Notes under the pieces: model-generated
What the model saw: the letters and a program-made list of their open reading frames with translations, nothing else
Databases searched by the model: none
What the model was told of the DNA's origin: nothing
In this document: piece after piece, positions 1-64,000 of the stretch
Numbering within the stretch: position 1 is the first letter of the stretch
Layout of the letters: each line of letters begins with the position of its first letter
Program-made: the position numbers and the translations under genes
Source: Halopseudomonas sabulinigri
GTDB lineage: Bacteria > Pseudomonadota > Gammaproteobacteria > Pseudomonadales > Pseudomonadaceae
Direction of reading: 5' to 3'
DNA length: 64,000 nt
NCBI GenBank assembly: GCA_011053055.1
Contig: DRHT01000051.1
Location: 1 to 64,000, forward strand

Positions 1-28
1 TAATCATCTGTTGCCGTAGCGGTGTCAT
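1..28 (-). CDS. Possible 5' end of a tyrosine recombinase, cut by the window edge
   Basis: Only nine codons are visible, reading MTPLRQQMI on the minus strand before the window ends. A GAGGAAAC ribosome-binding stretch lies 5 bases before the ATG. The opening MTPLRQ-M is the usual first line of tyrosine recombinases that often travel with IS91-type elements (family knowledge from memory). No catalytic residue can be seen, so the call rests on the start site and a short resemblance. If right, a mobile or formerly mobile element begins to the left of this window. Confidence 0.35.
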
Positions 29-785
29 CTTTTGTTTCCTCACACTGTGGGTGGAAACAAAAGTGTGGCCCGCAAAGCCGATAAGCGCCTCGACCACTCA
101 GCCCCGCGCAGCGGTTTAGTTCAACAGTGATTAGATAGCACGCGGCATTAATACATAACCGCGCGTTCGAGATAACTCCGGGCGCTGGGCAGAGACCGCA
201 TAATTTTTTTTCAAATAAAATCAAACTCTTACACCCCAACCTATAAACCCAAACGTATTCGCTTGACTTCGACATTTTGCGAATTCATTACTACTGTATG
301 GCATGCAACTTGTCATCCATCTTGCAGCCGACGCCGACGAGCGAATGACAACACATGTATTTATTCCAGACGAATGAATGTGCCCGGCGATGCGAGTCAG
401 AATGGGAAGCCAGAAAGATAGGATGGTTAATTTAGAACGGCTATTGCTAAGCAGCAGCGCGGGCGGCTTAGCAAGGTTCTGTAGTGTTGGTGCGGTAGGT
501 ACTCTGCTTGCCATCCGTGGGCTCCTGCGAACTGGCTCACTGCCATATCCAGAAGGTAACGCCATCGCGCTGTGGCGTAAAGCAGTTCTCCATAGTGAAA
601 CACGATTTATCTGTCGGAGCCGTTAGCTTCCCGCTTTGCTGATGCGTGAGCGGCCAGCATGCCCTCCTATCCTGCGTGCAGCCCAGCGGGCGATCTGCGC
701 ACGCACTGCGCCTGCTGCCTATAATCGAAAGATCGGCGCGGCGTTTTGCGCTACACTGCGCCCATCTAGTCAGGTTGGGTGTTCT
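29..785. other. Long stretch without a convincing gene
   Basis: About 750 bases between the possible recombinase start and the DUF3010 gene. Open frames exist on both strands (221-565 minus, 378-626 plus), but they overlap each other antisense, lack good ribosome-binding sites, are rich in Ser, Arg and Leu, and resemble nothing I recognise. The part around 180-330 is AT-rich. A TACACT hexamer at 752-757 may be the -10 element for the DUF3010 gene. The stretch could be decayed mobile DNA or an intergenic island. I see no clear insertion-sequence ends. Confidence 0.4.
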
Positions 786-1232
786 ATGAAAGTGTGCGGC
801 GTTGAAATTAATAGTAACGATGTGAATGTATGTTTGCTGTCCCTGACAGGCGACATTTTTGAGCTACCTGATTTTCGCTCACGTCGGCTGACCTTAACGG
901 ACATTAATAGCACGCGCGAGCTACGCTATTTTCAGCAGACCTTTGCTAAGTTGATGCATGACTACCAGGTGGACAAGGTCGTCATACGCCAACGTCCGAT
1001 GAAGGGTAAATTTGCTGGCGGCGCAGTGGGCTTCAAGCTGGAAGCGGCAATTGAGCTGATCAGTGAGCTTAATGTGGTGCTTATGTCGCCTACCGACATC
1101 AAGGAATCGCTCAAGCGCAACCCGGTACAGATCGCTTATGCAGATACTGGCCTGAAGGTCTATCAAGAAGTGGCTTTTAATACGGCCTTTGCCTTTTCTA
1201 TGAAAGACAAGTACGCCTCTGACAGTGAATAG
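786..1232 (+). CDS. DUF3010 family protein
   Basis: A 148-residue soluble protein of unknown function. It matches the DUF3010 family along its whole length: it opens with MKVCGVEI, has the conserved VVIRQRPMKGKFAGGAVGFK block at about residues 68-87, and a SPTDIKESLKRNP block at about 103-115. The open frame extends further upstream to 636, but the family start fits the ATG at 786 and the upstream part is not conserved-looking. The ribosome-binding site is weak. Members are small single-domain proteins, often monocistronic, as here: a hairpin terminator follows directly. No function is proposed. Confidence 0.85.
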   Translation: MKVCGVEINSNDVNVCLLSLTGDIFELPDFRSRRLTLTDINSTRELRYFQQTFAKLMHDYQVDKVVIRQRPMKGKFAGGAVGFKLEAAIELISELNVVLMSPTDIKESLKRNPVQIAYADTGLKVYQEVAFNTAFAFSMKDKYASDSE

Positions 1233-1264
1233 CCATCAATAAAGATGGCTACCTGTTATTAAAG

Positions 1265-1285
1265 AAGGCGCCTAGCGCCTTTTTT
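1265..1285 (+). terminator. Intrinsic terminator after the DUF3010 gene
   Basis: A six-base-pair stem AAGGCG / CGCCTT with a CCTAG loop runs into six T residues, 33 bases after the stop codon at 1232. Confidence 0.75.
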
Positions 1286-1341
1286 AAGGCCTGCATTTTA
1301 CGAGCGCCTCGCGCCTTGCGGCGCTATGTACAACCAATTTA

Positions 1342-2100
1342 TCAGCCTTCCAGAAACTCCACTATTTCCCGCTGAAAACTCGGCCTGATCAGTACACTTG
1401 AATGGTCCCCTGGCACAACCTTGAGCTGCGCGCCAGGAATCGCTTTCTGCAGTCTACGCGGTTGTTTTGCGAACGGGTCTTTGTCCCCGGCGATGATCAG
1501 CGTAGGGGCAGTAATCTGTTCCAGCGGGATGCGACTTGAATGAAACGCCAGTGCCTGTGCTGCCATGGCTTTACGGTCTGCCCAGACCATATCAGCCAGC
1601 AGACGAAAACCCGCAAGGGTGGGATTGCGGATGCTCCAGCGGCTGGCAAGCATGGCACTCGATAGCGCTTTTCTACCTTGCACTTGGTAACGACTATCCA
1701 GATGCAGAACGTTGCCGCCAATACCGCCTGCTACCAAGCGCCGTATGCGCGGCTCTTGTGTACCGGCCAGTAATGCAACAGTAGCGCCCATGGAGTAGCC
1801 GACTAGGTCTACCTCTTCCAGCCCCAGTTCATCTAATAGACAGCTGAGGTCTCTTGCCATGCGCGACTCGCCGTAGGCTTCGGGGTCGTGCGGTTTGTCT
1901 GAGCGGCCGTGACCTCGTGCATCCAGTGCGATGACGCTGCGCCCGGCCAGTGTAAGCCGCCGCACCATGCCGGGGATGACCCAGTTTATACGGGCGTTGG
2001 CCACATAGCCGTGGTGCAGCACTACCGGTGGTTCAGCGGACTTTTGCCCCCAGCTCTGGTAATAAATTTCTACCCCATCGAACGACTTGAATCGACTCAT
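1342..2100 (-). CDS. Alpha/beta hydrolase
   Basis: A 252-residue cytoplasmic alpha/beta-fold hydrolase. The oxyanion-hole HHG lies at residues 29-31. The nucleophile elbow GYSMG puts Ser at 103, the acid is in AGDKDPF (Asp206 or Asp208), and the histidine is His233 in GDHSS. All three catalytic residues are present in normal order and spacing. Length and motif layout fit the esterase / epoxide hydrolase / BioH-like group; the substrate cannot be read from sequence. The start is supported by GGAGGGCGT immediately before ATG. It stands alone on the minus strand. Confidence 0.8.
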   Translation of the reverse strand: MSRFKSFDGVEIYYQSWGQKSAEPPVVLHHGYVANARINWVIPGMVRRLTLAGRSVIALDARGHGRSDKPHDPEAYGESRMARDLSCLLDELGLEEVDLVGYSMGATVALLAGTQEPRIRRLVAGGIGGNVLHLDSRYQVQGRKALSSAMLASRWSIRNPTLAGFRLLADMVWADRKAMAAQALAFHSSRIPLEQITAPTLIIAGDKDPFAKQPRRLQKAIPGAQLKVVPGDHSSVLIRPSFQREIVEFLEG

Positions 2101-2284
2101 ACGCCCTCCAAGACACGCGTCAGTGTTGGCATGAGTATTAAGCGCACCTGCCTGCGATGCAAATTACATTTTTGTATTTTTTTGATACTAAAACGAAAAG
2201 ATCCAATTCAATGTTTGTTTCGCTGACCACGCAGGTCTTTTCGGTATGCGGATAGGTCAGCGGGCTAGCTTGTTTATCAAGCTC

Positions 2285-4282
2285 TCAAAACCGAAAACCC
2301 TGCGCCAGTACCTGCAACTCGCTGGCGAGTTCTGCCTGGCTAACCGTAACTTGCGAGATTTCCTGTGAGCCGCTGAGGGTTTGCAGGGAGGTTTCGCGCA
2401 CTGAAGCCATGCTGCGAGAAATGTCCCGGGTGACGGCCACCTGCTCTTCGGCGGCAGCGGCAATTTGGGTTGCCATGCCGGAGATGCGGTCGACGTCTTG
2501 CAGGATGTCGGCAAGCGTACCTTCGAGTTTTTCGGCTTCATCAGCGCTGGTATTGGCCAAGCTGTGGCTTTGGTTTACCGAGGTTTTTACGCTGTCGGCT
2601 ATGTCGCGAAAGCCGCCGATCAGCGATTCGATTTCGACCGTGGAGTCGTGGGTCTGGCGTGCTAGGTTGCGCACTTCATCTGCTACTACGGCAAAGCCTC
2701 GGCCTTGCTCGCCTGCTCTGGCCGCTTCAATGGCCGCGTTCAGCGCCAGCAAATTGGTTTGGTCTGCCACGGCTTTGATGACATCAATCACGCGGGTGAT
2801 GGACTCGCTGCTGCGCTGCAGGCGCTCCATCTGAGCGTTGACCTCGTCTATCGAACTGGCCAGATGTCGAATGCGCGCGACGCTCTGCTCTACCACCTTG
2901 CGGCCCGCTGTGTTTTTACCCGAGGCATTACTAGCGGCTTCAGCAACCTGTTGAGTGTTGCGTGAGATTTCCTCGGAGGTGCTCGACATCTCTTCTGCCG
3001 CTGCCGCAACCTGATCAACCAGTTGCTGTTGCTGGCCAACCTGATCCGAATTCTGGCTCGCTGTTGCGCGGGTCTGTTCCGAGGCGGAGGCTAGCCGCAC
3101 GCTGGTCTGGTCAATCTGGCTTAGGGCGCCTGAGAAGGTTTCTATTAGGCCGTTGAGCGCGCTGCCGATCAGGCCCATTTCATCTCGCGAGCAGACTTTG
3201 GTGCGAATCGAGAGGTCTTTCTCTTCCATGATATGGCGGAAGTCGCCGAGCAACTGATTCACCTGTCCGGTCACCCCCAGAATAATCAACACCGCCAACA
3301 GCAGTACCCCAACCACTACTATGCAGCCGATGATTGCGGCTTGCTGCAGTTGGCTGCGCGCGCTGCCGAGCACGAAATCGGTACGAGCGGCCATCTCAAC
3401 GGCGACGTTTTCCTTCAGTTGGTAAACGTCGTTGATGGCTCCACTGGCACTGTCGAACCATTCAATATTAGCCATGCCAAGAAAGCCGTATTCCGAGCCG
3501 ATCAACTTGTTGCGTAACTCGGCAAAGGCGAGGAATTCCGGTTGTTCGCGCAATGCTTTTACGCGCGACTGCATAGCGTCGCCCAGTAAATCTGCGGCGG
3601 TATCCAATAGCGATTGTTTACGTGCACCGGCAGCGCCGACGTCACCTGCGAGCCCCAGCGACACCTCTCCTTGGCTCAACACTAGCGCGCCCGCTGCCAT
3701 CTCACGCGCGGCCCACTCGGACGACTGCGTTAGCGCATAAAAAGCGCTCATGAGGCGGGTGAGCTGGGCCTCATCAGAATGGTGCAGGATCTCCGGTGTC
3801 AATGCGACTAACTGCTCTACGGCTTGGGTATAGACGTTGTAGGCAAGCGCCGCTTCAACGTCTTCAATCATGACCCGTTCGCGCAGCGGCATCAGCTCTG
3901 ACAGTGCGGTCGATGCCCGCGCCAGTTGAGGTGCAATGGTGACTCTTACGCTGCCCTCCAGTGTGGCTATCACAGACTGAAACTCTGACAGGCTGGCATC
4001 AGTTAGCTCCCGCTGAACTTCCAATCGTTCCACCACCCGCCCATCTGAACCGCCACTAGCGATAAGGAGCGCATTGAGGCCACGTTCTTTTTGCAGGTTC
4101 TCAACTAGCGGATCAGCTACCAACACGAGCCTGAACAGATCGCGCGATTCCTCCGTGCGTTCCAGGTTAGCGTAGCGGTCATTGACGGTAGTAATAGAGA
4201 AGTACAGCGTGCCCAGCAATGCCGGGAGAATGAGCAACAATAGTTTGCCGCGCATGGAGAGATTTCGAAGCATGGAGAGCAT
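2285..4282 (-). CDS. Methyl-accepting chemotaxis protein with NIT-type sensor
   Basis: A 665-residue transmembrane chemoreceptor. A first membrane helix (about 13-30) is followed by a long all-helical periplasmic region containing [16 protein letters not shown], typical of nitrate/nitrite-sensing NIT domains. A second membrane helix lies at about 315-340, then a HAMP linker, then the cytoplasmic signalling domain. The invariant hairpin tip [16 protein letters not shown]...[10 protein letters not shown] lies at about 503-538. It would signal through CheA/CheW to the flagellar motor. The gene is alone, 239 bases from paiB. A short inverted repeat (TTGTCT CA AGACAA, 4323-4336) sits about 40 bases upstream of the start. 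The ligand is inferred from the domain only. Confidence 0.88.
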
Positions 4283-4521
4283 GAATGGCGCCTTGAGATA
4301 AAACCTGACTAAATGGACAGACTTGTCTCAAGACAACAGCAAGAAGAGTGCCATCACTCTGCCACCTGCATTTCCGGTATTCGCGCTGAAAGCGCCGCAC
4401 CAGAGCGGTGCTAGGCTCGCTATCGACGAGCCAAAATGCAGCTTCTTTGTGATGGAAGACCGTGTGACGGACAATCGTAAAGTGCCCCATGAATGCAAGG
4501 TCCAACAGTCATTCGCGCCAC

Positions 4522-5157
4522 TCAGTCGTTGCTTTGGTTTCTCATACTATTCGCTAGCGCACTCTGGCCCAGCGTATCCAGCGCTGCTGTTGCTCCATTC
4601 ACATCGGCCGACGTCTTGTTCTGGCTCAACTTAAACTTGCCCACCAAGCGGTCTATCTTAATCTCAATACCCACGATCGCCGCCAACATCTGGCTGATAT
4701 AGGTCGTACTGGAATCAGTCATTTTCCAGGGACGGCTCTGCTGCGATTTATTCTCGTGGTCACGGGTCAGTCGCGCTACCAACCCTCGGACAAAACGCTC
4801 ATCGTCACGCAGTCGAATACGGCCATGTGCATGCACAACCTGATAATTCCAGGTAGGCACCTGCCGGTGAGTTTCGTGCTTACTGGGATACCAGTTCGGC
4901 GAGATATAGCCCTGCGGCCCTTGGAAGATAACCAGTACCGGCATGCCATCGGTGATTTGCTCAACCAGGGGATTGGCACGAGCAATATGGCACTGCAGTA
5001 CGCCCTGCTCACCCTCCGCTACCAGCAGCTCAAAGGGGATGTGGTTGGCGTCCAGGCCTTCGCCGGTATGGATAATCAGCGTGCCCAACGGGTAGGATCG
5101 CATTAAGGCATGCAACTGATCAGGCCGGTCTTCGGCAAAGTGCTCGGGCAGGTACAC
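4522..5157 (-). CDS. paiB: PaiB-family FMN-binding protein
   Basis: About 211 residues from a GTG start. The open frame continues to 5283, but family members begin at the (M/V)YLPEHFAEDRP motif, and GGAG lies ten bases before the GTG at 5157. PaiB proteins have a split-barrel FMN-binding fold; in Bacillus, PaiB is linked to repression of sporulation and protease genes, while in proteobacteria the role is open. Visible family blocks are HPLGTLIIHTG-like near residues 20-30, ISPNWYPSK near 90-98 and VPTWNYQVVHAHG near 104-116. The gene is divergent from satD across about 250 bases rich in palindromes. Confidence 0.8.
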   Translation of the reverse strand: MYLPEHFAEDRPDQLHALMRSYPLGTLIIHTGEGLDANHIPFELLVAEGEQGVLQCHIARANPLVEQITDGMPVLVIFQGPQGYISPNWYPSKHETHRQVPTWNYQVVHAHGRIRLRDDERFVRGLVARLTRDHENKSQQSRPWKMTDSSTTYISQMLAAIVGIEIKIDRLVGKFKLSQNKTSADVNGATAALDTLGQSALANSMRNQSND

Positions 5158-5302
5158 GATGGTAAAGCTCCATACGCAAAAATTGAAAACAGCGCCGATG
5201 CTAGCACGAAGATGCACCCTGCACTGAGCGTCGATAGCAGTGGGCTGATCAAGTAAAGCTGCGGCATTAGTACCTGCAATCACGTAACTTTAGTCACCTT
5301 TG

Positions 5303-5367
5303 TTAGCCAAATCAGGCTAATTTTGCAAAATTAGCCTTTTAAGGCTACATTTCATAATGTATGAAAT
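5303..5367. promoter_or_regulatory. Cluster of nested palindromes upstream of satD
   Basis: Three perfect dyads lie in 65 bases between the divergent paiB and satD genes. Positions 5314-5337 are a perfect 24-base palindrome with arms AGGCTAATTTTG / CAAAATTAGCCT. Positions 5333-5346 read AGCCTT TT AAGGCT. Positions 5349-5367 read ATTTCATAATGTATGAAAT. An extra TTAGCC arm sits at 5303-5308. The downstream protein ends in a helix-turn-helix, so autogenous operators are a reasonable guess. The first two could also be transcript hairpins. Confidence 0.6.
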
Positions 5368-5407
5368 GGAAATACCCACTATCAGTAGCCCATCACGGAC
5401 CGCATAA

Positions 5408-6025
5408 ATGAGCATCTCTGCCGTACTCACTGGTGACCTGATCGACTCGCAATTGGTGCAAGACACCAACGCCTATGTCGCTCAGCTAAAAGCCACGCTT
5501 GACCGGCTTGCTGCAGCCTACGACTTCAAGGCTGAGCAGTACCGTGGTGACGGCTTTCAGTTAACGCTCAACGAGCCAAGCCGGGCCTTTGAATGTGCTG
5601 TGGTTTTGCGAGCTGGTTTAATTGCCAGCAGCCCAGACAACGAGCGCTTTGATGCGCGTATCGCCATCGGCATTGGCGGGGCACCCAGCGACAATCATTA
5701 CGGTGAGGCCTTTGTACTCTCCGGACAGGGGCTGGATGGTATGAAGAAGTCGACGCTGGGTATCTTCAGCCATGCCGAGCAGTTGCTCGACCGCACTGCG
5801 TTGCCCACCGAGTTTGTCGCCAGCATCATTGATGGCTGGACGCGGATAGAAGCGGAGACTTTTTTCCTGCACGCCACACAGCAATCAAGCCAGAAGGATC
5901 TTGCCCAGCTGCTGGGCAAGTCCCGCGTGACCGTACACAAGGCGCTGCAACGCGCCAACGCCGCGCTGATCGACCGTTACATAGAACGTACTCAATATTG
6001 GGTGCAGGAGCTACACCATGTCTGA
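5408..6025 (+). CDS. SatD family protein with C-terminal helix-turn-helix
   Basis: A 205-residue protein of the SatD family, named after a streptococcal acid-tolerance locus; the biochemical role is unknown. The N-terminal half (ISAVLTGDLIDSQ..., then KAEQYRGDGFQLTL at about 41-54) looks nucleotide-cyclase-like in layout, a family observation rather than proof of activity. The C-terminal part, from about residue 160, reads DLAQLLGKSRVTVHKALQRAN and forms a plausible helix-turn-helix. It overlaps the next gene by 8 bases, so the two are translationally coupled. The ribosome-binding site is weak (ACGGA). The palindromes just upstream make self-regulation plausible. Confidence 0.75.
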   Translation: MSISAVLTGDLIDSQLVQDTNAYVAQLKATLDRLAAAYDFKAEQYRGDGFQLTLNEPSRAFECAVVLRAGLIASSPDNERFDARIAIGIGGAPSDNHYGEAFVLSGQGLDGMKKSTLGIFSHAEQLLDRTALPTEFVASIIDGWTRIEAETFFLHATQQSSQKDLAQLLGKSRVTVHKALQRANAALIDRYIERTQYWVQELHHV

Positions 6026-6752
6026 GGTCACTGCGCTGCTGCTGTTCATACTGATTCACATCGTCGCCACGATGTTGATCTACATGTTTCCGTTAGCTGC
6101 CGACGCTAGCGCCGCGGGCAGAGTGCGCTGGATAGCCGCCAAAGCCGTGCCCTATGGTTTAGCGGTCGGTTTGGTGATGCTGATAGCTGCGTTTGGTACT
6201 GGTTGGAGCCTGTTGATCGGGTTATTAGTGCTGGCCAGCCAGTTCACAATGGAATGGTTAAAACAGTCACGGGTATGCTGTTTTTCAGTTGACCTGGTTC
6301 TCACCCACTTGCTACCGCTGGCAATGTTGCTGGCGATCTGGTTTAGCTTCACCCACAACTGGTACGGGTTGGGTGAGCTTATTTTAGAGTTACTGGGACC
6401 AAAGCCGCTGATTGCGCTGATAGCCTATTTGTTTATTCTGCACCCCACCTCGGCGTTGATTTCACAGCTGCTGCGGCCTTGGCTGAACCATGCCGATCTT
6501 ACCGATGAAGCGTCGCTGAAACATGCAGGCAAACTGATCGGCTTTCTTGAGCGCTTTCTGATTGTGACCTTCGTGCTGCTTGGCCAGTGGTCTGCCATCG
6601 GCTTTTTGCTCGCGGCCAAAAGTATTATGCGCTTCAACGATACGCGCACAGCCAAGCGCCCGGTCTCCGAATATGTGCTACTGGGCACCCTATTAAGTTT
6701 TACCTTTAGCCTGATGGTGGGTATCGGCCTTTCTGGCGTGCTGAGTAGTTAG
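6018..6752 (+). CDS. DUF3307 membrane protein
   Basis: A 244-residue polytopic inner-membrane protein with about six hydrophobic segments. It has the DUF3307 early segment FILIHIVATMLIY and a later LIGFLERFLIVTFVLLGQWSAIGFLLAAKSIMRF block (about 175-208), which is the most family-like region. AGGAGCTACACC precedes the ATG, which lies inside the satD stop region. SatD and DUF3307 genes often occur together (family knowledge), suggesting the membrane protein is the partner or output of the SatD regulator. Its transported or sensed substrate is unknown. A strong terminator follows 3 bases after the stop. Confidence 0.75.
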   Translation: MSEVTALLLFILIHIVATMLIYMFPLAADASAAGRVRWIAAKAVPYGLAVGLVMLIAAFGTGWSLLIGLLVLASQFTMEWLKQSRVCCFSVDLVLTHLLPLAMLLAIWFSFTHNWYGLGELILELLGPKPLIALIAYLFILHPTSALISQLLRPWLNHADLTDEASLKHAGKLIGFLERFLIVTFVLLGQWSAIGFLLAAKSIMRFNDTRTAKRPVSEYVLLGTLLSFTFSLMVGIGLSGVLSS

Positions 6753-6755
6753 CTT

Positions 6756-6787
6756 AAAAAGGCTACTATGACAAAAGTAGCCTTTTT
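6756..6787 (+). terminator. Intrinsic terminator of the satD-DUF3307 operon
   Basis: A perfect 11-base-pair stem, AAAAAGGCTAC / GTAGCCTTTTT, with a ten-base loop. It is symmetric in A and T runs, so it could work in both directions. The AAGGCTAC arm also occurs at 5341-5348 at the other end of the module. Confidence 0.85.
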
Positions 6788-6850
6788 AGGGTAATGTCCC
6801 AGCATCGTCAGCCTCCTAGGCTGGCCCACCTGTTTAACCAAGGAGCTACT

Positions 6851-7432
6851 GTGCGAATTTGCGTTTTCTGCGGCTCAAGCGCCGGCAATAACCCTGTTTA
6901 TCGTGAAGCTGCTATTGAACTGGGCACCGCGCTGGCCAAGGCCGGCATAGGGCTGGTTTATGGCGGTGCGCAAGTCGGTTTAATGGGCGCGGTAGCGGAT
7001 GCAGCCATGGCCGCTGGCGGCGAGGTAATCGGCGTGATCCCACGGCAATTGGTAGAGCGCGAACTGGCCCACGACGGCCTGACCGAGCTAAAGGAAGTGG
7101 GCTCCATGCACGAGCGCAAAGCCGTGATGGCCGACCTCTCCGATGGCTTTATCGCGCTGCCCGGCGGGGTCGGTACCTTTGAAGAGCTGTTTGAGGTCTG
7201 GACCTGGGGCCAACTCGGTCACCATCAAAAGCCCTGCGCGCTGCTCAACGTCGGCGGCTATTACGACAAACTGGTCACCTTCCTCAATCACGCCACGACC
7301 GAAGGCTTTATGAAGCAGCCCTACCGCGAGATGCTGATTGTCGCGTCTGACGTGGAGTCGGTCCTAGCCAAAGTGGAAGCTTACGAGGCTCCCAAAGTGG
7401 CCAAGTGGATGGGGAAAAAGCGCGAGCTTTAA
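6851..7432 (+). CDS. LOG family protein (nucleoside 5'-monophosphate phosphoribohydrolase)
   Basis: 193 residues from a GTG start. The open frame begins at 6794, but AAGGAGCTACT sits just before the GTG at 6851 and the family opens with (M)RICVFCGSSAG. LOG proteins cleave cytokinin-type or other nucleoside 5'-monophosphates to base plus ribose 5-phosphate; they are often misannotated as lysine decarboxylases. The signature is complete: Arg89 in GSMHERK and PGGVGTFEE at 104-112. The physiological substrate in bacteria is uncertain. It is transcribed separately, behind the satD-operon terminator. Confidence 0.88.
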   Translation: MRICVFCGSSAGNNPVYREAAIELGTALAKAGIGLVYGGAQVGLMGAVADAAMAAGGEVIGVIPRQLVERELAHDGLTELKEVGSMHERKAVMADLSDGFIALPGGVGTFEELFEVWTWGQLGHHQKPCALLNVGGYYDKLVTFLNHATTEGFMKQPYREMLIVASDVESVLAKVEAYEAPKVAKWMGKKREL

Positions 7433-7587
7433 ATCTCATTTGGTCCCTGCAAGAAATGACTCACTTGCTGGCGCGGGTATCGTCTGCTCTTCAGGCGATA
7501 CGCTGATCATAGTCCGAGCGCAACAAAGCCATGCATTTTCGGGTGTCAGGTCGATCGTGCTCGGGAGGCCTAACAGCGAAAGCGCTC

Positions 7588-8025
7588 TTACATCTGCTCT
7601 CCCGCTAACACATGAGCCGACAGCGGCAAACCGAAAAGCTTGTCGAACCCTAGCGTGAATACGAAGGTGTAGCACACAAAGAACACCAACAACCCCAAGT
7701 CCAGTACCAAAGCGTGATACAACGAAATCCCCAACCACCACGCCATAGCGGGCACCAGAATTACCAGCAACCCCAATTCAAAGCCTAAAGCATGGGCCAC
7801 GCGGCGCTTAATGGTGCGCAAGCGTTGTTGCTGTTGGCGTTCCCAGCGTTCGAATGCGGTGTTCCACGTCAGGTTCCAGCTTACCGCCACGATGGAGGTA
7901 ATGATCGACGCAACGCCTGCGCTGATCACCGGATGCCCTAAAACCAGCAGGGTCAGGGTCACCACAGCTACAGCGATTAGCTCATAAAAGGTCACGTAAA
8001 CCAGCTTGCGCTTGACGCCCTGCAT
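7588..8025 (-). CDS. PACE family multidrug (chlorhexidine-type) efflux transporter
   Basis: A 145-residue protein with four hydrophobic segments arranged as two tandem bacterial transmembrane pair domains. Diagnostic features are the first-half VSWNLTWNTAFERWE motif (about 48-62) and the second-half FVCYTFVFTLGFDKLFG motif (about 113-129). PACE proteins, of which AceI of Acinetobacter is the type, are proton-coupled exporters of chlorhexidine, short diamines and related cations. TTGGAG lies eight bases before the ATG. The gene is divergent from a LysR regulator, the usual PACE arrangement, and that regulator probably controls it. Confidence 0.87.
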   Translation of the reverse strand: MQGVKRKLVYVTFYELIAVAVVTLTLLVLGHPVISAGVASIITSIVAVSWNLTWNTAFERWERQQQQRLRTIKRRVAHALGFELGLLVILVPAMAWWLGISLYHALVLDLGLLVFFVCYTFVFTLGFDKLFGLPLSAHVLAGEQM

Positions 8026-8097
8026 ATCAACAACTCCAACATCAGATACAGATAACTCAGCGATTACTGAGGAACAGCCCGAATTTTATGTTTTAAT

Positions 8098-8128
8098 TTC
8101 TGATAGAAAAAGAAACCTTCTATCAGAA
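8098..8128. promoter_or_regulatory. Candidate operator between the PACE pump and its LysR regulator
   Basis: A perfect 11-base inverted repeat, TTCTGATAGAA / TTCTATCAGAA, with a 9-base spacer; the arm centres are 20 bases apart, two helical turns. It lies in the 116-base divergent intergenic region, ending 13 bases before the lysR ATG, as expected for an autoregulated LysR site. Confidence 0.65.
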
Positions 8129-8141
8129 AAAATGACAAGTC

Positions 8142-9020
8142 ATGGCATTCACTAGCGAAACCGTAAAAGTATTCCTCGAAGTGTTGGATAGCGGATCCTT
8201 CTCTGCAGCGGCGAGGCGCCTCAAACGCGTGCCTTCCGCCATCAGTATGAGCATCTCTCAGCTGGAAGCAGAACTGGATATGCAGTTGTTCGACCGCTCG
8301 GCACGCGAGGCCATCCCTACGGCGGCAGCGCGGGCACTCGAGCCCAAAGCACGCCAGGCTCAACAACAACTACGAGAGCTGCAGACCCAAGCGCTGCAAC
8401 TGCACCAGGGGCTGGAAAAACGCCTGACACTCGCCATTGCCCCCGAGTTACTCTCCGCCGCCTGGAACGGCCCACTGGCCACCTTGGCTCAGGAGTTCCC
8501 GGCGCTGGAAGTGGAAGTGAGGTCGGAGCCGCAAGCGGATGCACTGCGTCTGCTACACGAAGGTGCAGTCCAGATTGCTCTGGTCTTTGAGCGACCAAAC
8601 CTCGACGAACGTGAACGCTTTCAGGAATTTGGCAGCGAACTACTGGTAGCCGTTGCGGCACCAAACTACCCAGAACTTAAAGCCTATGGCGGGCCCATTC
8701 GGCAAGAGCACCTGATAAATATGCGCCAAATCCTGGTGGGTAGCGGTAACGTTACAAAAGCCGACACGCGCATGCCGTTGTCCAGAAAAATCTGGCTGAC
8801 GGACAGCCATTTAGCAACATTAAGTCTGGTGCAAGCTGGTCTGGGATGGGCATGGCTGCCAAAAACACTGATTCAACATCTACTCAGTGCAGGGCAATTG
8901 GTGGAAATAGCCTTTGAGAATGTGAGCAACGAATTATGCCTATGGGTCGATATCGTATGGGTAAAAGACCGACCACTCGCACTAGGGGCTAAGCGCTATC
9001 TCGAGCTCATGCGCGCATAG
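8142..9020 (+). CDS. LysR family transcriptional regulator of the PACE gene
   Basis: 292 residues. An N-terminal winged helix-turn-helix (about 5-63) contains FLEVLDSGSFSAAARRLKRVPSAISMSISQLEAELDMQLFDR-type sequence. A linker helix follows, then a periplasmic-binding-protein-like effector domain (about 90-290). Divergent orientation to the PACE pump and the 11-base inverted repeat between them suggest that it activates the pump on binding an effector. No clear Shine-Dalgarno sequence precedes the ATG. The gene's 3' end overlaps the convergent small gene at 8996-9268 by 25 bases. Confidence 0.88.
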   Translation: MAFTSETVKVFLEVLDSGSFSAAARRLKRVPSAISMSISQLEAELDMQLFDRSAREAIPTAAARALEPKARQAQQQLRELQTQALQLHQGLEKRLTLAIAPELLSAAWNGPLATLAQEFPALEVEVRSEPQADALRLLHEGAVQIALVFERPNLDERERFQEFGSELLVAVAAPNYPELKAYGGPIRQEHLINMRQILVGSGNVTKADTRMPLSRKIWLTDSHLATLSLVQAGLGWAWLPKTLIQHLLSAGQLVEIAFENVSNELCLWVDIVWVKDRPLALGAKRYLELMRA

Positions 9021-9268
9021 CCTTCACGCGTCAACAAAACCAAATGAACTGTACTGGCATAGATCTGGCCTGAAGCCTTAAGGTCGTCTATTAAGGATTT
9101 GTGTTCATCCGCCGGTAGATAGAAGTAGTCATGCCCTTGCTGCAATTGCGCTTCACAACGTTTGAACGCCTTGAAACTGGTGCCTTTGGGCACAGCGTTA
9201 AGCTCATCCAGTTGGCGTAAGCTAAGGGATTCGACACCAGCATAGGAAATCGGCGTGAATGTGGGCAT
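8996..9268 (-). CDS. Small conserved-looking hypothetical protein
   Basis: 90 residues from the ATG at 9268, preceded by TAGGAGCGTC. A longer open frame to 9286 adds six codons without a binding site. The core (DELNAVPKGTSFKAFKRCEAQLQQGHDYFYLPADEHKSLIDDLKASGQIYASTVHLVLLT) has the look of a short regulatory or phage-type accessory protein with a helix pair followed by beta strands. I do not recognise a named family and propose no function. It overlaps the end of the convergent lysR gene by 25 bases. Confidence 0.55.
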   Translation of the reverse strand: MPTFTPISYAGVESLSLRQLDELNAVPKGTSFKAFKRCEAQLQQGHDYFYLPADEHKSLIDDLKASGQIYASTVHLVLLTREGYARMSSR

Positions 9269-9365
9269 GACGCTCCTACTGTACAAAAATCAGACAAATC
9301 GCTTAGGACTCGAGGAGGAAATCAGTATACTTGCCGACCTTTTCCCATGCACAACCGAGCGAACC

Positions 9366-9584
9366 ATGACCGAGCAAGCCAACAACGACAACACTTCCGC
9401 GCCAGCAGCGGAGACAGCCACAGAGTCCAAAGCGTTGCCGGGGCTAGGTTCTCTGTTTGCCGCCGCCGCCAGCGCCAACTCGCGCAAGGGCGATACGCCA
9501 AAGAAAGGCAAGACTGGCGACCAGCACGAGCAGCGCATTGGTATGCCGCCGCGCAATACACGGCGTTCGATGGGTAAGCGCTAA
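9366..9584 (+). CDS. Small basic hypothetical protein
   Basis: A 72-residue protein with no membrane segment. The N-terminal third is acidic and low-complexity (Ala, Thr, Glu); the C terminus is strongly basic and ends MPPRNTRRSMGKR. Short proteins of this layout are common in Pseudomonas, but I cannot name the family. The ATG at 9366 has only a weak upstream GAGCGAA; longer in-frame starts reach 9255. A TATACT hexamer at 9327-9332 may be the promoter -10 element. The gene is convergent with kinB. Confidence 0.5.
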   Translation: MTEQANNDNTSAPAAETATESKALPGLGSLFAAAASANSRKGDTPKKGKTGDQHEQRIGMPPRNTRRSMGKR

Positions 9585-9616
9585 ACACTAGCGAGTTACG
9601 CCGAGCACGCTGAAGG

Positions 9617-11395
9617 TTAAAGGGGCAGCGACACGTAGAACTGCGCGCCATGCCCCAGCTTGGACTGCACGCCGATATGCCCACCGTGCAGTTGCACAAT
9701 TTCTCTGCACAACGCCAGCCCCAAGCCAGCACCGCCTTTTTTGCCACCTACTTGCACAAACGGCTCAAACACGCGGCCCTGCTGACTGAAAGCGATACCT
9801 TCGCCGTTGTCTTCCACACTCAATAAAATACGTTCGCCCTGCCGGCGGGCTTGCAGGCGTACATTGCCATCGGTAGGCGTATGCCGCAACGCATTGCCCA
9901 GCAGGTTATCGAGCACGCGCTCAATCTGCAGACGATCCCATCGCGCGTGGGGCATCTCGTCGTGTATATCCACCTCAAGGTTGATATTCAACTCACGCGC
10001 CTGCACCGCAAAGCGTGCCGCAGCTTGAGCTACCAACTCACCGGGATCACAGGGTGTAAGCTCCAATTTTTGCAGGCCGTTCTGATAACGCGAGAAGTTC
10101 AGTAGGTCATTGATCAGGTCAACCAGACGGCGCATTTCTTCGTCTACGACAACCAGTAAATCGGACTCGCGGCTGCCTTGCGCGAAACTGGCACGCTCTT
10201 GAAATAACGAAAACGCCATGTGCATTCCAGTAACCGGAGTACGCAGTTCGTGTGAAGCGCGTAATACAAACTCTCGACGCACGCGCTCAAAAGCGCGCTC
10301 ATCCGTCACGTCGCGCAATACCATAACAGCACCCTGCACCCAGGTGTCGGTGCGCAGCACCGGAGTCAGGCTGTAGTCCAACAGGCGCATCTCGCCAGCC
10401 ACCTTAACTTGCAGATCTTCCTGCTCGCTACTACTGTGCGGGTTGCCGGCGAGTACGTCGCGTACCTGCTCATCCAACTCAGGCCGGCCCATAGCAACGC
10501 CTAAGCTTTGACCTAGCTCGCGCGAGTCCCAATCCAGTTGCCGGCGAGCTACCGGGTTAAAGTGCTCTACTTCTCCATCCTGGTCCAGAATCAGCAGACC
10601 GTCATCAATACTGTCGAGCACAGCCTGCAAGCGGCGCTGTTCGCCTTGCAGTGCATTCACGTCGCTACTTTTGAATTCACGCAGCGCTTCAGCCATTGCG
10701 CCGAAGCGCCGACTAAGCGCTGAAATCTCCAACACTGGCGATATCGGCAGCAGAACGTTGAAATCACCGGTACTAATCTGATCGGCAGCCCGCGCCAAGC
10801 CCTCAATAGGCTGGGCGAAGCGCCTAGCGATGCTGTTAGCCGTGAGCAAACCCAATAACAATACGGCGAGGCCAATCAAGCCAAGCAAACCTGCAATCAA
10901 CCACGCGCGCTGGTGGGCAGCAGCTTCAGCCCTTTTTACTTTGTCGATGTAACGATTTTGAATTTCGTTCAGCCGGTCGCGGATGATCGAAACCTTGCTG
11001 CTGAAGATATCATTGGACAGCAGCTCACGACGCAAGGTCATTGGCCGCCGCAAGATAACGTCATAACTGGCGTAGGTCGTTTCCAGCTCCGCCATCGCGA
11101 TACGATCAGACTCGGCTACTGCGTGCGTTTTAGCTACTGACAGAGACTGTTTAAAACGCGCGTCCGATGCTTTGAGATCCTCTAGATTAAGGTCTTCTTT
11201 CAGCAGCATGGTCACCTGCGTACCTATTTCCTGCCGCATCGCCAGGGTTGATTTGATGATGTTCAACGTACTGTTCATAGACAGTTTTTGCGATTGAGTC
11301 AGACTCAACACGCCAAACATGCCCACCACCAACCCCACCATCGCCACGGTAATCAGTGCGCTGCTGCTAAGAAACAGTTGCGTGCGTAGCTTCAT
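9617..11395 (-). CDS. kinB: Sensor histidine kinase/phosphatase KinB
   Basis: 592 residues, the length of P. aeruginosa KinB. Two membrane helices (about 10-32 and 165-187) flank a periplasmic helical region. A HAMP region (about 188-240), a PAS domain (about 250-370) with the FNPVARRQLDW motif, and the HisKA domain with His382 in ASHELRTP follow. The ATPase domain ends with DNGEGIAF and GGAGLGLALCREIVQLHGG. In P. aeruginosa KinB acts mainly as an AlgB phosphatase that restrains alginate production and stress responses; the same role is inferred here. Its ATG overlaps the algB stop by 4 bases, so the two form one operon. Confidence 0.92.
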   Translation of the reverse strand: MKLRTQLFLSSSALITVAMVGLVVGMFGVLSLTQSQKLSMNSTLNIIKSTLAMRQEIGTQVTMLLKEDLNLEDLKASDARFKQSLSVAKTHAVAESDRIAMAELETTYASYDVILRRPMTLRRELLSNDIFSSKVSIIRDRLNEIQNRYIDKVKRAEAAAHQRAWLIAGLLGLIGLAVLLLGLLTANSIARRFAQPIEGLARAADQISTGDFNVLLPISPVLEISALSRRFGAMAEALREFKSSDVNALQGEQRRLQAVLDSIDDGLLILDQDGEVEHFNPVARRQLDWDSRELGQSLGVAMGRPELDEQVRDVLAGNPHSSSEQEDLQVKVAGEMRLLDYSLTPVLRTDTWVQGAVMVLRDVTDERAFERVRREFVLRASHELRTPVTGMHMAFSLFQERASFAQGSRESDLLVVVDEEMRRLVDLINDLLNFSRYQNGLQKLELTPCDPGELVAQAAARFAVQARELNINLEVDIHDEMPHARWDRLQIERVLDNLLGNALRHTPTDGNVRLQARRQGERILLSVEDNGEGIAFSQQGRVFEPFVQVGGKKGGAGLGLALCREIVQLHGGHIGVQSKLGHGAQFYVSLPL

Positions 11396-12738
11396 AACCC
11401 GAGCTGCTTTCTTTTGCGGTAAAGCGTGGAAGCATCAATGCCTAGCGTCTTGGCAGCTTGGTCGAGCGTCGAGCTAGAGCCCAGTACCGCAGCAATGTGG
11501 GCTTTCTCAAGTTCTTCAAGACTCAGCTCAGAGCCGACCCGGGGCGCGCCGCTGTTGCTCTCAGCAGCACTCAGCCCTAAGTGAGCAACTTGCACCAGCT
11601 CTTCACCACAAATGATGCTGGCACGCTCAATCACGTTGCGTAGCTCACGGATATTGCCTGGCCAGTTGTAGCTGAGCATAGCGTCTCGGGCCTCGACGCT
11701 GAAGCCAGTGGCTGGGCGCGCATAGTCTTTTACGAAACTGGCAAGAAAGCGTTCCGCCAGGGTCATAATATCGTCATGTCGTTCGCGCAGCGGCGGCAAC
11801 ATCAGGGTAATGACGTTCAAGCGGTACAATAGATCTTCGCGGAAACGGCCACTTTTGACCATTTCTCCTAAATCCAGATTGGTTGCTGCGAGAATGCGCA
11901 CATCGGCGCGGCGGGTGACCGGGTCGCCAACGCGTTCGTATTCTTTATCTTGAATGAAGCGCAGCAGCTTAGGCTGCAAAGTCAGTGGGAAGTCGCCAAT
12001 TTCATCAAGAAAAAGCGTGCCGCCATCGGCCTGGTTAACCCGGCCTAGGGTGTTCTCACTAGCCCCAGTGAAGGCGCCCTTACTGTGACCAAACAGCTCG
12101 CTTTCCATCAGCTCAGCAGTGAGCGAAGGGCAATTGATGGTCACGCACCCTTTCTTGGCGCGCTTACTCCAACCATGAATAACCCGAGATAATTCACCTT
12201 TGCCGGTACCCGACTCGCCCAGAATCAAAATATTGGCATCCGTCACCGCTACCTGCCGCGCCGTTTCCAGAACCGCCATCATCGCTGGGCTTTGTGAATC
12301 GACCTTGGCTTGCGTTTGCTTTACTTCGCCCTCCAGCACTTCCAGCCGCGCCGCCATCTGACGCATTTCCAGCTGTTTGGTAGCCGCCATACGTAATTGG
12401 TCTGGACTGCAGGGCTTGACTAGATAGTCAGAAGCGCCGGCCTGCATAGCATCCACTGCGGTATCTACTGCGGAATGTGCGGTGACTATCACTACGCGCA
12501 TCCACGGCGCTATTACGCGCATCTTCGCCATCACATCCAGACCGTTGTCCTCACCCAGGCGCAGATCGAGAAAGCACAGGTCGAATACTTGGGTGTGTAG
12601 CACAGACTCAGCCTGCAAAGCCGTAGCTGCGGTAGCAACGTGATACCCCTCATCCTCAAGACAATAACGAAAGGTTCTAAGGATTGCTGGCTCATCGTCC
12701 ACCAACAAAATCCGCCCTTTGGTCTGTGCTGCTTCCAT
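11392..12738 (-). CDS. algB: NtrC-family response regulator AlgB
   Basis: 448 residues with full-length similarity to Pseudomonas AlgB. The receiver domain has Asp58 as phosphoacceptor (CFLDLRLGEDNG) and Lys108. The AAA+ domain has Walker A GESGTGKGE (174-182), the sigma-54 contact loop GAFTGA (221-226) and the GTLFLDEIGDFP Walker B region. A Fis-type helix-turn-helix lies at the C terminus (STLDQAAKTLGIDASTLYRKR). AlgB controls alginate and quorum-sensing-linked genes in P. aeruginosa. Because the GAFTGA loop is intact, this protein should be able to drive sigma-54 promoters; one lies just upstream, pointing the other way. Confidence 0.94.
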   Translation of the reverse strand: MEAAQTKGRILLVDDEPAILRTFRYCLEDEGYHVATAATALQAESVLHTQVFDLCFLDLRLGEDNGLDVMAKMRVIAPWMRVVIVTAHSAVDTAVDAMQAGASDYLVKPCSPDQLRMAATKQLEMRQMAARLEVLEGEVKQTQAKVDSQSPAMMAVLETARQVAVTDANILILGESGTGKGELSRVIHGWSKRAKKGCVTINCPSLTAELMESELFGHSKGAFTGASENTLGRVNQADGGTLFLDEIGDFPLTLQPKLLRFIQDKEYERVGDPVTRRADVRILAATNLDLGEMVKSGRFREDLLYRLNVITLMLPPLRERHDDIMTLAERFLASFVKDYARPATGFSVEARDAMLSYNWPGNIRELRNVIERASIICGEELVQVAHLGLSAAESNSGAPRVGSELSLEELEKAHIAAVLGSSSTLDQAAKTLGIDASTLYRKRKQLGL

Positions 12739-12788
12739 TTTTTCGTCTGCTCCAGACTTGATATGAGGTGTTAGTCAACGCTTCTTCG

Positions 12789-12830
12789 TGCAAGTTGCAT
12801 GACGCCAATGCGGCAATCTTGCAACTTGCA
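12789..12830. promoter_or_regulatory. Two copies of a TGCAA-N-TTGCA dyad: candidate upstream activator sites
   Basis: TGCAAGTTGCA at 12789-12799 and TGCAACTTGCA at 12820-12830 are each 5+1+5 dyads; together they also form a larger inverted repeat. Their centres are 31 bases apart, three helical turns on one face. They lie 66-107 bases upstream of the sigma-54 -24 element and 51 bases from the algB start. This is the expected place for the binding sites of an NtrC-type activator, most simply AlgB itself. Confidence 0.6.
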
Positions 12831-12855
12831 CTTTGGCTCACGCAAGAAATATTTT

Positions 12856-12868
12856 TATGTTATTGATT
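12856..12868 (-). promoter_or_regulatory. IHF-like site
   Basis: On the minus strand the sequence is AATCAATAACATA, one mismatch from the IHF consensus WATCAANNNNTTR. It lies in an AT-rich stretch between the TGCAA dyads and the sigma-54 promoter, where a DNA bend would bring an activator to the polymerase. Confidence 0.45.
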
Positions 12869-12895
12869 ATTAAGGTTTTTATTTATAAAAATAAC

Positions 12896-12910
12896 TGGCA
12901 CAGCTGTTGC
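12896..12910 (+). promoter_or_regulatory. Sigma-54 (RpoN) promoter for the BON-domain gene
   Basis: TGGCAC-AGCTG-TTGC matches the -24/-12 consensus (TGGCAC-N5-TTGC) at every defined position. It lies 73 bases upstream of the chosen BON-gene start. Confidence 0.88.
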
Positions 12911-12982
12911 TCTGTCTTCCTATGAATAAGTCATGGCCCAAATCGCCGGCCTTGATAAGGACATTGAATGGAGATTGATCCC

Positions 12983-13414
12983 ATGCACAGCATCAACCGC
13001 ACGGCTCTGCTTGCACTCTCAATCAGCTTCGCCAGTTTGCTGCCTCTTGCCGCTCACGCGGACGGAAGCGACAGCAAAAGCCGTCCTATGCCCACAGAGC
13101 AACGCAAAGATCAGAGCCAACCCTTTGATGATGATCGAGTTCTGACGGCTACCCTGCAGTCGCGATTGCAGTGGGATGGTAACACGGACGGTATAAGCAT
13201 TCGGGTGGCGGCACAGGACGGTGTAGTGAACTTAAGTGGCAACGTACTGCACACTAATGACAAGCGTATTGCCATCGCAACGGCACGCAACACGCCCGGT
13301 GTTCGGGCCATTAATGCGAGCGAGTTGAAAGTCGGGCGCACCTCTACGTTAGACGAAGCGCGCTGGATAACTACCAGTGTTGTTACGGATCGCGGCCCAA
13401 CTCTGCGTCTGTGA
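12983..13414 (+). CDS. Periplasmic BON-domain protein
   Basis: 143 residues. A signal peptide (MHSINRTALLALSISFASLLPLAAHA, cleavage near 26) is followed by a charged linker and one BON domain (about 55-118): LQWDGNTDGISIRVAAQDGVVNLSGNV, then AIATARNTPGVRAINASELKV. BON proteins such as OsmY are periplasmic stress proteins that associate with membranes. The ATG at 12983 is preferred over the one at 12968 because GGAG lies nine bases before it and it gives a normal signal peptide. The perfect sigma-54 promoter upstream and the divergent algB gene suggest AlgB-dependent expression (inference). Confidence 0.82.
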   Translation: MHSINRTALLALSISFASLLPLAAHADGSDSKSRPMPTEQRKDQSQPFDDDRVLTATLQSRLQWDGNTDGISIRVAAQDGVVNLSGNVLHTNDKRIAIATARNTPGVRAINASELKVGRTSTLDEARWITTSVVTDRGPTLRL

Positions 13415-13602
13415 GCCACTACCTTGATTTAATTTTACTACTGGATCTCCACCGCACTTTTACTTTCGATGACGGACGACAACACATGAACATGGAGCAA
13501 AAGCCGGCTATCTACTTCCATATTAAGGAAGCCACCCTGCCCGGCGCGATCGAGTGTATGAGTAGCCAGTCCGGTAGCACCGCACACTTTAGGAGGCACC
13601 CC

Positions 13603-13788
13603 TTGCTTAACTGGGCAATCGCGTTTTTCGTCATGACGGCCGCTGCCGCGGTATTTACTTTTGGTGGTTTTGGCACCACTGCAGCCGTAATGGGCCAAGC
13701 GCTTTTCGGTATTTTTCTGCTAATGCTGATCGGTACTATGTTGTTGAGCAAGTATCGCCGGACTGGCCCGCCACATTCCAGGCGTTGA
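13603..13788 (+). CDS. DUF1328 small membrane protein, TTG start
   Basis: 61 residues with two hydrophobic helices, reading (M)LNWAIAFFVMTAAAAVFTFGG then AVMGQALFGIFLLMLIGTMLL. This is the standard layout of DUF1328 (YtjA-like) proteins, which are 50-60 residues long and stress-associated. The open frame runs from 13411, but a perfect AGGAGG six bases before the TTG at 13603 sets the start, and the TTG aligns with the family start. It follows the BON gene by 188 bases and may be co-transcribed from the sigma-54 promoter. Confidence 0.75.
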   Translation: MLNWAIAFFVMTAAAAVFTFGGFGTTAAVMGQALFGIFLLMLIGTMLLSKYRRTGPPHSRR

Positions 13789-13846
13789 GCCGGTATGAGA
13801 CAATAGCGCATTAGTTATCTTCCAGCGCGCGGCGACCAGACCAAGC

Positions 13847-14254
13847 ATGCCACTCGACACTAGCCAGTTACCCGCAGAATATTACCCTCTGGCTAACCGC
13901 TTCTACCGCCAGTACCAACGTGGCACCAAAGCCAGCAGTCAGCACCTTGTCTGGGTTGGTAGAGAGCATGAGCAGATTGTCTGCAGCCTCTGCCTGCAAC
14001 CCATTTCAAATGGCCACTGGCTTACCAGTCTACTGGTAGCTCCGCAGTTCAGAGCACGCGGCTACGCCACTTCTTTGCTCGAACAAATTAGAAATCAATA
14101 TATCGGACCCATCTGGTTATTCTGTGCGCCAGAGCTCAGCGCATTTTACCTGCGTGCCGATTTCACAGAGGCTACGGTTTTGCCCGAATCGCTAGTTGAT
14201 CGATTGGCGCGCTATCAGCGCCACAAGCAGTTGGTCGCTTTGGTCAGCGAATAG
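13847..14254 (+). CDS. GNAT family N-acetyltransferase
   Basis: 135 residues. The acetyl-CoA-binding motif A is visible as LLVAPQFRARGYATSLLEQIR at about residues 63-83 (R/Q-x-x-G-x-G/A pattern, here RARGYA). Strand 4 before it is SNGHWLTSLLVAP. A late FYLRADF motif corresponds to the usual GFY-type C-terminal segment. The family acetylates amines of small molecules or proteins; the substrate is unknown. The ribosome-binding site is poor. It is shorter than many GNATs but spans the core fold. Confidence 0.7.
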   Translation: MPLDTSQLPAEYYPLANRFYRQYQRGTKASSQHLVWVGREHEQIVCSLCLQPISNGHWLTSLLVAPQFRARGYATSLLEQIRNQYIGPIWLFCAPELSAFYLRADFTEATVLPESLVDRLARYQRHKQLVALVSE

Positions 14255-14349
14255 TTCGTCGCGGTTCCTGCAGCCTAAATCCCCAGAAAAATTCTACGCC
14301 TCACTATGGCCATCAGTGCGCCATTGCACTGCCACCCTATGCGCCATTG

Positions 14350-14408
14350 GCGGTTTCTTGCGCACCCCGACAGTGCAAGTGCACAGCGCACCCTCGCAAA
14401 AAAACCGC
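14350..14408. repeat. Long imperfect hairpin upstream of the porin gene
   Basis: Arm GCGGTTTCTTGCG (14350-14362) pairs with CGCAAAAAAACCGC (14395-14408) with one mismatch and one extra base. The 32-base loop holds a smaller dyad GTGCAAGTGCAC. It lies 120 bases before the TorF-type porin start, after the GNAT gene. It may be a terminator-like or leader structure; there is no T run on the plus side. Confidence 0.45.
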
Positions 14409-14527
14409 TTAACATTGTTAGGAAAACATATAACCAACTGAAAATAAAAGAGTTTAAAAAGATGGCAAGCAAAATGCTATGTGAGGACTGCCAACGCATT
14501 TAATCAAAACATTTGGGGAAACACGCG

Positions 14528-15244
14528 ATGATGAAGAAAATTGCAGTTGCCGTTGCTACCGCCAGCACCTTGTCTTTTGCCAATATGGCACACGCTGAAG
14601 CGTTCGATACAGCCCTAGGCGAATTTGACACCAGCATGACTGCGACGCTTGCCACTGATTACATCTGGCGCGGTCAGTCACAAACTGATGGCGCTGGCGC
14701 AATACAAGGCAGCCTAGACATCACTCACGAAAGCGGCCTGTATATTGGTGCCTGGGCATCCAATATCGACTCCGAAGACTTTGGCGGCTCCAGCGTAGAA
14801 ATCGATTACTACGCTGGCTACGGCGGCGTCATTACTGACGATATAACCTATGACCTCTCCTGGGCTACTTATACCTACCCAAAAAACAGTGAAATCGATT
14901 ATGACGAAGCGCTGGCCAGCGTCAGCCTGTACGGTTTCACTCTGGGTGCCAATTACGCGTACGACCCGCAAAGCCAGCTTTATACTTATATCGACTACGG
15001 CTTTGCCCTGCCCTACGACATCGGGCTTGGCTTGCACTACGGCCTGACTGACACTAAGGATCCTTTGGATGGCGTCAGCGGTGACGAAGAATACGGCGAC
15101 TGGGCAGTCAGCATTGGCAAAACCGTTCTTGGTCTTGACCTTAACCTGATGTACAGCGACACCGACTTGGGCGACGACTGCGCCTACACCAGTTCTGACT
15201 CTTGCGACTCGAACTTTACTTTCTCCGTATCCAAAACGCTGTAA
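14528..15244 (+). CDS. TorF family putative outer-membrane porin
   Basis: 238 residues. A signal peptide (MMKKIAVAVATASTLSFANMAHA, cleavage near 23) is followed by a beta-barrel-type sequence of alternating aromatic strands. It matches the TorF / TIGR02001 family: ATLATDYIWRGQSQTDGAGAIQGSLDITHESGLYIGAWASNID near residues 38-80 is the family signature. The last residues, FTFSVSKTL, are typical of a terminal beta strand. The protein is very acidic (many Asp, Glu), as expected for a channel from a salt-tolerant organism (inference). GGGGAAACACGCG precedes the ATG. A strong terminator follows, so it is monocistronic. Confidence 0.85.
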   Translation: MMKKIAVAVATASTLSFANMAHAEAFDTALGEFDTSMTATLATDYIWRGQSQTDGAGAIQGSLDITHESGLYIGAWASNIDSEDFGGSSVEIDYYAGYGGVITDDITYDLSWATYTYPKNSEIDYDEALASVSLYGFTLGANYAYDPQSQLYTYIDYGFALPYDIGLGLHYGLTDTKDPLDGVSGDEEYGDWAVSIGKTVLGLDLNLMYSDTDLGDDCAYTSSDSCDSNFTFSVSKTL

Positions 15245-15295
15245 GGCAGTATCCGGCGCGCTCCTGTAGCGCTCATCACCTGAAGTAATAGCATT

Positions 15296-15350
15296 AAGCC
15301 AATCGAGGTGCGTTGTTCCACGACAATGCCTCTCTGATTGGCTTTTTTTT
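15296..15350 (+). terminator. Intrinsic terminator after the porin gene
   Basis: Outer stem AAGCCAATC / GATTGGCTT, extended inward by a partly paired GAGGTGCGTTGT / ACAATGCCTC stem, runs into eight T residues. Confidence 0.8.
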
Positions 15351-15399
15351 ACTGCGTGGCGCAGCGCTGTAATTACCACGACATTGAAGTAACCCACAA

Positions 15400-15424
15400 A
15401 AAAACCGGCCAAGGGCCGGTTTTT
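15400..15424 (-). terminator. Intrinsic terminator after dcd
   Basis: A perfect 11-base-pair stem, AAAAACCGGCC / GGCCGGTTTTT, with a three-base loop. It lies 18 bases beyond the dcd stop codon and is usable from both sides. Confidence 0.85.
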
Positions 15425-15442
15425 ATTATGTCGAAAATACTA

Positions 15443-16009
15443 TCAAGCCCGCGGCAAGGTTACACCACGCTGCCCTTGATACTTACCACCACGATCGCGA
15501 TAGGAGACTTCGCAAGACTCATCGGATTCGAAGAATAGCATCTGCGCCACGCCTTCATTGGCGTAGATCTTTGCCGGCAAGGTGGTGGTGTTGGAGAACT
15601 CCAACGTCACGTGCCCTTCCCACTCAGGCTCCAGCGGCGTGACGTTAACGATAATGCCACAGCGCGCATAAGTGCTCTTGCCTAGGCAGATGGTCAGCAC
15701 ATCACGCGGAATACGGAAGTACTCAACAGTGCGGGCCAGAGCAAAAGAGTTAGGTGGAATAATGCAAACATCGCCTTTTACGTCCACAAAGCTCTTCTCA
15801 TCGAAGTTTTTAGGATCGACGGTGGCAGAGTGGATGTTGGTGAAAACTTTAAATTCATCAGCGCAGCGCACATCGTAGCCGTAGCTGGAAACACCATAAG
15901 ATATCACCCGATCGCCCTCATCACCGCGCACCTGGCGCTCAACAAAGGGCTCGATCATCCCGTGTTCCTGGGACATTCTGCGGATCCAACGGTCGGCTTT
16001 AATGCTCAT
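15443..16009 (-). CDS. dcd: dCTP deaminase
   Basis: 188 residues, the exact length of the Pseudomonas enzyme. It deaminates dCTP to dUTP, supplying dUMP for thymidylate synthesis. Visible family blocks are [17 protein letters not shown] (about 38-54), the catalytic region [42 protein letters not shown] (about 99-140) with the Glu in the GHVTLEFSN motif, and the C-terminal [14 protein letters not shown] lid. AGGAAACATC precedes the ATG. It lies 70 bases downstream of apbC on the same strand, the usual Pseudomonas neighbourhood. Confidence 0.96.
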
Positions 16010-16079
16010 GATGTTTCCTGAACTGGTCGAAAAAGAGCCTGCATGTTACCGGTTTATGGGTACTTACAAAAGACCGCGA

Positions 16080-17171
16080 TCAGTCATCGCTGATGCTGAT
16101 CTCTGGCATCCCCTGCGCGCCGGCCTGCTGAGTGATGCGCGCACCCACATGTCGAGCCATATCCTGATAGATCATACTAATCTGACATTCTGGTTCAGCA
16201 ATCACCGTCGGTTTACCGCTATCGGCCTGCTCCCGGATCATCATAGACAAGGGCATGGAAGCCAGCAGATCAACGCCATATTCCTCAGCCAGACGTTCAC
16301 CGCCACCTTCGCCAAACAAATGTTCGGCATGACCGCAATTGGAACAAATGTGAATAGCCATATTTTCGACCACACCCAGCACCGGAATATTCACCTTCTC
16401 GAACATGCCGATACCCTTTTTAGCATCCAGCAGTGCGAGATCCTGCGGAGTAGTTACAATCACAGCGCCGGTGACCGGAACTTTCTGAGCGAGCGTCAGC
16501 TGAATATCGCCGGTGCCCGGTGGCATATCGACCACTAGATAGTCCAGTTCATCCCAGGCGGATTGGGTCAACAACTGCATCAACGCGCCAGACACCATGG
16601 GCCCACGCCAAACTACCGGAGTATTTTCATCAACCAGAAAAGCCATCGACATAACTTGCAAGCCGTGTGCACGCGGCGGTATGAACCACTTATTGTCGTG
16701 TACCTCTGGGCGCGTGCCTTCGGGCAGCCCCAGCATCATGCCCATGCTAGGGCCGTAGATATCAGCATCCAAGACACCAACCTTGGCGCCTTCACGCGAT
16801 AACGCCAGTGCCAGGTTGGCGGCGGTAGTGGACTTGCCCACACCGCCTTTACCCGAGGCTACGGCAATTATATTTTTGACCTTAGCCAGCGCCGGCACTT
16901 TGCCCTGCAACTCGCCGGCAATCACTTCACAACGTACTTTTATATGCGCTTCGCTGACTTCCTCCAGATTCTCGACCGCAGTCTGAATCATGTGCGCTAT
17001 ACCGCCAACGATAGAGCCAGCCGCATAGCCCAGCACCAATTCAGCGCTAACCACACTACCTTCAATATCCAACTGCCGCAGACAACCCATGCTGATCAGA
17101 TCAGTTTTCAAGTAGGGGTCTTGGTATTGGGCGATAGCTTGCTCTACGGAAGCACGATCAACTTGGCTCAT
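16080..17171 (-). CDS. apbC: Iron-sulfur cluster carrier protein ApbC (Mrp)
   Basis: 363 residues. An N-terminal MIP18-like domain (about 5-90) is followed by a P-loop ATPase domain. The deviant Walker A GKGGVGKST lies at 107-115. The DMPPGTGDIQLTLAQ motif and the cluster-binding CxxC in IHICSNCGHAEHLFG (near residue 285) are present. It binds and transfers 4Fe-4S clusters to apo-proteins in an ATP-dependent way. In gammaproteobacteria it is usually next to metG; here dcd follows downstream, as in Pseudomonas. Confidence 0.94.
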   Translation of the reverse strand: MSQVDRASVEQAIAQYQDPYLKTDLISMGCLRQLDIEGSVVSAELVLGYAAGSIVGGIAHMIQTAVENLEEVSEAHIKVRCEVIAGELQGKVPALAKVKNIIAVASGKGGVGKSTTAANLALALSREGAKVGVLDADIYGPSMGMMLGLPEGTRPEVHDNKWFIPPRAHGLQVMSMAFLVDENTPVVWRGPMVSGALMQLLTQSAWDELDYLVVDMPPGTGDIQLTLAQKVPVTGAVIVTTPQDLALLDAKKGIGMFEKVNIPVLGVVENMAIHICSNCGHAEHLFGEGGGERLAEEYGVDLLASMPLSMMIREQADSGKPTVIAEPECQISMIYQDMARHVGARITQQAGAQGMPEISISDD

Positions 17172-17346
17172 ATAGGTATCCGGTTCACTAAGGAATGGGC
17201 GTTATGCTACTGATTCGCTAACGAGGATGAAAGCACGGGATTGGCGCCGAGCGGCGCAGAGAACACCGATAAAGCGTAGGGAGCTAGCCCTACACCTAAA
17301 ATAGAAGTGCCGCCCTGCAGTTAGACATCACAGAGCGGCAACTGAT

Positions 17347-18726
17347 TTACTGGTGAGTGATCATCACCGCTTTAATATTAACGAACTCGCGGATGCCAAA
17401 ACCGCCATGCTCGCGACCATAGCCACTGTCTTTTACACCGCCAAAAGGCAGATGCGGATGAGCCAGGCCGTAGCCGTTGATATTCACCATGCCGGTATCG
17501 AAATGCAGACGAGCTAATTCAATCGCCCGATCTTCGTTACGCGAGAATATACCGCCACCCAGCCCGTAACGTGAGTCGTTAGCAATCCGCATAGCGTCTT
17601 CGTCATCCTTTGCTTTGATCAACGAAGCGACCGGACCAAACAGCTCACCATCGTAGGCCGGCATTCCCGGCTTGACGTTTTCAAGCACGGTGGCCGGGTA
17701 ATAGAAACCCGCACCTTCCGGGATTTTTCCACCGGTACTGATGGTGGCGCCCTTACGCACCGATTCTTCCACCTGCTCGTGTAGCGTGTCGCGCAGGTCT
17801 TTACGGGCGATAGGCCCCAGTTGCGTGCCCTTCTGTGTTGGATCGCCGGTTTTAATTGCCGCCATCTGCTTCACAAACTGTTCGCGAAACTCATCGTAAA
17901 CGTCTGCCGACACGACAAAGCGTTTGGCCGACACGCAGGTTTCACCGTTATTGACCACGCGCCCTTGCACACAGGTTTTGACTGCCAGCGCGATGTCCGC
18001 ATCGGATAACACCACATAGGCATCGTTGCTGCCCAACTCCAATACTGTCTTCTTGACCACTTTACCGGCGGCCTGAGCGATCTTCTTACCGGTGTTGTCG
18101 CTGCCAGTAAAGGTGACACCGCGCACCTTGGGATGCTCGACCAACTTGCCGGCACTGGCGCCGTCGAGCATCAATGATTGGAATACGCCCTTAGGCAAAC
18201 CTGCTTCAAGATAAAGCTGCTCAATCTTCTGCGCCATGCCAAATACATTGCTGGCGTGCTTAAGCACCGTCGTGTTGCCCGCCATAATGTTGCAGGCGCT
18301 GTAACGAATAACCTGATACAGCGGGAAGTTCCACGGCTGAATACCCAGAATCACACCAATGGGCTGATAAGTGATCAGGGCTCGCCCGCCTTCCAGAGGC
18401 CGCGTCTCGTCTTTCAGCTGGTCGGGCCCTTGCTCCGCAGAGTACCGACAGATAGCAGCGCACAGCTGGCATTCTTGCCCGCCTTGCTCAATTGGCTTAC
18501 CCATCTCACGAGTCATCAGCTGGGCCAGCTCATCGCTATTCTGTTCAATCAGATCAGCCATTTTATTTAAAATTTTGCCTCGGTTGGCGAGGCTTTCCAG
18601 CCGCCAGATTTGAAAGGCCGCGTCGGCACGATCAATCGCGGCGCCGGCCTGCTCTTCGCTCAGCAGCTGGTATTCGGCAATTTTCTCACCTGTGCTTGGG
18701 TCAATCGTGTTGACTGTCTTGCTCAT
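17347..18726 (-). CDS. Succinate-semialdehyde dehydrogenase-type aldehyde dehydrogenase
   Basis: 459 residues, the length of the shorter Sad/YneI branch rather than the roughly 480-residue GabD branch. It would oxidise succinate semialdehyde or a related aldehyde with NAD(P). Catalytic Cys264 lies in NNGETCVSAKRF, general base Glu230 in VLELGSNDA, and the coenzyme motif is FTGSDNTGKKIAQAA (about 206-220). GQPWNFP-type IQPWNFPLYQVIRY is at 129-142. CGGAGAACACC precedes the ATG. It lies downstream of a terminator from the TRAP substrate-binding gene, so the two are not clearly one operon. Confidence 0.85.
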   Translation of the reverse strand: MSKTVNTIDPSTGEKIAEYQLLSEEQAGAAIDRADAAFQIWRLESLANRGKILNKMADLIEQNSDELAQLMTREMGKPIEQGGQECQLCAAICRYSAEQGPDQLKDETRPLEGGRALITYQPIGVILGIQPWNFPLYQVIRYSACNIMAGNTTVLKHASNVFGMAQKIEQLYLEAGLPKGVFQSLMLDGASAGKLVEHPKVRGVTFTGSDNTGKKIAQAAGKVVKKTVLELGSNDAYVVLSDADIALAVKTCVQGRVVNNGETCVSAKRFVVSADVYDEFREQFVKQMAAIKTGDPTQKGTQLGPIARKDLRDTLHEQVEESVRKGATISTGGKIPEGAGFYYPATVLENVKPGMPAYDGELFGPVASLIKAKDDEDAMRIANDSRYGLGGGIFSRNEDRAIELARLHFDTGMVNINGYGLAHPHLPFGGVKDSGYGREHGGFGIREFVNIKAVMITHQ

Positions 18727-18780
18727 GGTGTTCTCCGTTTCGGGTGGTTAACTGGAGTGCTTGCCATAGTTCCGACCACA

Positions 18781-18816
18781 AAAAACCCGGATCAGCTCAC
18801 GCCGATCCGGGTTTTT
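18781..18816 (-). terminator. Intrinsic terminator after dctP
   Basis: A perfect 13-base-pair stem, AAAAACCCGGATC / GATCCGGGTTTTT, with a ten-base loop. It lies between the dctP-type gene and the downstream dehydrogenase gene and is symmetric. Confidence 0.85.
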
Positions 18817-18863
18817 CTGCAATAACTTACAGCTATTGCACCTACCTTGGAGTCTTCTGCTTA

Positions 18864-20024
18864 TTACGCAGCGTCATCCATTGCTGGCTCTTCAGCCTCA
18901 GCTTCTGGCTGCTCAGCTGCTGGCTCAGCTTTAGCTGCACCAGCCTTACCCGCTTCTGCTTTCTCGACTTGCTCAAGCAGCGCGTTCATCAAACGCGTAC
19001 CACGCTCACCGACCATCTCAGAGAACACATCACGCACTGGCAAGCTAAGCTCACGGAAGGCTGCACGCTCTTCAGGAGTAAGATAAACCAGCTTGATATC
19101 GCTGTTCTCGGTGATGATATCCAAGCGCTCGGTATTCAAACGCGTTTGAACATCGTGGGTGTATGGCACCAGCTCGGTTACCACTTCTTCGATGACGTCC
19201 TTACGCTCTTGGCTCAGACCGTCATACCAAGGGCTATTAGCCATAAATGTGGCAATGAACTCAGCCTGGTTAGCGAAGATGAGATAATCCTGCACCTTGT
19301 AAAAGTCCATTTCTTGATGGGCAAATACTGGCTGGATATTGCCGTCAAGCTGACCCAGTTGCATGCCGCTGAACAACTCACCGTACTCCATGGTGGTCGG
19401 ATCAGCGCCGTAGGCACTGTAGGTTTCACGCAACAGGCGATTGTCCATGGTACGCAACGCTAGACCGTCAAGGTCGGCCGGTGAACGCACTTCTTTGTTG
19501 GCACTCCATACCTGCCAGCCTTCGGGCACAATCGCCAATGGCTGCAGATCACGCTCACGGAAAGAGGCAACCAGATCTTCGTTCTTACGGAACTCAGGTG
19601 CGTTGAGAATTTCAGCATTGGTTTTTTCGTTATCGGTCAGCACAAAGTTAAGGCTGAACAATTGCGACTCAGGGACAGTGCCACCAAGAAAACCAGAACC
19701 AAAAGCAAACTGCACCGCACCAGACTGCACTTGGTCATAGATATCGGTCAAACCGCCCAACTGGCCGTAAGTGTAGAGTTTTACCTCCACCTCGCCATCG
19801 GTTTTCTCGTTGATCAGTTCGGCAAATTTAGCGCCGTACTCGTACTGGACGCTACCTTCGATTTCCTCCAGCGCAAAGCCCCAAGTTTCTGGTTCTGCAG
19901 CTGCGGTGGTGGTTTCTTCTGCGTCTGCCTCAGGTGCTGAGGTATTTGCGGTCGGCTCTTCGTCGGACCCGCAAGCGGCCAGCAAAACCGCTGCTGCACC
20001 AATACATCCATTACGCCAATTCAT
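18864..20024 (-). CDS. TRAP transporter substrate-binding lipoprotein (DctP family)
   Basis: 386 residues. A lipoprotein signal ends in LLAAC (Cys18), and an acidic linker (about 20-45) follows. The DctP-type solute-binding domain contains KLYTYGQLGGLTDIYDQVQSGAVQFAFG (about 82-109) and the conserved ...DLDGLALRTMDNRL segment with the substrate-binding Arg. It captures an organic acid in the periplasm for the DctQM permease encoded divergently at 20259-22154. The C terminus is odd: about 35 residues of Ala/Glu/Lys low complexity (from EKAEAGKAG to the end). TAAGGAGCGTTCC precedes the ATG. Confidence 0.88.
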   Translation of the reverse strand: MNWRNGCIGAAAVLLAACGSDEEPTANTSAPEADAEETTTAAAEPETWGFALEEIEGSVQYEYGAKFAELINEKTDGEVEVKLYTYGQLGGLTDIYDQVQSGAVQFAFGSGFLGGTVPESQLFSLNFVLTDNEKTNAEILNAPEFRKNEDLVASFRERDLQPLAIVPEGWQVWSANKEVRSPADLDGLALRTMDNRLLRETYSAYGADPTTMEYGELFSGMQLGQLDGNIQPVFAHQEMDFYKVQDYLIFANQAEFIATFMANSPWYDGLSQERKDVIEEVVTELVPYTHDVQTRLNTERLDIITENSDIKLVYLTPEERAAFRELSLPVRDVFSEMVGERGTRLMNALLEQVEKAEAGKAGAAKAEPAAEQPEAEAEEPAMDDAA

Positions 20025-20067
20025 GGAACGCTCCTTATAAATTGTTCTGGTTAGCTAAATAACCCTA

Positions 20068-20086
20068 ACATACGACCGGCGTATGT
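20068..20086. promoter_or_regulatory. Operator-like palindrome between the TRAP transporter units
   Basis: ACATACG-ACCGG-CGTATGT is a perfect 7+5+7 dyad, 44 bases upstream of the dctP-type ATG and inside the 234-base divergent intergenic region. Its symmetry suits a dimeric repressor or activator that controls both units. No regulator gene is adjacent. Confidence 0.55.
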
Positions 20087-20258
20087 CCAGCCGTGCAAAA
20101 CCGCTTTGGATAAGGTATGTTCAAAAAGAGATCGGAATTCGGCAGCTCACTCACGAGCTGACTACAGCGTCGATCCACGTACACAAATTCAAGCCAGAGC
20201 GTGTTGCAAAGCGCGATGGTCAGAGCCTGACTAAACAGGCCAAGCAGAGGACAGCTCG

Positions 20259-20852
20259 ATGCCCGAGCCTGGCGACACGTCGGCCAGCCACTCTCCAACG
20301 GCATTGCTCAGCAAAGCGCTGCGCACCTTGGACCGCACGTCGGAACACATCGAAAAAACCATACTCGGAGCCAGCGTGCTGTTTCTTGCGGGGCTGCTGA
20401 TCATCCATGTATTGGGTCGCCAGCTGTTCGGTAATGGCCTGACCGGCCAAGTCGAGTTAACGCAGATCAGTCTCATCATCATGACCTTCGCTGGCCTCGG
20501 CTACGGCGTGCGCCGCGCAAGACATATCTGTATGTCAGCCTTCTATGACCAGCTCACCGGTTGGCCGCGAAAGGCGTTGCTGGTATTCATCAGCTTGCTC
20601 ACTGGCGCTTTGATGTTCTATTTCGCTTGGTACGCCTGGGAGTACGTCAGTTCGATTCACAGTCGCGGCCGCACCTCATCGGCACTGCAGATCCCACTGT
20701 GGATACCCTATTTAGCAGCTCCCATCGGCTTCGCACTGGCGGGCATCCAGTATTGGCTGACCGCCATCCGCAACCTTACCTCTCGAGACATTTACCGTTC
20801 CTTCAATGAGAAGGAAGAGTACGACGCCGTTCCTGATGATGGCGCCATCTAA
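20259..20852 (+). CDS. TRAP transporter small permease (DctQ family)
   Basis: 197 residues with four membrane helices (about 40-60, 67-85, 103-123, 143-165). Features typical of DctQ are the helix-1 to helix-2 region LIIHVLGRQLFGNGLTGQVELTQISLIIMTFAGLGYGVRRARHI and the later LQIPLWIPYLAAPIGFALAGIQ. It partners DctM in the inner membrane. GAGGACAGCTCG gives the start. It is 21 bases upstream of the large permease gene and divergent from the substrate-binding gene. Confidence 0.88.
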   Translation: MPEPGDTSASHSPTALLSKALRTLDRTSEHIEKTILGASVLFLAGLLIIHVLGRQLFGNGLTGQVELTQISLIIMTFAGLGYGVRRARHICMSAFYDQLTGWPRKALLVFISLLTGALMFYFAWYAWEYVSSIHSRGRTSSALQIPLWIPYLAAPIGFALAGIQYWLTAIRNLTSRDIYRSFNEKEEYDAVPDDGAI

Positions 20853-20873
20853 CCGCTAGTTACTGGACCCTGC

Positions 20874-22154
20874 ATGCTGACTCTGACCGTTATAACCATG
20901 TTCGTGCTGCTGATGCTGGGCTTCCCGATGATGGTGCCGCTGCTGGTGGCCAGTTTAATGCTGCTGTTTTTGGTGATTGACATGGGAAATGTCGGGCTGC
21001 TCATGGGCCAGATGATCAGTGGCGTGCAGTCGTGGGCATTGGCCGCAGTGCCGCTATTCATATTTGCTGCAGATGTGATGACCCGTGGACATACCTCACA
21101 ACGCCTGCTTGATTTGGTACAGAGCTTCGTTGGCCACTTACGCGGCGGCTTGCCAATCACCACCGCAGCCAGCTGCACGCTGTTTGGCGCAGTCTCTGGC
21201 TCCACTCAGGCTACCGTGGTGGCAATGGGTGGCCCGATGCGTCCCAAGCTGCTGGAGAAAGGCTACTCCGACGCTTTCAGTATCGCGCTAATCATCAACG
21301 CCAGCGACATCGCCCTATTGATTCCCCCCAGTATCGGCATGATTATTTACGGGGTGGTTTCGGGCGCCTCCATCGGCGACCTGTTTATTGCCGGCATCCT
21401 GCCCGGCTTACTGATTTTGGTACTGTTTTCAGCGTATTGCTGGATCAGTTCGATCCGAATGGGCATAGAACCAGAAGAGCGCGTCGGCTGGGCAATGCGC
21501 TGGGAAGCGCTAAAAAAAGCGCTATTACCCTTAGGTTTCCCGTTAGTGGTAGTTGGCGGTATTTATGGCGGTATTTTCAGCCCAACTGAAGCCGCAGCCA
21601 TCGCGGTGCTCTACGCGCTGATTCTTGAAGTCATCATACTGCGCGCAGTGAAAGTGAAAGAACTTTGGGACGTGGCACTTTCAACCGGCCTGATCACCGC
21701 CGTGGTATTCATTCTGGTCGCAGCTGGTAACGCCTTTACCTACACCATTTCCTTTGCCGGCATTCCTCAGGCCATCCTGGACCCAGTCATCGCCAGCATT
21801 GGCGACAGCCCCACCCTGGTATTAGGGCTGATTGCAGTATCCTTCTTTGTCGGCTGCATGTTTGTTGACCCCATCGTTGTTATTTTGATTCTTACTCCAC
21901 TGTTCAAGCCAGCGGTCGAAGCCTCCGGCTTGGATCCTATTCATGTTGGCGTCATCGTTACTCTGCAAGCCGCCATTGGTTCAGCAACACCGCCCTTTGG
22001 TTGCGACATTTTTACCGCTATGGCCATCTTCAGGCGCCCTTACTTTGATGTCATCAAGGGCACGCCACCCTTTATTATGATCCTGCTATTTGCCACTCTC
22101 CTGCTGGTTCTGTTTCCCAGCTTGTCTCTGTGGCTGCCCTCTCTGGCTCACTGA
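20874..22154 (+). CDS. TRAP transporter large permease (DctM family)
   Basis: 426 residues, the family length, with about twelve hydrophobic helices. Conserved blocks include GLPITTAASCTLFGAVSGSTQATVVAMG (about 94-121), NASDIALLIPPSIGMIIYG (about 140-158), GGIYGGIFSPTEAAAIAVLYAL (about 229-250) and the C-terminal VDPIVVILILTPLFKPAVEASGLDPIHVGVIV. It is the sodium- or proton-coupled channel subunit that takes up the acid delivered by the substrate-binding lipoprotein. It is probably co-transcribed with the small permease. The substrate is unresolved. Confidence 0.9.
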   Translation: MLTLTVITMFVLLMLGFPMMVPLLVASLMLLFLVIDMGNVGLLMGQMISGVQSWALAAVPLFIFAADVMTRGHTSQRLLDLVQSFVGHLRGGLPITTAASCTLFGAVSGSTQATVVAMGGPMRPKLLEKGYSDAFSIALIINASDIALLIPPSIGMIIYGVVSGASIGDLFIAGILPGLLILVLFSAYCWISSIRMGIEPEERVGWAMRWEALKKALLPLGFPLVVVGGIYGGIFSPTEAAAIAVLYALILEVIILRAVKVKELWDVALSTGLITAVVFILVAAGNAFTYTISFAGIPQAILDPVIASIGDSPTLVLGLIAVSFFVGCMFVDPIVVILILTPLFKPAVEASGLDPIHVGVIVTLQAAIGSATPPFGCDIFTAMAIFRRPYFDVIKGTPPFIMILLFATLLLVLFPSLSLWLPSLAH

Positions 22155-22198
22155 AGCCAGTAAGCAGCTACAGTAACTTACAGAAAAGCTGAAAAATG

Positions 22199-22214
22199 AC
22201 GCCAAAATTGGCGT
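22199..22214. repeat. Short perfect palindrome after the TRAP permease operon
   Basis: ACGCCAA-AA-TTGGCGT lies 45 bases after the permease stop. A second small hairpin, GAGAC-CAAA-GTCTC followed by ATTTT, is at 22263-22280. Either may end the operon; neither has a long T run. Confidence 0.4.
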
Positions 22215-22338
22215 AAATGGCCTATTGGTTTCTGCTACACCTGCCGATACTGTGTTTATAACGAGACCAAAGTCTCATTTTGTGACAGTCTGCTCACACA
22301 GAACTGCTCAATAAAAATAACACCGCAGCGAGCCAATC

Positions 22339-24060
22339 ATGCCCAACGATTATTCCGCCACCTCTTTGTCCGCCAACCGCAATGACAAAGTCGCATCCGC
22401 GCCCTCCCTATCGCCTGTGGCGCGCTGCATTGCCCTAATGGCCTGCGAACTGTTCTTCTTCATCGCCTTGATTTCAGTCAGTGATGGCATTCTTTTCTGG
22501 GTGTCCATTGGCATGGTGATCCCCACCCTGCTGCTGACCTGGATGGGATTGCCCTCCAGCGGCAGCACGGGTGGTTCGATCAGCAGTCTTTTGAGCAAAA
22601 CCAATAGCCAACAGATTGACCTGCGCGCCAGCAGCCAGCCAGCCAAAGAAGAATCTTCTCGCCAGTTCGCCGAATTGAACAACCGCTTGCGGGGCATCAT
22701 GCTCGAGCTGCAGCAGAACAGCTTGGGTACAGCTCTCGCGTCTGCCAATAGCCGCCTGCTGTCCGAACAAGCCGCCCGCGACGCGGGGCAACAGCAGCAG
22801 TTATCAGAGCTTATCTTTCACGCCAGCGAGCAAACCACCATGGCCCTGCAGGACATTTCGTCCCGCGCGACCGGGGTAACTTCAGTCAACACGCGCAATC
22901 TGGACATGGCTCGCGAGTCGAAGGTGCAACTGGGTCACGCCCGCGACAAAATGAAGTTAATTAACGATGCAATGTCGGGTTTTCAGAACAATATCAATGC
23001 TTTGGATGCAACATCGAGCAAGGTACGTGAAATACTCAAAACGGTTCAGGACTTCTCCGCCCAGACCAACATGCTGGCGCTGAACGCAGCAATCGAAGCC
23101 GCACGCGCCGGTGAGCAAGGCAGGGGCTTCGCCGTAGTCGCTGATGAGGTGCGCAACCTGTCATTCAAGGTAGGTAACGCCGCAGAACAGATCAGCCAGC
23201 TGATGGCACAGATGACCGATGCGATGGCCGGTGCTGAACAACAAACCCAAGGCATGCTTGAACAAACCGAAACAACCGGCGCCGCAGTAAGCAGCGCCGC
23301 GGATCAATTTGACACCCTGGTGGAAGATTTCCAGCAGACCAACGATGACCTGCTAATGGTCAGCAGCGCACTGGAGGAGTTAACAGCTACCAACGCCGAA
23401 ACACTGCAACACGGCGGCGAAATTCGTGAACTCAGTATCACCATCAGCAAACACATGGAGAGCACCTTTACCCAGGCAGACTCTTTACGTGACAACACCA
23501 ACCTGGCACTTCGTTCTCTCGCCGGTTTCCGCCTTGGCGAAGGTCATCTTGAGGCAGTAACAGAGCTGTTGATGGCCCGCCGACGCGAGCTGGAAGGTCG
23601 TCTGGAACAGCTGTCTGCCAGCGGCGTAGACCTGTTCGATCAGCACTACACGCCGATCGCCAATACCAACCCGCCCAAGCACGACGTCAGCTGGGCCAAC
23701 CCCTTTATCGAACGCATACGCCCACTGCTGGACGAGTGGGATAAAGGCGGCAAAGACGGCGTGGTCTACACTGCGGCGGTCAACGAGAAAGGGTACCTGC
23801 CGACCAGCCGCAGCGCTTCTTCGCAGCCACCAACAGGCGACCCAAAGATCGACGCCGCGCGCAGCAACTACAAGCGTTTCGCGGTAACCAATGACACCGA
23901 CCTGCGTATCATGGGCAGCTGTACCTACATCAACATGGGCACCTTTGTGCTGCCAGGCACCAGCATTGTGGTGTTCGTGCTCTACGTGCCGCTCTTCGTC
24001 AATGGCCGGCGCTGGGGCACCATGTCCGCGGCCATTATGCCGGCCGCTTTGGGCGTCTGA
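22339..24060 (+). CDS. Chemoreceptor with N-terminal membrane anchor and C-terminal sensory domain
   Basis: 573 residues. Two adjacent hydrophobic helices near the N terminus (about 28-70) have no room for a periplasmic domain. The signalling domain follows, with its hairpin tip ([33 protein letters not shown]) at about 242-274. After about residue 400 comes a separate C-terminal domain: [40 protein letters not shown] and a final [10 protein letters not shown]. This matches the sensory domain found at the C terminus of a group of MCPs (YxPIxxTxPxKY...NRxKRIF...VxGRHWG). It therefore probably senses a cytoplasmic or redox-linked signal. It is monocistronic. Confidence 0.85.
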
Positions 24061-24109
24061 TGGGCAAACAGATGGCGAGCCGTTGAGCGAATAGATTTTT
24101 AACGGCTTG

Positions 24110-24730
24110 CTAGGCGTTCTGACGACAGAAATCAGCAGCACATTCAGCGGCCTCCTCAATTAGTTGCTGCTGCGTCTGGCCGCTGGCCTTCAACGGCTTA
24201 AAATCGTGATCCCCGCTATTCAACCAGTGCAACTGCAGGCTCGAGTCGAGCGGATAGCTCGCTACTTCCTCCGGCTTGCCAAGAGGGTCTCGCGTACCCT
24301 GCAAAATCAAACCCGGGCATGTCAGTTGCTGCAAATGCGCTATGCGGGTTTTTTCCGGCTTGCTCGGCGGATGAAAGGGATAACCAAAACAGATAAAGCC
24401 CCGCGCGCCTAGCTCGCCGGCTGACATGCTGGCGACTCGTCCGCCCATTGATTTGCCGCCGACAAAGAACGGTGCATCCAATCCTTCACATAGCTCGCGT
24501 AGATGGGCCTGCAAAGCTGGCATAGGGCTGGGTGGTCGCTTGCGCCCGTCAACACGCCTGGCCTGCATGTAAGGAAACTCAAACCGCAGCACGTGCACTC
24601 CGTGTTGCGCCAAACTTTGCGCCAACAACGTCATGAATGAGCTATCCATGGGCGCCCCCGCGCCGTGTCCCAGCAATAAGGTCGCCAAGGGCGCGGTAGC
24701 TGGCTCGTCGGAAAAAGAGCTATTGGACAT
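24110..24730 (-). CDS. Alpha/beta hydrolase, KANL3/Tex30-like
   Basis: 206 residues from the ATG at 24730, which GAGGATATAT precedes; the longer frame to 24766 has no binding site. It has GHGAGAPMDSSFM (21-33), nucleophile Ser94 in GGKSMGGR, an acid in QGTRDPLG and a histidine in SGDHDFKP, so the catalytic triad is complete. This is the small predicted hydrolase family related to dienelactone hydrolases and to human KANL3/Tex30. The function is unknown. It is convergent with the preceding chemoreceptor gene. Confidence 0.8.
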   Translation of the reverse strand: MSNSSFSDEPATAPLATLLLGHGAGAPMDSSFMTLLAQSLAQHGVHVLRFEFPYMQARRVDGRKRPPSPMPALQAHLRELCEGLDAPFFVGGKSMGGRVASMSAGELGARGFICFGYPFHPPSKPEKTRIAHLQQLTCPGLILQGTRDPLGKPEEVASYPLDSSLQLHWLNSGDHDFKPLKASGQTQQQLIEEAAECAADFCRQNA

Positions 24731-25097
24731 ATATATCCTCAAAAGTGTTATGCGACATCTTGTCACAGCTACAACGGCTCAGCGCCCCGCTTCACATATC
24801 CACAAAGCACAACTACGCTAAATAAGAGTGCAGCGGCGCTTGGGGGTATGCCGACCAAGCAGCGATCAGAACGCCCGCCCAACAGCCGCAGGGGCTATCC
24901 GCGAGCCGATGACATGCCACGCAAATACAGACAATGTAAAGCATCGTTCAACAGTACCCTAATTGCTCGCAGCGCCGTTCCAGAGGCCTTTTCCCGCGGC
25001 CAAACAATGACCTATGTCATTGCAATGCGCGCGGGCTTTCCTCATACTTGCCAGCGCTTTAATACCCATAAACTAACTGCTATCCGTGGAATCTCGC
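24731..25097. other. Intergenic region between the hydrolase and ccoN
   Basis: 367 bases without a convincing gene; the only long open frame (24848-25129) overlaps the ccoN start and lacks coding character. The right part holds the palindrome and promoter for ccoN described separately. I see nothing definable in 24780-24990. Confidence 0.5.
25005..25048 (+). promoter_or_regulatory. Anr-like palindrome and -10 element for ccoNOQP
   Basis: CAATGAC-CTAT-GTCATTG (25005-25022) is a perfect 18-base dyad with the four-base centre of an FNR/Anr box (TTGAT-N4-ATCAA); each five-base half matches three positions. A CATACT hexamer at 25043-25048 is a fair -10 element. A start point near 25055 would put the dyad centre at -41.5, the class II FNR position. 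ccoN starts about 43 bases further on. Confidence 0.55.
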
Positions 25098-26525
25098 ATG
25101 AGCACAGCTACCACTCCGACAGCCTATAATTATAAGGTGGTACGCCAGTTCGCCGTCATGACGGTCGTCTGGGGTATCGTAGGTATGGCCATGGGCGTCT
25201 TTATTGCCTCCCAATTGGTCTGGCCTGAACTTAATTTTGGCTTGCCCTGGACCAGCTTTGGGCGTCTACGTCCTCTGCACACAAACGCCGTCATCTTCGC
25301 CTTTGGCGGATGCGCCCTGTTCGCTACCTCCTATTACGTGGTGCAACGCACGTCACAAGCACGTCTGGTTTCAGACGGGCTGGCTGCCTTCACCTTCTGG
25401 GGTTGGCAAGCTGTGATCGTGCTGGCCGTTATTACCCTGCCGCAGGGTCTGACGTCTACCAAGGAATACGCCGAGCTGGAATGGCCGATCGATATTCTGA
25501 TTGCAGTCGTCTGGATCAGTTACGCGCTGGTGTTTTTCGGCACCATCATGAAACGTCAGATGAAGCACATCTATGTCGGCAACTGGTTCTTCGGTGGTTT
25601 CATCATCACCGTCGCCGTGCTGCACATCGTTAACAGCATGGCTGTGCCGGTATCGCTGACCAAATCGTACTCCATGTACGCTGGTGCGACCGATGCGATG
25701 ATCCAGTGGTGGTATGGCCACAACGCGGTTGGTTTCTTCCTGACTGCGGGCTTCCTGGGCATGATGTACTACTTCGTACCCAAGCAGGCCGAGCGTCCGA
25801 TCTACTCCTATCGCCTGTCGATCGTGCACTTCTGGGCACTGATCTCCATCTACATCTGGGCCGGTCCTCACCACCTGCACTACACCGCGCTGCCTGATTG
25901 GGCGCAGTCACTGGGTATGGTGATGTCGCTGATTCTGCTGGCACCCTCTTGGGGCGGCATGATCAACGGTATGATGACGCTGTCGGGTGCCTGGCACAAA
26001 CTGCGCACTGACCCGATCCTGCGCTTCCTCGTTGTCGCGTTGGCCTTCTACGGCATGTCCACTTTTGAAGGCCCGATGATGGCCATCAAGACCGTGAACG
26101 CGCTGTCCCACTACACCGACTGGACCATTGGTCACGTACACGCCGGTGCACTGGGCTGGGTAGCGATGATCTCCATTGGCTCGCTCTATCACATGATTCC
26201 GAAGATTTTCGGTCGCGAAGCCATGTACAGCACCCCGCTGATCAACGCCCACTTCTGGTTGGCAACTATCGGCACCGTGCTTTACATCGTCGCCATGTGG
26301 GTCAACGGCATCACTCAGGGTTTGATGTGGCGTGCAGTTAACGTCGACGGCACACCAACCTACTCCTTCGTCGAAGCGCTGGAAGCCAGCCATCCGGGTT
26401 ACATCGTGCGGATGATCGGCGGCGCCTTCTTCCTGCTGGGCATGCTGCTGATGGCTTACAACGTGTGGCGTACCGTGCGTCACAGCAAGCCAGCGGAAGT
26501 TGTCGCTGCAGCCCAGACTGCCTGA
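25098..26525 (+). CDS. ccoN: Cytochrome c oxidase cbb3-type, catalytic subunit I
   Basis: 475 residues, twelve membrane helices, full-length similarity to Pseudomonas CcoN. This subunit binds heme b and the heme b3-CuB centre and reduces oxygen to water with high affinity. Histidine ligands are visible in [14 protein letters not shown] (near 50), the [14 protein letters not shown] segment (about 203-216), [16 protein letters not shown] (about 255-270) and [14 protein letters not shown] (about 343-356). The ATG at 25098 matches the family start MSTA; a GTG four codons upstream is possible. It is the first gene of ccoNOQP. Confidence 0.97.
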
Positions 26526-26537
26526 GGGACGAATTAG

Positions 26538-27146
26538 ATGAAAATGCATGAAACAGTAGAAAAAAACCTGGGCCTGATGGTCGTGCTGATGGTCGTTGCC
26601 ATCAGCTTCGGTGGCTTGGTCCAGATCGTCCCGTTGTTTTTCCAGCCGGAAACTACACAGCCGGTCGAAGGCTTGCGCCCTTACACCGCGGTTGAACTGG
26701 AAGGTCGCGACCTCTATATCCGTGAAGGCTGCGTCAGCTGCCACTCGCAGATGATCCGCCCGTTCCGTGCGGAAACTGAGCGTTACGGCCACTACTCGGT
26801 CGCCGGTGAAAGCGTCTGGGAGCACCCTTTCCTGTGGGGCTCCAAGCGTACCGGTCCCGATCTGGCCCGTGTTGGCAAACGTTACTCCGACGATTGGCAC
26901 CGCGCTCACTTGATCAACCCACGTGACGTGGTACCTGAATCCAAAATGCCCGCCTTCCCCTGGCTGCAAGACAACGTTCTCGATGGCGAATACACCGCCA
27001 AGAAAATGGAAGTACTGCGCGGACTGGGCGTTCCTTACACAGACGAAGACATCGCCGGCGCTCAGGAAGCGGTTGAGGGAGTTGCCGAAATCGACGCCCT
27101 CATCGCGTACCTGCAGCACCTTGGCACCGTCCTGTCGGACCGGTAA
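26538..27146 (+). CDS. ccoO: Cytochrome c oxidase cbb3-type, mono-heme subunit II
   Basis: 202 residues. One N-terminal membrane helix (about 14-35) anchors a periplasmic domain with one heme c site, Cys65-Val-Ser-Cys68-His69 in [15 protein letters not shown]. The distal Met ligand is likely in [11 protein letters not shown] (about 135-145). It passes electrons from CcoP to the CcoN hemes. It begins 12 bases after ccoN. Confidence 0.97.
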
Positions 27147-27152
27147 GCAACT

Positions 27153-27341
27153 ATGGATATCAATACTCTCCGGGGCCTGGGCACCATCTTTGCGATGCTT
27201 GCTTTCATCGGTGTCGTGATATGGGCCTATAGCTCATACAAAAAGAAGGACTTCGACGAAGCAGCCCAGCTGCCCTTCGCCGACGAGAACGACGCCAAGG
27301 CCCGGGACGAGCAGCAAGATGATGCTAGGAGTAACAAGTAA
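27153..27341 (+). CDS. ccoQ: Cytochrome c oxidase cbb3-type, subunit IV
   Basis: 62 residues with a single membrane helix (about 9-28) followed by the YKKKDFDEAAQLPFADEND tail, the standard CcoQ layout. It stabilises the interaction of CcoP with CcoNO. It starts 6 bases after ccoO, and its stop codon shares one base with the ccoP start (TAATG). Confidence 0.94.
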   Translation: MDINTLRGLGTIFAMLAFIGVVIWAYSSYKKKDFDEAAQLPFADENDAKARDEQQDDARSNK

Positions 27342-28231
27342 TGACTAATTTCTGGAGCGGGTACATTGTTGTCCTGACCCTGACCTGCCTGGGCCTGATT
27401 TTGTGGTTGCTGTTGGCTACACGCAAGGGCCAGCGTTCAGAACAGACCGATGAGAAAGTCGGCCACAGCTTTGACGGTATTGAAGAATACGACAACCCCC
27501 TGCCCCGCTGGTGGTTCGTACTGTTCATTTCTACCATGGTTTTCGGCGCCTTTTATCTATTCCTATACCCAGGCTTGGGTAAGTGGGAAGGATATCTGGA
27601 ATGGACCTCGATCAAAGAGTACCAGGCCGAAGTCGCTAAAGCAGAAGAGCAATTCGCGCCGATTTTCGCACGCTATCGTGAGATGCCGGTTGAAGAAGTA
27701 GCCAAAGATCGAGACGCTACGCGCATCGGTCAACGCCTATTTGCGACCAACTGCTCGGTTTGCCACGGTTCAGACGCCCGCGGTGCATTCGGCTTCCCGA
27801 ATCTGACCGACGACGATTGGCTGTATGGCGGTGAGCCGGAAACCATTAAAACCACATTGCGCGGCGGCCGTCAGGCAGCCATGCCAGCTTGGCTGGGCGT
27901 GATTGGTGAGTCCGGAGTGCGTAACGTTGCTGGCTATGTACGTAGCCTCTCAGGTATGGAAACCGAGAATGTCGATTTGACTGCCGGTGCGGAAACCTTC
28001 AAGAACACCTGTGTGGCCTGCCACGGCGCTGACGGCAAAGGTAACCACCAGATGGGCGCGCCGAACCTGACCGACGATGTCTGGCTCTATGGTTCGAGCT
28101 TCCTGCAAGTGCAGCAAACTCTGCGTTACGGCCGTAACGGCCACATGCCTTCGCAAGCACATCTGGGCGAAGACAAGATTCACATGCTGGCTTCCTACAT
28201 TTACAGCCTGTCCCATAAGGACGAAAAGTAA
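27341..28231 (+). CDS. ccoP: Cytochrome c oxidase cbb3-type, di-heme subunit III
   Basis: 296 residues. Two N-terminal membrane helices (about 5-28 and 55-78) precede two cytochrome c domains with heme motifs CSVCH (from Cys138) and CVACH (from Cys224). Each is followed by the GAFGFPNLTDDDWLYGG / MGAPNLTDDVWLYG repeat, showing the domains arose by duplication. Met ligands are in AAMPAWLG and GHMPSQAHLG. It accepts electrons from soluble cytochrome c. It is the last gene of the operon, with a hairpin 34 bases downstream. Confidence 0.97.
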   Translation: MTNFWSGYIVVLTLTCLGLILWLLLATRKGQRSEQTDEKVGHSFDGIEEYDNPLPRWWFVLFISTMVFGAFYLFLYPGLGKWEGYLEWTSIKEYQAEVAKAEEQFAPIFARYREMPVEEVAKDRDATRIGQRLFATNCSVCHGSDARGAFGFPNLTDDDWLYGGEPETIKTTLRGGRQAAMPAWLGVIGESGVRNVAGYVRSLSGMETENVDLTAGAETFKNTCVACHGADGKGNHQMGAPNLTDDVWLYGSSFLQVQQTLRYGRNGHMPSQAHLGEDKIHMLASYIYSLSHKDEK

Positions 28232-28264
28232 GTTGTAGCTCGCAAGTAGTGCCGCGCAGTAGCA

Positions 28265-28289
28265 GATGGGGGAACTTGGTTCCCCCATC
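28265..28289 (+). terminator. Strong hairpin after ccoP
   Basis: A perfect 11-base-pair stem, GATGGGGGAAC / GTTCCCCCATC, with a three-base loop. Only a weak T run (GTGTTT) follows, so it may stabilise the mRNA end or attenuate rather than fully terminate read-through into ccoG. Confidence 0.6.
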
Positions 28290-28434
28290 GTGTTTCTGGC
28301 AATCGTCAATTGCGACCACTGGTCGCATTGTGCGGCTGGCCGATAAGGTCTATTTTCAGTATTACAGGCAAAGTCTGACCCTACGTGAGGTCAGTCCGCC
28401 CACACTTCCCTTCGCCTGAGAGGGTCAGCCTGAT

Positions 28435-29847
28435 ATGAGCAGTAAAATCCCCCTGCAAGACGTTACACCCAAAGTAGAAACTTACGACCTTTATGCCAAG
28501 CGCGAGAAGATCCAGACACGTTCATACACGGGCCTGTTCAAAAACATTCGCCTTGCCGGTGCGGGCTTTTTGTTTTTGCTGTATTTCGGCACCGTTTGGT
28601 TGAAGTGGGGCGATCGCCCAGCAGTACTTTGGGATTTGCCTGCGCGTCAGTTCCACATTTTCAGTGCTACCTTTCAGCCGGAAGACTTTTTCCTGCTGTC
28701 TTTCTTGCTGATCATCTGCGCCTTCGGCCTGTTCTTCATTACCGTATTTGCCGGCCGCGTATGGTGCGGTTATACCTGCCCGCAAACGGTCTGGACTTGG
28801 GTGTTCATGTGGGCTGAGCGCGTTACCGAAGGTGAGCGCAACGCCCGCATCAAGCTTGACCAGGCCTCCATGAGCCTCAACAAGTTCATGCGCCGAGCGG
28901 CCAAGCACAGTATCTGGCTGGCGGTATCGCTGGCCACAGCACTGACCTTCGTTGGCTATTTCACACCTATTCGCGGCTTGATCGTAGACATGTTTACTTG
29001 GCAAATGGCCGGGTGGTCATTGTTCTGGGTGTTTTTCTTCACCGCCGCAACCTACATCAATGCCGGCTGGCTGCGTGAGCAAGTATGCATTCACATGTGC
29101 CCCTATGCGCGCTTCCAGGCTGTCATGTTTGACGCTGACACACTGATCGTCTCCTACGATGTAGCCCGTGGCGAGCCGCGTGGCTCACGCAAAAAAGGCG
29201 TAGAGCCGGCAGAAATTGGCAAAGGCGACTGCATCGACTGCGAAATATGCGTGCAGGTATGCCCAACGGGTATCGATATTCGCGATGGCTTACAGGTCGA
29301 GTGCATCAGCTGCACCGCCTGTATCGACGCCTGCGATGAGGTAATGGAAAAGATGGATTACCCGCCGGGGTTGATTCGCTACACCACCGAACACAGCCTG
29401 GCGGGCAAACCAACCAAGGTTTTCCGTCCACGCTTGTTCGGCTATGGCACCGCCCTGCTGGTGATGATCGGTCTGTTTATTATCACCGTTGGCAATATTT
29501 CAGAAGTCTCACTGGATATCGAGCGCGATCGAAATGTTCTGTTTCGAGAAACCCACGGTGGACAGATCGAGAACGTGTACATTGTCAAAATTTTCAACAA
29601 GGGCACCACTGAGCGCAGTTATGACCTGAGCATGCAAGGCCGCCCCGGGCTGACACTGCAGCTGCCTGACAGTCGCTTATTGGTTGGCCCCAGTAGCAAG
29701 CTGCAACTGCCGCTGAATGTGCAGATAGACCCTGCGCAGCTGAATGGTGAAACCAATATACCTATCACCTTTGAAGTTATCGCCACCGACGACGACAGCG
29801 TAATAGCTACATCCGAGAGCCGTTTCATGGCGCCCAAAGTACGTTAA
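28435..29847 (+). CDS. ccoG: Cbb3 oxidase accessory protein CcoG (RdxA/FixG)
   Basis: 470 residues. About five membrane helices surround a cytoplasmic ferredoxin-type region with two 4Fe-4S motifs: CIDCEICVQVCPTGID and CISCTACIDACDEV (about 265-305). A GRVWCGYTCPQTVWTWVFMW motif (about 107-126) and an immunoglobulin-like C-terminal domain follow the family pattern. CcoG is a cupric reductase that supplies Cu(I) for the CuB site. It heads the assembly operon ccoGHIS. An inverted repeat CTGACC-N8-GGTCAG (28375-28394) lies about 40 bases upstream of the start. Confidence 0.95.
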   Translation: MSSKIPLQDVTPKVETYDLYAKREKIQTRSYTGLFKNIRLAGAGFLFLLYFGTVWLKWGDRPAVLWDLPARQFHIFSATFQPEDFFLLSFLLIICAFGLFFITVFAGRVWCGYTCPQTVWTWVFMWAERVTEGERNARIKLDQASMSLNKFMRRAAKHSIWLAVSLATALTFVGYFTPIRGLIVDMFTWQMAGWSLFWVFFFTAATYINAGWLREQVCIHMCPYARFQAVMFDADTLIVSYDVARGEPRGSRKKGVEPAEIGKGDCIDCEICVQVCPTGIDIRDGLQVECISCTACIDACDEVMEKMDYPPGLIRYTTEHSLAGKPTKVFRPRLFGYGTALLVMIGLFIITVGNISEVSLDIERDRNVLFRETHGGQIENVYIVKIFNKGTTERSYDLSMQGRPGLTLQLPDSRLLVGPSSKLQLPLNVQIDPAQLNGETNIPITFEVIATDDDSVIATSESRFMAPKVR

Positions 29848-29864
29848 TGACCACAGGAACACGC

Positions 29865-30380
29865 ATGCAAGCTGATAATCAAATCGCGCCCTGGTACAAG
29901 CAGTTCTGGGCGTGGTTCGTCATTGCCATTCTCGCCTTCGCCGTCTTCATTGGCCTTGGGCTGCTATTTATTGCCATGCTTAATCCCGACAGCCTGGTAC
30001 GCGACAACTATTACACTGAAGGCAAGGCGATCAACATGTATCTGGGTCGCGACCATATGGCTCGCGATCTGAATGTGACCGCTAACTTTGATATTGACGA
30101 AGTCACCGGCGATATCAGCATGCAGCTACAGGGCGACTTTGCCGCCATGCCACGCGGCCTGACACTGGATTTGATTTCCCCCGCACATGCATCAAAAGAT
30201 CGCGCGATCACCCTGCGGCAGATCAAGGACAACACCTACACCGGTCAGCTGGAACAGCAGATTGAAGGTCGTCGTTATATTGAGCTGAGTGATCCGGACA
30301 AGCCGGGTGACCATGGCTGGCGCGTGACCGGCGAGCTGCAAATGGCGCCCGGGCAGCAATACCAGATCACCGCGCAGTAA
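29865..30380 (+). CDS. ccoH: FixH family protein
   Basis: 171 residues from the ATG at 29865, chosen because AGGA lies six bases before it; an in-frame ATG at 29847 overlaps the ccoG stop codon and would add six residues. One N-terminal membrane helix (about 13-37) is followed by a periplasmic FixH domain with NPDSLVRDNYYTEGKAIN (about 40-57). It takes part in cbb3 oxidase maturation and associates with the complex. It ends 3 bases before ccoI. Confidence 0.92.
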   Translation: MQADNQIAPWYKQFWAWFVIAILAFAVFIGLGLLFIAMLNPDSLVRDNYYTEGKAINMYLGRDHMARDLNVTANFDIDEVTGDISMQLQGDFAAMPRGLTLDLISPAHASKDRAITLRQIKDNTYTGQLEQQIEGRRYIELSDPDKPGDHGWRVTGELQMAPGQQYQITAQ

Positions 30381-30383
30381 CTG

Positions 30384-32855
30384 ATGGCGCAACCCAACCC
30401 CTGTTTTCACTGCGGCGAACCGGTTCCCACCAGCGCTCCTTGGCACACGCAAATACTGGGCGAGCAGCGACCGATGTGCTGCCCCGGCTGTCTCGCCGTG
30501 GCGCAAGCTATTTGCGGTGCGGGACTAGAGTCCTATTACCAGCATCGTACTGAGCGCTCTGCCAACCCCGAGGCCATGCCACGGGTGTTGCAGGAAGAGC
30601 TAGAGCTGTATGACCGCGACGACGTGCAACAGCGTTATCTCCAGAACAGCCAGAGCAAGCAAAACAACGGTGAGCAGCCGCACATTCAATTGCTAATCGA
30701 GGGCATCAATTGCGCCGCTTGCTGCTGGCTGATTGAGCGCCACCTGCGCGCCCAACCGGGCGTGATTGATGCCAGCCTGAACATGGGCAATCAGCGCCTC
30801 AGCCTAAGCTGGCAAGCAGACCAGATTAAGCTTTCCAGCCTCATCGCCGGGCTACGCCGTATCGGCTATACCGCCCACCCCTATGAGCCTGACAAGGCCG
30901 CCGAACAGATCGCCACAGAGAACCGTCGCTACCTGCGTCGTTTGGGCCTAGCCGGCTTGATGTTCATGCAGGTGATGATGGCGACTATGGCGCTCTACGA
31001 AGAGTTTGATCAAGACCTTACTGAAGGCATGGCACACCTACTGCGCTGGGCCAGCTTGCTGATGACCACCCCGGTGGTGTTCTACAGCTGCGCGCCTTTC
31101 TTTCAAGGTGCCTGGCGAGACATAAAAAATCGCCGACTGAGCATGGATGTGTCTGTTTCACTGGCAATCGGTGGCGCCTATCTCGCCGGCATCTGGGCCA
31201 CCATCACCGGCACCGGCGAAGTCTATTTCGACTCGGTCACCATGTTCGCCTTCTTCCTGTTGGCTGGCCGCTACCTTGAACGCCGCGCTCGCCAACGCAC
31301 AGTAGAAAGCACCGCGCGACTGGTCAATTTGTTACCCCCCAGCGCCGTACGCATCCAGCCCGATGGCAGCAGCCTGCGCATCATGCTGGATGAACTCAAG
31401 ACCGGCGACACAGTAGAGGTTAAACCCGGCGAGAGCATCCCCGCAGATGGCCGCATCCTACACGGTAACAGCAGCGTGGATGAGTCGGCGCTGTCGGGCG
31501 AATACTTACCGATAGCCAAACGTACCGGCGACCCGGTAACCGCGGGTACGCTGAACGTCGAAGGTCCCTTGCAGATTGAAATTACCGCGCTAGGCGATCA
31601 GACCCGCCTATCGGCGATTGTGCGCCTGCTGGAACGCGCGCAATCCGATAAGCCTCGGCTGGCGCAGCTGGCTGATCAAGTAGCTCAGTATTTTCTGCTC
31701 ACCGTACTGCTGGCAGTGGTCGCGGTAGGTAGCGCCTGGTGGTGGCTGAGTGATCTGAGTACCGCTTTTTGGATTGTCATCGCTATGCTCGTCGCCACCT
31801 GCCCCTGCGCGCTGTCCCTCGCCACGCCCACAGCACTGACGACCGCCACCGGCAGCCTGCATAAACTCGGGCTATTGATCACCCGCGGGCATGTGCTCGA
31901 AGGTATCAACCAAATCACCACCGTGATTCTCGACAAGACCGGCACCTTAACCGAAGGCCGTATGACTCTGGAGCAGATCCAACCCTTTGACGGCCACGAC
32001 GCCGAGCAAGCACTGCACTGGGCACGTATGCTTGAGAGTTGCTCAGAGCACCCCATCGCCCGCGCGTTCGGCCGCAGCGTGCAGAACGCCAATAGCTTAG
32101 AAAATGTGCCTGGGCAAGGCTTGCAGGGCGACTGCGAGGGTCACACCTTGCGCATCGGCAAGCCCGACTTCGTCAGTGCGCTGGGCCAGTACCCTGCCCC
32201 ACCCTATCCGGACGCCCCAGGCCAGTGGTTACTACTGGGCAGCGCCAGCGCGCCGATTGCCTGGTTTGCTTTGAATGACCGTTTGCGCAGTGACGCAGTC
32301 GCTATGGTCGCGGCCTTGCAGGCGCGCAACCTGCGGGTAGTGTTGCTATCAGGCGACCAATCACCCGTGGTGCAACGCATGGCGGCGCAGCTCAACATTA
32401 GTGAAGCCATTGGCAACGCCGATCCCGATGAGAAGCTGGCTTACGTGCAGGCGCAGCAAGCGCGTGGCGAAAAGGTGCTGATGCTGGGTGACGGCGTCAA
32501 CGATGTGCCGGTACTGGCCAGCGCTGATATTTCCGTCGCCATGGGCAACGCTTCTGATCTGGCCAAGACCAATGCCGATGCGGTACTGCTCAATAGTCGG
32601 CTTCTGACCTTGGTAGACAGCCTGCGAGTGGCCCGGCGTACGCGTATCATCATGATTGAAAATCTTACTTGGGCCAGCCTGTACAATCTCGCGATATTGC
32701 CACTCGCGGCGCTCGGTATGGTCTCCCCAGCCTGGGCCGCGCTGGGTATGTCTGCAAGTTCATTGCTGGTGGTGCTCAACGCGTTGCGCCTTACTCGTGT
32801 AAAAGTGCAAACGCCGCAACAACCCATCACTTCAGCCGTGGAGATCAGCGCATGA
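30384..32855 (+). CDS. ccoI: Cu(I)-exporting P1B-type ATPase for cbb3 assembly
   Basis: 823 residues. An N-terminal Cys-rich region has CFHC (7-10) and CCPGC (32-36), then a heavy-metal-associated domain with CAAC (110-113). Eight membrane helices follow, with the ion-binding Cys473-Pro-Cys475. The phosphorylation site is Asp517 in DKTGTLT; SEHPIA and GDGVNDVPVL complete the ATPase core. FixI/CcoI-type pumps export copper to the periplasm for insertion into CcoN rather than for resistance. The ATGA overlap with ccoS indicates translational coupling. Confidence 0.95.
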   Translation: MAQPNPCFHCGEPVPTSAPWHTQILGEQRPMCCPGCLAVAQAICGAGLESYYQHRTERSANPEAMPRVLQEELELYDRDDVQQRYLQNSQSKQNNGEQPHIQLLIEGINCAACCWLIERHLRAQPGVIDASLNMGNQRLSLSWQADQIKLSSLIAGLRRIGYTAHPYEPDKAAEQIATENRRYLRRLGLAGLMFMQVMMATMALYEEFDQDLTEGMAHLLRWASLLMTTPVVFYSCAPFFQGAWRDIKNRRLSMDVSVSLAIGGAYLAGIWATITGTGEVYFDSVTMFAFFLLAGRYLERRARQRTVESTARLVNLLPPSAVRIQPDGSSLRIMLDELKTGDTVEVKPGESIPADGRILHGNSSVDESALSGEYLPIAKRTGDPVTAGTLNVEGPLQIEITALGDQTRLSAIVRLLERAQSDKPRLAQLADQVAQYFLLTVLLAVVAVGSAWWWLSDLSTAFWIVIAMLVATCPCALSLATPTALTTATGSLHKLGLLITRGHVLEGINQITTVILDKTGTLTEGRMTLEQIQPFDGHDAEQALHWARMLESCSEHPIARAFGRSVQNANSLENVPGQGLQGDCEGHTLRIGKPDFVSALGQYPAPPYPDAPGQWLLLGSASAPIAWFALNDRLRSDAVAMVAALQARNLRVVLLSGDQSPVVQRMAAQLNISEAIGNADPDEKLAYVQAQQARGEKVLMLGDGVNDVPVLASADISVAMGNASDLAKTNADAVLLNSRLLTLVDSLRVARRTRIIMIENLTWASLYNLAILPLAALGMVSPAWAALGMSASSLLVVLNALRLTRVKVQTPQQPITSAVEISA

Positions 32856-33067
32856 CCGTACTCTACATTCTGGTTCCGATCGCCATACTCTTGGTGGTCA
32901 TCGCCATCTGGGTATTCAACTGGGCGGTCAACAACGGCCAGTACGATGACCTCGACAGCCCCGCGCATAGCATTCTATTTGACGAAGACGATCCTGCTCA
33001 TCTGGCTGCGCAAAGCCAGCATGACGACCAACCGGCGACAAAAACACCCGACGACAAGTCGTTATGA
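32852..33067 (+). CDS. ccoS: Cbb3 oxidase assembly protein CcoS
   Basis: 71 residues. An N-terminal membrane helix (about 3-27) contains ILVPIAILLVVIAIWVFNWAV, followed by NNGQYDDLDSPAHSILFDED, the family signature, and a polar tail. It is needed for heme and copper insertion into cbb3 oxidase. It overlaps ccoI by 4 bases and the next gene by 4 bases. Confidence 0.94.
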   Translation: MTVLYILVPIAILLVVIAIWVFNWAVNNGQYDDLDSPAHSILFDEDDPAHLAAQSQHDDQPATKTPDDKSL

Positions 33068-33810
33068 CTGCGGATTTGCTGCCACAGGTATTGACCGCTT
33101 TAGCGCTCGGGCTGCTCGGCGGCGGCCATTGCATTGGCATGTGCGGCGGCTTGATGGGCGCGCTCACGCTGGCCATTCCGGCGGACCAGCGCCAGGGCTG
33201 GCCGCTATGGCGCATCCTCCTCAGCTATAACCTGGGCCGCATCACCAGTTACACCATCGCGGGCGCGCTGCTGGGTAGCTTTGGCTGGGCTCTACAAGGT
33301 ATGGGGTTGGCGCCGGTATTGCGTACTATTGCTGGCTTATTGATGATTTGCATGGGCCTGTATCTGGCCAATTGGTGGTCTGGTCTCACCCGCATTGAAA
33401 GCGTGGGCCGTGGTCTGTGGCGGCATATTGAACCACGCGCGCGCAAACTGCTGCCTGTCCATCGCCCAAGACAAGCACTGGTGCTAGGTGCGCTTTGGGG
33501 CTGGCTACCTTGCGGCCTAGTCTACAGCTCGCTGGTGTGGGCTAGCAGCCACGGCAGCAGCGCCACCTCTGCCCTGCTGATGTTGGCTTTTGGCGTGGGC
33601 ACCCTACCCACTTTGCTGGCAACCGGTGCCGCGGCCGACAAACTCACTACGCTGCTACGCAAACGCAGCCTACGTATTGGCGCCGCTAGTCTGATCATCG
33701 TTTTCGGTCTTTGGACACTGCCCGGCCCTCACCAACAGTGGGTTATAAGCGCCCTGTCACCACCGGCGAGTTTGCAGGAATCAAGCCACCAAGAGCACGC
33801 TCATCATTAA
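33064..33810 (+). CDS. SafE/TauE-type membrane protein (UreH-like domain)
   Basis: 248 residues with about six membrane helices. The family motif GGGHCIGMCGGLMGAL (about 18-33) carries a His-x3-Cys metal-site-like element, and GALWGWLPCGLVYSSLVWA (about 141-159) mirrors it in the second half. Proteins of this type accompany cbb3 assembly genes in many proteobacteria and are thought to handle copper or redox equivalents, as in DsbD/CcdA-like systems. A His-rich C terminus (HQEHAHH) also points to metal. It overlaps ccoS by 4 bases, so it belongs to the same operon. Confidence 0.85.
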   Translation: MTADLLPQVLTALALGLLGGGHCIGMCGGLMGALTLAIPADQRQGWPLWRILLSYNLGRITSYTIAGALLGSFGWALQGMGLAPVLRTIAGLLMICMGLYLANWWSGLTRIESVGRGLWRHIEPRARKLLPVHRPRQALVLGALWGWLPCGLVYSSLVWASSHGSSATSALLMLAFGVGTLPTLLATGAAADKLTTLLRKRSLRIGAASLIIVFGLWTLPGPHQQWVISALSPPASLQESSHQEHAHH

Positions 33811-33897
33811 TGGCAACATTTTGCGCATAGCCCGGCGTGTATCCCAACGAGCCTTGTTGTACGCTTGCATTTAACGCATCACGAGACAAACCCTGCC

Positions 33898-34629
33898 ATG
33901 ACTGACGCCATCAAACTTCGCGCGCTCCCTGAAGCCCATTGCAAAGATTGCAGTCTCGCGTCAATGTGCCTGCCGTTAGCGTTGCACGACACCGAAATGG
34001 ACACTCTCGACGCCATCGTCAAACGCGGCAAGCCGCTGCGCAAAAACGAGCTTTTGTTTCGTCAGGGCGATACTTTTGGCTCTGTGTATGCCTTACGCTC
34101 CGGCACTATCAAGACCTTCAGCGTCAACGATGCGGGCGTAGAGCAGATCACCGGCTTTCATCTGGCCGGTGAACTGATCGGCTTGTCCGGCATGGACGGC
34201 GAGCGTCAGCCGCTCTCAGCCAAGGCGCTGGAAACTACTTCGGTCTGCGAGATACCCTACGAGCGCCTCGATGATCTTACCGCCAGCATACCGAACCTTC
34301 GCCGCCAGGTGATGCGGCTGATGAGCCGCGAAATCCGCGATGACCAACAGATGATGCTGTTGCTCTCGAAAAAGACCGCCGATGAACGCATCGCTACCCT
34401 ACTGATTAACCTATCCGCGCGCTTGCGCTCACGTGGCTACTCGGCCAACCGTTTCCGCTTGTCCATGTCGCGCAACGATATTGGCAACTATCTTGGCCTC
34501 GCGGTAGAAACGGTATCGCGCGTGTTCACGCGCTTTCAGCAACAGGGCTTGATCGCAGCTGAGGGCAAACAGATAGATATTCTCGACCACGCCGAGCTCT
34601 GCGCTCTGGCGGGCGGCCAACTCGACTGA
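33898..34629 (+). CDS. anr: Anaerobic regulator Anr (FNR family)
   Basis: 243 residues from the ATG at 33898, which matches the P. aeruginosa start; an earlier ATG at 33865 adds eleven unlike residues. Cluster ligands Cys15, Cys18, Cys24 and Cys117 match the 4Fe-4S oxygen sensor. The effector-fold region includes [17 protein letters not shown]. The C-terminal helix-turn-helix contains [25 protein letters not shown] with the recognition residues E-x2-S-R. Anr activates cbb3, arginine and denitrification genes at low oxygen. In P. aeruginosa hemN sits just upstream; here it is absent and the SafE-type gene comes first. Confidence 0.96.
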
Positions 34630-34644
34630 CCCGCAGGAAAATTC

Positions 34645-35193
34645 ATGATCTTTGACGAATACACCATAAAATCGCTAATCCGCCCGGTGCCAGACTTCCC
34701 TAAGCCCGGCGTTACCTTTCGCGATATCACCCCCCTATATCAATCGCCGCGTGCCATGCGCATGGTTGCCGACAGCCTGATTCAACGTTATGTCGAATCA
34801 CCGGTCACCCATATTGGAGCCATCGATGCGCGAGGCTTTCTACTTGGCGCGGTGCTCGCCTACGAGCTGAATAAACCGCTGGTACTGTTCCGCAAGGCCG
34901 GCAAGTTACCCGCTGATACTTTGCGCGAGAGCTATGCCACCGAATACAGCGAAACCACGCTAGAGATGCACCGTGATGCTCTCAGCGGCGGCGAGCAAGT
35001 CTTGCTGCTCGATGATTTGATCGCCACCGGTGGCACTTTTATGGCTGCCGCGAGCCTGGTTCGTCAGTCTGGAGCCACTGTGTACGAAGCGGCCGCGATC
35101 ATTGACCTGCCCGATCTTGGTGGCTCGCGCAGCATGCAGGATGCCGGTATTCCCACCTTCACCCTTTGCGCCTTTGCCGAGGACGAACAGTAG
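34645..35193 (+). CDS. apt: Adenine phosphoribosyltransferase
   Basis: 182 residues. It converts adenine and PRPP to AMP in purine salvage. Diagnostic elements are [16 protein letters not shown] (about 16-31), the [12 protein letters not shown] segment, FRKAGKLPA, and the PRPP-binding motif [13 protein letters not shown] (about 119-131). AGGAAAATTC precedes the ATG. It lies 15 bases after anr, the order found in Pseudomonas. Confidence 0.95.
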
Positions 35194-35244
35194 ATATTTT
35201 CTGGCTCGCCAATCGTGCGAGCTTGAGATTCAACGACGACTCCC

Positions 35245-36087
35245 ATGAACAACACTCTGAATGTGACCCTCCCTTGGCGTCAGCGCCTGGCCGACTGGCT
35301 AGACCGCCCAGGGGTGCAGTACCTGATCACCGCGTTGATCTTGATCAACGCGGTGATTCTCGGCCTGGAAACCTCCAGCACCGCCATGCAACATTGGGGC
35401 GGGTGGTTAAAAGCGCTTGATCAACTGATTCTCGCCTGCTTCGTGGTAGAAATTACCCTGCGCTTCGTGGCTCATGGCTGGCGTTTATTGCGCGACCCAT
35501 GGGGGCTTTTTGATACGACAGTCGTCGCCATCGCTCTGGTTCCCGCTAGCGGGCCGCTCGCGGTGCTACGCGCACTCCGCGTATTGCGAGTGCTACGGCT
35601 GATCTCAATCGTACCCAGCATGAAGATGGTGGTGCAGTCGCTACTGTCATCATTACCCGGCATGGGTAGTATCGTGGCATTACTGGGGCTGATTTTTTAC
35701 GTCGCTGCAGTTATCGCGACGCAGCTTTTTGGCGCGCACTTTCCCGAATGGTTCGGCACCCTCGGTGCCAGCCTCTATACCCTGTTTCAGGTAATGACAC
35801 TGGAAAGCTGGTCAATGGGCATTGTGCGCCCGGTTATGGAGGAGTTCCCCTACGCCTGGCTGTACTTCATACCCTTCATTCTGATTGCCACCTTCATGAT
35901 GCTCAACCTGTTCATCGCCGTCATCGTCGATGCCATCCAGAATCAACGCGAGCGGGTTGCCGAGCAGGAGCAAGAATTCGCCCCGCCCAGCGAGAGCGCT
36001 CAGCTACTCGAGGAAGTACGTCACCTACGTGCAGAATTACGCAGTCTACAGCGCAGTCTACCGCCACCTACTTCAGCGGACGAGTAA
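35245..36087 (+). CDS. Bacterial voltage-gated sodium channel (BacNav type)
   Basis: 280 residues with six membrane helices. S4 carries four arginines at every third residue (Arg109, 112, 115, 118 in VLRALRVLRVLRLISIVPSM). The pore has the selectivity filter TLESWSM at 185-191, identical to that of NavAb, followed by GIVRPVMEEFPYAWLYFIPF. S6 contains FMMLNLFIAVIVDAI, and a C-terminal helical tail (about 232-272) could form the four-helix coiled coil. It should be a homotetrameric sodium channel in the inner membrane. BacNav channels are typical of marine and alkaliphilic bacteria. The start has a weak binding site; it lies 51 bases after apt. Confidence 0.93.
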   Translation: MNNTLNVTLPWRQRLADWLDRPGVQYLITALILINAVILGLETSSTAMQHWGGWLKALDQLILACFVVEITLRFVAHGWRLLRDPWGLFDTTVVAIALVPASGPLAVLRALRVLRVLRLISIVPSMKMVVQSLLSSLPGMGSIVALLGLIFYVAAVIATQLFGAHFPEWFGTLGASLYTLFQVMTLESWSMGIVRPVMEEFPYAWLYFIPFILIATFMMLNLFIAVIVDAIQNQRERVAEQEQEFAPPSESAQLLEEVRHLRAELRSLQRSLPPPTSADE

Positions 36088-36210
36088 TAGCGCACAGCCT
36101 CGACGCCTGCCGCTGGACCTACCGGGTGCGGTTGCTTATTATCACTTCGGAGAAAAATAACAAGTCTGCCCGGCCTTCTGGCATGAAGGCAGCTGTCGAG
36201 GATGACGAAT

Positions 36211-36852
36211 ATGAGCAGTAACCTGCCGCCGGATACCCGGCTGTTGTTGATTGATGATCACCAGATTTATTTAGACGGCCTTAGCCTGACCCTGGGCAGC
36301 CTCTGCGAAGGGATACAGCTAGACCACGCGCACAATGCTGCGCAGGCCATCCAACAAGTCCAGAACAACACCTACGATCTCATTCTGCTTGACCTGCAGC
36401 TTCCGGATAGCAGTGGCTTGGCGCTGCTACAGAAGTTGCGTGCTGAAGATGCCATGGTTCCGGTGGCTATTCTCACCGCCAGCAACAGCCCCAGCGATCT
36501 GGACGCTGCTCTGCAGCTAGGCGCGGCCGGATTTATTAGCAAAACTGCCGATGGCAAGACCTTACTGGAGGCGGTAACCCAGCTACTTTTTGGCGTGCAA
36601 GTGGTGATCGGGGACGAAAACCATCCGTTGGATCGTCGTAGTAGCGCCCGCGATGTAGGTATCACGCCAAGACAGCTAGAAATTCTTGATCTACTCGCCG
36701 AAGGCCTGCCCAACAAAGTAATCTGCCAGCGCCTATCGCTATCCGAAGACACCGTGAAAACCCACCTTAAGGCGTTGTTTTCCTCGCTGGACTGTCATAA
36801 CCGCACTGAGTGCGTCAGCAACGCGCGTAAATTGGGTTTGGTCAGCTTCTAA
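36211..36852 (+). CDS. LuxR/NarL-type response regulator
   Basis: 213 residues. The receiver domain has Asp15-Asp16 in LLLIDDHQIY, phosphoacceptor Asp61 in LILLDLQLPDSSG, and Lys in FISKTADG. The C-terminal LuxR helix-turn-helix (about 148-205) reads ITPRQLEILDLLAEGLPNKVICQRLSLSEDTVKTHLKALF. The start at 36211 is preferred over 36202 because GAGG lies nine bases upstream. It ends 62 bases from the convergent hybrid kinase gene and is its likely partner. A small hairpin CGGGCAT-GG-ATGCCCG (36882-36897) separates the two. Confidence 0.88.
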   Translation: MSSNLPPDTRLLLIDDHQIYLDGLSLTLGSLCEGIQLDHAHNAAQAIQQVQNNTYDLILLDLQLPDSSGLALLQKLRAEDAMVPVAILTASNSPSDLDAALQLGAAGFISKTADGKTLLEAVTQLLFGVQVVIGDENHPLDRRSSARDVGITPRQLEILDLLAEGLPNKVICQRLSLSEDTVKTHLKALFSSLDCHNRTECVSNARKLGLVSF

Positions 36853-36914
36853 GCTCTGTCCGCTGGCATCGAAACCTCCGCCGGGCATGGATGCCCGTCT
36901 TGCCCGCTGCCCTA

Positions 36915-38702
36915 CTAAACCCTTAACTCCAGCAGATTATGCACCACGCGCCGCAAACGGGCCGGTAGTACCGGTTTGTAAAGCAGCTCAACGTCGGCCA
37001 ATCGTGCTGCTTCCGTCACATCCTCAGAGGTATCTGCGGTTACCAACGCAGTAGGGCCCGCGAAAATACCTTGTTCGCGCAGGGTTTTTATCAGCATCAG
37101 ACCATCACTCTCGCCTTCCAGACGATAATCCGTCAGTAGCACATCCACTTCTATGCCTTTAAGCCCCTGCACCGCCTCCTCAGCGTTTTCAAACGCCCAG
37201 ACAATACAACCCCAGGCTGACAACAGCGCTTGCATGGCTTCGCGACTCACTCGATCATTTTCAATTAGCGCCACCTGACCGCTTAGCGCAGGCGCCTGCT
37301 GCTGCTTGGGCGTTTCGGCGTGGTTTTGCCACTCGCCCGAGGGCGCATCAAACCAAAAACGCGAACCCTCGCCAAGGCGTGACTGCAGCCCGGACGGGTA
37401 CTCAAGCAAATGCACTATCTGCCGACAGATACTCAGCCCCAGGCCAACCCCTTTATCGAGCGTACGAGCCGGGTTGCGCAACTGGGTGAACTCTTCATAT
37501 ATGCGCTCCTGATCGGCTTTCGCCAGCCCACAACCGTCATCCACCACACTGACGCGCAGACGGCCATCCACACGTTGCACCTCAATAGTCACTGTCGTTG
37601 CATCGGCGTGAATCAACGCATTATTTAGGTAATTGCGAATCAACCGCTCCAATAACACGGGGTCGCTCAGTACCGCGTAGGCTTTATTGCAACGTAGTTG
37701 CAGCTGGATACGGCGCCGCGCCGCAAAGGGCTCGAGACTATCGAGTAACTGCCTTAACCAGGGCTCCAGATTGAACGAGCGGGTTTGCGCGCGCACCATG
37801 CCGACTGAGAGTCTGGACATATCCAGCAGCGAGTTGAGCATAGCCTGCAGTAGATGAGTCGAGTCCGCCAACCGCGCAACTGTCTTGCTGGCTTCGGGGC
37901 TGTCTACTTGCTCATACAAGTGCTGGATAAAAAGCGACATGGCATGCAACGGTTGTCGCAGGTCATGGCTGGCGGTAGCCAAAAAGCGCGTTTTACTCTG
38001 ACTTTCGCGTTCGGCGCGAGTGCGCGCCGCCTCTAATAACTGCTCGTTAAGGTAAGCGCGACGCTGCATATACTCGTACAGATACGCGCCAAAAGCGCCC
38101 ATCAACGAGAAGTTAATTAGATAAATACTGGCAGACGTCACCATCGAGCGGCTGGAGCCAATGAAATACTCCGCCAACAGATAGACCAAGACGATGGCAC
38201 CGGAACCCGCCGTGGCATGACGCATCGGCAAGCCCAGCAAAAACATACCCGATAGCAGTACCAGATAAAGCCCATCGTGGGTGACGCGCACCGACACTTC
38301 CGCCAGTCGCGCTACGATGATAATCATCACGACCATCAGCCCCGCACAGAAGTAAGCCACTGTAGCGGCCGCAAAGGCACGCTGCGGTGCAACTCTACCG
38401 ACGCGATTTGAGTACCAGAGAGCGGCAATAACCGCCAACAACCCAGCGCCACGCACACAGAGAGTGTAGTTACTGACCCAATGCGGCAAATAGACGTAAT
38501 CCAGCAACATGAACAACAGCATGAAAGTAATTGATGAAATTGCGACTATCTTCACGCGCGCGCACATCTTTGCATGCAAAAACAGCTGAAAGTCAGGTTC
38601 AAGTTGTGCACTGAAACGCAGACTGGCAAAGCCCCGCTCCTGCGCCAGCAGCGCAGGTTCATCAATAGCGGTGCTCATAGCGACCAGCCTGGTATCACTC
38701 AT
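36915..38702 (-). CDS. Hybrid sensor histidine kinase / response regulator
   Basis: 595 residues. Six or seven membrane helices lie at about 50-205 (a membrane-embedded sensor with no large periplasmic domain). The HisKA domain has His246 in TASHDLRQPLHAM. The ATPase domain has LNNALIHADA, VVDDGCGLA and GVGLGLSICRQIVHLL. A C-terminal receiver has Asp525 in LLTDYRLEGESDG. The HDLRQPLHA variant is typical of the kinases that pair with LuxR-type regulators in Pseudomonas ethanol-oxidation and acetate systems (family knowledge). Its convergent neighbour at 36211 is the obvious partner. The start codon has a weak binding site. Confidence 0.87.
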   Translation of the reverse strand: MSDTRLVAMSTAIDEPALLAQERGFASLRFSAQLEPDFQLFLHAKMCARVKIVAISSITFMLLFMLLDYVYLPHWVSNYTLCVRGAGLLAVIAALWYSNRVGRVAPQRAFAAATVAYFCAGLMVVMIIIVARLAEVSVRVTHDGLYLVLLSGMFLLGLPMRHATAGSGAIVLVYLLAEYFIGSSRSMVTSASIYLINFSLMGAFGAYLYEYMQRRAYLNEQLLEAARTRAERESQSKTRFLATASHDLRQPLHAMSLFIQHLYEQVDSPEASKTVARLADSTHLLQAMLNSLLDMSRLSVGMVRAQTRSFNLEPWLRQLLDSLEPFAARRRIQLQLRCNKAYAVLSDPVLLERLIRNYLNNALIHADATTVTIEVQRVDGRLRVSVVDDGCGLAKADQERIYEEFTQLRNPARTLDKGVGLGLSICRQIVHLLEYPSGLQSRLGEGSRFWFDAPSGEWQNHAETPKQQQAPALSGQVALIENDRVSREAMQALLSAWGCIVWAFENAEEAVQGLKGIEVDVLLTDYRLEGESDGLMLIKTLREQGIFAGPTALVTADTSEDVTEAARLADVELLYKPVLPARLRRVVHNLLELRV

Positions 38703-38856
38703 GATATTTCATCCGTTTTTATTATAATCATCCCGCTTTATAGCAAGCGGTTATATTGCTCAACACCAAAAGCTTAAAATAATTTAAAAACAGTGCTTTA
38801 CAACAATAATTTGCGACTACGCTTTAGCTTAAGCAGGTAAATAACAGGATGTAGTC

Positions 38857-39414
38857 GTGATTGCCAATTCCATTGCCCCCGTACCGCAAGATTGTATCGC
38901 TCAAGACCTTTTCCCTCTCAACCTGTTGGCACTGAGTGCCGCCGACAATCTCTTGGAAAATATTCTACGCCCCACGCTGACGTACTTAGGCGTCAGTTGT
39001 ATCGCGATGGAACAACTACTACTCGGCACACTGCTAACCACCTCACGTTTACCTGCCTTGCAGCGGAATACACAAGCCATAGGTCCCTACGCTATCACTC
39101 CAGAGCAGCACACCGACATCTGGGACTCACATCTCGCATTGCAGCCCGAGCTGGCCAGCAAAGTGCGAGGCCTGGCTAGTCAGCATTGTTTTCTGCTGAA
39201 CCCGCATGCCGAGCTGGGTTACAACCTAGCCTATGCTACCGCCATTGCCTGGCTGATTTACGAACGCCAGCATTTATCTATTTCAATTGAAAACGACCTA
39301 CCAAGCCTAGCGCGAATATGGGAGCGCTCCTACCCCCATAAGGGTGGCCGAGCGCAGGATTTTCTGCGCGCTTGGCGTTCCGCCTGCAATACTAAAAGCC
39401 CAGTCTCGGCCTGA
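38857..39414 (+). CDS. Hypothetical protein with lysozyme-like sequence pattern
   Basis: 185 residues from a GTG start with AGGA seven bases upstream. There is no signal peptide. The central part (AIGPYAITPEQHTDIWDSHLALQPELASKVRGLASQHCFLLNPHAELGYNLAYATAIAWLIYERQ, about 74-137) recalls phage-type lysozyme/transglycosylase proteins that read GPxQIxPxTHxDIWDxYL...PELAxxVRGLA...NLxYAxAIA. In those a Glu precedes the GPxQI segment; here the matching stretch (EQLLLGTLLTTSRL) makes the catalytic Glu uncertain. It may be a domesticated phage protein. No role is proposed. It is divergent from the hybrid kinase across an AT-rich gap. Confidence 0.6.
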   Translation: MIANSIAPVPQDCIAQDLFPLNLLALSAADNLLENILRPTLTYLGVSCIAMEQLLLGTLLTTSRLPALQRNTQAIGPYAITPEQHTDIWDSHLALQPELASKVRGLASQHCFLLNPHAELGYNLAYATAIAWLIYERQHLSISIENDLPSLARIWERSYPHKGGRAQDFLRAWRSACNTKSPVSA

Positions 39415-39534
39415 TCAATATCGCCCCATCACCCCCAGTTTAGTCACCTTGACCGCCTGCAAGTGCGCGCGCATCCTGAGCATCCGCCGTTAACTCGGCA
39501 ACCTTTCAAGCCAGCGCGCGCAGGAGCCTTTTTT

Positions 39535-40569
39535 ATGCCCCAATCAGCCAAGATCAACCGCCAGATTCTACTTGCCTCACGCCCGGTCGGCGCGCCAACC
39601 GCTGCCAATTTCAACCTGGTCGAGACAGCAATTCCCGAGGTTGCTAACGGCCAGATGCTGTTACGCAACCGCTGGATGTCGCTTGATCCCTACATGCGCG
39701 GACGCATGAGCGATGCAAAATCCTACGCCGATCCAGTGCCCGTCGGCAGCGTAATGACTTGCGCCACGGTCAGCGAAGTAATCGAGTCAAAGCTGGATGG
39801 CTACGCCAAAGGCGACCTGGTCATGAGCTTCGGTTCCGGCTGGCAGGACTACACCTTGTCCGACGGCGCCATGGTGTTCCGCCTCGACAAAAACATGAAA
39901 GAACCCTCGCAGGCCTTGGGTGTACTGGGCATGCCCGGTTTTACCGGTTACATGGGCCTGACTGATATCGGCCAGCCCAAAAAAGGTGAAACCGTCGTAG
40001 TTGCCGCTGCTACCGGCCCGGTCGGCACCGTCGTTGGCCAGGTTGCCAAGCAGATGGGCTGTCACGTGGTGGGTATCGCCGGCGGTACGGAAAAATGCCG
40101 TTATGCGGTTGAAGAGCTAGGCTTCGATGCCTGCATCGATCACAAGGATGCAGGCCTCAACGATAAACTAGCCGCTGCCTGCCCCAAGGGCATCGATATC
40201 TACTTTGAGAACGTCGGCGGTAAAGTGTTCGACGCGGTCATGCCGTTGCTTAACGCCCACGCGCGTATCCCGCTCTGCGGCCTGATATCTCAATACAACG
40301 CTACCGAAGCGCCGGCTGGCCCAGATCGCATGCCTCAGCTGATGCGTTTGATGCTTAGCCAACGCATTCGCATGCAGGGCTTTATCATTTTTGATAATTA
40401 CGGCGGCCACTTCCCCGAGTTCCTCAAAACCATGACGCCTTGGGTTGAGTCAGGAAAAGTGCGAGTAAAGGAAGATCGCGTGGAGGGTCTGGAGAATGCG
40501 CCGGAAGCCTTTATGGGGCTGCTCGACGGTAAGAATTTTGGCAAGTTGGTAGTTAAGATTGCGGATTAA
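39535..40569 (+). CDS. NADP-dependent oxidoreductase, CurA/leukotriene B4 12-hydroxydehydrogenase type
   Basis: 344 residues from the ATG at 39535 with AGGAG eight bases upstream; the frame itself opens at 39463. It is a zinc-free medium-chain reductase. The N-terminal part contains RNRWMSLDPYMRGRMSDAKSYADPVPVG (about 45-72). The Rossmann motif is AAATGPVGTVVGQVAKQMG (about 157-175), and VGIAGGTEKC provides NADP contacts. FENVGGKVFDAVMPLLN and CGLISQYN (about 225-260) are family signatures. Such enzymes reduce double bonds of alpha,beta-unsaturated ketones (E. coli CurA reduces curcumin). It is monocistronic with a terminator. Confidence 0.9.
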   Translation: MPQSAKINRQILLASRPVGAPTAANFNLVETAIPEVANGQMLLRNRWMSLDPYMRGRMSDAKSYADPVPVGSVMTCATVSEVIESKLDGYAKGDLVMSFGSGWQDYTLSDGAMVFRLDKNMKEPSQALGVLGMPGFTGYMGLTDIGQPKKGETVVVAAATGPVGTVVGQVAKQMGCHVVGIAGGTEKCRYAVEELGFDACIDHKDAGLNDKLAAACPKGIDIYFENVGGKVFDAVMPLLNAHARIPLCGLISQYNATEAPAGPDRMPQLMRLMLSQRIRMQGFIIFDNYGGHFPEFLKTMTPWVESGKVRVKEDRVEGLENAPEAFMGLLDGKNFGKLVVKIAD

Positions 40570-40592
40570 TCTGCAGCACCAGTAGGGTTGCA

Positions 40593-40625
40593 AAAATGCC
40601 GGCTTTGCCGGCATTTTCTTTTTTT
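40593..40625 (+). terminator. Intrinsic terminator after the CurA-type gene
   Basis: A perfect 11-base-pair stem, AAAATGCCGGC / GCCGGCATTTT, with a TTT loop is followed by CTTTTTTT. Confidence 0.88.
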
Positions 40626-40747
40626 ATTCCGCTCAGCTGAGTTGGTCCCAGAGAAGACCAAAATGGCTAGCATTCGAGTTTGGTAAAAACATAGAAACAC
40701 AGCTTAATTCTGCCATACCCCCCTCTCAGAGACCGTTTCACCATGAC

Positions 40748-40778
40748 TAAAAAAAACGCCTAAAAGGCGGTTTTTTTA
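40748..40778 (-). terminator. Intrinsic terminator after nrdJb
   Basis: On the minus strand a CCGCC-TTTT-AGGCG hairpin is followed by a run of T residues, 28 bases beyond the nrdJb stop codon. Confidence 0.75.
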
Positions 40779-40805
40779 TCGAGCAAAGAAGGCTAAATCA
40801 CACAT

Positions 40806-41507
40806 TTAGCCACACTTGCTATCACCACAACTCAAACAGGTAAGACACCCGTCCATCTGCACAGCTGCCTTGGTGTGACATTTACCACACATCTGCGAAC
40901 CAGGAGGGTAAGCCGACGCACTGTCATCACAATCCGCATCTGCCTGGCTTTGCGGTTTAAGGCTGTTGAATTCAGCGCGCTTCTGCTCAAGATAGGCAAC
41001 TTGATGCTCATCCATCTCATCTGACAGCATACCGATGCTCTTCAGATGCTGATTCAGTACATCGCCAATCTCAGCAACCAGCGACGGCATCCAACGACCA
41101 CCGCGCTTCATGTAGCCGCCCTTGGGATCAAACACACTGCCCAGCTCTTCCACCAGGAAAGTGCAGTCACCGCCCTTACGAAACACCGCAGAAATAATCA
41201 GCGTCAGGGCTGAAATCCACTGGTAGTGCTCCATATTTTTGGAGTTGATGAATATCTCAAATGGGCGGCGGGTTTCATGATCACTACCGTGATTGAGTAC
41301 TACATCGTTAATAGTGACGTAGATCGCATGCTCTGACGTCGGCGTCTTGATCTTGTAGGTCGAACCTTCAAGAAATTCAGGACGCTTGAGCTTTTCATGC
41401 ATTTCTTCAATCGCTGGAGCGACGCTCTTGGAGTCGGGAGCCCTTGCCGGTTCATCGGCTTTGACTACCGCGTAGTCGACAATCTTGCTATTGATCTTCA
41501 ATACCAT
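40806..41507 (-). CDS. nrdJb: Class II ribonucleotide reductase, small C-terminal part NrdJb
   Basis: 233 residues. It contains the TSCPD-like domain (RPFEIFINSKNMEHYQWISALTLIISAVFRKGGD, about 80-113) and ends in a Cys-rich tail with CGKCH, CLTC and CGDSKC elements that serve as the swinging dithiol and metal-binding end. In P. aeruginosa NrdJ is likewise split into NrdJa and NrdJb, and both are needed for activity. GAGGAAAGCGTTAC precedes the ATG. It is 72 bases downstream of nrdJa on the same strand. Confidence 0.9.
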   Translation of the reverse strand: MVLKINSKIVDYAVVKADEPARAPDSKSVAPAIEEMHEKLKRPEFLEGSTYKIKTPTSEHAIYVTINDVVLNHGSDHETRRPFEIFINSKNMEHYQWISALTLIISAVFRKGGDCTFLVEELGSVFDPKGGYMKRGGRWMPSLVAEIGDVLNQHLKSIGMLSDEMDEHQVAYLEQKRAEFNSLKPQSQADADCDDSASAYPPGSQMCGKCHTKAAVQMDGCLTCLSCGDSKCG

Positions 41508-41579
41508 GTAACGCTTTCCTCGCTGCGCATATGCGCAGCCTTCAATTCGGTCGTGTTCGGTACGCTAGAGCGCACCCCA

Positions 41580-43733
41580 TCAAAACTTGCCGTAATAGCC
41601 TTCTTTCAAGGCGTCGTACAGGTTCGCTGCGGAGTGCATCTCGCCATCGTACTCGATTTCGTCGCCGCCCTTGGCCTCGATAAAGCTGCCATCTTCCAAC
41701 TTGAAACGATAGGTGGTGTTAGCCAGATCCTGCTCCTTGACCAGCACACCCTGGAACGCTTCTGGGTTAAAGCGGAACGTAGTGCAACCCTTCAGACCCT
41801 TTTTGAATGCGTAAAGGTAGATATGCTTGAAGTCTTCGTAGGCGTAATCAGTGGGTACGTTAGCCGTTTTGGAAATCGAAGAGTCTATCCATTTCTGCGC
41901 AGCAGCCTGCACATCTACGTGTTGAACCGGGCTCACATCATCAGCCGCGATAAAGTACTCCGGCAGGTTGCGGGTTTCCGCTTCCATGCTCGGTAAGGCA
42001 TCGGCATTGATAAAATGACGATAGGCCAGCAACTCAAAGCTGAACACATCGACCTTTTCTTTCGACTTCTTACCGGCGCGAATCACGTTACGGAAATAGT
42101 GATGCGCAAAGCTGGGCTCGATACCGTTTGAGGCGTTGTTGGCCAACGACAGCGAGATAGTGCCAGTCGGTGCAATTGAACTGTGATGGGTAAAGCGACC
42201 ACCTTTTTCAGCCAAATCAGCAGCCAACTGGGCATCCTCAGCGCCGACTTGTTGCATGTAGCGGCTGTACTTGGCCCAGAGCACTTTGCCGGGTAGCACA
42301 TCGCCGGCCTTGATGCCGTCTTTGGCCATCTCCGGACGCTTGGCCAGCATGGCTTCGGTTACAGTGAACTCTTCATCCATGATGGGCGCGGCGCCCTTCT
42401 CTTCTGCCAGTTCCAGCGCGGTGCGCCAGCCCTGCATAGCCATTTCCTTGGACACTTCTTCAGTAAATTCCAGCGACTTTTCTTCGCCATACTTCATGCA
42501 CAGCATGGTCATAGTTGAGCCCAAACCCAGGAAGCCCATGCCATGACGGCGCTTGCGGAAAATCTCGTTGCGTTGCTGTTCCAGCGGCAGGCCATTGATC
42601 TCGACTACGTTATCGAGCATCCGGGTAAAGATGGCGACTACGCGACGGTACTCGTCCCAGTCGAAACGGGCTTTCTCTGTGAAGGGATCGCGAACGAACA
42701 GGGTAAGGTTGATCGAACCCAGCAGACAAGCGCCGTAAGGCGGCAATGGCTGTTCGCCACAGGGGTTAGTGGCGCGAATTTCTTCACAGAACCAGTTGTT
42801 ATTCATCTCATTGACGCGGTCGATGAGGATGAAGCCAGGTTCAGCAAAATCATAGGTCGACGCCATGATCATGTCCCAGATTCGCCGCGCCTTGATGGTG
42901 CGGAAAATACGACAGGCGACCATGCCGTCTTCGCGAGAGACGTAACGCTCGGCGCTCGGCCATTCGCGCCAAATCACCTGTTCGGAATCATCCACATTGA
43001 TACCGTCGGCCAAGACTTCAGCGGCATTCAACGGGAAAGCCAGCTGCCAATCAGTATCCTCTTCAACCGCCTTCATGAACTCGACGGTAATTAGCAGCGA
43101 GAGGTTGAACTGGCGCAGACGACCGCCTTCACGCTTGGCACGAATAAAGTCCATTACATCTGGATGGCCAACATCAAAGGTCGCCATCTGCGCGCCACGC
43201 CGGCCACCGGCTGAAGACACGGTGAAACACATCTTGTCGTAGATATCCATGAACGACAGCGGGCCGGAGGTGTAGGCACCAGCACCTGATACATAAGCAC
43301 CCTTAGGGCGCAGGGTCGAAAACTCGTAACCGATACCGCAGCCTGCTTTCAGAGTCAGGCCAGCTTCGTGCAACTTGGACAGAATATCGTCCATAGAGTC
43401 GCCGATGGTGGCTGATACAGTGCAGTTAATGGTTGAGGTCGCCGGTTTGTGCTCCAGCGCTCCGGCATTCGAAGTAATGCGGCCAGCAGGTATAGCGCCA
43501 TGGCGCAGGGCCCAGAGAAACTTCTCGTTCCACTCTTCGCGCAGTTCGGGTGCTTCCACATCAGCCAGGGCACGAGCAACACGTTGGTAGGTCTCATCGA
43601 CCACCCCATCGATAGCGACGCCATCTTTGGTTTTGAGTCGGTACTTGGTATCCCAGATGTCTTCTGAGGCGGGCTGCATGGGGATGCTGGTAACCACATT
43701 GCGCAGGCGCTGTACCTTGGCTGTTTGACTCAT
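41580..43733 (-). CDS. nrdJa: Class II (adenosylcobalamin-dependent) ribonucleotide reductase, catalytic part NrdJa
   Basis: 717 residues. It reduces ribonucleotides using a radical generated from adenosylcobalamin, so it works with or without oxygen. Catalytic elements seen are NCTVSATIGDSMDDI (about 102-116, first active-site Cys), GCGIGYEFSTLRPKGAYVSG (about 131-150), and NPCGEQPLPPYGACLLGSINL from about residue 323 carrying the radical Cys and Glu. SIAPTGTISLSLANNASNGIEPSF (about 522-545) is the phosphate-binding region. The remaining C-terminal Cys pair is on NrdJb. AGGAGAAATAA precedes the ATG. NrdR-like boxes lie upstream; no cobalamin riboswitch is evident. Confidence 0.95.
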   Translation of the reverse strand: MSQTAKVQRLRNVVTSIPMQPASEDIWDTKYRLKTKDGVAIDGVVDETYQRVARALADVEAPELREEWNEKFLWALRHGAIPAGRITSNAGALEHKPATSTINCTVSATIGDSMDDILSKLHEAGLTLKAGCGIGYEFSTLRPKGAYVSGAGAYTSGPLSFMDIYDKMCFTVSSAGGRRGAQMATFDVGHPDVMDFIRAKREGGRLRQFNLSLLITVEFMKAVEEDTDWQLAFPLNAAEVLADGINVDDSEQVIWREWPSAERYVSREDGMVACRIFRTIKARRIWDMIMASTYDFAEPGFILIDRVNEMNNNWFCEEIRATNPCGEQPLPPYGACLLGSINLTLFVRDPFTEKARFDWDEYRRVVAIFTRMLDNVVEINGLPLEQQRNEIFRKRRHGMGFLGLGSTMTMLCMKYGEEKSLEFTEEVSKEMAMQGWRTALELAEEKGAAPIMDEEFTVTEAMLAKRPEMAKDGIKAGDVLPGKVLWAKYSRYMQQVGAEDAQLAADLAEKGGRFTHHSSIAPTGTISLSLANNASNGIEPSFAHHYFRNVIRAGKKSKEKVDVFSFELLAYRHFINADALPSMEAETRNLPEYFIAADDVSPVQHVDVQAAAQKWIDSSISKTANVPTDYAYEDFKHIYLYAFKKGLKGCTTFRFNPEAFQGVLVKEQDLANTTYRFKLEDGSFIEAKGGDEIEYDGEMHSAANLYDALKEGYYGKF

Positions 43734-43817
43734 TTATTTCTCCTGAAACACTCGACCGAACTCGCTTAAGGGATTGACTTGCAGGCTTTCGGCCTGTAGA
43801 CCCCTCTCGCGCACGAA

Positions 43818-43864
43818 ACACTAGTTATTGTGCAATTTGGGAATGCTAGACCTACATATGGTAA
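43818..43864 (-). promoter_or_regulatory. nrdJa: Paired NrdR-box-like sites upstream of nrdJa
   Basis: On the minus strand GCACAATAACTAGTGT (43818-43833) matches the NrdR consensus ACACWATATATWGTGT at about 13 of 16 positions. A weaker copy at 43849-43864 keeps the CTA-ATAT-GT core. The two start exactly 31 bases apart, the usual NrdR spacing that places tetramers on one DNA face. Confidence 0.6.
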
Positions 43865-43986
43865 ATATCAACCGTAAAAAAAGCGTGATTAGCGGCTTTT
43901 CTGGTTGACTTTACAGGCGGTACCGGCAGGCAGAAGGGTATAGCAAGAACGCGCCCAGCAATGACGCGGGGCGCTGAAGGATGCTC

Positions 43987-44568
43987 TTATTTGGAACCGT
44001 CTATCGGGAAAAATTCTCCGGTGCTCCACACGCCCAAGCGCGTGTGCCCGTCGACGCTGTGTTCCACTGCGCGTTCAGCCAACTCGTAGAACAGGTTTCG
44101 ACTGATCAGCGCTTCCAAGTTGCCGCGTAACAGCACATAAGGCGACGGCTCTTGAGTTTCACTATCAACCTCTACGCGAATCGGGTGCTTGGCATCGACC
44201 GTCACTTCATCTTCAAGGTTAGTGGTGAAGATCAGCCGCTGACCCTGGCCTTCTCCCTCAACCTGTAAACGGGTTGCAACAAAGGGCGCGTCATCGACTT
44301 TAATGGCCCAGCGTTCAACCGGCGTGACCAGGTAATAGCGGCCGTCATCGTCAAGTCGCAAAATACCGGAAAATAGCTGAGCCAAGGCCTTGCGCTCAAT
44401 CGGATCACCTTCGTGGTACCAGGTGCCATCGCGGGTAATATGCATATCCATCTCACCACTCAGCTCAGGATTCCAGAGATGCACTGGCGAGGGCTCTCGG
44501 CGCTGAAGCGCACCGCGTTGAGGGATACTATCGAGCAAGGATTGCGCCGGCAAAGGACGATCAGCCAT
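43987..44568 (-). CDS. DUF1285 family protein
   Basis: 193 residues from the ATG at 44568, with GGAG eight bases before it; a GTG three codons upstream is also open. Family-defining sequence is DMHITRDGTWYHEGDPIERKALAQLFSGILRLDDDGRYYLVTPVERWAIKVDDAPFVATRLQVEG (about 40-104), followed by NPYVxL-type PSPYVLLRGNLEALISRNLFYELAE. The structure-based family has two SH3-like/beta domains; the function is unknown. It is followed on the same strand by no close gene and preceded by the DUF4823 gene at 75 bases. Confidence 0.85.
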   Translation of the reverse strand: MADRPLPAQSLLDSIPQRGALQRREPSPVHLWNPELSGEMDMHITRDGTWYHEGDPIERKALAQLFSGILRLDDDGRYYLVTPVERWAIKVDDAPFVATRLQVEGEGQGQRLIFTTNLEDEVTVDAKHPIRVEVDSETQEPSPYVLLRGNLEALISRNLFYELAERAVEHSVDGHTRLGVWSTGEFFPIDGSK

Positions 44569-44643
44569 ATCAATCACTCCATGGAAAGGTGAAACGAGTA
44601 GACAGCGGGCTTAGGTGACAGGTTCACCAAATCGCGGCAGAAC

Positions 44644-45243
44644 TCAGCGACGCCCCAGCAGCTGACGGGTGTAATCCTGCAGCGGAGGACGCAACAGATC
44701 TTCTGGGCTGGCCTTATAGAATTGTAAAAAACCACCCTTGGTGTTGATGGTGGTGAAGTCCACCAGATGACGAGTGCCAACCTCCATCAGGATCAGTTGC
44801 AGCACGCCACTGTCGGCCCCTACATCCTCCCAACGCTCAGACGTTTCCCATTGCTCCCGACTGCCGACCGCATCTTCGGCAGAGGCGAACCGCGTGTACA
44901 GCAGATAGTCATACTGGTAACTGCGAGCCTCAATCAGCGCCTCTTCTAACCCTAAGGGTTGATGTGCTCGGCGCACCATCGGAAACACCTCTACCGCAGC
45001 TGCGAAAGCTTCTTCAGCTACCACGTTAGGCCTGGTATACGGGCTACCAATTGGCAAAAAATGGCCTTGCGCGATGTAGAGTTTGGAATCCGGCTGTAGC
45101 GTCCAGGTGCTACTGCGCTTGATGTCGTAGTGATCGAGCACTCCAGCATCGCCCAAATAATAACCGGCTTGCTTGGTCATGTCAGAGGGCTTCATGCAGC
45201 CAGCAAGCAATACCAGCATTAGAGCCAAGCTCAAACGCATCAT
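44644..45243 (-). CDS. DUF4823 lipoprotein
   Basis: 199 residues from an ATGATG start with AGGAG seven bases upstream; the longer frame overlaps the radical SAM gene. The lipoprotein signal ends in LLAGC (Cys16). The mature part contains IKRSSTWTLQPDSKLYIAQGHF, AEEAFAAAVEVFPMVRRA and YDYLLYTRFASAEDAVGS, which fit DUF4823, a family of Pseudomonas-type outer-membrane or periplasmic lipoproteins of unknown role. It is 32 bases downstream of the radical SAM gene, so the two are probably one transcript. Confidence 0.78.
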   Translation of the reverse strand: MMRLSLALMLVLLAGCMKPSDMTKQAGYYLGDAGVLDHYDIKRSSTWTLQPDSKLYIAQGHFLPIGSPYTRPNVVAEEAFAAAVEVFPMVRRAHQPLGLEEALIEARSYQYDYLLYTRFASAEDAVGSREQWETSERWEDVGADSGVLQLILMEVGTRHLVDFTTINTKGGFLQFYKASPEDLLRPPLQDYTRQLLGRR

Positions 45244-45275
45244 GCACCTTCTCCTTTCAGCCATGACCAAGGGAT

Positions 45276-46175
45276 TTACAACCCGCGCATCCACTCGGGT
45301 CGCAACTGCGCTCGCTCAGGGCGAACTATAGCGTTCTCGATCTGCGCCAACAGGCGTGCCTTATCTTCCCCAAGCACACCTTTGAGCACCAACGCGTTGG
45401 ATGCATGGTCGCTGCGAAACACCGTATTGTCCAGCGCCAGGGCACTGACAAACTGCTGCAACTCATTGAACAAGGCTGACTGATCCAACTCTTCGAAATC
45501 AGGATACTGTGCCTTGAAACGTTCCAACCCCTGCGGGAAATTTACTACCAGCGTAGACACAAATTCTGGCTGCGTCAGATTCACCAGCTTAGCTGAGTTG
45601 GTCGCGTGTTGAGTACTAAGCGCTTTGCCGCCTAGACCATTGAGTATCATCACCGAGCGCTGCAGACCGGCCTCACCGGCCTTGGTCAAGGCATCTGCGG
45701 TGGACGCAAAGGTCTCGCCTTTGTTGACTCGCGCCAGCACCTCATCATCACCGGACTCGGCACCCACGTAGAGCATCTGTAAGCCTGCGTCTTTTAGTTC
45801 GCGCAGCTCTTCAACACTCTTGCGTTTTATGTTGCGCGGCAAGCAATAGGAAGTCACCCGCTCAACGCTGGGAATATCCTCACGTATGGCTTCAAGGATT
45901 CGCAGCAGGCGGCGGGTGGGCAACACCATGGCATCGCCATCCGCCAAAAATATGCGTTGCACTATGTAACTCTCACCTACCCGGCGGATTTCCTCCAGCA
46001 CTTCTGCTTCATCGCGGGCGCGGAATTTTTTCTGCGGCGCTGTGTACATCTCACAAAAGGTGCACTTGTTCCAGGAACAGCCGTTGGTGACCGGCAGGAT
46101 CAGTGAGTGAGCCTCACTGGGCGGACGAAACACCGGCTCTATATAACTGACAGGGAAATCCTGCTCTAAGGGCAT
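45276..46175 (-). CDS. Radical SAM protein
   Basis: 299 residues from the ATG at 46175 (GGAG seven bases before); an upstream in-frame TTG is less likely. The cluster motif is C33-SWNK-C38-TF-C41, with four rather than three residues in the first gap, as in the subgroup reading GCSHNKCTFCxMY. LADGDAMVLPTRRLLRIL, VTSYCLPRNIKRKSVEELRELKDAGLQMLYVGAESGDDEVLARVNKG and NGLGG are the SAM-barrel strands seen in Elp3/coproporphyrinogen-type enzymes. The reaction is unknown. It is followed by the DUF4823 lipoprotein gene. Confidence 0.85.
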   Translation of the reverse strand: MPLEQDFPVSYIEPVFRPPSEAHSLILPVTNGCSWNKCTFCEMYTAPQKKFRARDEAEVLEEIRRVGESYIVQRIFLADGDAMVLPTRRLLRILEAIREDIPSVERVTSYCLPRNIKRKSVEELRELKDAGLQMLYVGAESGDDEVLARVNKGETFASTADALTKAGEAGLQRSVMILNGLGGKALSTQHATNSAKLVNLTQPEFVSTLVVNFPQGLERFKAQYPDFEELDQSALFNELQQFVSALALDNTVFRSDHASNALVLKGVLGEDKARLLAQIENAIVRPERAQLRPEWMRGL

Positions 46176-46449
46176 GGTGGCACTCCATTGGTTGCTCAAG
46201 GGCAGAGCCTTGGACTGGATAATCGTGAGAAAGATTGAATACGCGAGGTAGCCCGGCAGGCAAAAGGCTGAAGAAAACCGAGCATATTAAGCAAATAGCA
46301 CCGTAAAACCAATCCCCCGCACGGGTTTGGAATCTGTCGACTCCATCACATATAGTCAGCACAGGGGCTGAACACATAAAGATTATGTCTCACCTCGCCA
46401 GATTAAAAACGCATAAAAACAATAGTTCCAGCGCAACGGAAAAACAATA

Positions 46450-48123
46450 ATGAAAGAAATCGCTTTTCAAGCCAGTACCGGTTTTTTGCTCAAGGCACTC
46501 ACCGCTTCGATACTTGCCAGCACTTTATCAGGCTGCCTAAGTAGCGGCGGTGGCAGCGACGATGACGAAGTAGCTATGCCTGATCCATTGGCTGTTACCA
46601 CCACCGAAGGTGTTGTTAAAGGTGTCACCATCGAAGGTATGAACGGCATCCGCGTATTCCGTGGCATCCCTTATGCAGCGCCGCCGGTAGGCGCGCTGCG
46701 TTTTGCGCCCACCGAGGCAGCTGAAAAAAGGAGTGAAACACTCCAACTTAGTAGCGCTTTCGGTAACAGCTGTGTGCAGGTGGATATTGCCACACGGAGC
46801 GTCGCCGGCAATGAAGACTGCCTATACCTTAATGTGTACGCTCCAAGCTCCGGCGAGAACTTGCCGGTAATGGTATGGGTTCACGGTGGTGCATTCGTAT
46901 TCGGAAATGGCGGGGGTGAGTACGACCCAACCCGTTTGGTACAGGAAGACGTAATTGTCGTGACCATGAATTATCGTCTAGGCCTGCTGGGCTTTATGGC
47001 CCACCCAAGCCTAGATTCTGACGGTGGCAACTTTGGTTTAATGGATCAGCAACAGGCGCTGCGCTGGGTGAAGGAAAACGCTGCAGCCTTTGGCGGTGAT
47101 CCTGCAAACGTCACACTATTCGGCGAGTCAGCTGGCGGCCACAGTGTAATGAGCCACATCGTTTCACCGCGTGCTAAAGCTGAGAACCTCTTCCAGCGCG
47201 CAATTGTTCAGAGCGGGTCATACGCGCCATTCCAGTCCAGTAAAGAAGCTGCTCAAGCTACTGGTACTAAAGCCGCTACAGCCCTCAGTTGTAGCGACGC
47301 TGACACAGCTGCCGCTTGCTTGCGAGCGTTGCCGGCTAGCAGTTTTCTCGCCGTACAAGGGTCCCAGGTTATACCTAACATGGATTCTTCAACGGATTTG
47401 TTGCCAAAAACGATTCAAGCCTCTTTGGCGGCTGGCGAGTTCAACAAGAATCTTGATGTAATGATCGGCAGTAATCAAAATGAAGGTACGTTATTTGTAG
47501 CGCTGGACGAACTCACTAACGGAAAGTCTCTCGATACGCTGGGTGAGGCGGAATACCGGTCTCGCGTCGCAGCTCTTTTCGCTGGCTCCGGATTAGATGC
47601 AGATGCAATTGCCACGAAATACCTGGAATACTATCCCGAAGGTGAGGACCGCTTATCGTTGGCGCTATCTGCCATTTGGACAGACTCCAACTTCGCTTGT
47701 AACAGCTATGCGCAGGCAAGCACATTCTCTGCCGCTGCGATGAATACTTATCAGTATTGGTTCCGAGACGAAGACGCGCCTTGGACTCTCGTGCCCGGCG
47801 CGAGCTTTCCGCTAGGCGCTACGCATGCTGGTGAGATCCCTTACGTTCTCTACCCCGAGACTGTGATGAAATCTCGCTATACTGGCACCGATGCAAATAT
47901 TGACTCTCTAGCAGGTCACATGGTCGGCTACTGGACTCAATTCGCCAAAGACGGCAACCCCAACAGCACCGATGGGGTCGCCCCTAACTGGGGACAAACG
48001 TCTCTGGGACAGATTAATACCCTTGATGTGCCAGACCCTGCAAGTGGTTCAGTCCTAAACTTCCTGGGCTATCACCGTTGCAGTTACTGGGCAGCTCCAC
48101 CGATGGTTAAAGCACCGATCTAA
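46450..48123 (+). CDS. Secreted type B carboxylesterase (lipoprotein)
   Basis: 557 residues. The signal ends in STLSGC, so Cys29 is probably lipidated, and a Ser/Gly/Asp-rich linker follows. The carboxylesterase type B fold shows FRGIPYAAPPVGALRF (70-85), EDCLYLNVYAP (122-132), oxyanion HGGAFVFG (145-152), and nucleophile Ser227 in FGESAGGHSVM. The acid is in NQNEGTLF and the His in GATHAGEIPYVL. Paired Cys near 108/124 suggest disulfides in the periplasm or outside. It hydrolyses carboxylic esters; the substrate is unknown. Codon choice looks less GC-biased than in neighbours. The binding site is weak. Confidence 0.88.
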   Translation: MKEIAFQASTGFLLKALTASILASTLSGCLSSGGGSDDDEVAMPDPLAVTTTEGVVKGVTIEGMNGIRVFRGIPYAAPPVGALRFAPTEAAEKRSETLQLSSAFGNSCVQVDIATRSVAGNEDCLYLNVYAPSSGENLPVMVWVHGGAFVFGNGGGEYDPTRLVQEDVIVVTMNYRLGLLGFMAHPSLDSDGGNFGLMDQQQALRWVKENAAAFGGDPANVTLFGESAGGHSVMSHIVSPRAKAENLFQRAIVQSGSYAPFQSSKEAAQATGTKAATALSCSDADTAAACLRALPASSFLAVQGSQVIPNMDSSTDLLPKTIQASLAAGEFNKNLDVMIGSNQNEGTLFVALDELTNGKSLDTLGEAEYRSRVAALFAGSGLDADAIATKYLEYYPEGEDRLSLALSAIWTDSNFACNSYAQASTFSAAAMNTYQYWFRDEDAPWTLVPGASFPLGATHAGEIPYVLYPETVMKSRYTGTDANIDSLAGHMVGYWTQFAKDGNPNSTDGVAPNWGQTSLGQINTLDVPDPASGSVLNFLGYHRCSYWAAPPMVKAPI

Positions 48124-48151
48124 CCATCCAGCAGTATCGCCCGCAAACCAC

Positions 48152-48178
48152 AACAACCCGGCTATTCGCCGGGTTGTT
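48152..48178. terminator. Shared bidirectional terminator between convergent genes
   Basis: Stem AACAACCCGGC / GCCGGGTTGTT with a TATTC loop, followed by TA. It overlaps the last codons of the minus-strand amidohydrolase gene and ends the esterase transcript. Confidence 0.65.
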
Positions 48179-49190
48179 TAGTATCATTTTGCTCCTGCGG
48201 CAAAATCGCCAAAAAGTTATCCCGCGCGACCTTATGCGCCACATCTTCCGGCAGCGCATCCAAAAAAACATCAAAACCGTGCATGTACTTGCCAACACTG
48301 TCGAACTGCCCCACCACGTCTGAGCCGAGCATAAAGCGGCCGGGGTAATCCTCAACTAGCTGAACCCACTCAGCATTAGGCTTTCCATCCTTATCTAATA
48401 AATAAGGCTCACGCACCGTCCAAGACAAGTCGATATACAGATTGGGATAGGCCTTGAGCATGCGTTGGAGGGTGGGCAACAAAAAATCGAGTTTGGTTTG
48501 GTGGCGATGAATTTCCATACTGGTACCAGCGTGGGCCCAGATAAAGCGTACTCGCGGATGATTGCGCAATGGTTCTTCTACTTCCTGCAAATACAAAGGG
48601 TTACGCTCACGCTGTGACGTAATATTGCTATGCACCATGACGGGTAAATCGTACTCGGCAGCCAAGTCATAAACGCGCTCCATAGCATCGCTGTTGGCGC
48701 GTGGAGGCTCGCCATGAATCAGCGCAGTCAGGTCATCGTGCCGAGTAAAGACTTCGCCAATCCCTTGCCAAAGGCCAGGATAAAGCTCAAGCATGCGGCG
48801 AATGTGCGCATCCGAATTTTTGTCGTTGGGATTAAAGCCCGAGAGAAAAGGATGAAAACGGGGCTGCTGTTCCGCAGGCAATTTTTTGTAGGCCTCGGCT
48901 ACCAACACGTCAGTTGCACTAAACCAATAGGCGCTACCATCATCCCCCGCGTAATAGCGCGGGCGCTTGGGTTCGTTTTCACTCCACTTCTTGGCAACCG
49001 GGATACCCGACAGCATCACGTGCTCTACGTTGCTTTCATCCATTTTATCAAGCAACACTTGCATGCCTTCAGTTTCCTGAAAGAAATCGACGTAATGCAG
49101 GTGCGCATCGGTATAAGCATAATCTCGTGCCAGTAACGGCATGGACAAACAATATGCTAACAAACCGCAAGTAATACGTGATGGGGTCAA
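48162..49190 (-). CDS. Exported amidohydrolase-family (TIM-barrel) protein
   Basis: 342 residues from a TTG start with AGGAG seven bases upstream. A signal peptide (MTPSRITCGLLAYCLSMPLLA) precedes the amidohydrolase-2 domain. Visible pieces are YTDAHLHYVDFFQ (metal-binding His pair near 30-32), MVHSNITSQ (about 184-192), IWAHAGTSMEIHRHQ (about 217-231) and MLGSDVVGQFDSVGKY (C-terminal Asp). The family includes decarboxylases and hydrolases such as ACMSD; an exported version is unusual and the substrate cannot be read. It is convergent with the esterase gene. Confidence 0.78.
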   Translation of the reverse strand: MTPSRITCGLLAYCLSMPLLARDYAYTDAHLHYVDFFQETEGMQVLLDKMDESNVEHVMLSGIPVAKKWSENEPKRPRYYAGDDGSAYWFSATDVLVAEAYKKLPAEQQPRFHPFLSGFNPNDKNSDAHIRRMLELYPGLWQGIGEVFTRHDDLTALIHGEPPRANSDAMERVYDLAAEYDLPVMVHSNITSQRERNPLYLQEVEEPLRNHPRVRFIWAHAGTSMEIHRHQTKLDFLLPTLQRMLKAYPNLYIDLSWTVREPYLLDKDGKPNAEWVQLVEDYPGRFMLGSDVVGQFDSVGKYMHGFDVFLDALPEDVAHKVARDNFLAILPQEQNDTKQPGE

Positions 49191-49251
49191 AGGTAAGCTC
49201 CTATATGGACTGCCAGATAGACCCCGCCCCTAGGCCCGGAGTTCAGTATGC

Positions 49252-49902
49252 TTAGCTTTGCGGCTCAATGATTTCATGATCTTTTTTGCGCTTGGAGCGG
49301 TTACCCATGCGTACCCCTATATCCATAAGAAACTGCATGTAGCCCTCCTGATCCTTGATCACATCTTTCCAGAAGGGCGAGTGATACATGGCCATAGCGC
49401 CGTGCACGAGCGCCCAAGCAGCGGAGTAATGGAAGTAGGCTGGCACATCTTCCAGCTTGCCATCATCAATACGCGTTTGGATTACACCTGTGAGATGATT
49501 GAAATTGGACGTACGGATCGCGTGCAACTCCTCCACCATAGCCGGCAACTGATTGGCCTTGACCACCTTCTCTTCCAAACGATCAAACAGCCGATAGCGC
49601 TCAGGATCACTCATGCGAAAAGCAAAGTACTCGCGCGACAATGCCTCCTGATCACGCTCAATATCCTTGGAGTGCAGCAATTCAGCCAGATCGCGCTCGT
49701 AATCAAGCATCAGCCGCAGATAAATCTCCGCCTTGGATTTGAAGTGTTTATAGATGGTGCCCTTACCGATGCCGACTTCATCGGCGATCATTTCAACGGT
49801 GACGCTGTCTTCCCCTTGCTCAAGAAACAGACGCAACGCGCTATCCAGGATCTCTTGCTCCCGACGACGAAATTCGCGAACTTTCCGTGACTCTTTCTGC
49901 AT
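49252..49902 (-). CDS. TetR family transcriptional regulator
   Basis: 216 residues from the ATG at 49902; a GTG three codons upstream is also open. The N-terminal helix-turn-helix (about 10-60) reads EQEILDSALRLFLEQGEDSVTVEMIADEVGIGKGTIYKHFKSKAEIYLRLM, a clear TetR signature. The C-terminal helical domain (about 65-200) binds an unknown ligand. A small dyad CTCA-AAC-TGAG (49918-49928) lies just upstream of the start and might be an operator half. The nearest likely target is the amidohydrolase gene, 62 bases downstream on the same strand. Confidence 0.88.
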   Translation of the reverse strand: MQKESRKVREFRRREQEILDSALRLFLEQGEDSVTVEMIADEVGIGKGTIYKHFKSKAEIYLRLMLDYERDLAELLHSKDIERDQEALSREYFAFRMSDPERYRLFDRLEEKVVKANQLPAMVEELHAIRTSNFNHLTGVIQTRIDDGKLEDVPAYFHYSAAWALVHGAMAMYHSPFWKDVIKDQEGYMQFLMDIGVRMGNRSKRKKDHEIIEPQS

Positions 49903-50162
49903 GTAAGACACCTAGAACTCAAACTGAGAATGTCTCCTATTATGCCAAGCCGATGACCCGATGCCCATATTTGATTACAAGCTGACTAGCGGGTTCAAGC
50001 ATGTCCAAATATGCCTATTTACTGGCCTACGCTTATCCTGCTGCTGAGCGCGGCCGTTGAGTACGCAACTTTGTCCGAAATGCCTTTTTTGGTCGGATTG
50101 GCAGCTCGGCATGGCCCACAAGAAATACAAGCACTATGCTAAAAGACCCTAAGGAGGCCCGC

Positions 50163-51329
50163 ATGCACACATCGCACACTTGGCAACACGAATTCCCGAT
50201 CGATCCGGCGATCTGCTATCTCAACCACGCTGCGGTAGCGCCATGGCCGCAACGCGCCGCCAAGGCGGTCAGTCGCTTTGCGCAGGAGAACACCCATCAA
50301 GGTGCGCGTGATTATCCGCGTTGGGCCAAGCTGGAAAAACACCTGCGCCAGCAGTTAAAACAATTGATTAACGCGCCATCTACTGACGATATAGCCCTGG
50401 TAAAAAACACCTCTGAGGCACTCTCCTTTGTTGCGCAAGGCATCGATTGGCAGAAGGGGGACGAGATCATCACCAGCAATCAGGAGTTTCCCTCCAACCG
50501 CATTCCTTGGGAGGCACTAAGCTCACGGGGTGTCATCTTGCAGCAAATAGCCTTGGAGGGTGACGACCCCGAACAGGCATTGATCGATGCAATGACTGCA
50601 CAAACCCGGCTGCTGACCATTAGCTCGGTACAATATGCCAGCGGCCTGAGGATGGATCTCGAACGATTAGGTGCTGCCTGCAAAGCGCGTGGCGTGCTGT
50701 TTTGCGTAGACGCCATTCAATCAATCGGCGCCCTGCCTTTTGACGTACAAGCGATCAATTGCGACTTCGCCATGGCAGATGGTCATAAATGGTTATTAGG
50801 GCCTGAAGGCTTAGGCGTTTTCTACTGCCATGAGTCTGTACGTGAGCACTTACAGCTAACCCAACACGGCTGGCATATGGTCGAGGCAATGGGTAATTAC
50901 GATTTGCAGCAGTGGACGCCCGCCAGCTCAGCACGGCGCTTTGAGGCAGGCAGCCCAAATACCTTAGCGCAGCACGCGCTGTCCGCCAGCCTTGAGCTAC
51001 TGCTGGAAACGGGCATGAATGAAGTAGCCGAGTTGCTACAAGAGCGCGTGAGCTATCTGATCAGCCAGCTTGAGCAGATTCAGGGCTGCCAATTGCTCAG
51101 CCCTAAACATAAAGAAAGAAGAGCGGGTATCGTGACCTTTGCCATCGAGGGTATTGATCACGCCGTGCTGCATCGCGGTCTCATGCAAGCGGGCGTCATT
51201 TGCGCTCAACGGGGCGGCGGGATTCGCTGGTCACCGCATTTTTACACGGCAAATACCTGCTTGGATAAAGCCGTCTCTCGACTGCAAGAACTGATCGCCC
51301 AACAAAGGGCTAACAGCGCTTCACGATAA
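50163..51329 (+). CDS. Class V aminotransferase (PLP-dependent)
   Basis: 388 residues from the ATG at 50163, preceded by AAGGAGGCCCGC; the longer frame upstream is excluded by this site. The fold type I PLP domain has YLNHAAVAPWPQRA (19-32), NTSEALSFVAQGIDW (82-96), SSVQYASGLRMDLERLG (154-170), CVDAIQSIGALPFDVQ (181-196) with the PLP-binding Asp, and the Schiff-base Lys209 in MADGHKWLLGPEG. It is closest to the cysteine desulfurase / isopenicillin epimerase-like branch, but the substrate is not determined. It is monocistronic with a terminator. Confidence 0.85.
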   Translation: MHTSHTWQHEFPIDPAICYLNHAAVAPWPQRAAKAVSRFAQENTHQGARDYPRWAKLEKHLRQQLKQLINAPSTDDIALVKNTSEALSFVAQGIDWQKGDEIITSNQEFPSNRIPWEALSSRGVILQQIALEGDDPEQALIDAMTAQTRLLTISSVQYASGLRMDLERLGAACKARGVLFCVDAIQSIGALPFDVQAINCDFAMADGHKWLLGPEGLGVFYCHESVREHLQLTQHGWHMVEAMGNYDLQQWTPASSARRFEAGSPNTLAQHALSASLELLLETGMNEVAELLQERVSYLISQLEQIQGCQLLSPKHKERRAGIVTFAIEGIDHAVLHRGLMQAGVICAQRGGGIRWSPHFYTANTCLDKAVSRLQELIAQQRANSASR

Positions 51330-51490
51330 AGCGAGGCGCACGTATTCCAAATCAGTTTATAAAAAGCCGGAGAAGCGCTGGAAAGCGCGGGGATTTCAAC
51401 AATACTCAAACTATCAGATGAGCATCTCCCCCAAGTGCCTGTCTGAGCTGACAGGTTCTATCCTGTCTCAGTATCACTCCTAATGGTCTT

Positions 51491-51526
51491 AACCCGAACT
51501 CTTCCCCCAGAGCTCGGGTTTTTTTT
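51491..51526 (+). terminator. Intrinsic terminator downstream of the aminotransferase gene
   Basis: Stem AACCCGA-CTCT / AGAG-TCGGGTT with one mismatch runs into eight T residues. A second small stem, CCTGTC-TGAGCT-GACAGG, lies earlier at 51438-51455. Confidence 0.8.
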
Positions 51527-51567
51527 AGGGGTAATTCAACAGGACGAACAGGCTTCTACGCAGAAAG

Positions 51568-52347
51568 TCAGCGAGCAGTGAGCGGAAACAGTCGGTGGAA
51601 GTTATCGCCGGTTTGCTGCCACAGCGTTTCGACCGGCACACCACGCAATTCAGCAAGGAATGAGGCCACCTCACAAACAAACTGCGGCTCATTCGGCTTG
51701 CCGCGATGCGGAATCGGCGCCAGATAAGGGGAATCCGTCTCAACCAGCAAGCGATCAGCTGGAACTTGACGCGCCACCTCACGCAGCGCCTCGGCGTTGC
51801 GAAAGGTCACGATACCTGAGAGGGATATGTAGTAGCCCATATCCAGTGCAGCGCGGGCCATCTCCCAATCTTCTGTGAAACAGTGCAGTACGCCCGCGTT
51901 GGGCAGGTCAGCTTCACGCAGCAGCGTCAGGGTATCGGCACGTGCCGCACGGGTATGAATAACCACTGGCTTGCCGGTTATTTTTGCCGCTTGAAGGTGA
52001 ACCGCAAACGAGTCTTTCTGTTGCTCAGCTAAATCTGGCTCGTAGTGGTAATCCAGCCCCGTCTCACCAATGGCGACGGTACGCGGATGGTCCAGGGCAG
52101 TGAGTAACCAGTCCAGGTCTGTCTGAGCGCTGTCTTTCAGATCTAAAGGGTGAACACCGACGCTGCAAAAAACGTCAGCATATTGTTCGGCCAACGCTTG
52201 CACTACAGGTGCATTCGTAGCATCCACGCCGATGCAGAGAAATTTTTCTACGCCGCGCGCTCGGGCTGCGTCCAGCGCAGCATCCAGCGAACCGTCATAA
52301 GGCGTGAGATCGAGACGATCAAGGTGGCAATGCGAGTCAATGAGCAT
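51568..52347 (-). CDS. TatD family metal-dependent DNase
   Basis: 259 residues. The TIM-barrel metal site shows His6 and His8 in DSHCHLD, Glu in AIGETGLDYHYE (about 90-101), VIHTRAA, VLHCFTEDW and the final Asp in VETDSPYLAPIPHRGKPNEP (about 203-222). The family has 3'-5' DNase and deoxyribonuclease activity. It is the last gene of the fatty acid-tmk-holB-pilZ operon, 3 bases after pilZ. Confidence 0.92.
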   Translation of the reverse strand: MLIDSHCHLDRLDLTPYDGSLDAALDAARARGVEKFLCIGVDATNAPVVQALAEQYADVFCSVGVHPLDLKDSAQTDLDWLLTALDHPRTVAIGETGLDYHYEPDLAEQQKDSFAVHLQAAKITGKPVVIHTRAARADTLTLLREADLPNAGVLHCFTEDWEMARAALDMGYYISLSGIVTFRNAEALREVARQVPADRLLVETDSPYLAPIPHRGKPNEPQFVCEVASFLAELRGVPVETLWQQTGDNFHRLFPLTAR

Positions 52348-52350
52348 GAA

Positions 52351-52707
52351 TTACATGGTGTGAGTAGGACGGTCTGATTTAAGCGCGCCGGCAAGATAGG
52401 TTTCGATCTTGCTGCGTGCGGTGTTGTCTTGATCGCTGAACTGCACGCCGATACCGGCAGCGCGGTTACCCTGGGCGCCTTTGGGCGTGACCCAGATCAC
52501 CTTGCCAGCAACCGGAATTTTTTCAGCCTCTTCCATGAGGTTCAACAGCATGAAAACTTCATCACCCAAGCGATAATTTTTGTTGGTCGGAATGAACAGA
52601 CCGCCGTGTTTCACAAACGGCATGTAAGCCGCATACAGAACCGACTTATCCTTAATGGTCAGCGACAAAATACCGTTTCGCGGGCCAGGAGGAGTGGGAT
52701 TGCTCAT
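52351..52707 (-). CDS. pilZ: Type IV pilus protein PilZ
   Basis: 118 residues, the exact length of P. aeruginosa PilZ, with the same block GILSLTIKDKSVLYAAYMPF (about 13-32) and KIPVAGKVIWVTPKGAQGNRAAGIGVQF (about 60-87). This founding PilZ lacks the RxxxR and D/N-x-S-x-x-G c-di-GMP motifs of most PilZ domains; it acts in pilus assembly with FimX and PilB. AAGGA lies seven bases before the ATG. The position between holB and tatD is typical of Pseudomonas. Confidence 0.95.
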   Translation of the reverse strand: MSNPTPPGPRNGILSLTIKDKSVLYAAYMPFVKHGGLFIPTNKNYRLGDEVFMLLNLMEEAEKIPVAGKVIWVTPKGAQGNRAAGIGVQFSDQDNTARSKIETYLAGALKSDRPTHTM

Positions 52708-52746
52708 CGCTCTATCCTTGTTGTAAGGGGTATCACGGAAATCAGG

Positions 52747-55433
<2,687 letters not shown>

Positions 55434-55437
<4 letters not shown>

Positions 55438-56279
55438 AAATAAACCTGTTTTGCCAAGGATTGCATCTGTCGCGTGAACGGGCCAACCGGCCAATGCCGG
55501 TCTTTCAATTGAATCACCGGCCAGACGCCAAATAAACTGTTACAGCACATGATTTCGTCTGCATCGAGCAGCTCACGATAGCTAACCGCGCGCACCTGCA
55601 CAGGTTCACCTTGCTGCGTGCTCGCTTCTATCAGCAGATCACGCATCACCCCCTGCACACCACACTGGGTCAATTCAGGGGTCACCCATACACCAGCGAT
55701 CCGTAAGAAAAGATTACTCATGGTGCACTCTATCGGTTGCCCTGTCAGGTCACACACCAGCCCTTCAGCGTAGTCGTCAGACTGCCACTCACTACGCGCC
55801 AATACCTGCTCCAATCGGTTCAAATGTTTCAAACCGGCGAGTGCAGGTTGATGACCCAAGCGGGTTTGACAGGCAAACAGACGGATACCTTGTTCAGCGT
55901 TTACCAAGGGATAAGCAGGAGCCGGTGAGCCCAATAATATGCGGTTGGGTTCAGCCGGTAACGGCATTGCATAACCGCGCTGACCACTACCCCGAGTGAG
56001 AATTAGCTTGATCACGCCGTCAACCAGACGTTGCGCCAACAGATCGACCTCGGCGGTCAATTGCTCAGCCGGCAGGTCAAAACGCAGGGAATGGCAGCCG
56101 CGTGCCAAGCGTTGCAGATGTCGCGACCACAAAGGGGCCGCGCCACCAATCACTCGAATGGTTTCAAATAGTCCGTCACCATAGGCCAGGCCGCGATCAC
56201 TCAACGGCAAGCAATCAGCTGCTTGGCCGTTGAGCAAGGTAACTGCAGTTGCGCCTGACATCGTAGCGTCAGCTGTCAT
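55434..56279 (-). CDS. pabC: Aminodeoxychorismate lyase
   Basis: 281 residues, a fold type IV PLP enzyme. It releases pyruvate from 4-amino-4-deoxychorismate to give p-aminobenzoate for folate synthesis. Family blocks seen are [16 protein letters not shown] (about 28-43), the Lys in [16 protein letters not shown] (about 146-161), [21 protein letters not shown] and the [10 protein letters not shown] motif near the end. It overlaps fabF and mltG by 4 bases each, indicating tight coupling. Confidence 0.93.
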
Positions 56280-57517
56280 TCGCAGCGGCGAAAAACCAGA
56301 CTGCCGTTGGTGCCACCAAAGCCGAAGGAGTTGGAGAGCGTCACATTCAGAGGGCGCTGCTGAGCAGTATGCGCCACATAGTTGAGATCGCAGCCCTCAT
56401 CAGGGTTGTCGAGGTTAATGGTCGGCGGCGCAACCTGATCGCGCAATGCCAATACGCTGAACACCGCTTCTACCGCGCCGGCAGCACCCAACAAATGACC
56501 GGTCATAGACTTGGTCGAGCTGATGGCCAGCTTGTGTGCGTGCTCACCAAATACGCTTTTTACTGCGCGGGTCTCGGCCAGATCTCCCGCTGAAGTGGAA
56601 GTACCATGCGCATTGATGTAGTCGACTTCGTCTGGGTTCAGTCCAGCGTCTTTCAACGCATTGACCATACACTTGGCACCGCCGCGACCGTCCTCCGGTG
56701 GCGCTGTCATGTGGAAGGCGTCACCGCTCATGCCAAATCCAACCAGCTCAGCGTAAATATTGGCACCGCGTGCTTTAGCATGCTCGTACTCTTCCAACAC
56801 CATGGCACCGGCACCGTCAGACAGCACAAAGCCGTCGCGATCACGATCCCAAGGGCGACTGGCAGCTTGCGGATCATCATTGCGGGTAGTCATTGCTCGA
56901 GCCGCACTGAAACCACCCAAGCCCAAACCACTGGTTGCCATTTCCGAACCGCCCGCCACCATCATGTCGGCTTCGCCATAGGCGATGTTGCGCGCCGCCA
57001 TGCCGATGCTATGCGTACCTGTGGTGCACGCAGTGGTCATCGCGTAATTCGGGCCTTGCAGACCATATTGAATGGACAGGTACCCGGCCACCATATTGAT
57101 GATCGACCCCGGCACAAAGAATGGGGAAATACGGCGCGGACCACTATTGAGCAATTGCTCACAGTTCTTTTCGATATTGGTTAGGCCACCGATACCAGAC
57201 CCCATGACTACGCCTATGCGATCACGATTTTCATCGGTGATCTCAATGCCGGAGTCTTTGATCGATTGCGCACAGGCAGCCAAGCCGTACTGAATGAACA
57301 GATCAAGCTTGCGCGCCTCTTTCGCTGCCATATACAACTCGACATCGAAATCACGTATGGAGCCACCAATGCGCGTATTGAAAGCGCTAACATCCATATG
57401 CTCGATAGTGGCAATACCGCTTTTGCCAGCCAAGGCGGCCTGCCAACTGCTCTCTACCGTGTTACCCAACGGTGACAGCATACCCAGACCGGTTACCACG
57501 ACGCGTCTACGCGACAC
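56276..57517 (-). CDS. fabF: 3-oxoacyl-[acyl-carrier-protein] synthase II
   Basis: 413 residues, the E. coli FabF length, from a GTG at 57517 with AAGGAG six bases upstream; an ATG six codons earlier is also open. It elongates fatty acids by condensing malonyl-ACP with acyl-ACP. The triad is the Cys in [14 protein letters not shown] (about 155-168), His in [12 protein letters not shown] (about 301-312) and His in [18 protein letters not shown] (about 331-348). It follows acpP, separated by a terminator-like hairpin. Confidence 0.96.
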
Positions 57518-57661
57518 AGCGAACTCCTTATTCATTCAACTCTGTATAGCAACGGCAAAAGAGCAGAGCCCTCGCCGCGAACCTGCCATATTGTCGGTGC
57601 AAACGCGCCGGGCAGCAAGGCAACCCGCACAAGGCTGCGTATCACCATAATTCGGACATAC

Positions 57662-57699
57662 AAAAAAGCCGCAGTTACTTGAGAGCACTGCGGCTTTTT
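57662..57699 (-). terminator. acpP: Hairpin terminator after acpP
   Basis: Stem AAAAAGCCGCAGT / ACTGCGGCTTTTT with an eleven-base loop, between acpP and fabF on the minus strand. It is likely to reduce read-through so that acpP mRNA is made in excess over fabF. Confidence 0.85.
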
Positions 57700-57723
57700 G
57701 TGACCTTTCAGCAGACTGCGTGA

Positions 57724-57960
57724 TTACTTCTCGTTAGAGTTCACGTAGTTGATTGCTTCTTGGACGGTGGTGATTTTCTCGGCTTCTTCATCCGGAATTT
57801 CGGTCTCGAATTCTTCTTCGAGGGCCATAACGAGCTCCACGGTGTCCAGGGAGTCAGCGCCAAGATCTTCAACAAAAGAAGCGCTGTTGGTCACTTCTTC
57901 TTCTTTGACGCCGAGCTGCTCGGCAACGATTTTCTTGACGCGTTCTTCGATGGTACTCAT
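57724..57960 (-). CDS. acpP: Acyl carrier protein
   Basis: 78 residues, highly acidic. The phosphopantetheine attachment site is Ser37 in [19 protein letters not shown]. It carries growing acyl chains for fatty acid synthesis and for lipid A and lipoylation pathways. It sits between fabG and fabF as in most proteobacteria. A 178-base gap separates it from fabG, so it probably also has its own promoter. Confidence 0.98.
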
Positions 57961-58138
57961 ACCTTGTTCTCACTCCTATTTGCAGTTCCGAGAAGCCGGA
58001 ATGCGGGTAGTTTATAGAAACAAATTGCTTAGTTTCAAGCGTCAATCGCTTCTATCGTAAAAGGTGCTAGGCCTGTTGGGCCTGTACCCAAGAAAAAATC
58101 ATGCAAAAACATGAGTTTAGCCTAGATGGAAACCCACC

Positions 58139-58882
58139 TTAGCTCATGTACATACCGCCATTGACCGGCAATGTTGCCCCGGTAATGTAGCCTGCCGACT
58201 CGCTGGCAAGAAAGCCTACTGCGGCTGCAATTTCATCAGCTTGACCCAAACGACCAAGCGGAATCTGCTCCAGCATCACGTCACGCTGGCTGTCATTAAG
58301 CGCACGCGTCATGTCTGTGTCAATAAAACCTGGTGCTACGGCGTTCACAGTAATAGCACGAGAGCCCACTTCACGCGCAAGTGCGCGAGTGAAACCTTCC
58401 ATGCCAGCCTTAGCCGCAGCGTAGTTTGATTGACCCGCATTACCCATGCCGCCAACCACAGAACTGATGTTGATGATACGCCCCCAACGGCTCTTGGTCA
58501 TGCCCCGCAACACAGCCTTGGACAGGCGGTAAACGGAGCCAAGATTGGTGTTCAGCACATCATCCCACTCATTCTCTTTCATGCGCATCAGCAGATTATC
58601 GGCGGTGATACCTGCATTATTGACCAAAATTGCTGGCGCGCCATAACTATCAGTAATACTGCTCAGCACGGCAGCAACCGATTCAGAGTCGCGTACATCG
58701 AGCTTTAAACCGGTCCCTTTGTAGCCTGCTTGTGCCAACTTATCGGCAATCGCCTGCGCGCCCTGATCACTGGTCGCAGTACCCACCACAATGGCGCCTT
58801 GGGCAGCGAGAGCGTGAGCAATCGCCTGGCCGATACCACGACTTGCGCCTGTAACCAGCGCGACTTTTCCTTCAAGACTCAT
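58139..58882 (-). CDS. fabG: 3-oxoacyl-[acyl-carrier-protein] reductase
   Basis: 247 residues from the ATG at 58882 with AAGGA seven bases upstream; a longer frame overlaps fabD. It is a short-chain dehydrogenase with NADP motif TGASRGIG (11-18), NNAG (88-91), Ser140/141 in INISSVVG, and catalytic Tyr154-x3-Lys158 in NYAAAKAG. It reduces beta-ketoacyl-ACP with NADPH. It begins 10 bases after fabD. Confidence 0.97.
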   Translation of the reverse strand: MSLEGKVALVTGASRGIGQAIAHALAAQGAIVVGTATSDQGAQAIADKLAQAGYKGTGLKLDVRDSESVAAVLSSITDSYGAPAILVNNAGITADNLLMRMKENEWDDVLNTNLGSVYRLSKAVLRGMTKSRWGRIINISSVVGGMGNAGQSNYAAAKAGMEGFTRALAREVGSRAITVNAVAPGFIDTDMTRALNDSQRDVMLEQIPLGRLGQADEIAAAVGFLASESAGYITGATLPVNGGMYMS

Positions 58883-58892
58883 ATCAAATTCC

Positions 58893-59831
58893 TTATGCAA
58901 AGAGTTCGCTGAACGCCGTGAAGCCCGCAACGCTTTCTAAACTGTGGTTGCTGACCGCTTTAGTGCAGCGTTTGTTCAAACCACCCAGCACTTTACCTGG
59001 ACCACATTCCACCAGATCGGTAACGCCTTGCTCTGCCATATAAAGCACCGATTCAACCCAGCGTACTGGACTGTAAAGCTGCTCAACCAACAATTGGCGT
59101 ACATCAGAAACGTCGGCGGCTGGACGCGCCGTCACGTTCTGTACCAGCGTAATGCTAGGCACCTGCCACTTTAAAGCGGCAAAGTCGACTGACAGCTGCT
59201 CAGCTGCAGACTCCATCAACGCACAATGTGACGGCACACTAACCGGCAGCGCAATCGCGCGCTTGGCGCCGGCATTCTTACAGGCATCGATAGCACGGGC
59301 TACGGCATCAGCCTCCCCAGCAATAACCACCTGGCCGGGAGCATTAAAATTAACAGCGCTAACCACTTGGCCTTGGGAGGCTGCTGCGCACAATTCGATG
59401 ATTTGCTCATCCTCAAGCCCCAGGATCGCTGCCATAGCACCCTGACCCTCAGGAACCGCCTGCTGCATCAATTGACCACGACGCTCAACCAAACGAACCG
59501 CGTGGGCAAAAGGCAAGACTTCAGCCGCGACCAGCGCCGAGTACTCACCCAAACTGTGCCCAGCAACGAAGCCAGGACGCACCGAGCTGCTCTGGCACCA
59601 TAGGCGCCAGAGGGCTACAGAAGCAGTAAGGATCGCCGGCTGTGTGCGATCAGTGCGATTCAAGTCAGCCTCTGGCCCGTTTTGGCTCAGCGCCCAAAGG
59701 TCGTAACCGAGCGCATCGGAAGCTTCATTGAAAGTCTCTTTGATGACAGCGTGTTGCTCGGCCAATTCGCCCAACATACCAACAGACTGCGAGCCTTGCC
59801 CGGGGAAAACGAAGCCAAGGGAATTAGTCAT
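58893..59831 (-). CDS. fabD: Malonyl-CoA:ACP transacylase
   Basis: 312 residues. It transfers malonyl from CoA to ACP. The nucleophile is Ser93 in VAGHSLGEYSAL, and the His is in SVPSHCALM (near 203). VFPGQGSQSVGM opens the protein and VECGPGKVLGGLNKR (about 277-291) is the C-terminal signature. AGGAAGATGGT precedes the ATG. It is part of plsX-fabD-fabG; fabH is absent, as usual for Pseudomonas. Confidence 0.96.
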   Translation of the reverse strand: MTNSLGFVFPGQGSQSVGMLGELAEQHAVIKETFNEASDALGYDLWALSQNGPEADLNRTDRTQPAILTASVALWRLWCQSSSVRPGFVAGHSLGEYSALVAAEVLPFAHAVRLVERRGQLMQQAVPEGQGAMAAILGLEDEQIIELCAAASQGQVVSAVNFNAPGQVVIAGEADAVARAIDACKNAGAKRAIALPVSVPSHCALMESAAEQLSVDFAALKWQVPSITLVQNVTARPAADVSDVRQLLVEQLYSPVRWVESVLYMAEQGVTDLVECGPGKVLGGLNKRCTKAVSNHSLESVAGFTAFSELFA

Positions 59832-59927
59832 ACCATCTTCCTGTTATCCAATGAGTGAGGAGAGTTTAGACACATGAGTGCGGCAATGGAATTTGGATGC
59901 GCTGCGCCCCTGCCAGGTCACAGCAAC

Positions 59928-60938
59928 TCAACGAGGCGCCTGCAGACGCAGCGCAATCCGCGCAGGCAAATCAGCCTCGCAGGCTTTAACTGCTTTGCCG
60001 ATGGCGGCCAGCATGGCCTGTTCGCCAGCGCCGCCGTGGCTTTTAATTACCACGCCGCGCAAACCCAGCAAACTGGCCCCATTGTGACGATCAGGATCAT
60101 TACGCTGTCGCATCGATTTCAGTGAATGGCGCACCCAAGGCGATATCCAGCGCAACAGTCGACTGGCCTGCATCGCGTCACGCATCTCCGCTTGCAGGTA
60201 GCTGGCCACGCCCTCGCTGGCCTTGAGCAGCACATTACCAACGAAGCCATCACACACCAGCACATCAGCCTCGCCGCGAAACAAACCGTCACCTTCAACA
60301 TGGCCAACATAGTTGAGCTGATCGCTGGCCGCCAACAATGCAGCAACAGCGCGCACCTCCCGCGCACCCTTATTGACCTCGTGACCGATATTCAACAATC
60401 CGACCCGCGGATTGGGGTTACCGGTCAGCTCCGCCGCTGCCGCCGAGCCCATCAAAGCGAACTCGAATAATTGCTCGGCGGAACAATCAACATTGGCGCC
60501 CAAATCCAAAACGTGGCAATCGTGCCCAGCGACGGGTAAAGCGGCCATGATTGCCGGGCGCTGAACTCCTTCCAGCATACCCAGCACAGAGCGCGCCAAC
60601 ACCATCAGCGCTCCTGTATTACCCGCACTCAGACAGCCCTCTGCATGCCCGTCGCGTACCAACTGCAGGGCCACCCGCATAGAAGCATCAGGCTTGCCAC
60701 GCAGCACTTGTGCCGGCGCATCATCAGCCAAAATTTGCTCAGAAGCAGGTACCACAGAGATTCGATCGGCGGAATAACGGGCAGCAGAAAGCAGCGGTGC
60801 AATAACGTCCGCAGAGCCAACTAAGATAAGGTGCAACGAAGGGAAAAGCGCAAGACTACGAATAGCAGCGGGGATAATGCAACGGGGACCGAAGTCCCCG
60901 CCCATCACATCAATCGCTAGACGGATTGACGTGGACAA
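59928..60938 (-). CDS. plsX: Phosphate acyltransferase PlsX
   Basis: 336 residues from a TTG at 60938, only 3 bases after the rpmF stop codon. No ATG fits; the family block AIDVMGGDFGP starts at residue 8. PlsX makes acyl-phosphate from acyl-ACP for phospholipid synthesis. Other hallmarks are CLSAGNTGALMVLAR (about 97-111), GANVDCSAEQLFEFALMG and VCDGFVGNVLLKASEG. The TTG and the lack of a clear binding site suggest translation coupled to rpmF. Confidence 0.94.
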   Translation of the reverse strand: MSTSIRLAIDVMGGDFGPRCIIPAAIRSLALFPSLHLILVGSADVIAPLLSAARYSADRISVVPASEQILADDAPAQVLRGKPDASMRVALQLVRDGHAEGCLSAGNTGALMVLARSVLGMLEGVQRPAIMAALPVAGHDCHVLDLGANVDCSAEQLFEFALMGSAAAAELTGNPNPRVGLLNIGHEVNKGAREVRAVAALLAASDQLNYVGHVEGDGLFRGEADVLVCDGFVGNVLLKASEGVASYLQAEMRDAMQASRLLRWISPWVRHSLKSMRQRNDPDRHNGASLLGLRGVVIKSHGGAGEQAMLAAIGKAVKACEADLPARIALRLQAPR

Positions 60939-60941
60939 AAC

Positions 60942-61124
60942 TTATTCGTCGTTGTCCTTGTTTACAACCTGACGACCGCGGTAGAAACCGTCAGGAGAAA
61001 CGTGGTGACGAAGATGGGTTTCGCCAGTGGTCTTGTCTACAGACAAGGCAGCGGAGGACAACGCATCGTGTGAACGACGCATGCCGCGTGCGGAACGGGA
61101 CTTTTTGTTCTGCTGAACAGCCAT
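60942..61124 (-). CDS. rpmF: 50S ribosomal protein L32
   Basis: 60 residues. The opening [22 protein letters not shown] and the closing [12 protein letters not shown] are typical of L32. This is the type without the zinc-binding Cys pairs of the C+ paralogue, as in most gammaproteobacteria. TAGGAG lies ten bases before the ATG. It is 19 bases downstream of yceD and 3 bases before plsX. Confidence 0.97.
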
Positions 61125-61143
61125 GACTAATAAGCTCCTAAGC

Positions 61144-61665
61144 TCAGGTATCGCGTTTTAACTTGGCCAGCACGCTGAAAGGATTAGGCTTCTCAGACTT
61201 TTCCTCCGGCTCCGCCGTTTCAGGGCGATACCCTGGCGGATGCTGACATGTGTCCTGCGGGTGCATCGGAACTGCAGGCAAAGCCAGAAGCAGTTCGTCT
61301 TCGATCAAAGAAATCAGATCGAGCGGTTCTTCACCCACAATAACCGGTTCATAAAGACGGGGCAGCTGTTTGGCAGCCTCATCAGTTTCGACAAAACCTA
61401 CATCACATTCGCTATCGAGCGGCACAATGACCTGCTCGAGGCAGCGCTGGCAGATCAACGGTGCATTGGTCCGATAATGACCATGCATGGTGCCGATCTT
61501 TTGCTCGTCGCGGGCGAAATGCAATTTTACTTGCACATCATCAGCGGGAGCAGATAGCAATGCCGCCAAACGATGCATGCTGTCCGCTTTAACCACGCCT
61601 TCAAGGGTGATTTGGCGATCAACAAGCCGCATTGGCTCGACGTATGAGGGTATGGTTCCAGACAT
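61144..61665 (-). CDS. yceD: YceD/DUF177 family protein
   Basis: 173 residues. The family block is [33 protein letters not shown] (about 61-93), and the acidic later part ([25 protein letters not shown]) is also conserved. Its fixed position upstream of rpmF is conserved in bacteria and plastids, where it is linked to 23S rRNA processing or ribosome assembly. The start has a poor binding site. It is divergent from the maf gene. Confidence 0.93.
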
Positions 61666-61797
61666 AAGCGCGCAATTCTAGGGGCAGGAGAGCCAACTGT
61701 CAAAACTATTTGCAACCCAAACAACAACTGCTAGTCGACTCGCCAGCTTTATTGACGTGCAGGTAATATACACCACGTAAAAAAAGGGAGAAAACCC

Positions 61798-62376
61798 ATG
61801 CTGCCATTGATTCTGGCCTCGAGCTCACGCTATCGCAAATCGCTTCTCGAGCGCCTGCACTTACCGTTCGAGAGCGCCGCGCCCGACGTCGATGAAACAC
61901 CGTTACAGAATGAGCAGCCAGAGCAGCTCACACGGCGCCTGGCACTGGCCAAAGCGCAAGCACTGCAGGCACGCTACCCCGCTCATTTGATAATTGGCTC
62001 AGACCAAGTCGTGCTGCTGGACAATGAATTGGTGAGCAAGCCAGGCACACACGCTGAGGCCCGCGAGCAACTCACGCGCAGCAGCGGCAAAACCCTGACT
62101 TTTTCAACTGCGCTGTGCCTGCTCAACAGTGCCAGCGGCAAGCATCAGGTTGCGATGGAACCTTACTCGGTTACTTTTCGCGAACTGAATACTGACCAAA
62201 TAGAGCGCTACCTATTGCAGGACAAACCCTACGATTGCGCAGGCAGCTTCAAATCAGAAGGTTTTGGCATCAGCCTGATTGAGCGAATGCACGGAGACGA
62301 CCCCAACAGCTTGATCGGCCTTCCTTTGATCCGCCTATGCCAAATGCTGGCTCAGGAAGGTATTTACCTGCCCTGA
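61798..62376 (+). CDS. Maf family nucleotide pyrophosphatase (YceF-like)
   Basis: 192 residues. It opens LPLILASSSRYRKSLLERL, the Maf signature. The catalytic region is IIGSDQVVLLDNELVSKPG (about 60-78), and CAGSFKSEGFGISLIERMHGDDPNSLIGLPL (about 143-173) is the family's second block. The YceF branch hydrolyses modified nucleotides such as 7-methyl-GTP. GGGAG lies seven bases before the ATG. It is divergent from the yceD-rpmF operon and convergent with sppA. Confidence 0.93.
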   Translation: MLPLILASSSRYRKSLLERLHLPFESAAPDVDETPLQNEQPEQLTRRLALAKAQALQARYPAHLIIGSDQVVLLDNELVSKPGTHAEAREQLTRSSGKTLTFSTALCLLNSASGKHQVAMEPYSVTFRELNTDQIERYLLQDKPYDCAGSFKSEGFGISLIERMHGDDPNSLIGLPLIRLCQMLAQEGIYLP

Positions 62377-62389
62377 GCCAGAACAGCTG

Positions 62390-63388
62390 TTAACGCAAAG
62401 GCGGACCGGAGAAGCCCAGCTCGGCTGCCAAGCTGGAACCCATACTCGCACCCAGCTGGCGAGTGAAGCGAGTGAACGGCGACTCCTGATGTGTGAAGTC
62501 GACCAATTCTTCAGCACCAATAACGTCACGCGCAACCGCTGATGTACTGGAAAGACCATCGATCAAGCCTAACTCGAGCGCCTGCTCACCAGACCAGATC
62601 AAACCGCTGAACATATCAGGCGTTTCTTTCAGGCGATCACCACGTCCAGCCTTGACCTGACGAATGAACTGCTGATGAGTGGTATCCAGCACGGTTTGCC
62701 AGAACTGGCGCTCCTCCGGCTTCTCCGGCTGAAAGGGGTCAAGAAATGCCTTATGTTCGCCCGACGTATAGGTGCGACGCTCCACACCCAATTTATCCAT
62801 GGTGCCGACAAAACCAAAGCTGGCCGCCGTCACGCCAATAGAGCCAACCAAGCTAGCCTTATCGGCATAGATCTCGTCCGCTGCGGCAGCAATATAGTAG
62901 GCGCCGGACGCACCCAGGTCAGAGATAACCGCATATAATTTGATATCTGGATGCAGAGCGCGAAGACGCTTGATTTCGTCATACACGTAGCCAGATTGCA
63001 CCGGACTGCCGCCAGGGCTATTGATACGCAAAATCACACCCTGGGTGTTGGCATCTTCAAATGCCTCACGTAGCGCACCTACCAAGTTGTCGGCACTGGC
63101 TTCCTCTTGGTCGGCAATCATGCCGCGCAATTCGATCACCGCCGTATGCGGCCCACCAACGCTACTGGCCTCCATTTTTGCCCAAGGCGAAAACAGCATA
63201 ATGGCGCCAAATAAATAGGTGAACGTCAGAATTTTGAAGAAAATACCCCAACGACGCGAACGGCGCTGTTCCTGCAACGAGGCCTGCAGCGTTTTATCCA
63301 GCAACTGCCAAGCCTTTTTATCCTCGGCGGACTGCGCCCGCGCTTCCTTGGAGACCATCTCGCCTTCGGTCCATTGATCATTGCCCAT
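62390..63388 (-). CDS. sppA: Signal peptide peptidase SppA (S49 family)
   Basis: 332 residues. The ATG at 63388 shares one base with the HAD gene stop codon (TGATG). One membrane helix (about 52-70) anchors a periplasmic S49 domain. The sequence INSPGGSPVQSG (about 122-133), nucleophile Ser161 in DLGASGAYYIA and Lys177 in YADKASLVGSIGV mark the Ser/Lys dyad region. It degrades cleaved signal peptides in the inner membrane. This is the short single-domain form. It is preceded in the same direction by the HAD phosphatase gene. Confidence 0.92.
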   Translation of the reverse strand: MGNDQWTEGEMVSKEARAQSAEDKKAWQLLDKTLQASLQEQRRSRRWGIFFKILTFTYLFGAIMLFSPWAKMEASSVGGPHTAVIELRGMIADQEEASADNLVGALREAFEDANTQGVILRINSPGGSPVQSGYVYDEIKRLRALHPDIKLYAVISDLGASGAYYIAAAADEIYADKASLVGSIGVTAASFGFVGTMDKLGVERRTYTSGEHKAFLDPFQPEKPEERQFWQTVLDTTHQQFIRQVKAGRGDRLKETPDMFSGLIWSGEQALELGLIDGLSSTSAVARDVIGAEELVDFTHQESPFTRFTRQLGASMGSSLAAELGFSGPPLR

Positions 63389-64000
63389 CAAGCTTCCCCT
63401 ATCGCGGTTTTGCGGCCAACGCGGCCAGACTTACTCAACCAGCCAGCCAACTCGGCGAACTCGTCAATACAGTGCACCGGCGCGCAACGCAGCAACTGCT
63501 CACGTGACTGCGCCCCGTAAGTTGCTGCCACGGCGCGCACATTAGCGTTTGCGGCCATATCCAGATCAAAAGAGCTATCGCCCACCATAATGGCAGCGGA
63601 TGACAGCGAGCCAAGTTCCTGCAAAATCTCCTGCAGCATAAGCGGATGCGGCTTGCTCGCCGTTTCATCCGCGCAACGAGTAGCATCAAAATAACCGAGC
63701 AGATCGTGCTGAGCCAACATTCGATCCAGCCCATTGCGCCCCTTTCCGGTTGCCACCGCCAGGCGATAGCCCTCCGCCCGCCAGCGAGCCAAGGCCTCTA
63801 GAACACCCGGAAACAAGGATACAGGCTGCACTTCCTGGCTGCGATATTGATGGCGATAGCAGCCCACAACCGCCGCAAGGCGCTGGTTATCGCCCTCTTG
63901 CGGATACAAAGCCGCCACCGCTTCAGGCAAACCCAAACCAATAATCCCTCGCACCGCAGACACATCAGGTACCGGCATCATTGCCTCTTCTGCAGCTGCA
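63388..64000 (-). CDS. HAD family hydrolase (phosphoglycolate phosphatase-like), N terminus outside the window
   Basis: At least 203 residues; the frame stays open to the right edge, so the true start and the nucleophile motif DxD are not in the window. Visible are AVRGIIGLGLPEAVAALYP (helical cap), SLFPGVLEALARWRAEGYRLAVATGKGRNGL (about 60-90, second HAD motif Thr), SKPHPLMLQEIL (Lys motif) and MVGDSSFDLDMAANA (GD motif). This matches Gph-type phosphatases found between rluC and sppA in Pseudomonas (from memory). The internal ATG at 63981 is not the true start. Confidence 0.9.
   Translation of the reverse strand, partial: AAAEEAMMPVPDVSAVRGIIGLGLPEAVAALYPQEGDNQRLAAVVGCYRHQYRSQEVQPVSLFPGVLEALARWRAEGYRLAVATGKGRNGLDRMLAQHDLLGYFDATRCADETASKPHPLMLQEILQELGSLSSAAIMVGDSSFDLDMAANANVRAVAATYGAQSREQLLRCAPVHCIDEFAELAGWLSKSGRVGRKTAIGEA

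Follow-up and report, generated by a model that had tools for sequence, protein, structure and literature searches.

A predicted AlgB-controlled enhancer, IHF and sigma-54 promoter module between algB and a BON-domain gene of Halopseudomonas sabulinigri

Described systems and the algB-BON intergenic region

NtrC-class activators drive promoters of the nif, psp and TOL Pu type, in which an enhancer, IHF and sigma-54 act together, and the IHF and sigma-54 consensus patterns used here are the generally known ones. The stretch described below resembles these promoters in having paired palindromic upstream sites, a -24/-12 promoter and an IHF site between the two, but departs from nif, psp and Pu in the sequence of its dyads, in a nearly fixed spacing found together with AlgB and KinB, and in the genes it precedes in the family, which encode BON, DUF3509, DUF2383 and small -WVF proteins. 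Judged from its sequence, the module appears to be a further example of the known enhancer/IHF/sigma-54 kind of promoter, here with AlgB-type dyads.

In Pseudomonas aeruginosa, KinB and AlgB have roles in alginate production, quorum-sensing-controlled behaviour and the response to light (PMC6932827, PMC13001231, PMC6979010). The pair encoded here is alike in its KinB sensor domain and in an NtrC-type AlgB with a GAFTGA loop, but the P. aeruginosa roles described in the accessible sections of those reports do not include BON/OsmY genes. AlgB of P. aeruginosa is reported to bind the algD promoter directly and to act in alginate production without phosphorylation (PMC6979010), so AlgB may use other sites as well. 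A motif atlas of P. aeruginosa predicts AlgB targets (PMC8041468), and its supplements probably include an AlgB motif. We found no link between AlgB and BON/OsmY genes, no AlgB regulon or box and no -WVF gene beside algB in the accessible parts of the open-access literature, although the motif, or single targets, may have been described before.

The window, i.e. the whole stretch of DNA analysed (64,000 nt), contains an intergenic region at 12739-12982 that parts algB on the minus strand from a BON gene on the plus strand (Table 1). The initial annotation had placed here two dyads 31 bases apart, an IHF-like site and a TGGCAC-N5-TTGC promoter in that order, with the first dyad 51 bases from the algB start codon, and all of these were found at those places. 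The promoter pattern is matched exactly at 12896-12910 with its GG and GC correctly spaced, and the spacer between it and dyad 2, which contains the IHF-like site, is A/T-rich. The AlgB GAFTGA loop, claimed to be intact, is indeed present alongside the receiver, AAA+ and HTH_8 domains. The identity of the KinB/AlgB pair is confirmed by the adjacency of kinB to algB and by domain content, including the Pfam KinB_sensor domain; the AlgB C-terminus STLYRKRK was present in all 20 AlgB sequences recovered from the 23 loci tried. The genome also has the sigma-54 gene rpoN (PF04552, E 4.1e-71). If the C of the -12 GC is taken as position -12, transcription would start near 12922, which would centre dyad 1 at about -128 and dyad 2 at about -97 and put the IHF site near -60.

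Table 1. Features of the algB-BON region, with coordinates in the window
Feature	Position	Strand	Details
kinB, sensor kinase	9620..11395	-	KinB_sensor, HAMP, PAS, HisKA, HATPase_c; PF16767 E 1.9e-20
algB, NtrC-type response regulator	11392..12738	-	receiver, AAA+ with GAFTGA, HTH_8 (Fis-type HTH)
dyad 1, TGCAAGTTGCA, putative AlgB site	12789..12799	.	51 bp from algB start codon (12738)
dyad 2, TGCAACTTGCA, putative AlgB site	12820..12830	.	31 bp start to start from dyad 1
IHF-like site, TATGTTATTGATT	12856..12868	-	consensus YAANNNNTTGATW, one mismatch; 25 nt after dyad 2
sigma-54 -24/-12 type promoter, TGGCACAGCTGTTGCT	12896..12911	+	76 bp past dyad 2 start
BON-domain protein, 143 aa, signal-like N-terminus	12983..13414	+	PF04972 E 2.8e-12
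~100-aa membrane protein, C-terminal half DUF1328/UPF0391-like	13486..13788	+	NCBIfam PRK13682.2-4 E 1.5e-12, below cut-off

Two gene details depart from the initial annotation: the BON start is better set at the ATG preceded by GGAG and 9 bases (Table 1), and the gene called DUF1328 is probably the 100-aa frame, whose family match lies below cut-off. The C-terminal 61 aa of this frame match no Pfam family at E 0.001, and NCBIfam PRK13682 only under its cut-offs; the protein is probably longer than the usual DUF1328 protein. Its N-terminal extension resembles that of close relatives (G105, G035, G046). Elsewhere in the window, a second exact match to TGGCAC-N5-TTGC lies at 4339-4353 on the minus strand, with no exact dyad pair there; the number of these matches is at chance level.

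We consider it very probable that this stretch is an enhancer-IHF-sigma54 promoter under the control of the neighbouring KinB/AlgB system. AlgB dimers would bind the two TGCAANTTGCA palindromes, which are three helical turns apart, IHF would bend the A/T-rich spacer, and the AlgB oligomer would then contact RNA polymerase-sigma54 at the -24/-12 element and open the promoter by ATP hydrolysis, resulting in transcription of the BON gene and probably of the DUF1328-like gene. The initial annotation had proposed just such activation of both genes, and the proposal gains support from the conservation of the dyads in relatives and from their tracking of AlgB and KinB. The sequences show this conservation and tracking, the anatomy and geometry of the module and one case of its joint absence with algB; the binding of AlgB and IHF, the dependence on sigma-54, the direction of regulation and the co-transcription of the second gene are inferred.

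Uniqueness, conservation and geometry of the module

Taken singly, the elements occur in the window about as often as expected by chance, both for dyads (5 found versus 5.1 expected) and for -24/-12 elements (8 versus 9.0), each with at most one mismatch, so that the information lies in their order alone. In the 3.8 Mb genome there is a single exact copy of the pair, taken as two TGCA-N3-TGCA motifs 31 bp apart, and no match to its reversed control pattern; allowing two mismatches brings the pair to three sites and leaves the control at zero. A genome-wide search for the motif before -24/-12 promoters, which had been suggested as a check, thus gave one further good site, at C32:45325, with one mismatch and TGGCACAGCCCCTGCA at a similar spacing (78 bp from the nearer dyad start to TGG, versus 76). 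The genes behind this site encode, first, a triple-BON protein of 276 aa (Pfam E 1.9e-54) and, next, a DUF2383 protein. The third-best pair (G000:C25:3859, two mismatches) was rejected as chance, since it falls inside a long open frame and 300 bp around it contain no promoter at up to two mismatches. Two promoters of this kind are therefore recognisable in this organism at up to two mismatches in the pair, both before BON proteins; more divergent sites would be missed. The same module before the triple-BON (OsmY-like) gene would give AlgB a small envelope regulon.

We examined 119 genomes of the family, including the source of the window, and scored AlgB as a match at E <= 1e-120. AlgB was found in 82 genomes, 79 of which also have KinB_sensor, and KinB_sensor never occurs without AlgB. 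A pair with up to one mismatch is present somewhere in 77 of the 119 genomes, comprising 74 of the 79 with AlgB and KinB versus 3 of the 40 others, and the control pattern in none of the 119; the association is strong with genomes counted without phylogenetic correction (Fisher p 8e-22). The three pair-bearing genomes outside the AlgB+KinB set have no promoter (at most two mismatches) within ~260 bp of the pair, which lies in or near long open stretches. Three of the five exceptions within the set (G004, G098, G112) do have a pair with a promoter, but its spacing is 32 rather than 31 bp, and a fourth (G036) has a pair with two mismatches. In the fifth (G088), an exact dyad stands by itself no more than 700 bp from algB, and the one candidate module, at greater distance, is weak. 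At four loci with two-mismatch sites in genomes lacking algB or KinB (L274, L281, L282, L285), no promoter was seen at the usual distance, the one two-mismatch promoter element among them being at 223 bp.

Conservation of the dyads upstream of algB in related species had been set as a check, with their absence in relatives counting as refutation, and the outcome did not refute the proposal. All AlgB+KinB genomes (79/79), versus 0/3 genomes with AlgB only, have a TGCAANTTGCA dyad with up to one mismatch no further than 300 bp from the algB start, and the same test ~1 kb away gave 3/82. The module, defined as a pair at 31 or 32 bp with at most two mismatches in all and a promoter with at most two, stands beside algB in 73 of the 79 genomes and in none of the three with AlgB but no KinB; the other 6 have no recognisable module beside algB. 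The three KinB-less genomes (G017, G044, G056; L338-L340, L372-L374) have no dyads near algB either. An altered recognition helix is not supported as the cause of motif loss, as the helix of their AlgB is nearly unchanged (one Q to H in one of the three), and the helix alone is thus no predictor of the motif. At two loci (L143 at 1245 and 1676; L142 at 264 and 1679) two pairs stand in tandem near algB, which suggests local duplication.

The geometry was assessed at loci L038-L154 (part of the listed sites plus some algB loci), which were picked for the pair and not for the promoter and give 119 distinct pair sites when relatives, however close, and overlapping registers are counted individually. 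At 75 of these sites a -24/-12 element with at most one mismatch lies 70-84 bp from the nearer dyad start. Over ~260 bp to both sides, no element of this stringency falls outside 62-91 bp; the distances peak chiefly at 75-78 bp and to a lesser degree at 65-67 bp, one helical turn shorter. In the other 44 the 70-84 bp interval contains no promoter with up to one mismatch, and some of these sites have a two-mismatch element. The promoter spacing in relatives is thus helix-phased, as is the 31-bp pair with its three turns. Among 185 modules, 163 have a spacing of 76-78, a figure biased by loci from L155 onward, which were chosen for that spacing. The IHF site also keeps to a narrow place: of 150 non-redundant modules (spacing 75-79, drawn from all loci and including some selected by promoter spacing), 131 match YAANNNNTTGATW with at most one mismatch at an offset of 23-28 past dyad 2, versus 1.1 expected when spacers are shuffled, and 5/7 short-spaced modules match it at offset 25. 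The IHF-like site of the window sits at the same conserved offset.

Probable assignment to AlgB and alternative readings

The dyads might serve another sigma-54 activator that uses the algB intergenic region, for which the genome offers nine further AlgB-like matches at E up to 1e-20. We regard this as improbable on two grounds. The dyad is found before algB in every AlgB+KinB genome, and four algB-less genomes (G074, G100, G095, G032) have no pair with at most one mismatch despite keeping 7, 21, 13 and 13 enhancer-binding-protein matches, respectively. None of these is an orthologue of AlgB, since even the best reach no more than 41-44% identity to it. This supports the view that the motif tracks AlgB and KinB rather than enhancer-binding proteins generally. 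A scan of 84,980 species genomes for the pair and promoter pattern gave at least 119 stretches, and among the 80 listed by name, 78 are from Pseudomonas, Stutzerimonas or Pseudomonadaceae and the other two (labelled as a Pantoea sp. and a gammaproteobacterial MAG) have 77-93% DNA identity to Pseudomonas loci of this set; the family sampled here is taken to be Pseudomonadaceae from these names.

A single genus provides one case of joint absence of module and algB. G016 (algB and kinB present) and G032 (both absent; completeness 100) have a common BON locus with a conserved upstream gene, presumably pnp, the upstream and BON genes being 87% and 82% identical in DNA sequence. At this locus the G016 sequence carries a dyad pair with a 32-bp spacing, followed 76 bp past dyad 2 by TGGCATGCCGCTTGCG. 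For G032 the alignment shows gaps at dyad 1 and over most of the spacer, what remains of dyad 2 and of the promoter is substituted, and the BON gene has no upstream dyad at up to one mismatch. No triple-BON relative was found in G074 and G100, which precluded the comparison there.

Alternatively, the dyads could be operators for algB alone, with the BON promoter using another activator or being vestigial. The arrangement of dyads at algB lends this some weight: in 55 of the 79 AlgB+KinB genomes the pair includes the algB-proximal dyad, while 19 keep a lone dyad 50-122 bp away from the start of algB, 18 of these within 50-76 bp, with the pair more distant. The remaining 5 are without a module, this search having reached 200 bp further than the one that left six. 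Nevertheless, pair, IHF site and promoter keep their helix-phased spacing at many genes distant from algB, and restriction of the dyads to algB is highly improbable. The lone dyads instead suggest that the proximal dyad has a role of its own at algB, strengthening the earlier idea of autoregulation, and in H. sabulinigri the algB-proximal dyad probably regulates algB itself. A chance arrangement of short motifs, each at chance frequency in the window, is hardly credible in view of the conservation and the control counts for uniqueness, spacing, IHF offset and proximal dyad; it is uniqueness together with conservation in relatives that makes the arrangement decisive. Most likely, then, AlgB acts with IHF to activate the module-bearing genes via sigma-54.

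Predicted target genes in relatives and a possible route to AlgW

We collected 206 non-redundant modules from all loci (less than 80% identical; pair with at most one mismatch, promoter with at most two) and classified the genes behind them by tblastn (E <= 1e-3) within 700 bp. The predicted targets comprise 77 BON genes, 38 DUF3509 genes, 20 DUF2383 genes, 37 small frames ending W-x-F (versus 0 in the control), 1 hemerythrin gene and 21 unclassified; these counts are no rates, given an unevenly composed sample in which some loci had been chosen by promoter spacing. The remaining modules precede two small-protein families, and in one of these the 21 members read divide into 11 with a -WVF or -WIF tail and 10 with -LVF or -LIF. 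AlgB, long studied as a regulator, thereby gains a predicted site arrangement and, family-wide, a predicted regulon of BON/OsmY-type envelope, DUF3509, DUF2383 and small -WVF proteins. DUF3509, of unknown function (e.g. L072, L105, L116), is the second commonest gene behind an AlgB-type module in the sample.

The -WVF tails recall the MucE/AlgW system. In P. aeruginosa, MucE activates AlgW through its C-terminal -WVF, as does a truncated pilin ending -FTF, and AlgW then cleaves MucA and frees AlgU (PMC3684759, PMC3819740). As in that system, a small envelope protein with C-terminal -WVF lies behind many AlgB-type modules in relatives. However, mucE is AlgU-dependent in P. aeruginosa (PMC3684759, PMC3819740), whereas the -WVF genes of the relatives lie behind sigma-54/AlgB-type modules, often beside algB, and, by eye, differ between genera over most of their sequence. 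Their products have hydrophobic N-termini, appear by eye to be exported and are strongly divergent with the tail kept. Proteins ending in -WVF, -WTF, -WIF and -LVF are found behind AlgB-type modules at L042, L056, L064, L095, L097 and other loci. Within 1.5 kb of algB, which was located by tblastn, 46 of the 82 neighbourhoods contain a frame of 40-170 aa ending W-x-F, a module being present in 42 of these, and the reverse-strand control gave 0 of 82; 33 of the 79 AlgB+KinB genomes, including that of the window, have no such frame in this interval.

From their tails, the small -WVF-type proteins are possible AlgW ligands. We lean towards a reading in which, in much of the family, KinB/AlgB and sigma-54 switch on exported -WVF (-LVF, -WIF, -WTF) peptides that would dock to the AlgW PDZ domain, trigger MucA cleavage and release AlgU. 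RseA_N (MucA-type) proteins were found in all 11 genomes tested, that of the window among them. KinB restrains AlgW-dependent MucA proteolysis in P. aeruginosa, with RpoN involved partly via algW expression, and the accessible sections of these reports name no AlgW ligand made by AlgB (PMC13001231, PMC6979010, PMC3684759). RpoN-dependent transcription of algW, which has been published (PMC3684759, PMC3750012), could explain the link without a peptide. Induction of a peptide ligand by AlgB, if true, would provide a molecular link from KinB/AlgB/RpoN to AlgW-dependent MucA proteolysis, with a two-component system signalling to the envelope-stress sigma factor by making the ligand of its protease, and it makes the gap between KinB/RpoN and AlgW activation testable. 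It also fits the reported case of Azotobacter vinelandii, in which AlgB occurs without KinB or MucE and algB is dispensable for alginate (PMC6979010). The three KinB-less genomes of our set are similar in lacking dyads, modules and W-x-F frames near algB.

This reading does not apply to the gene in the window, where the BON protein ends in -GPTLRL and the DUF1328-like protein in -PHSRR; the algB-adjacent target in the clade of the window is a BON envelope protein. At L082, two small-protein paralogues, the first ending in -WTF and the second in -FTF, the AlgW-activating tail of the truncated pilin, stand in tandem (1967-2197 and 2765-2995).
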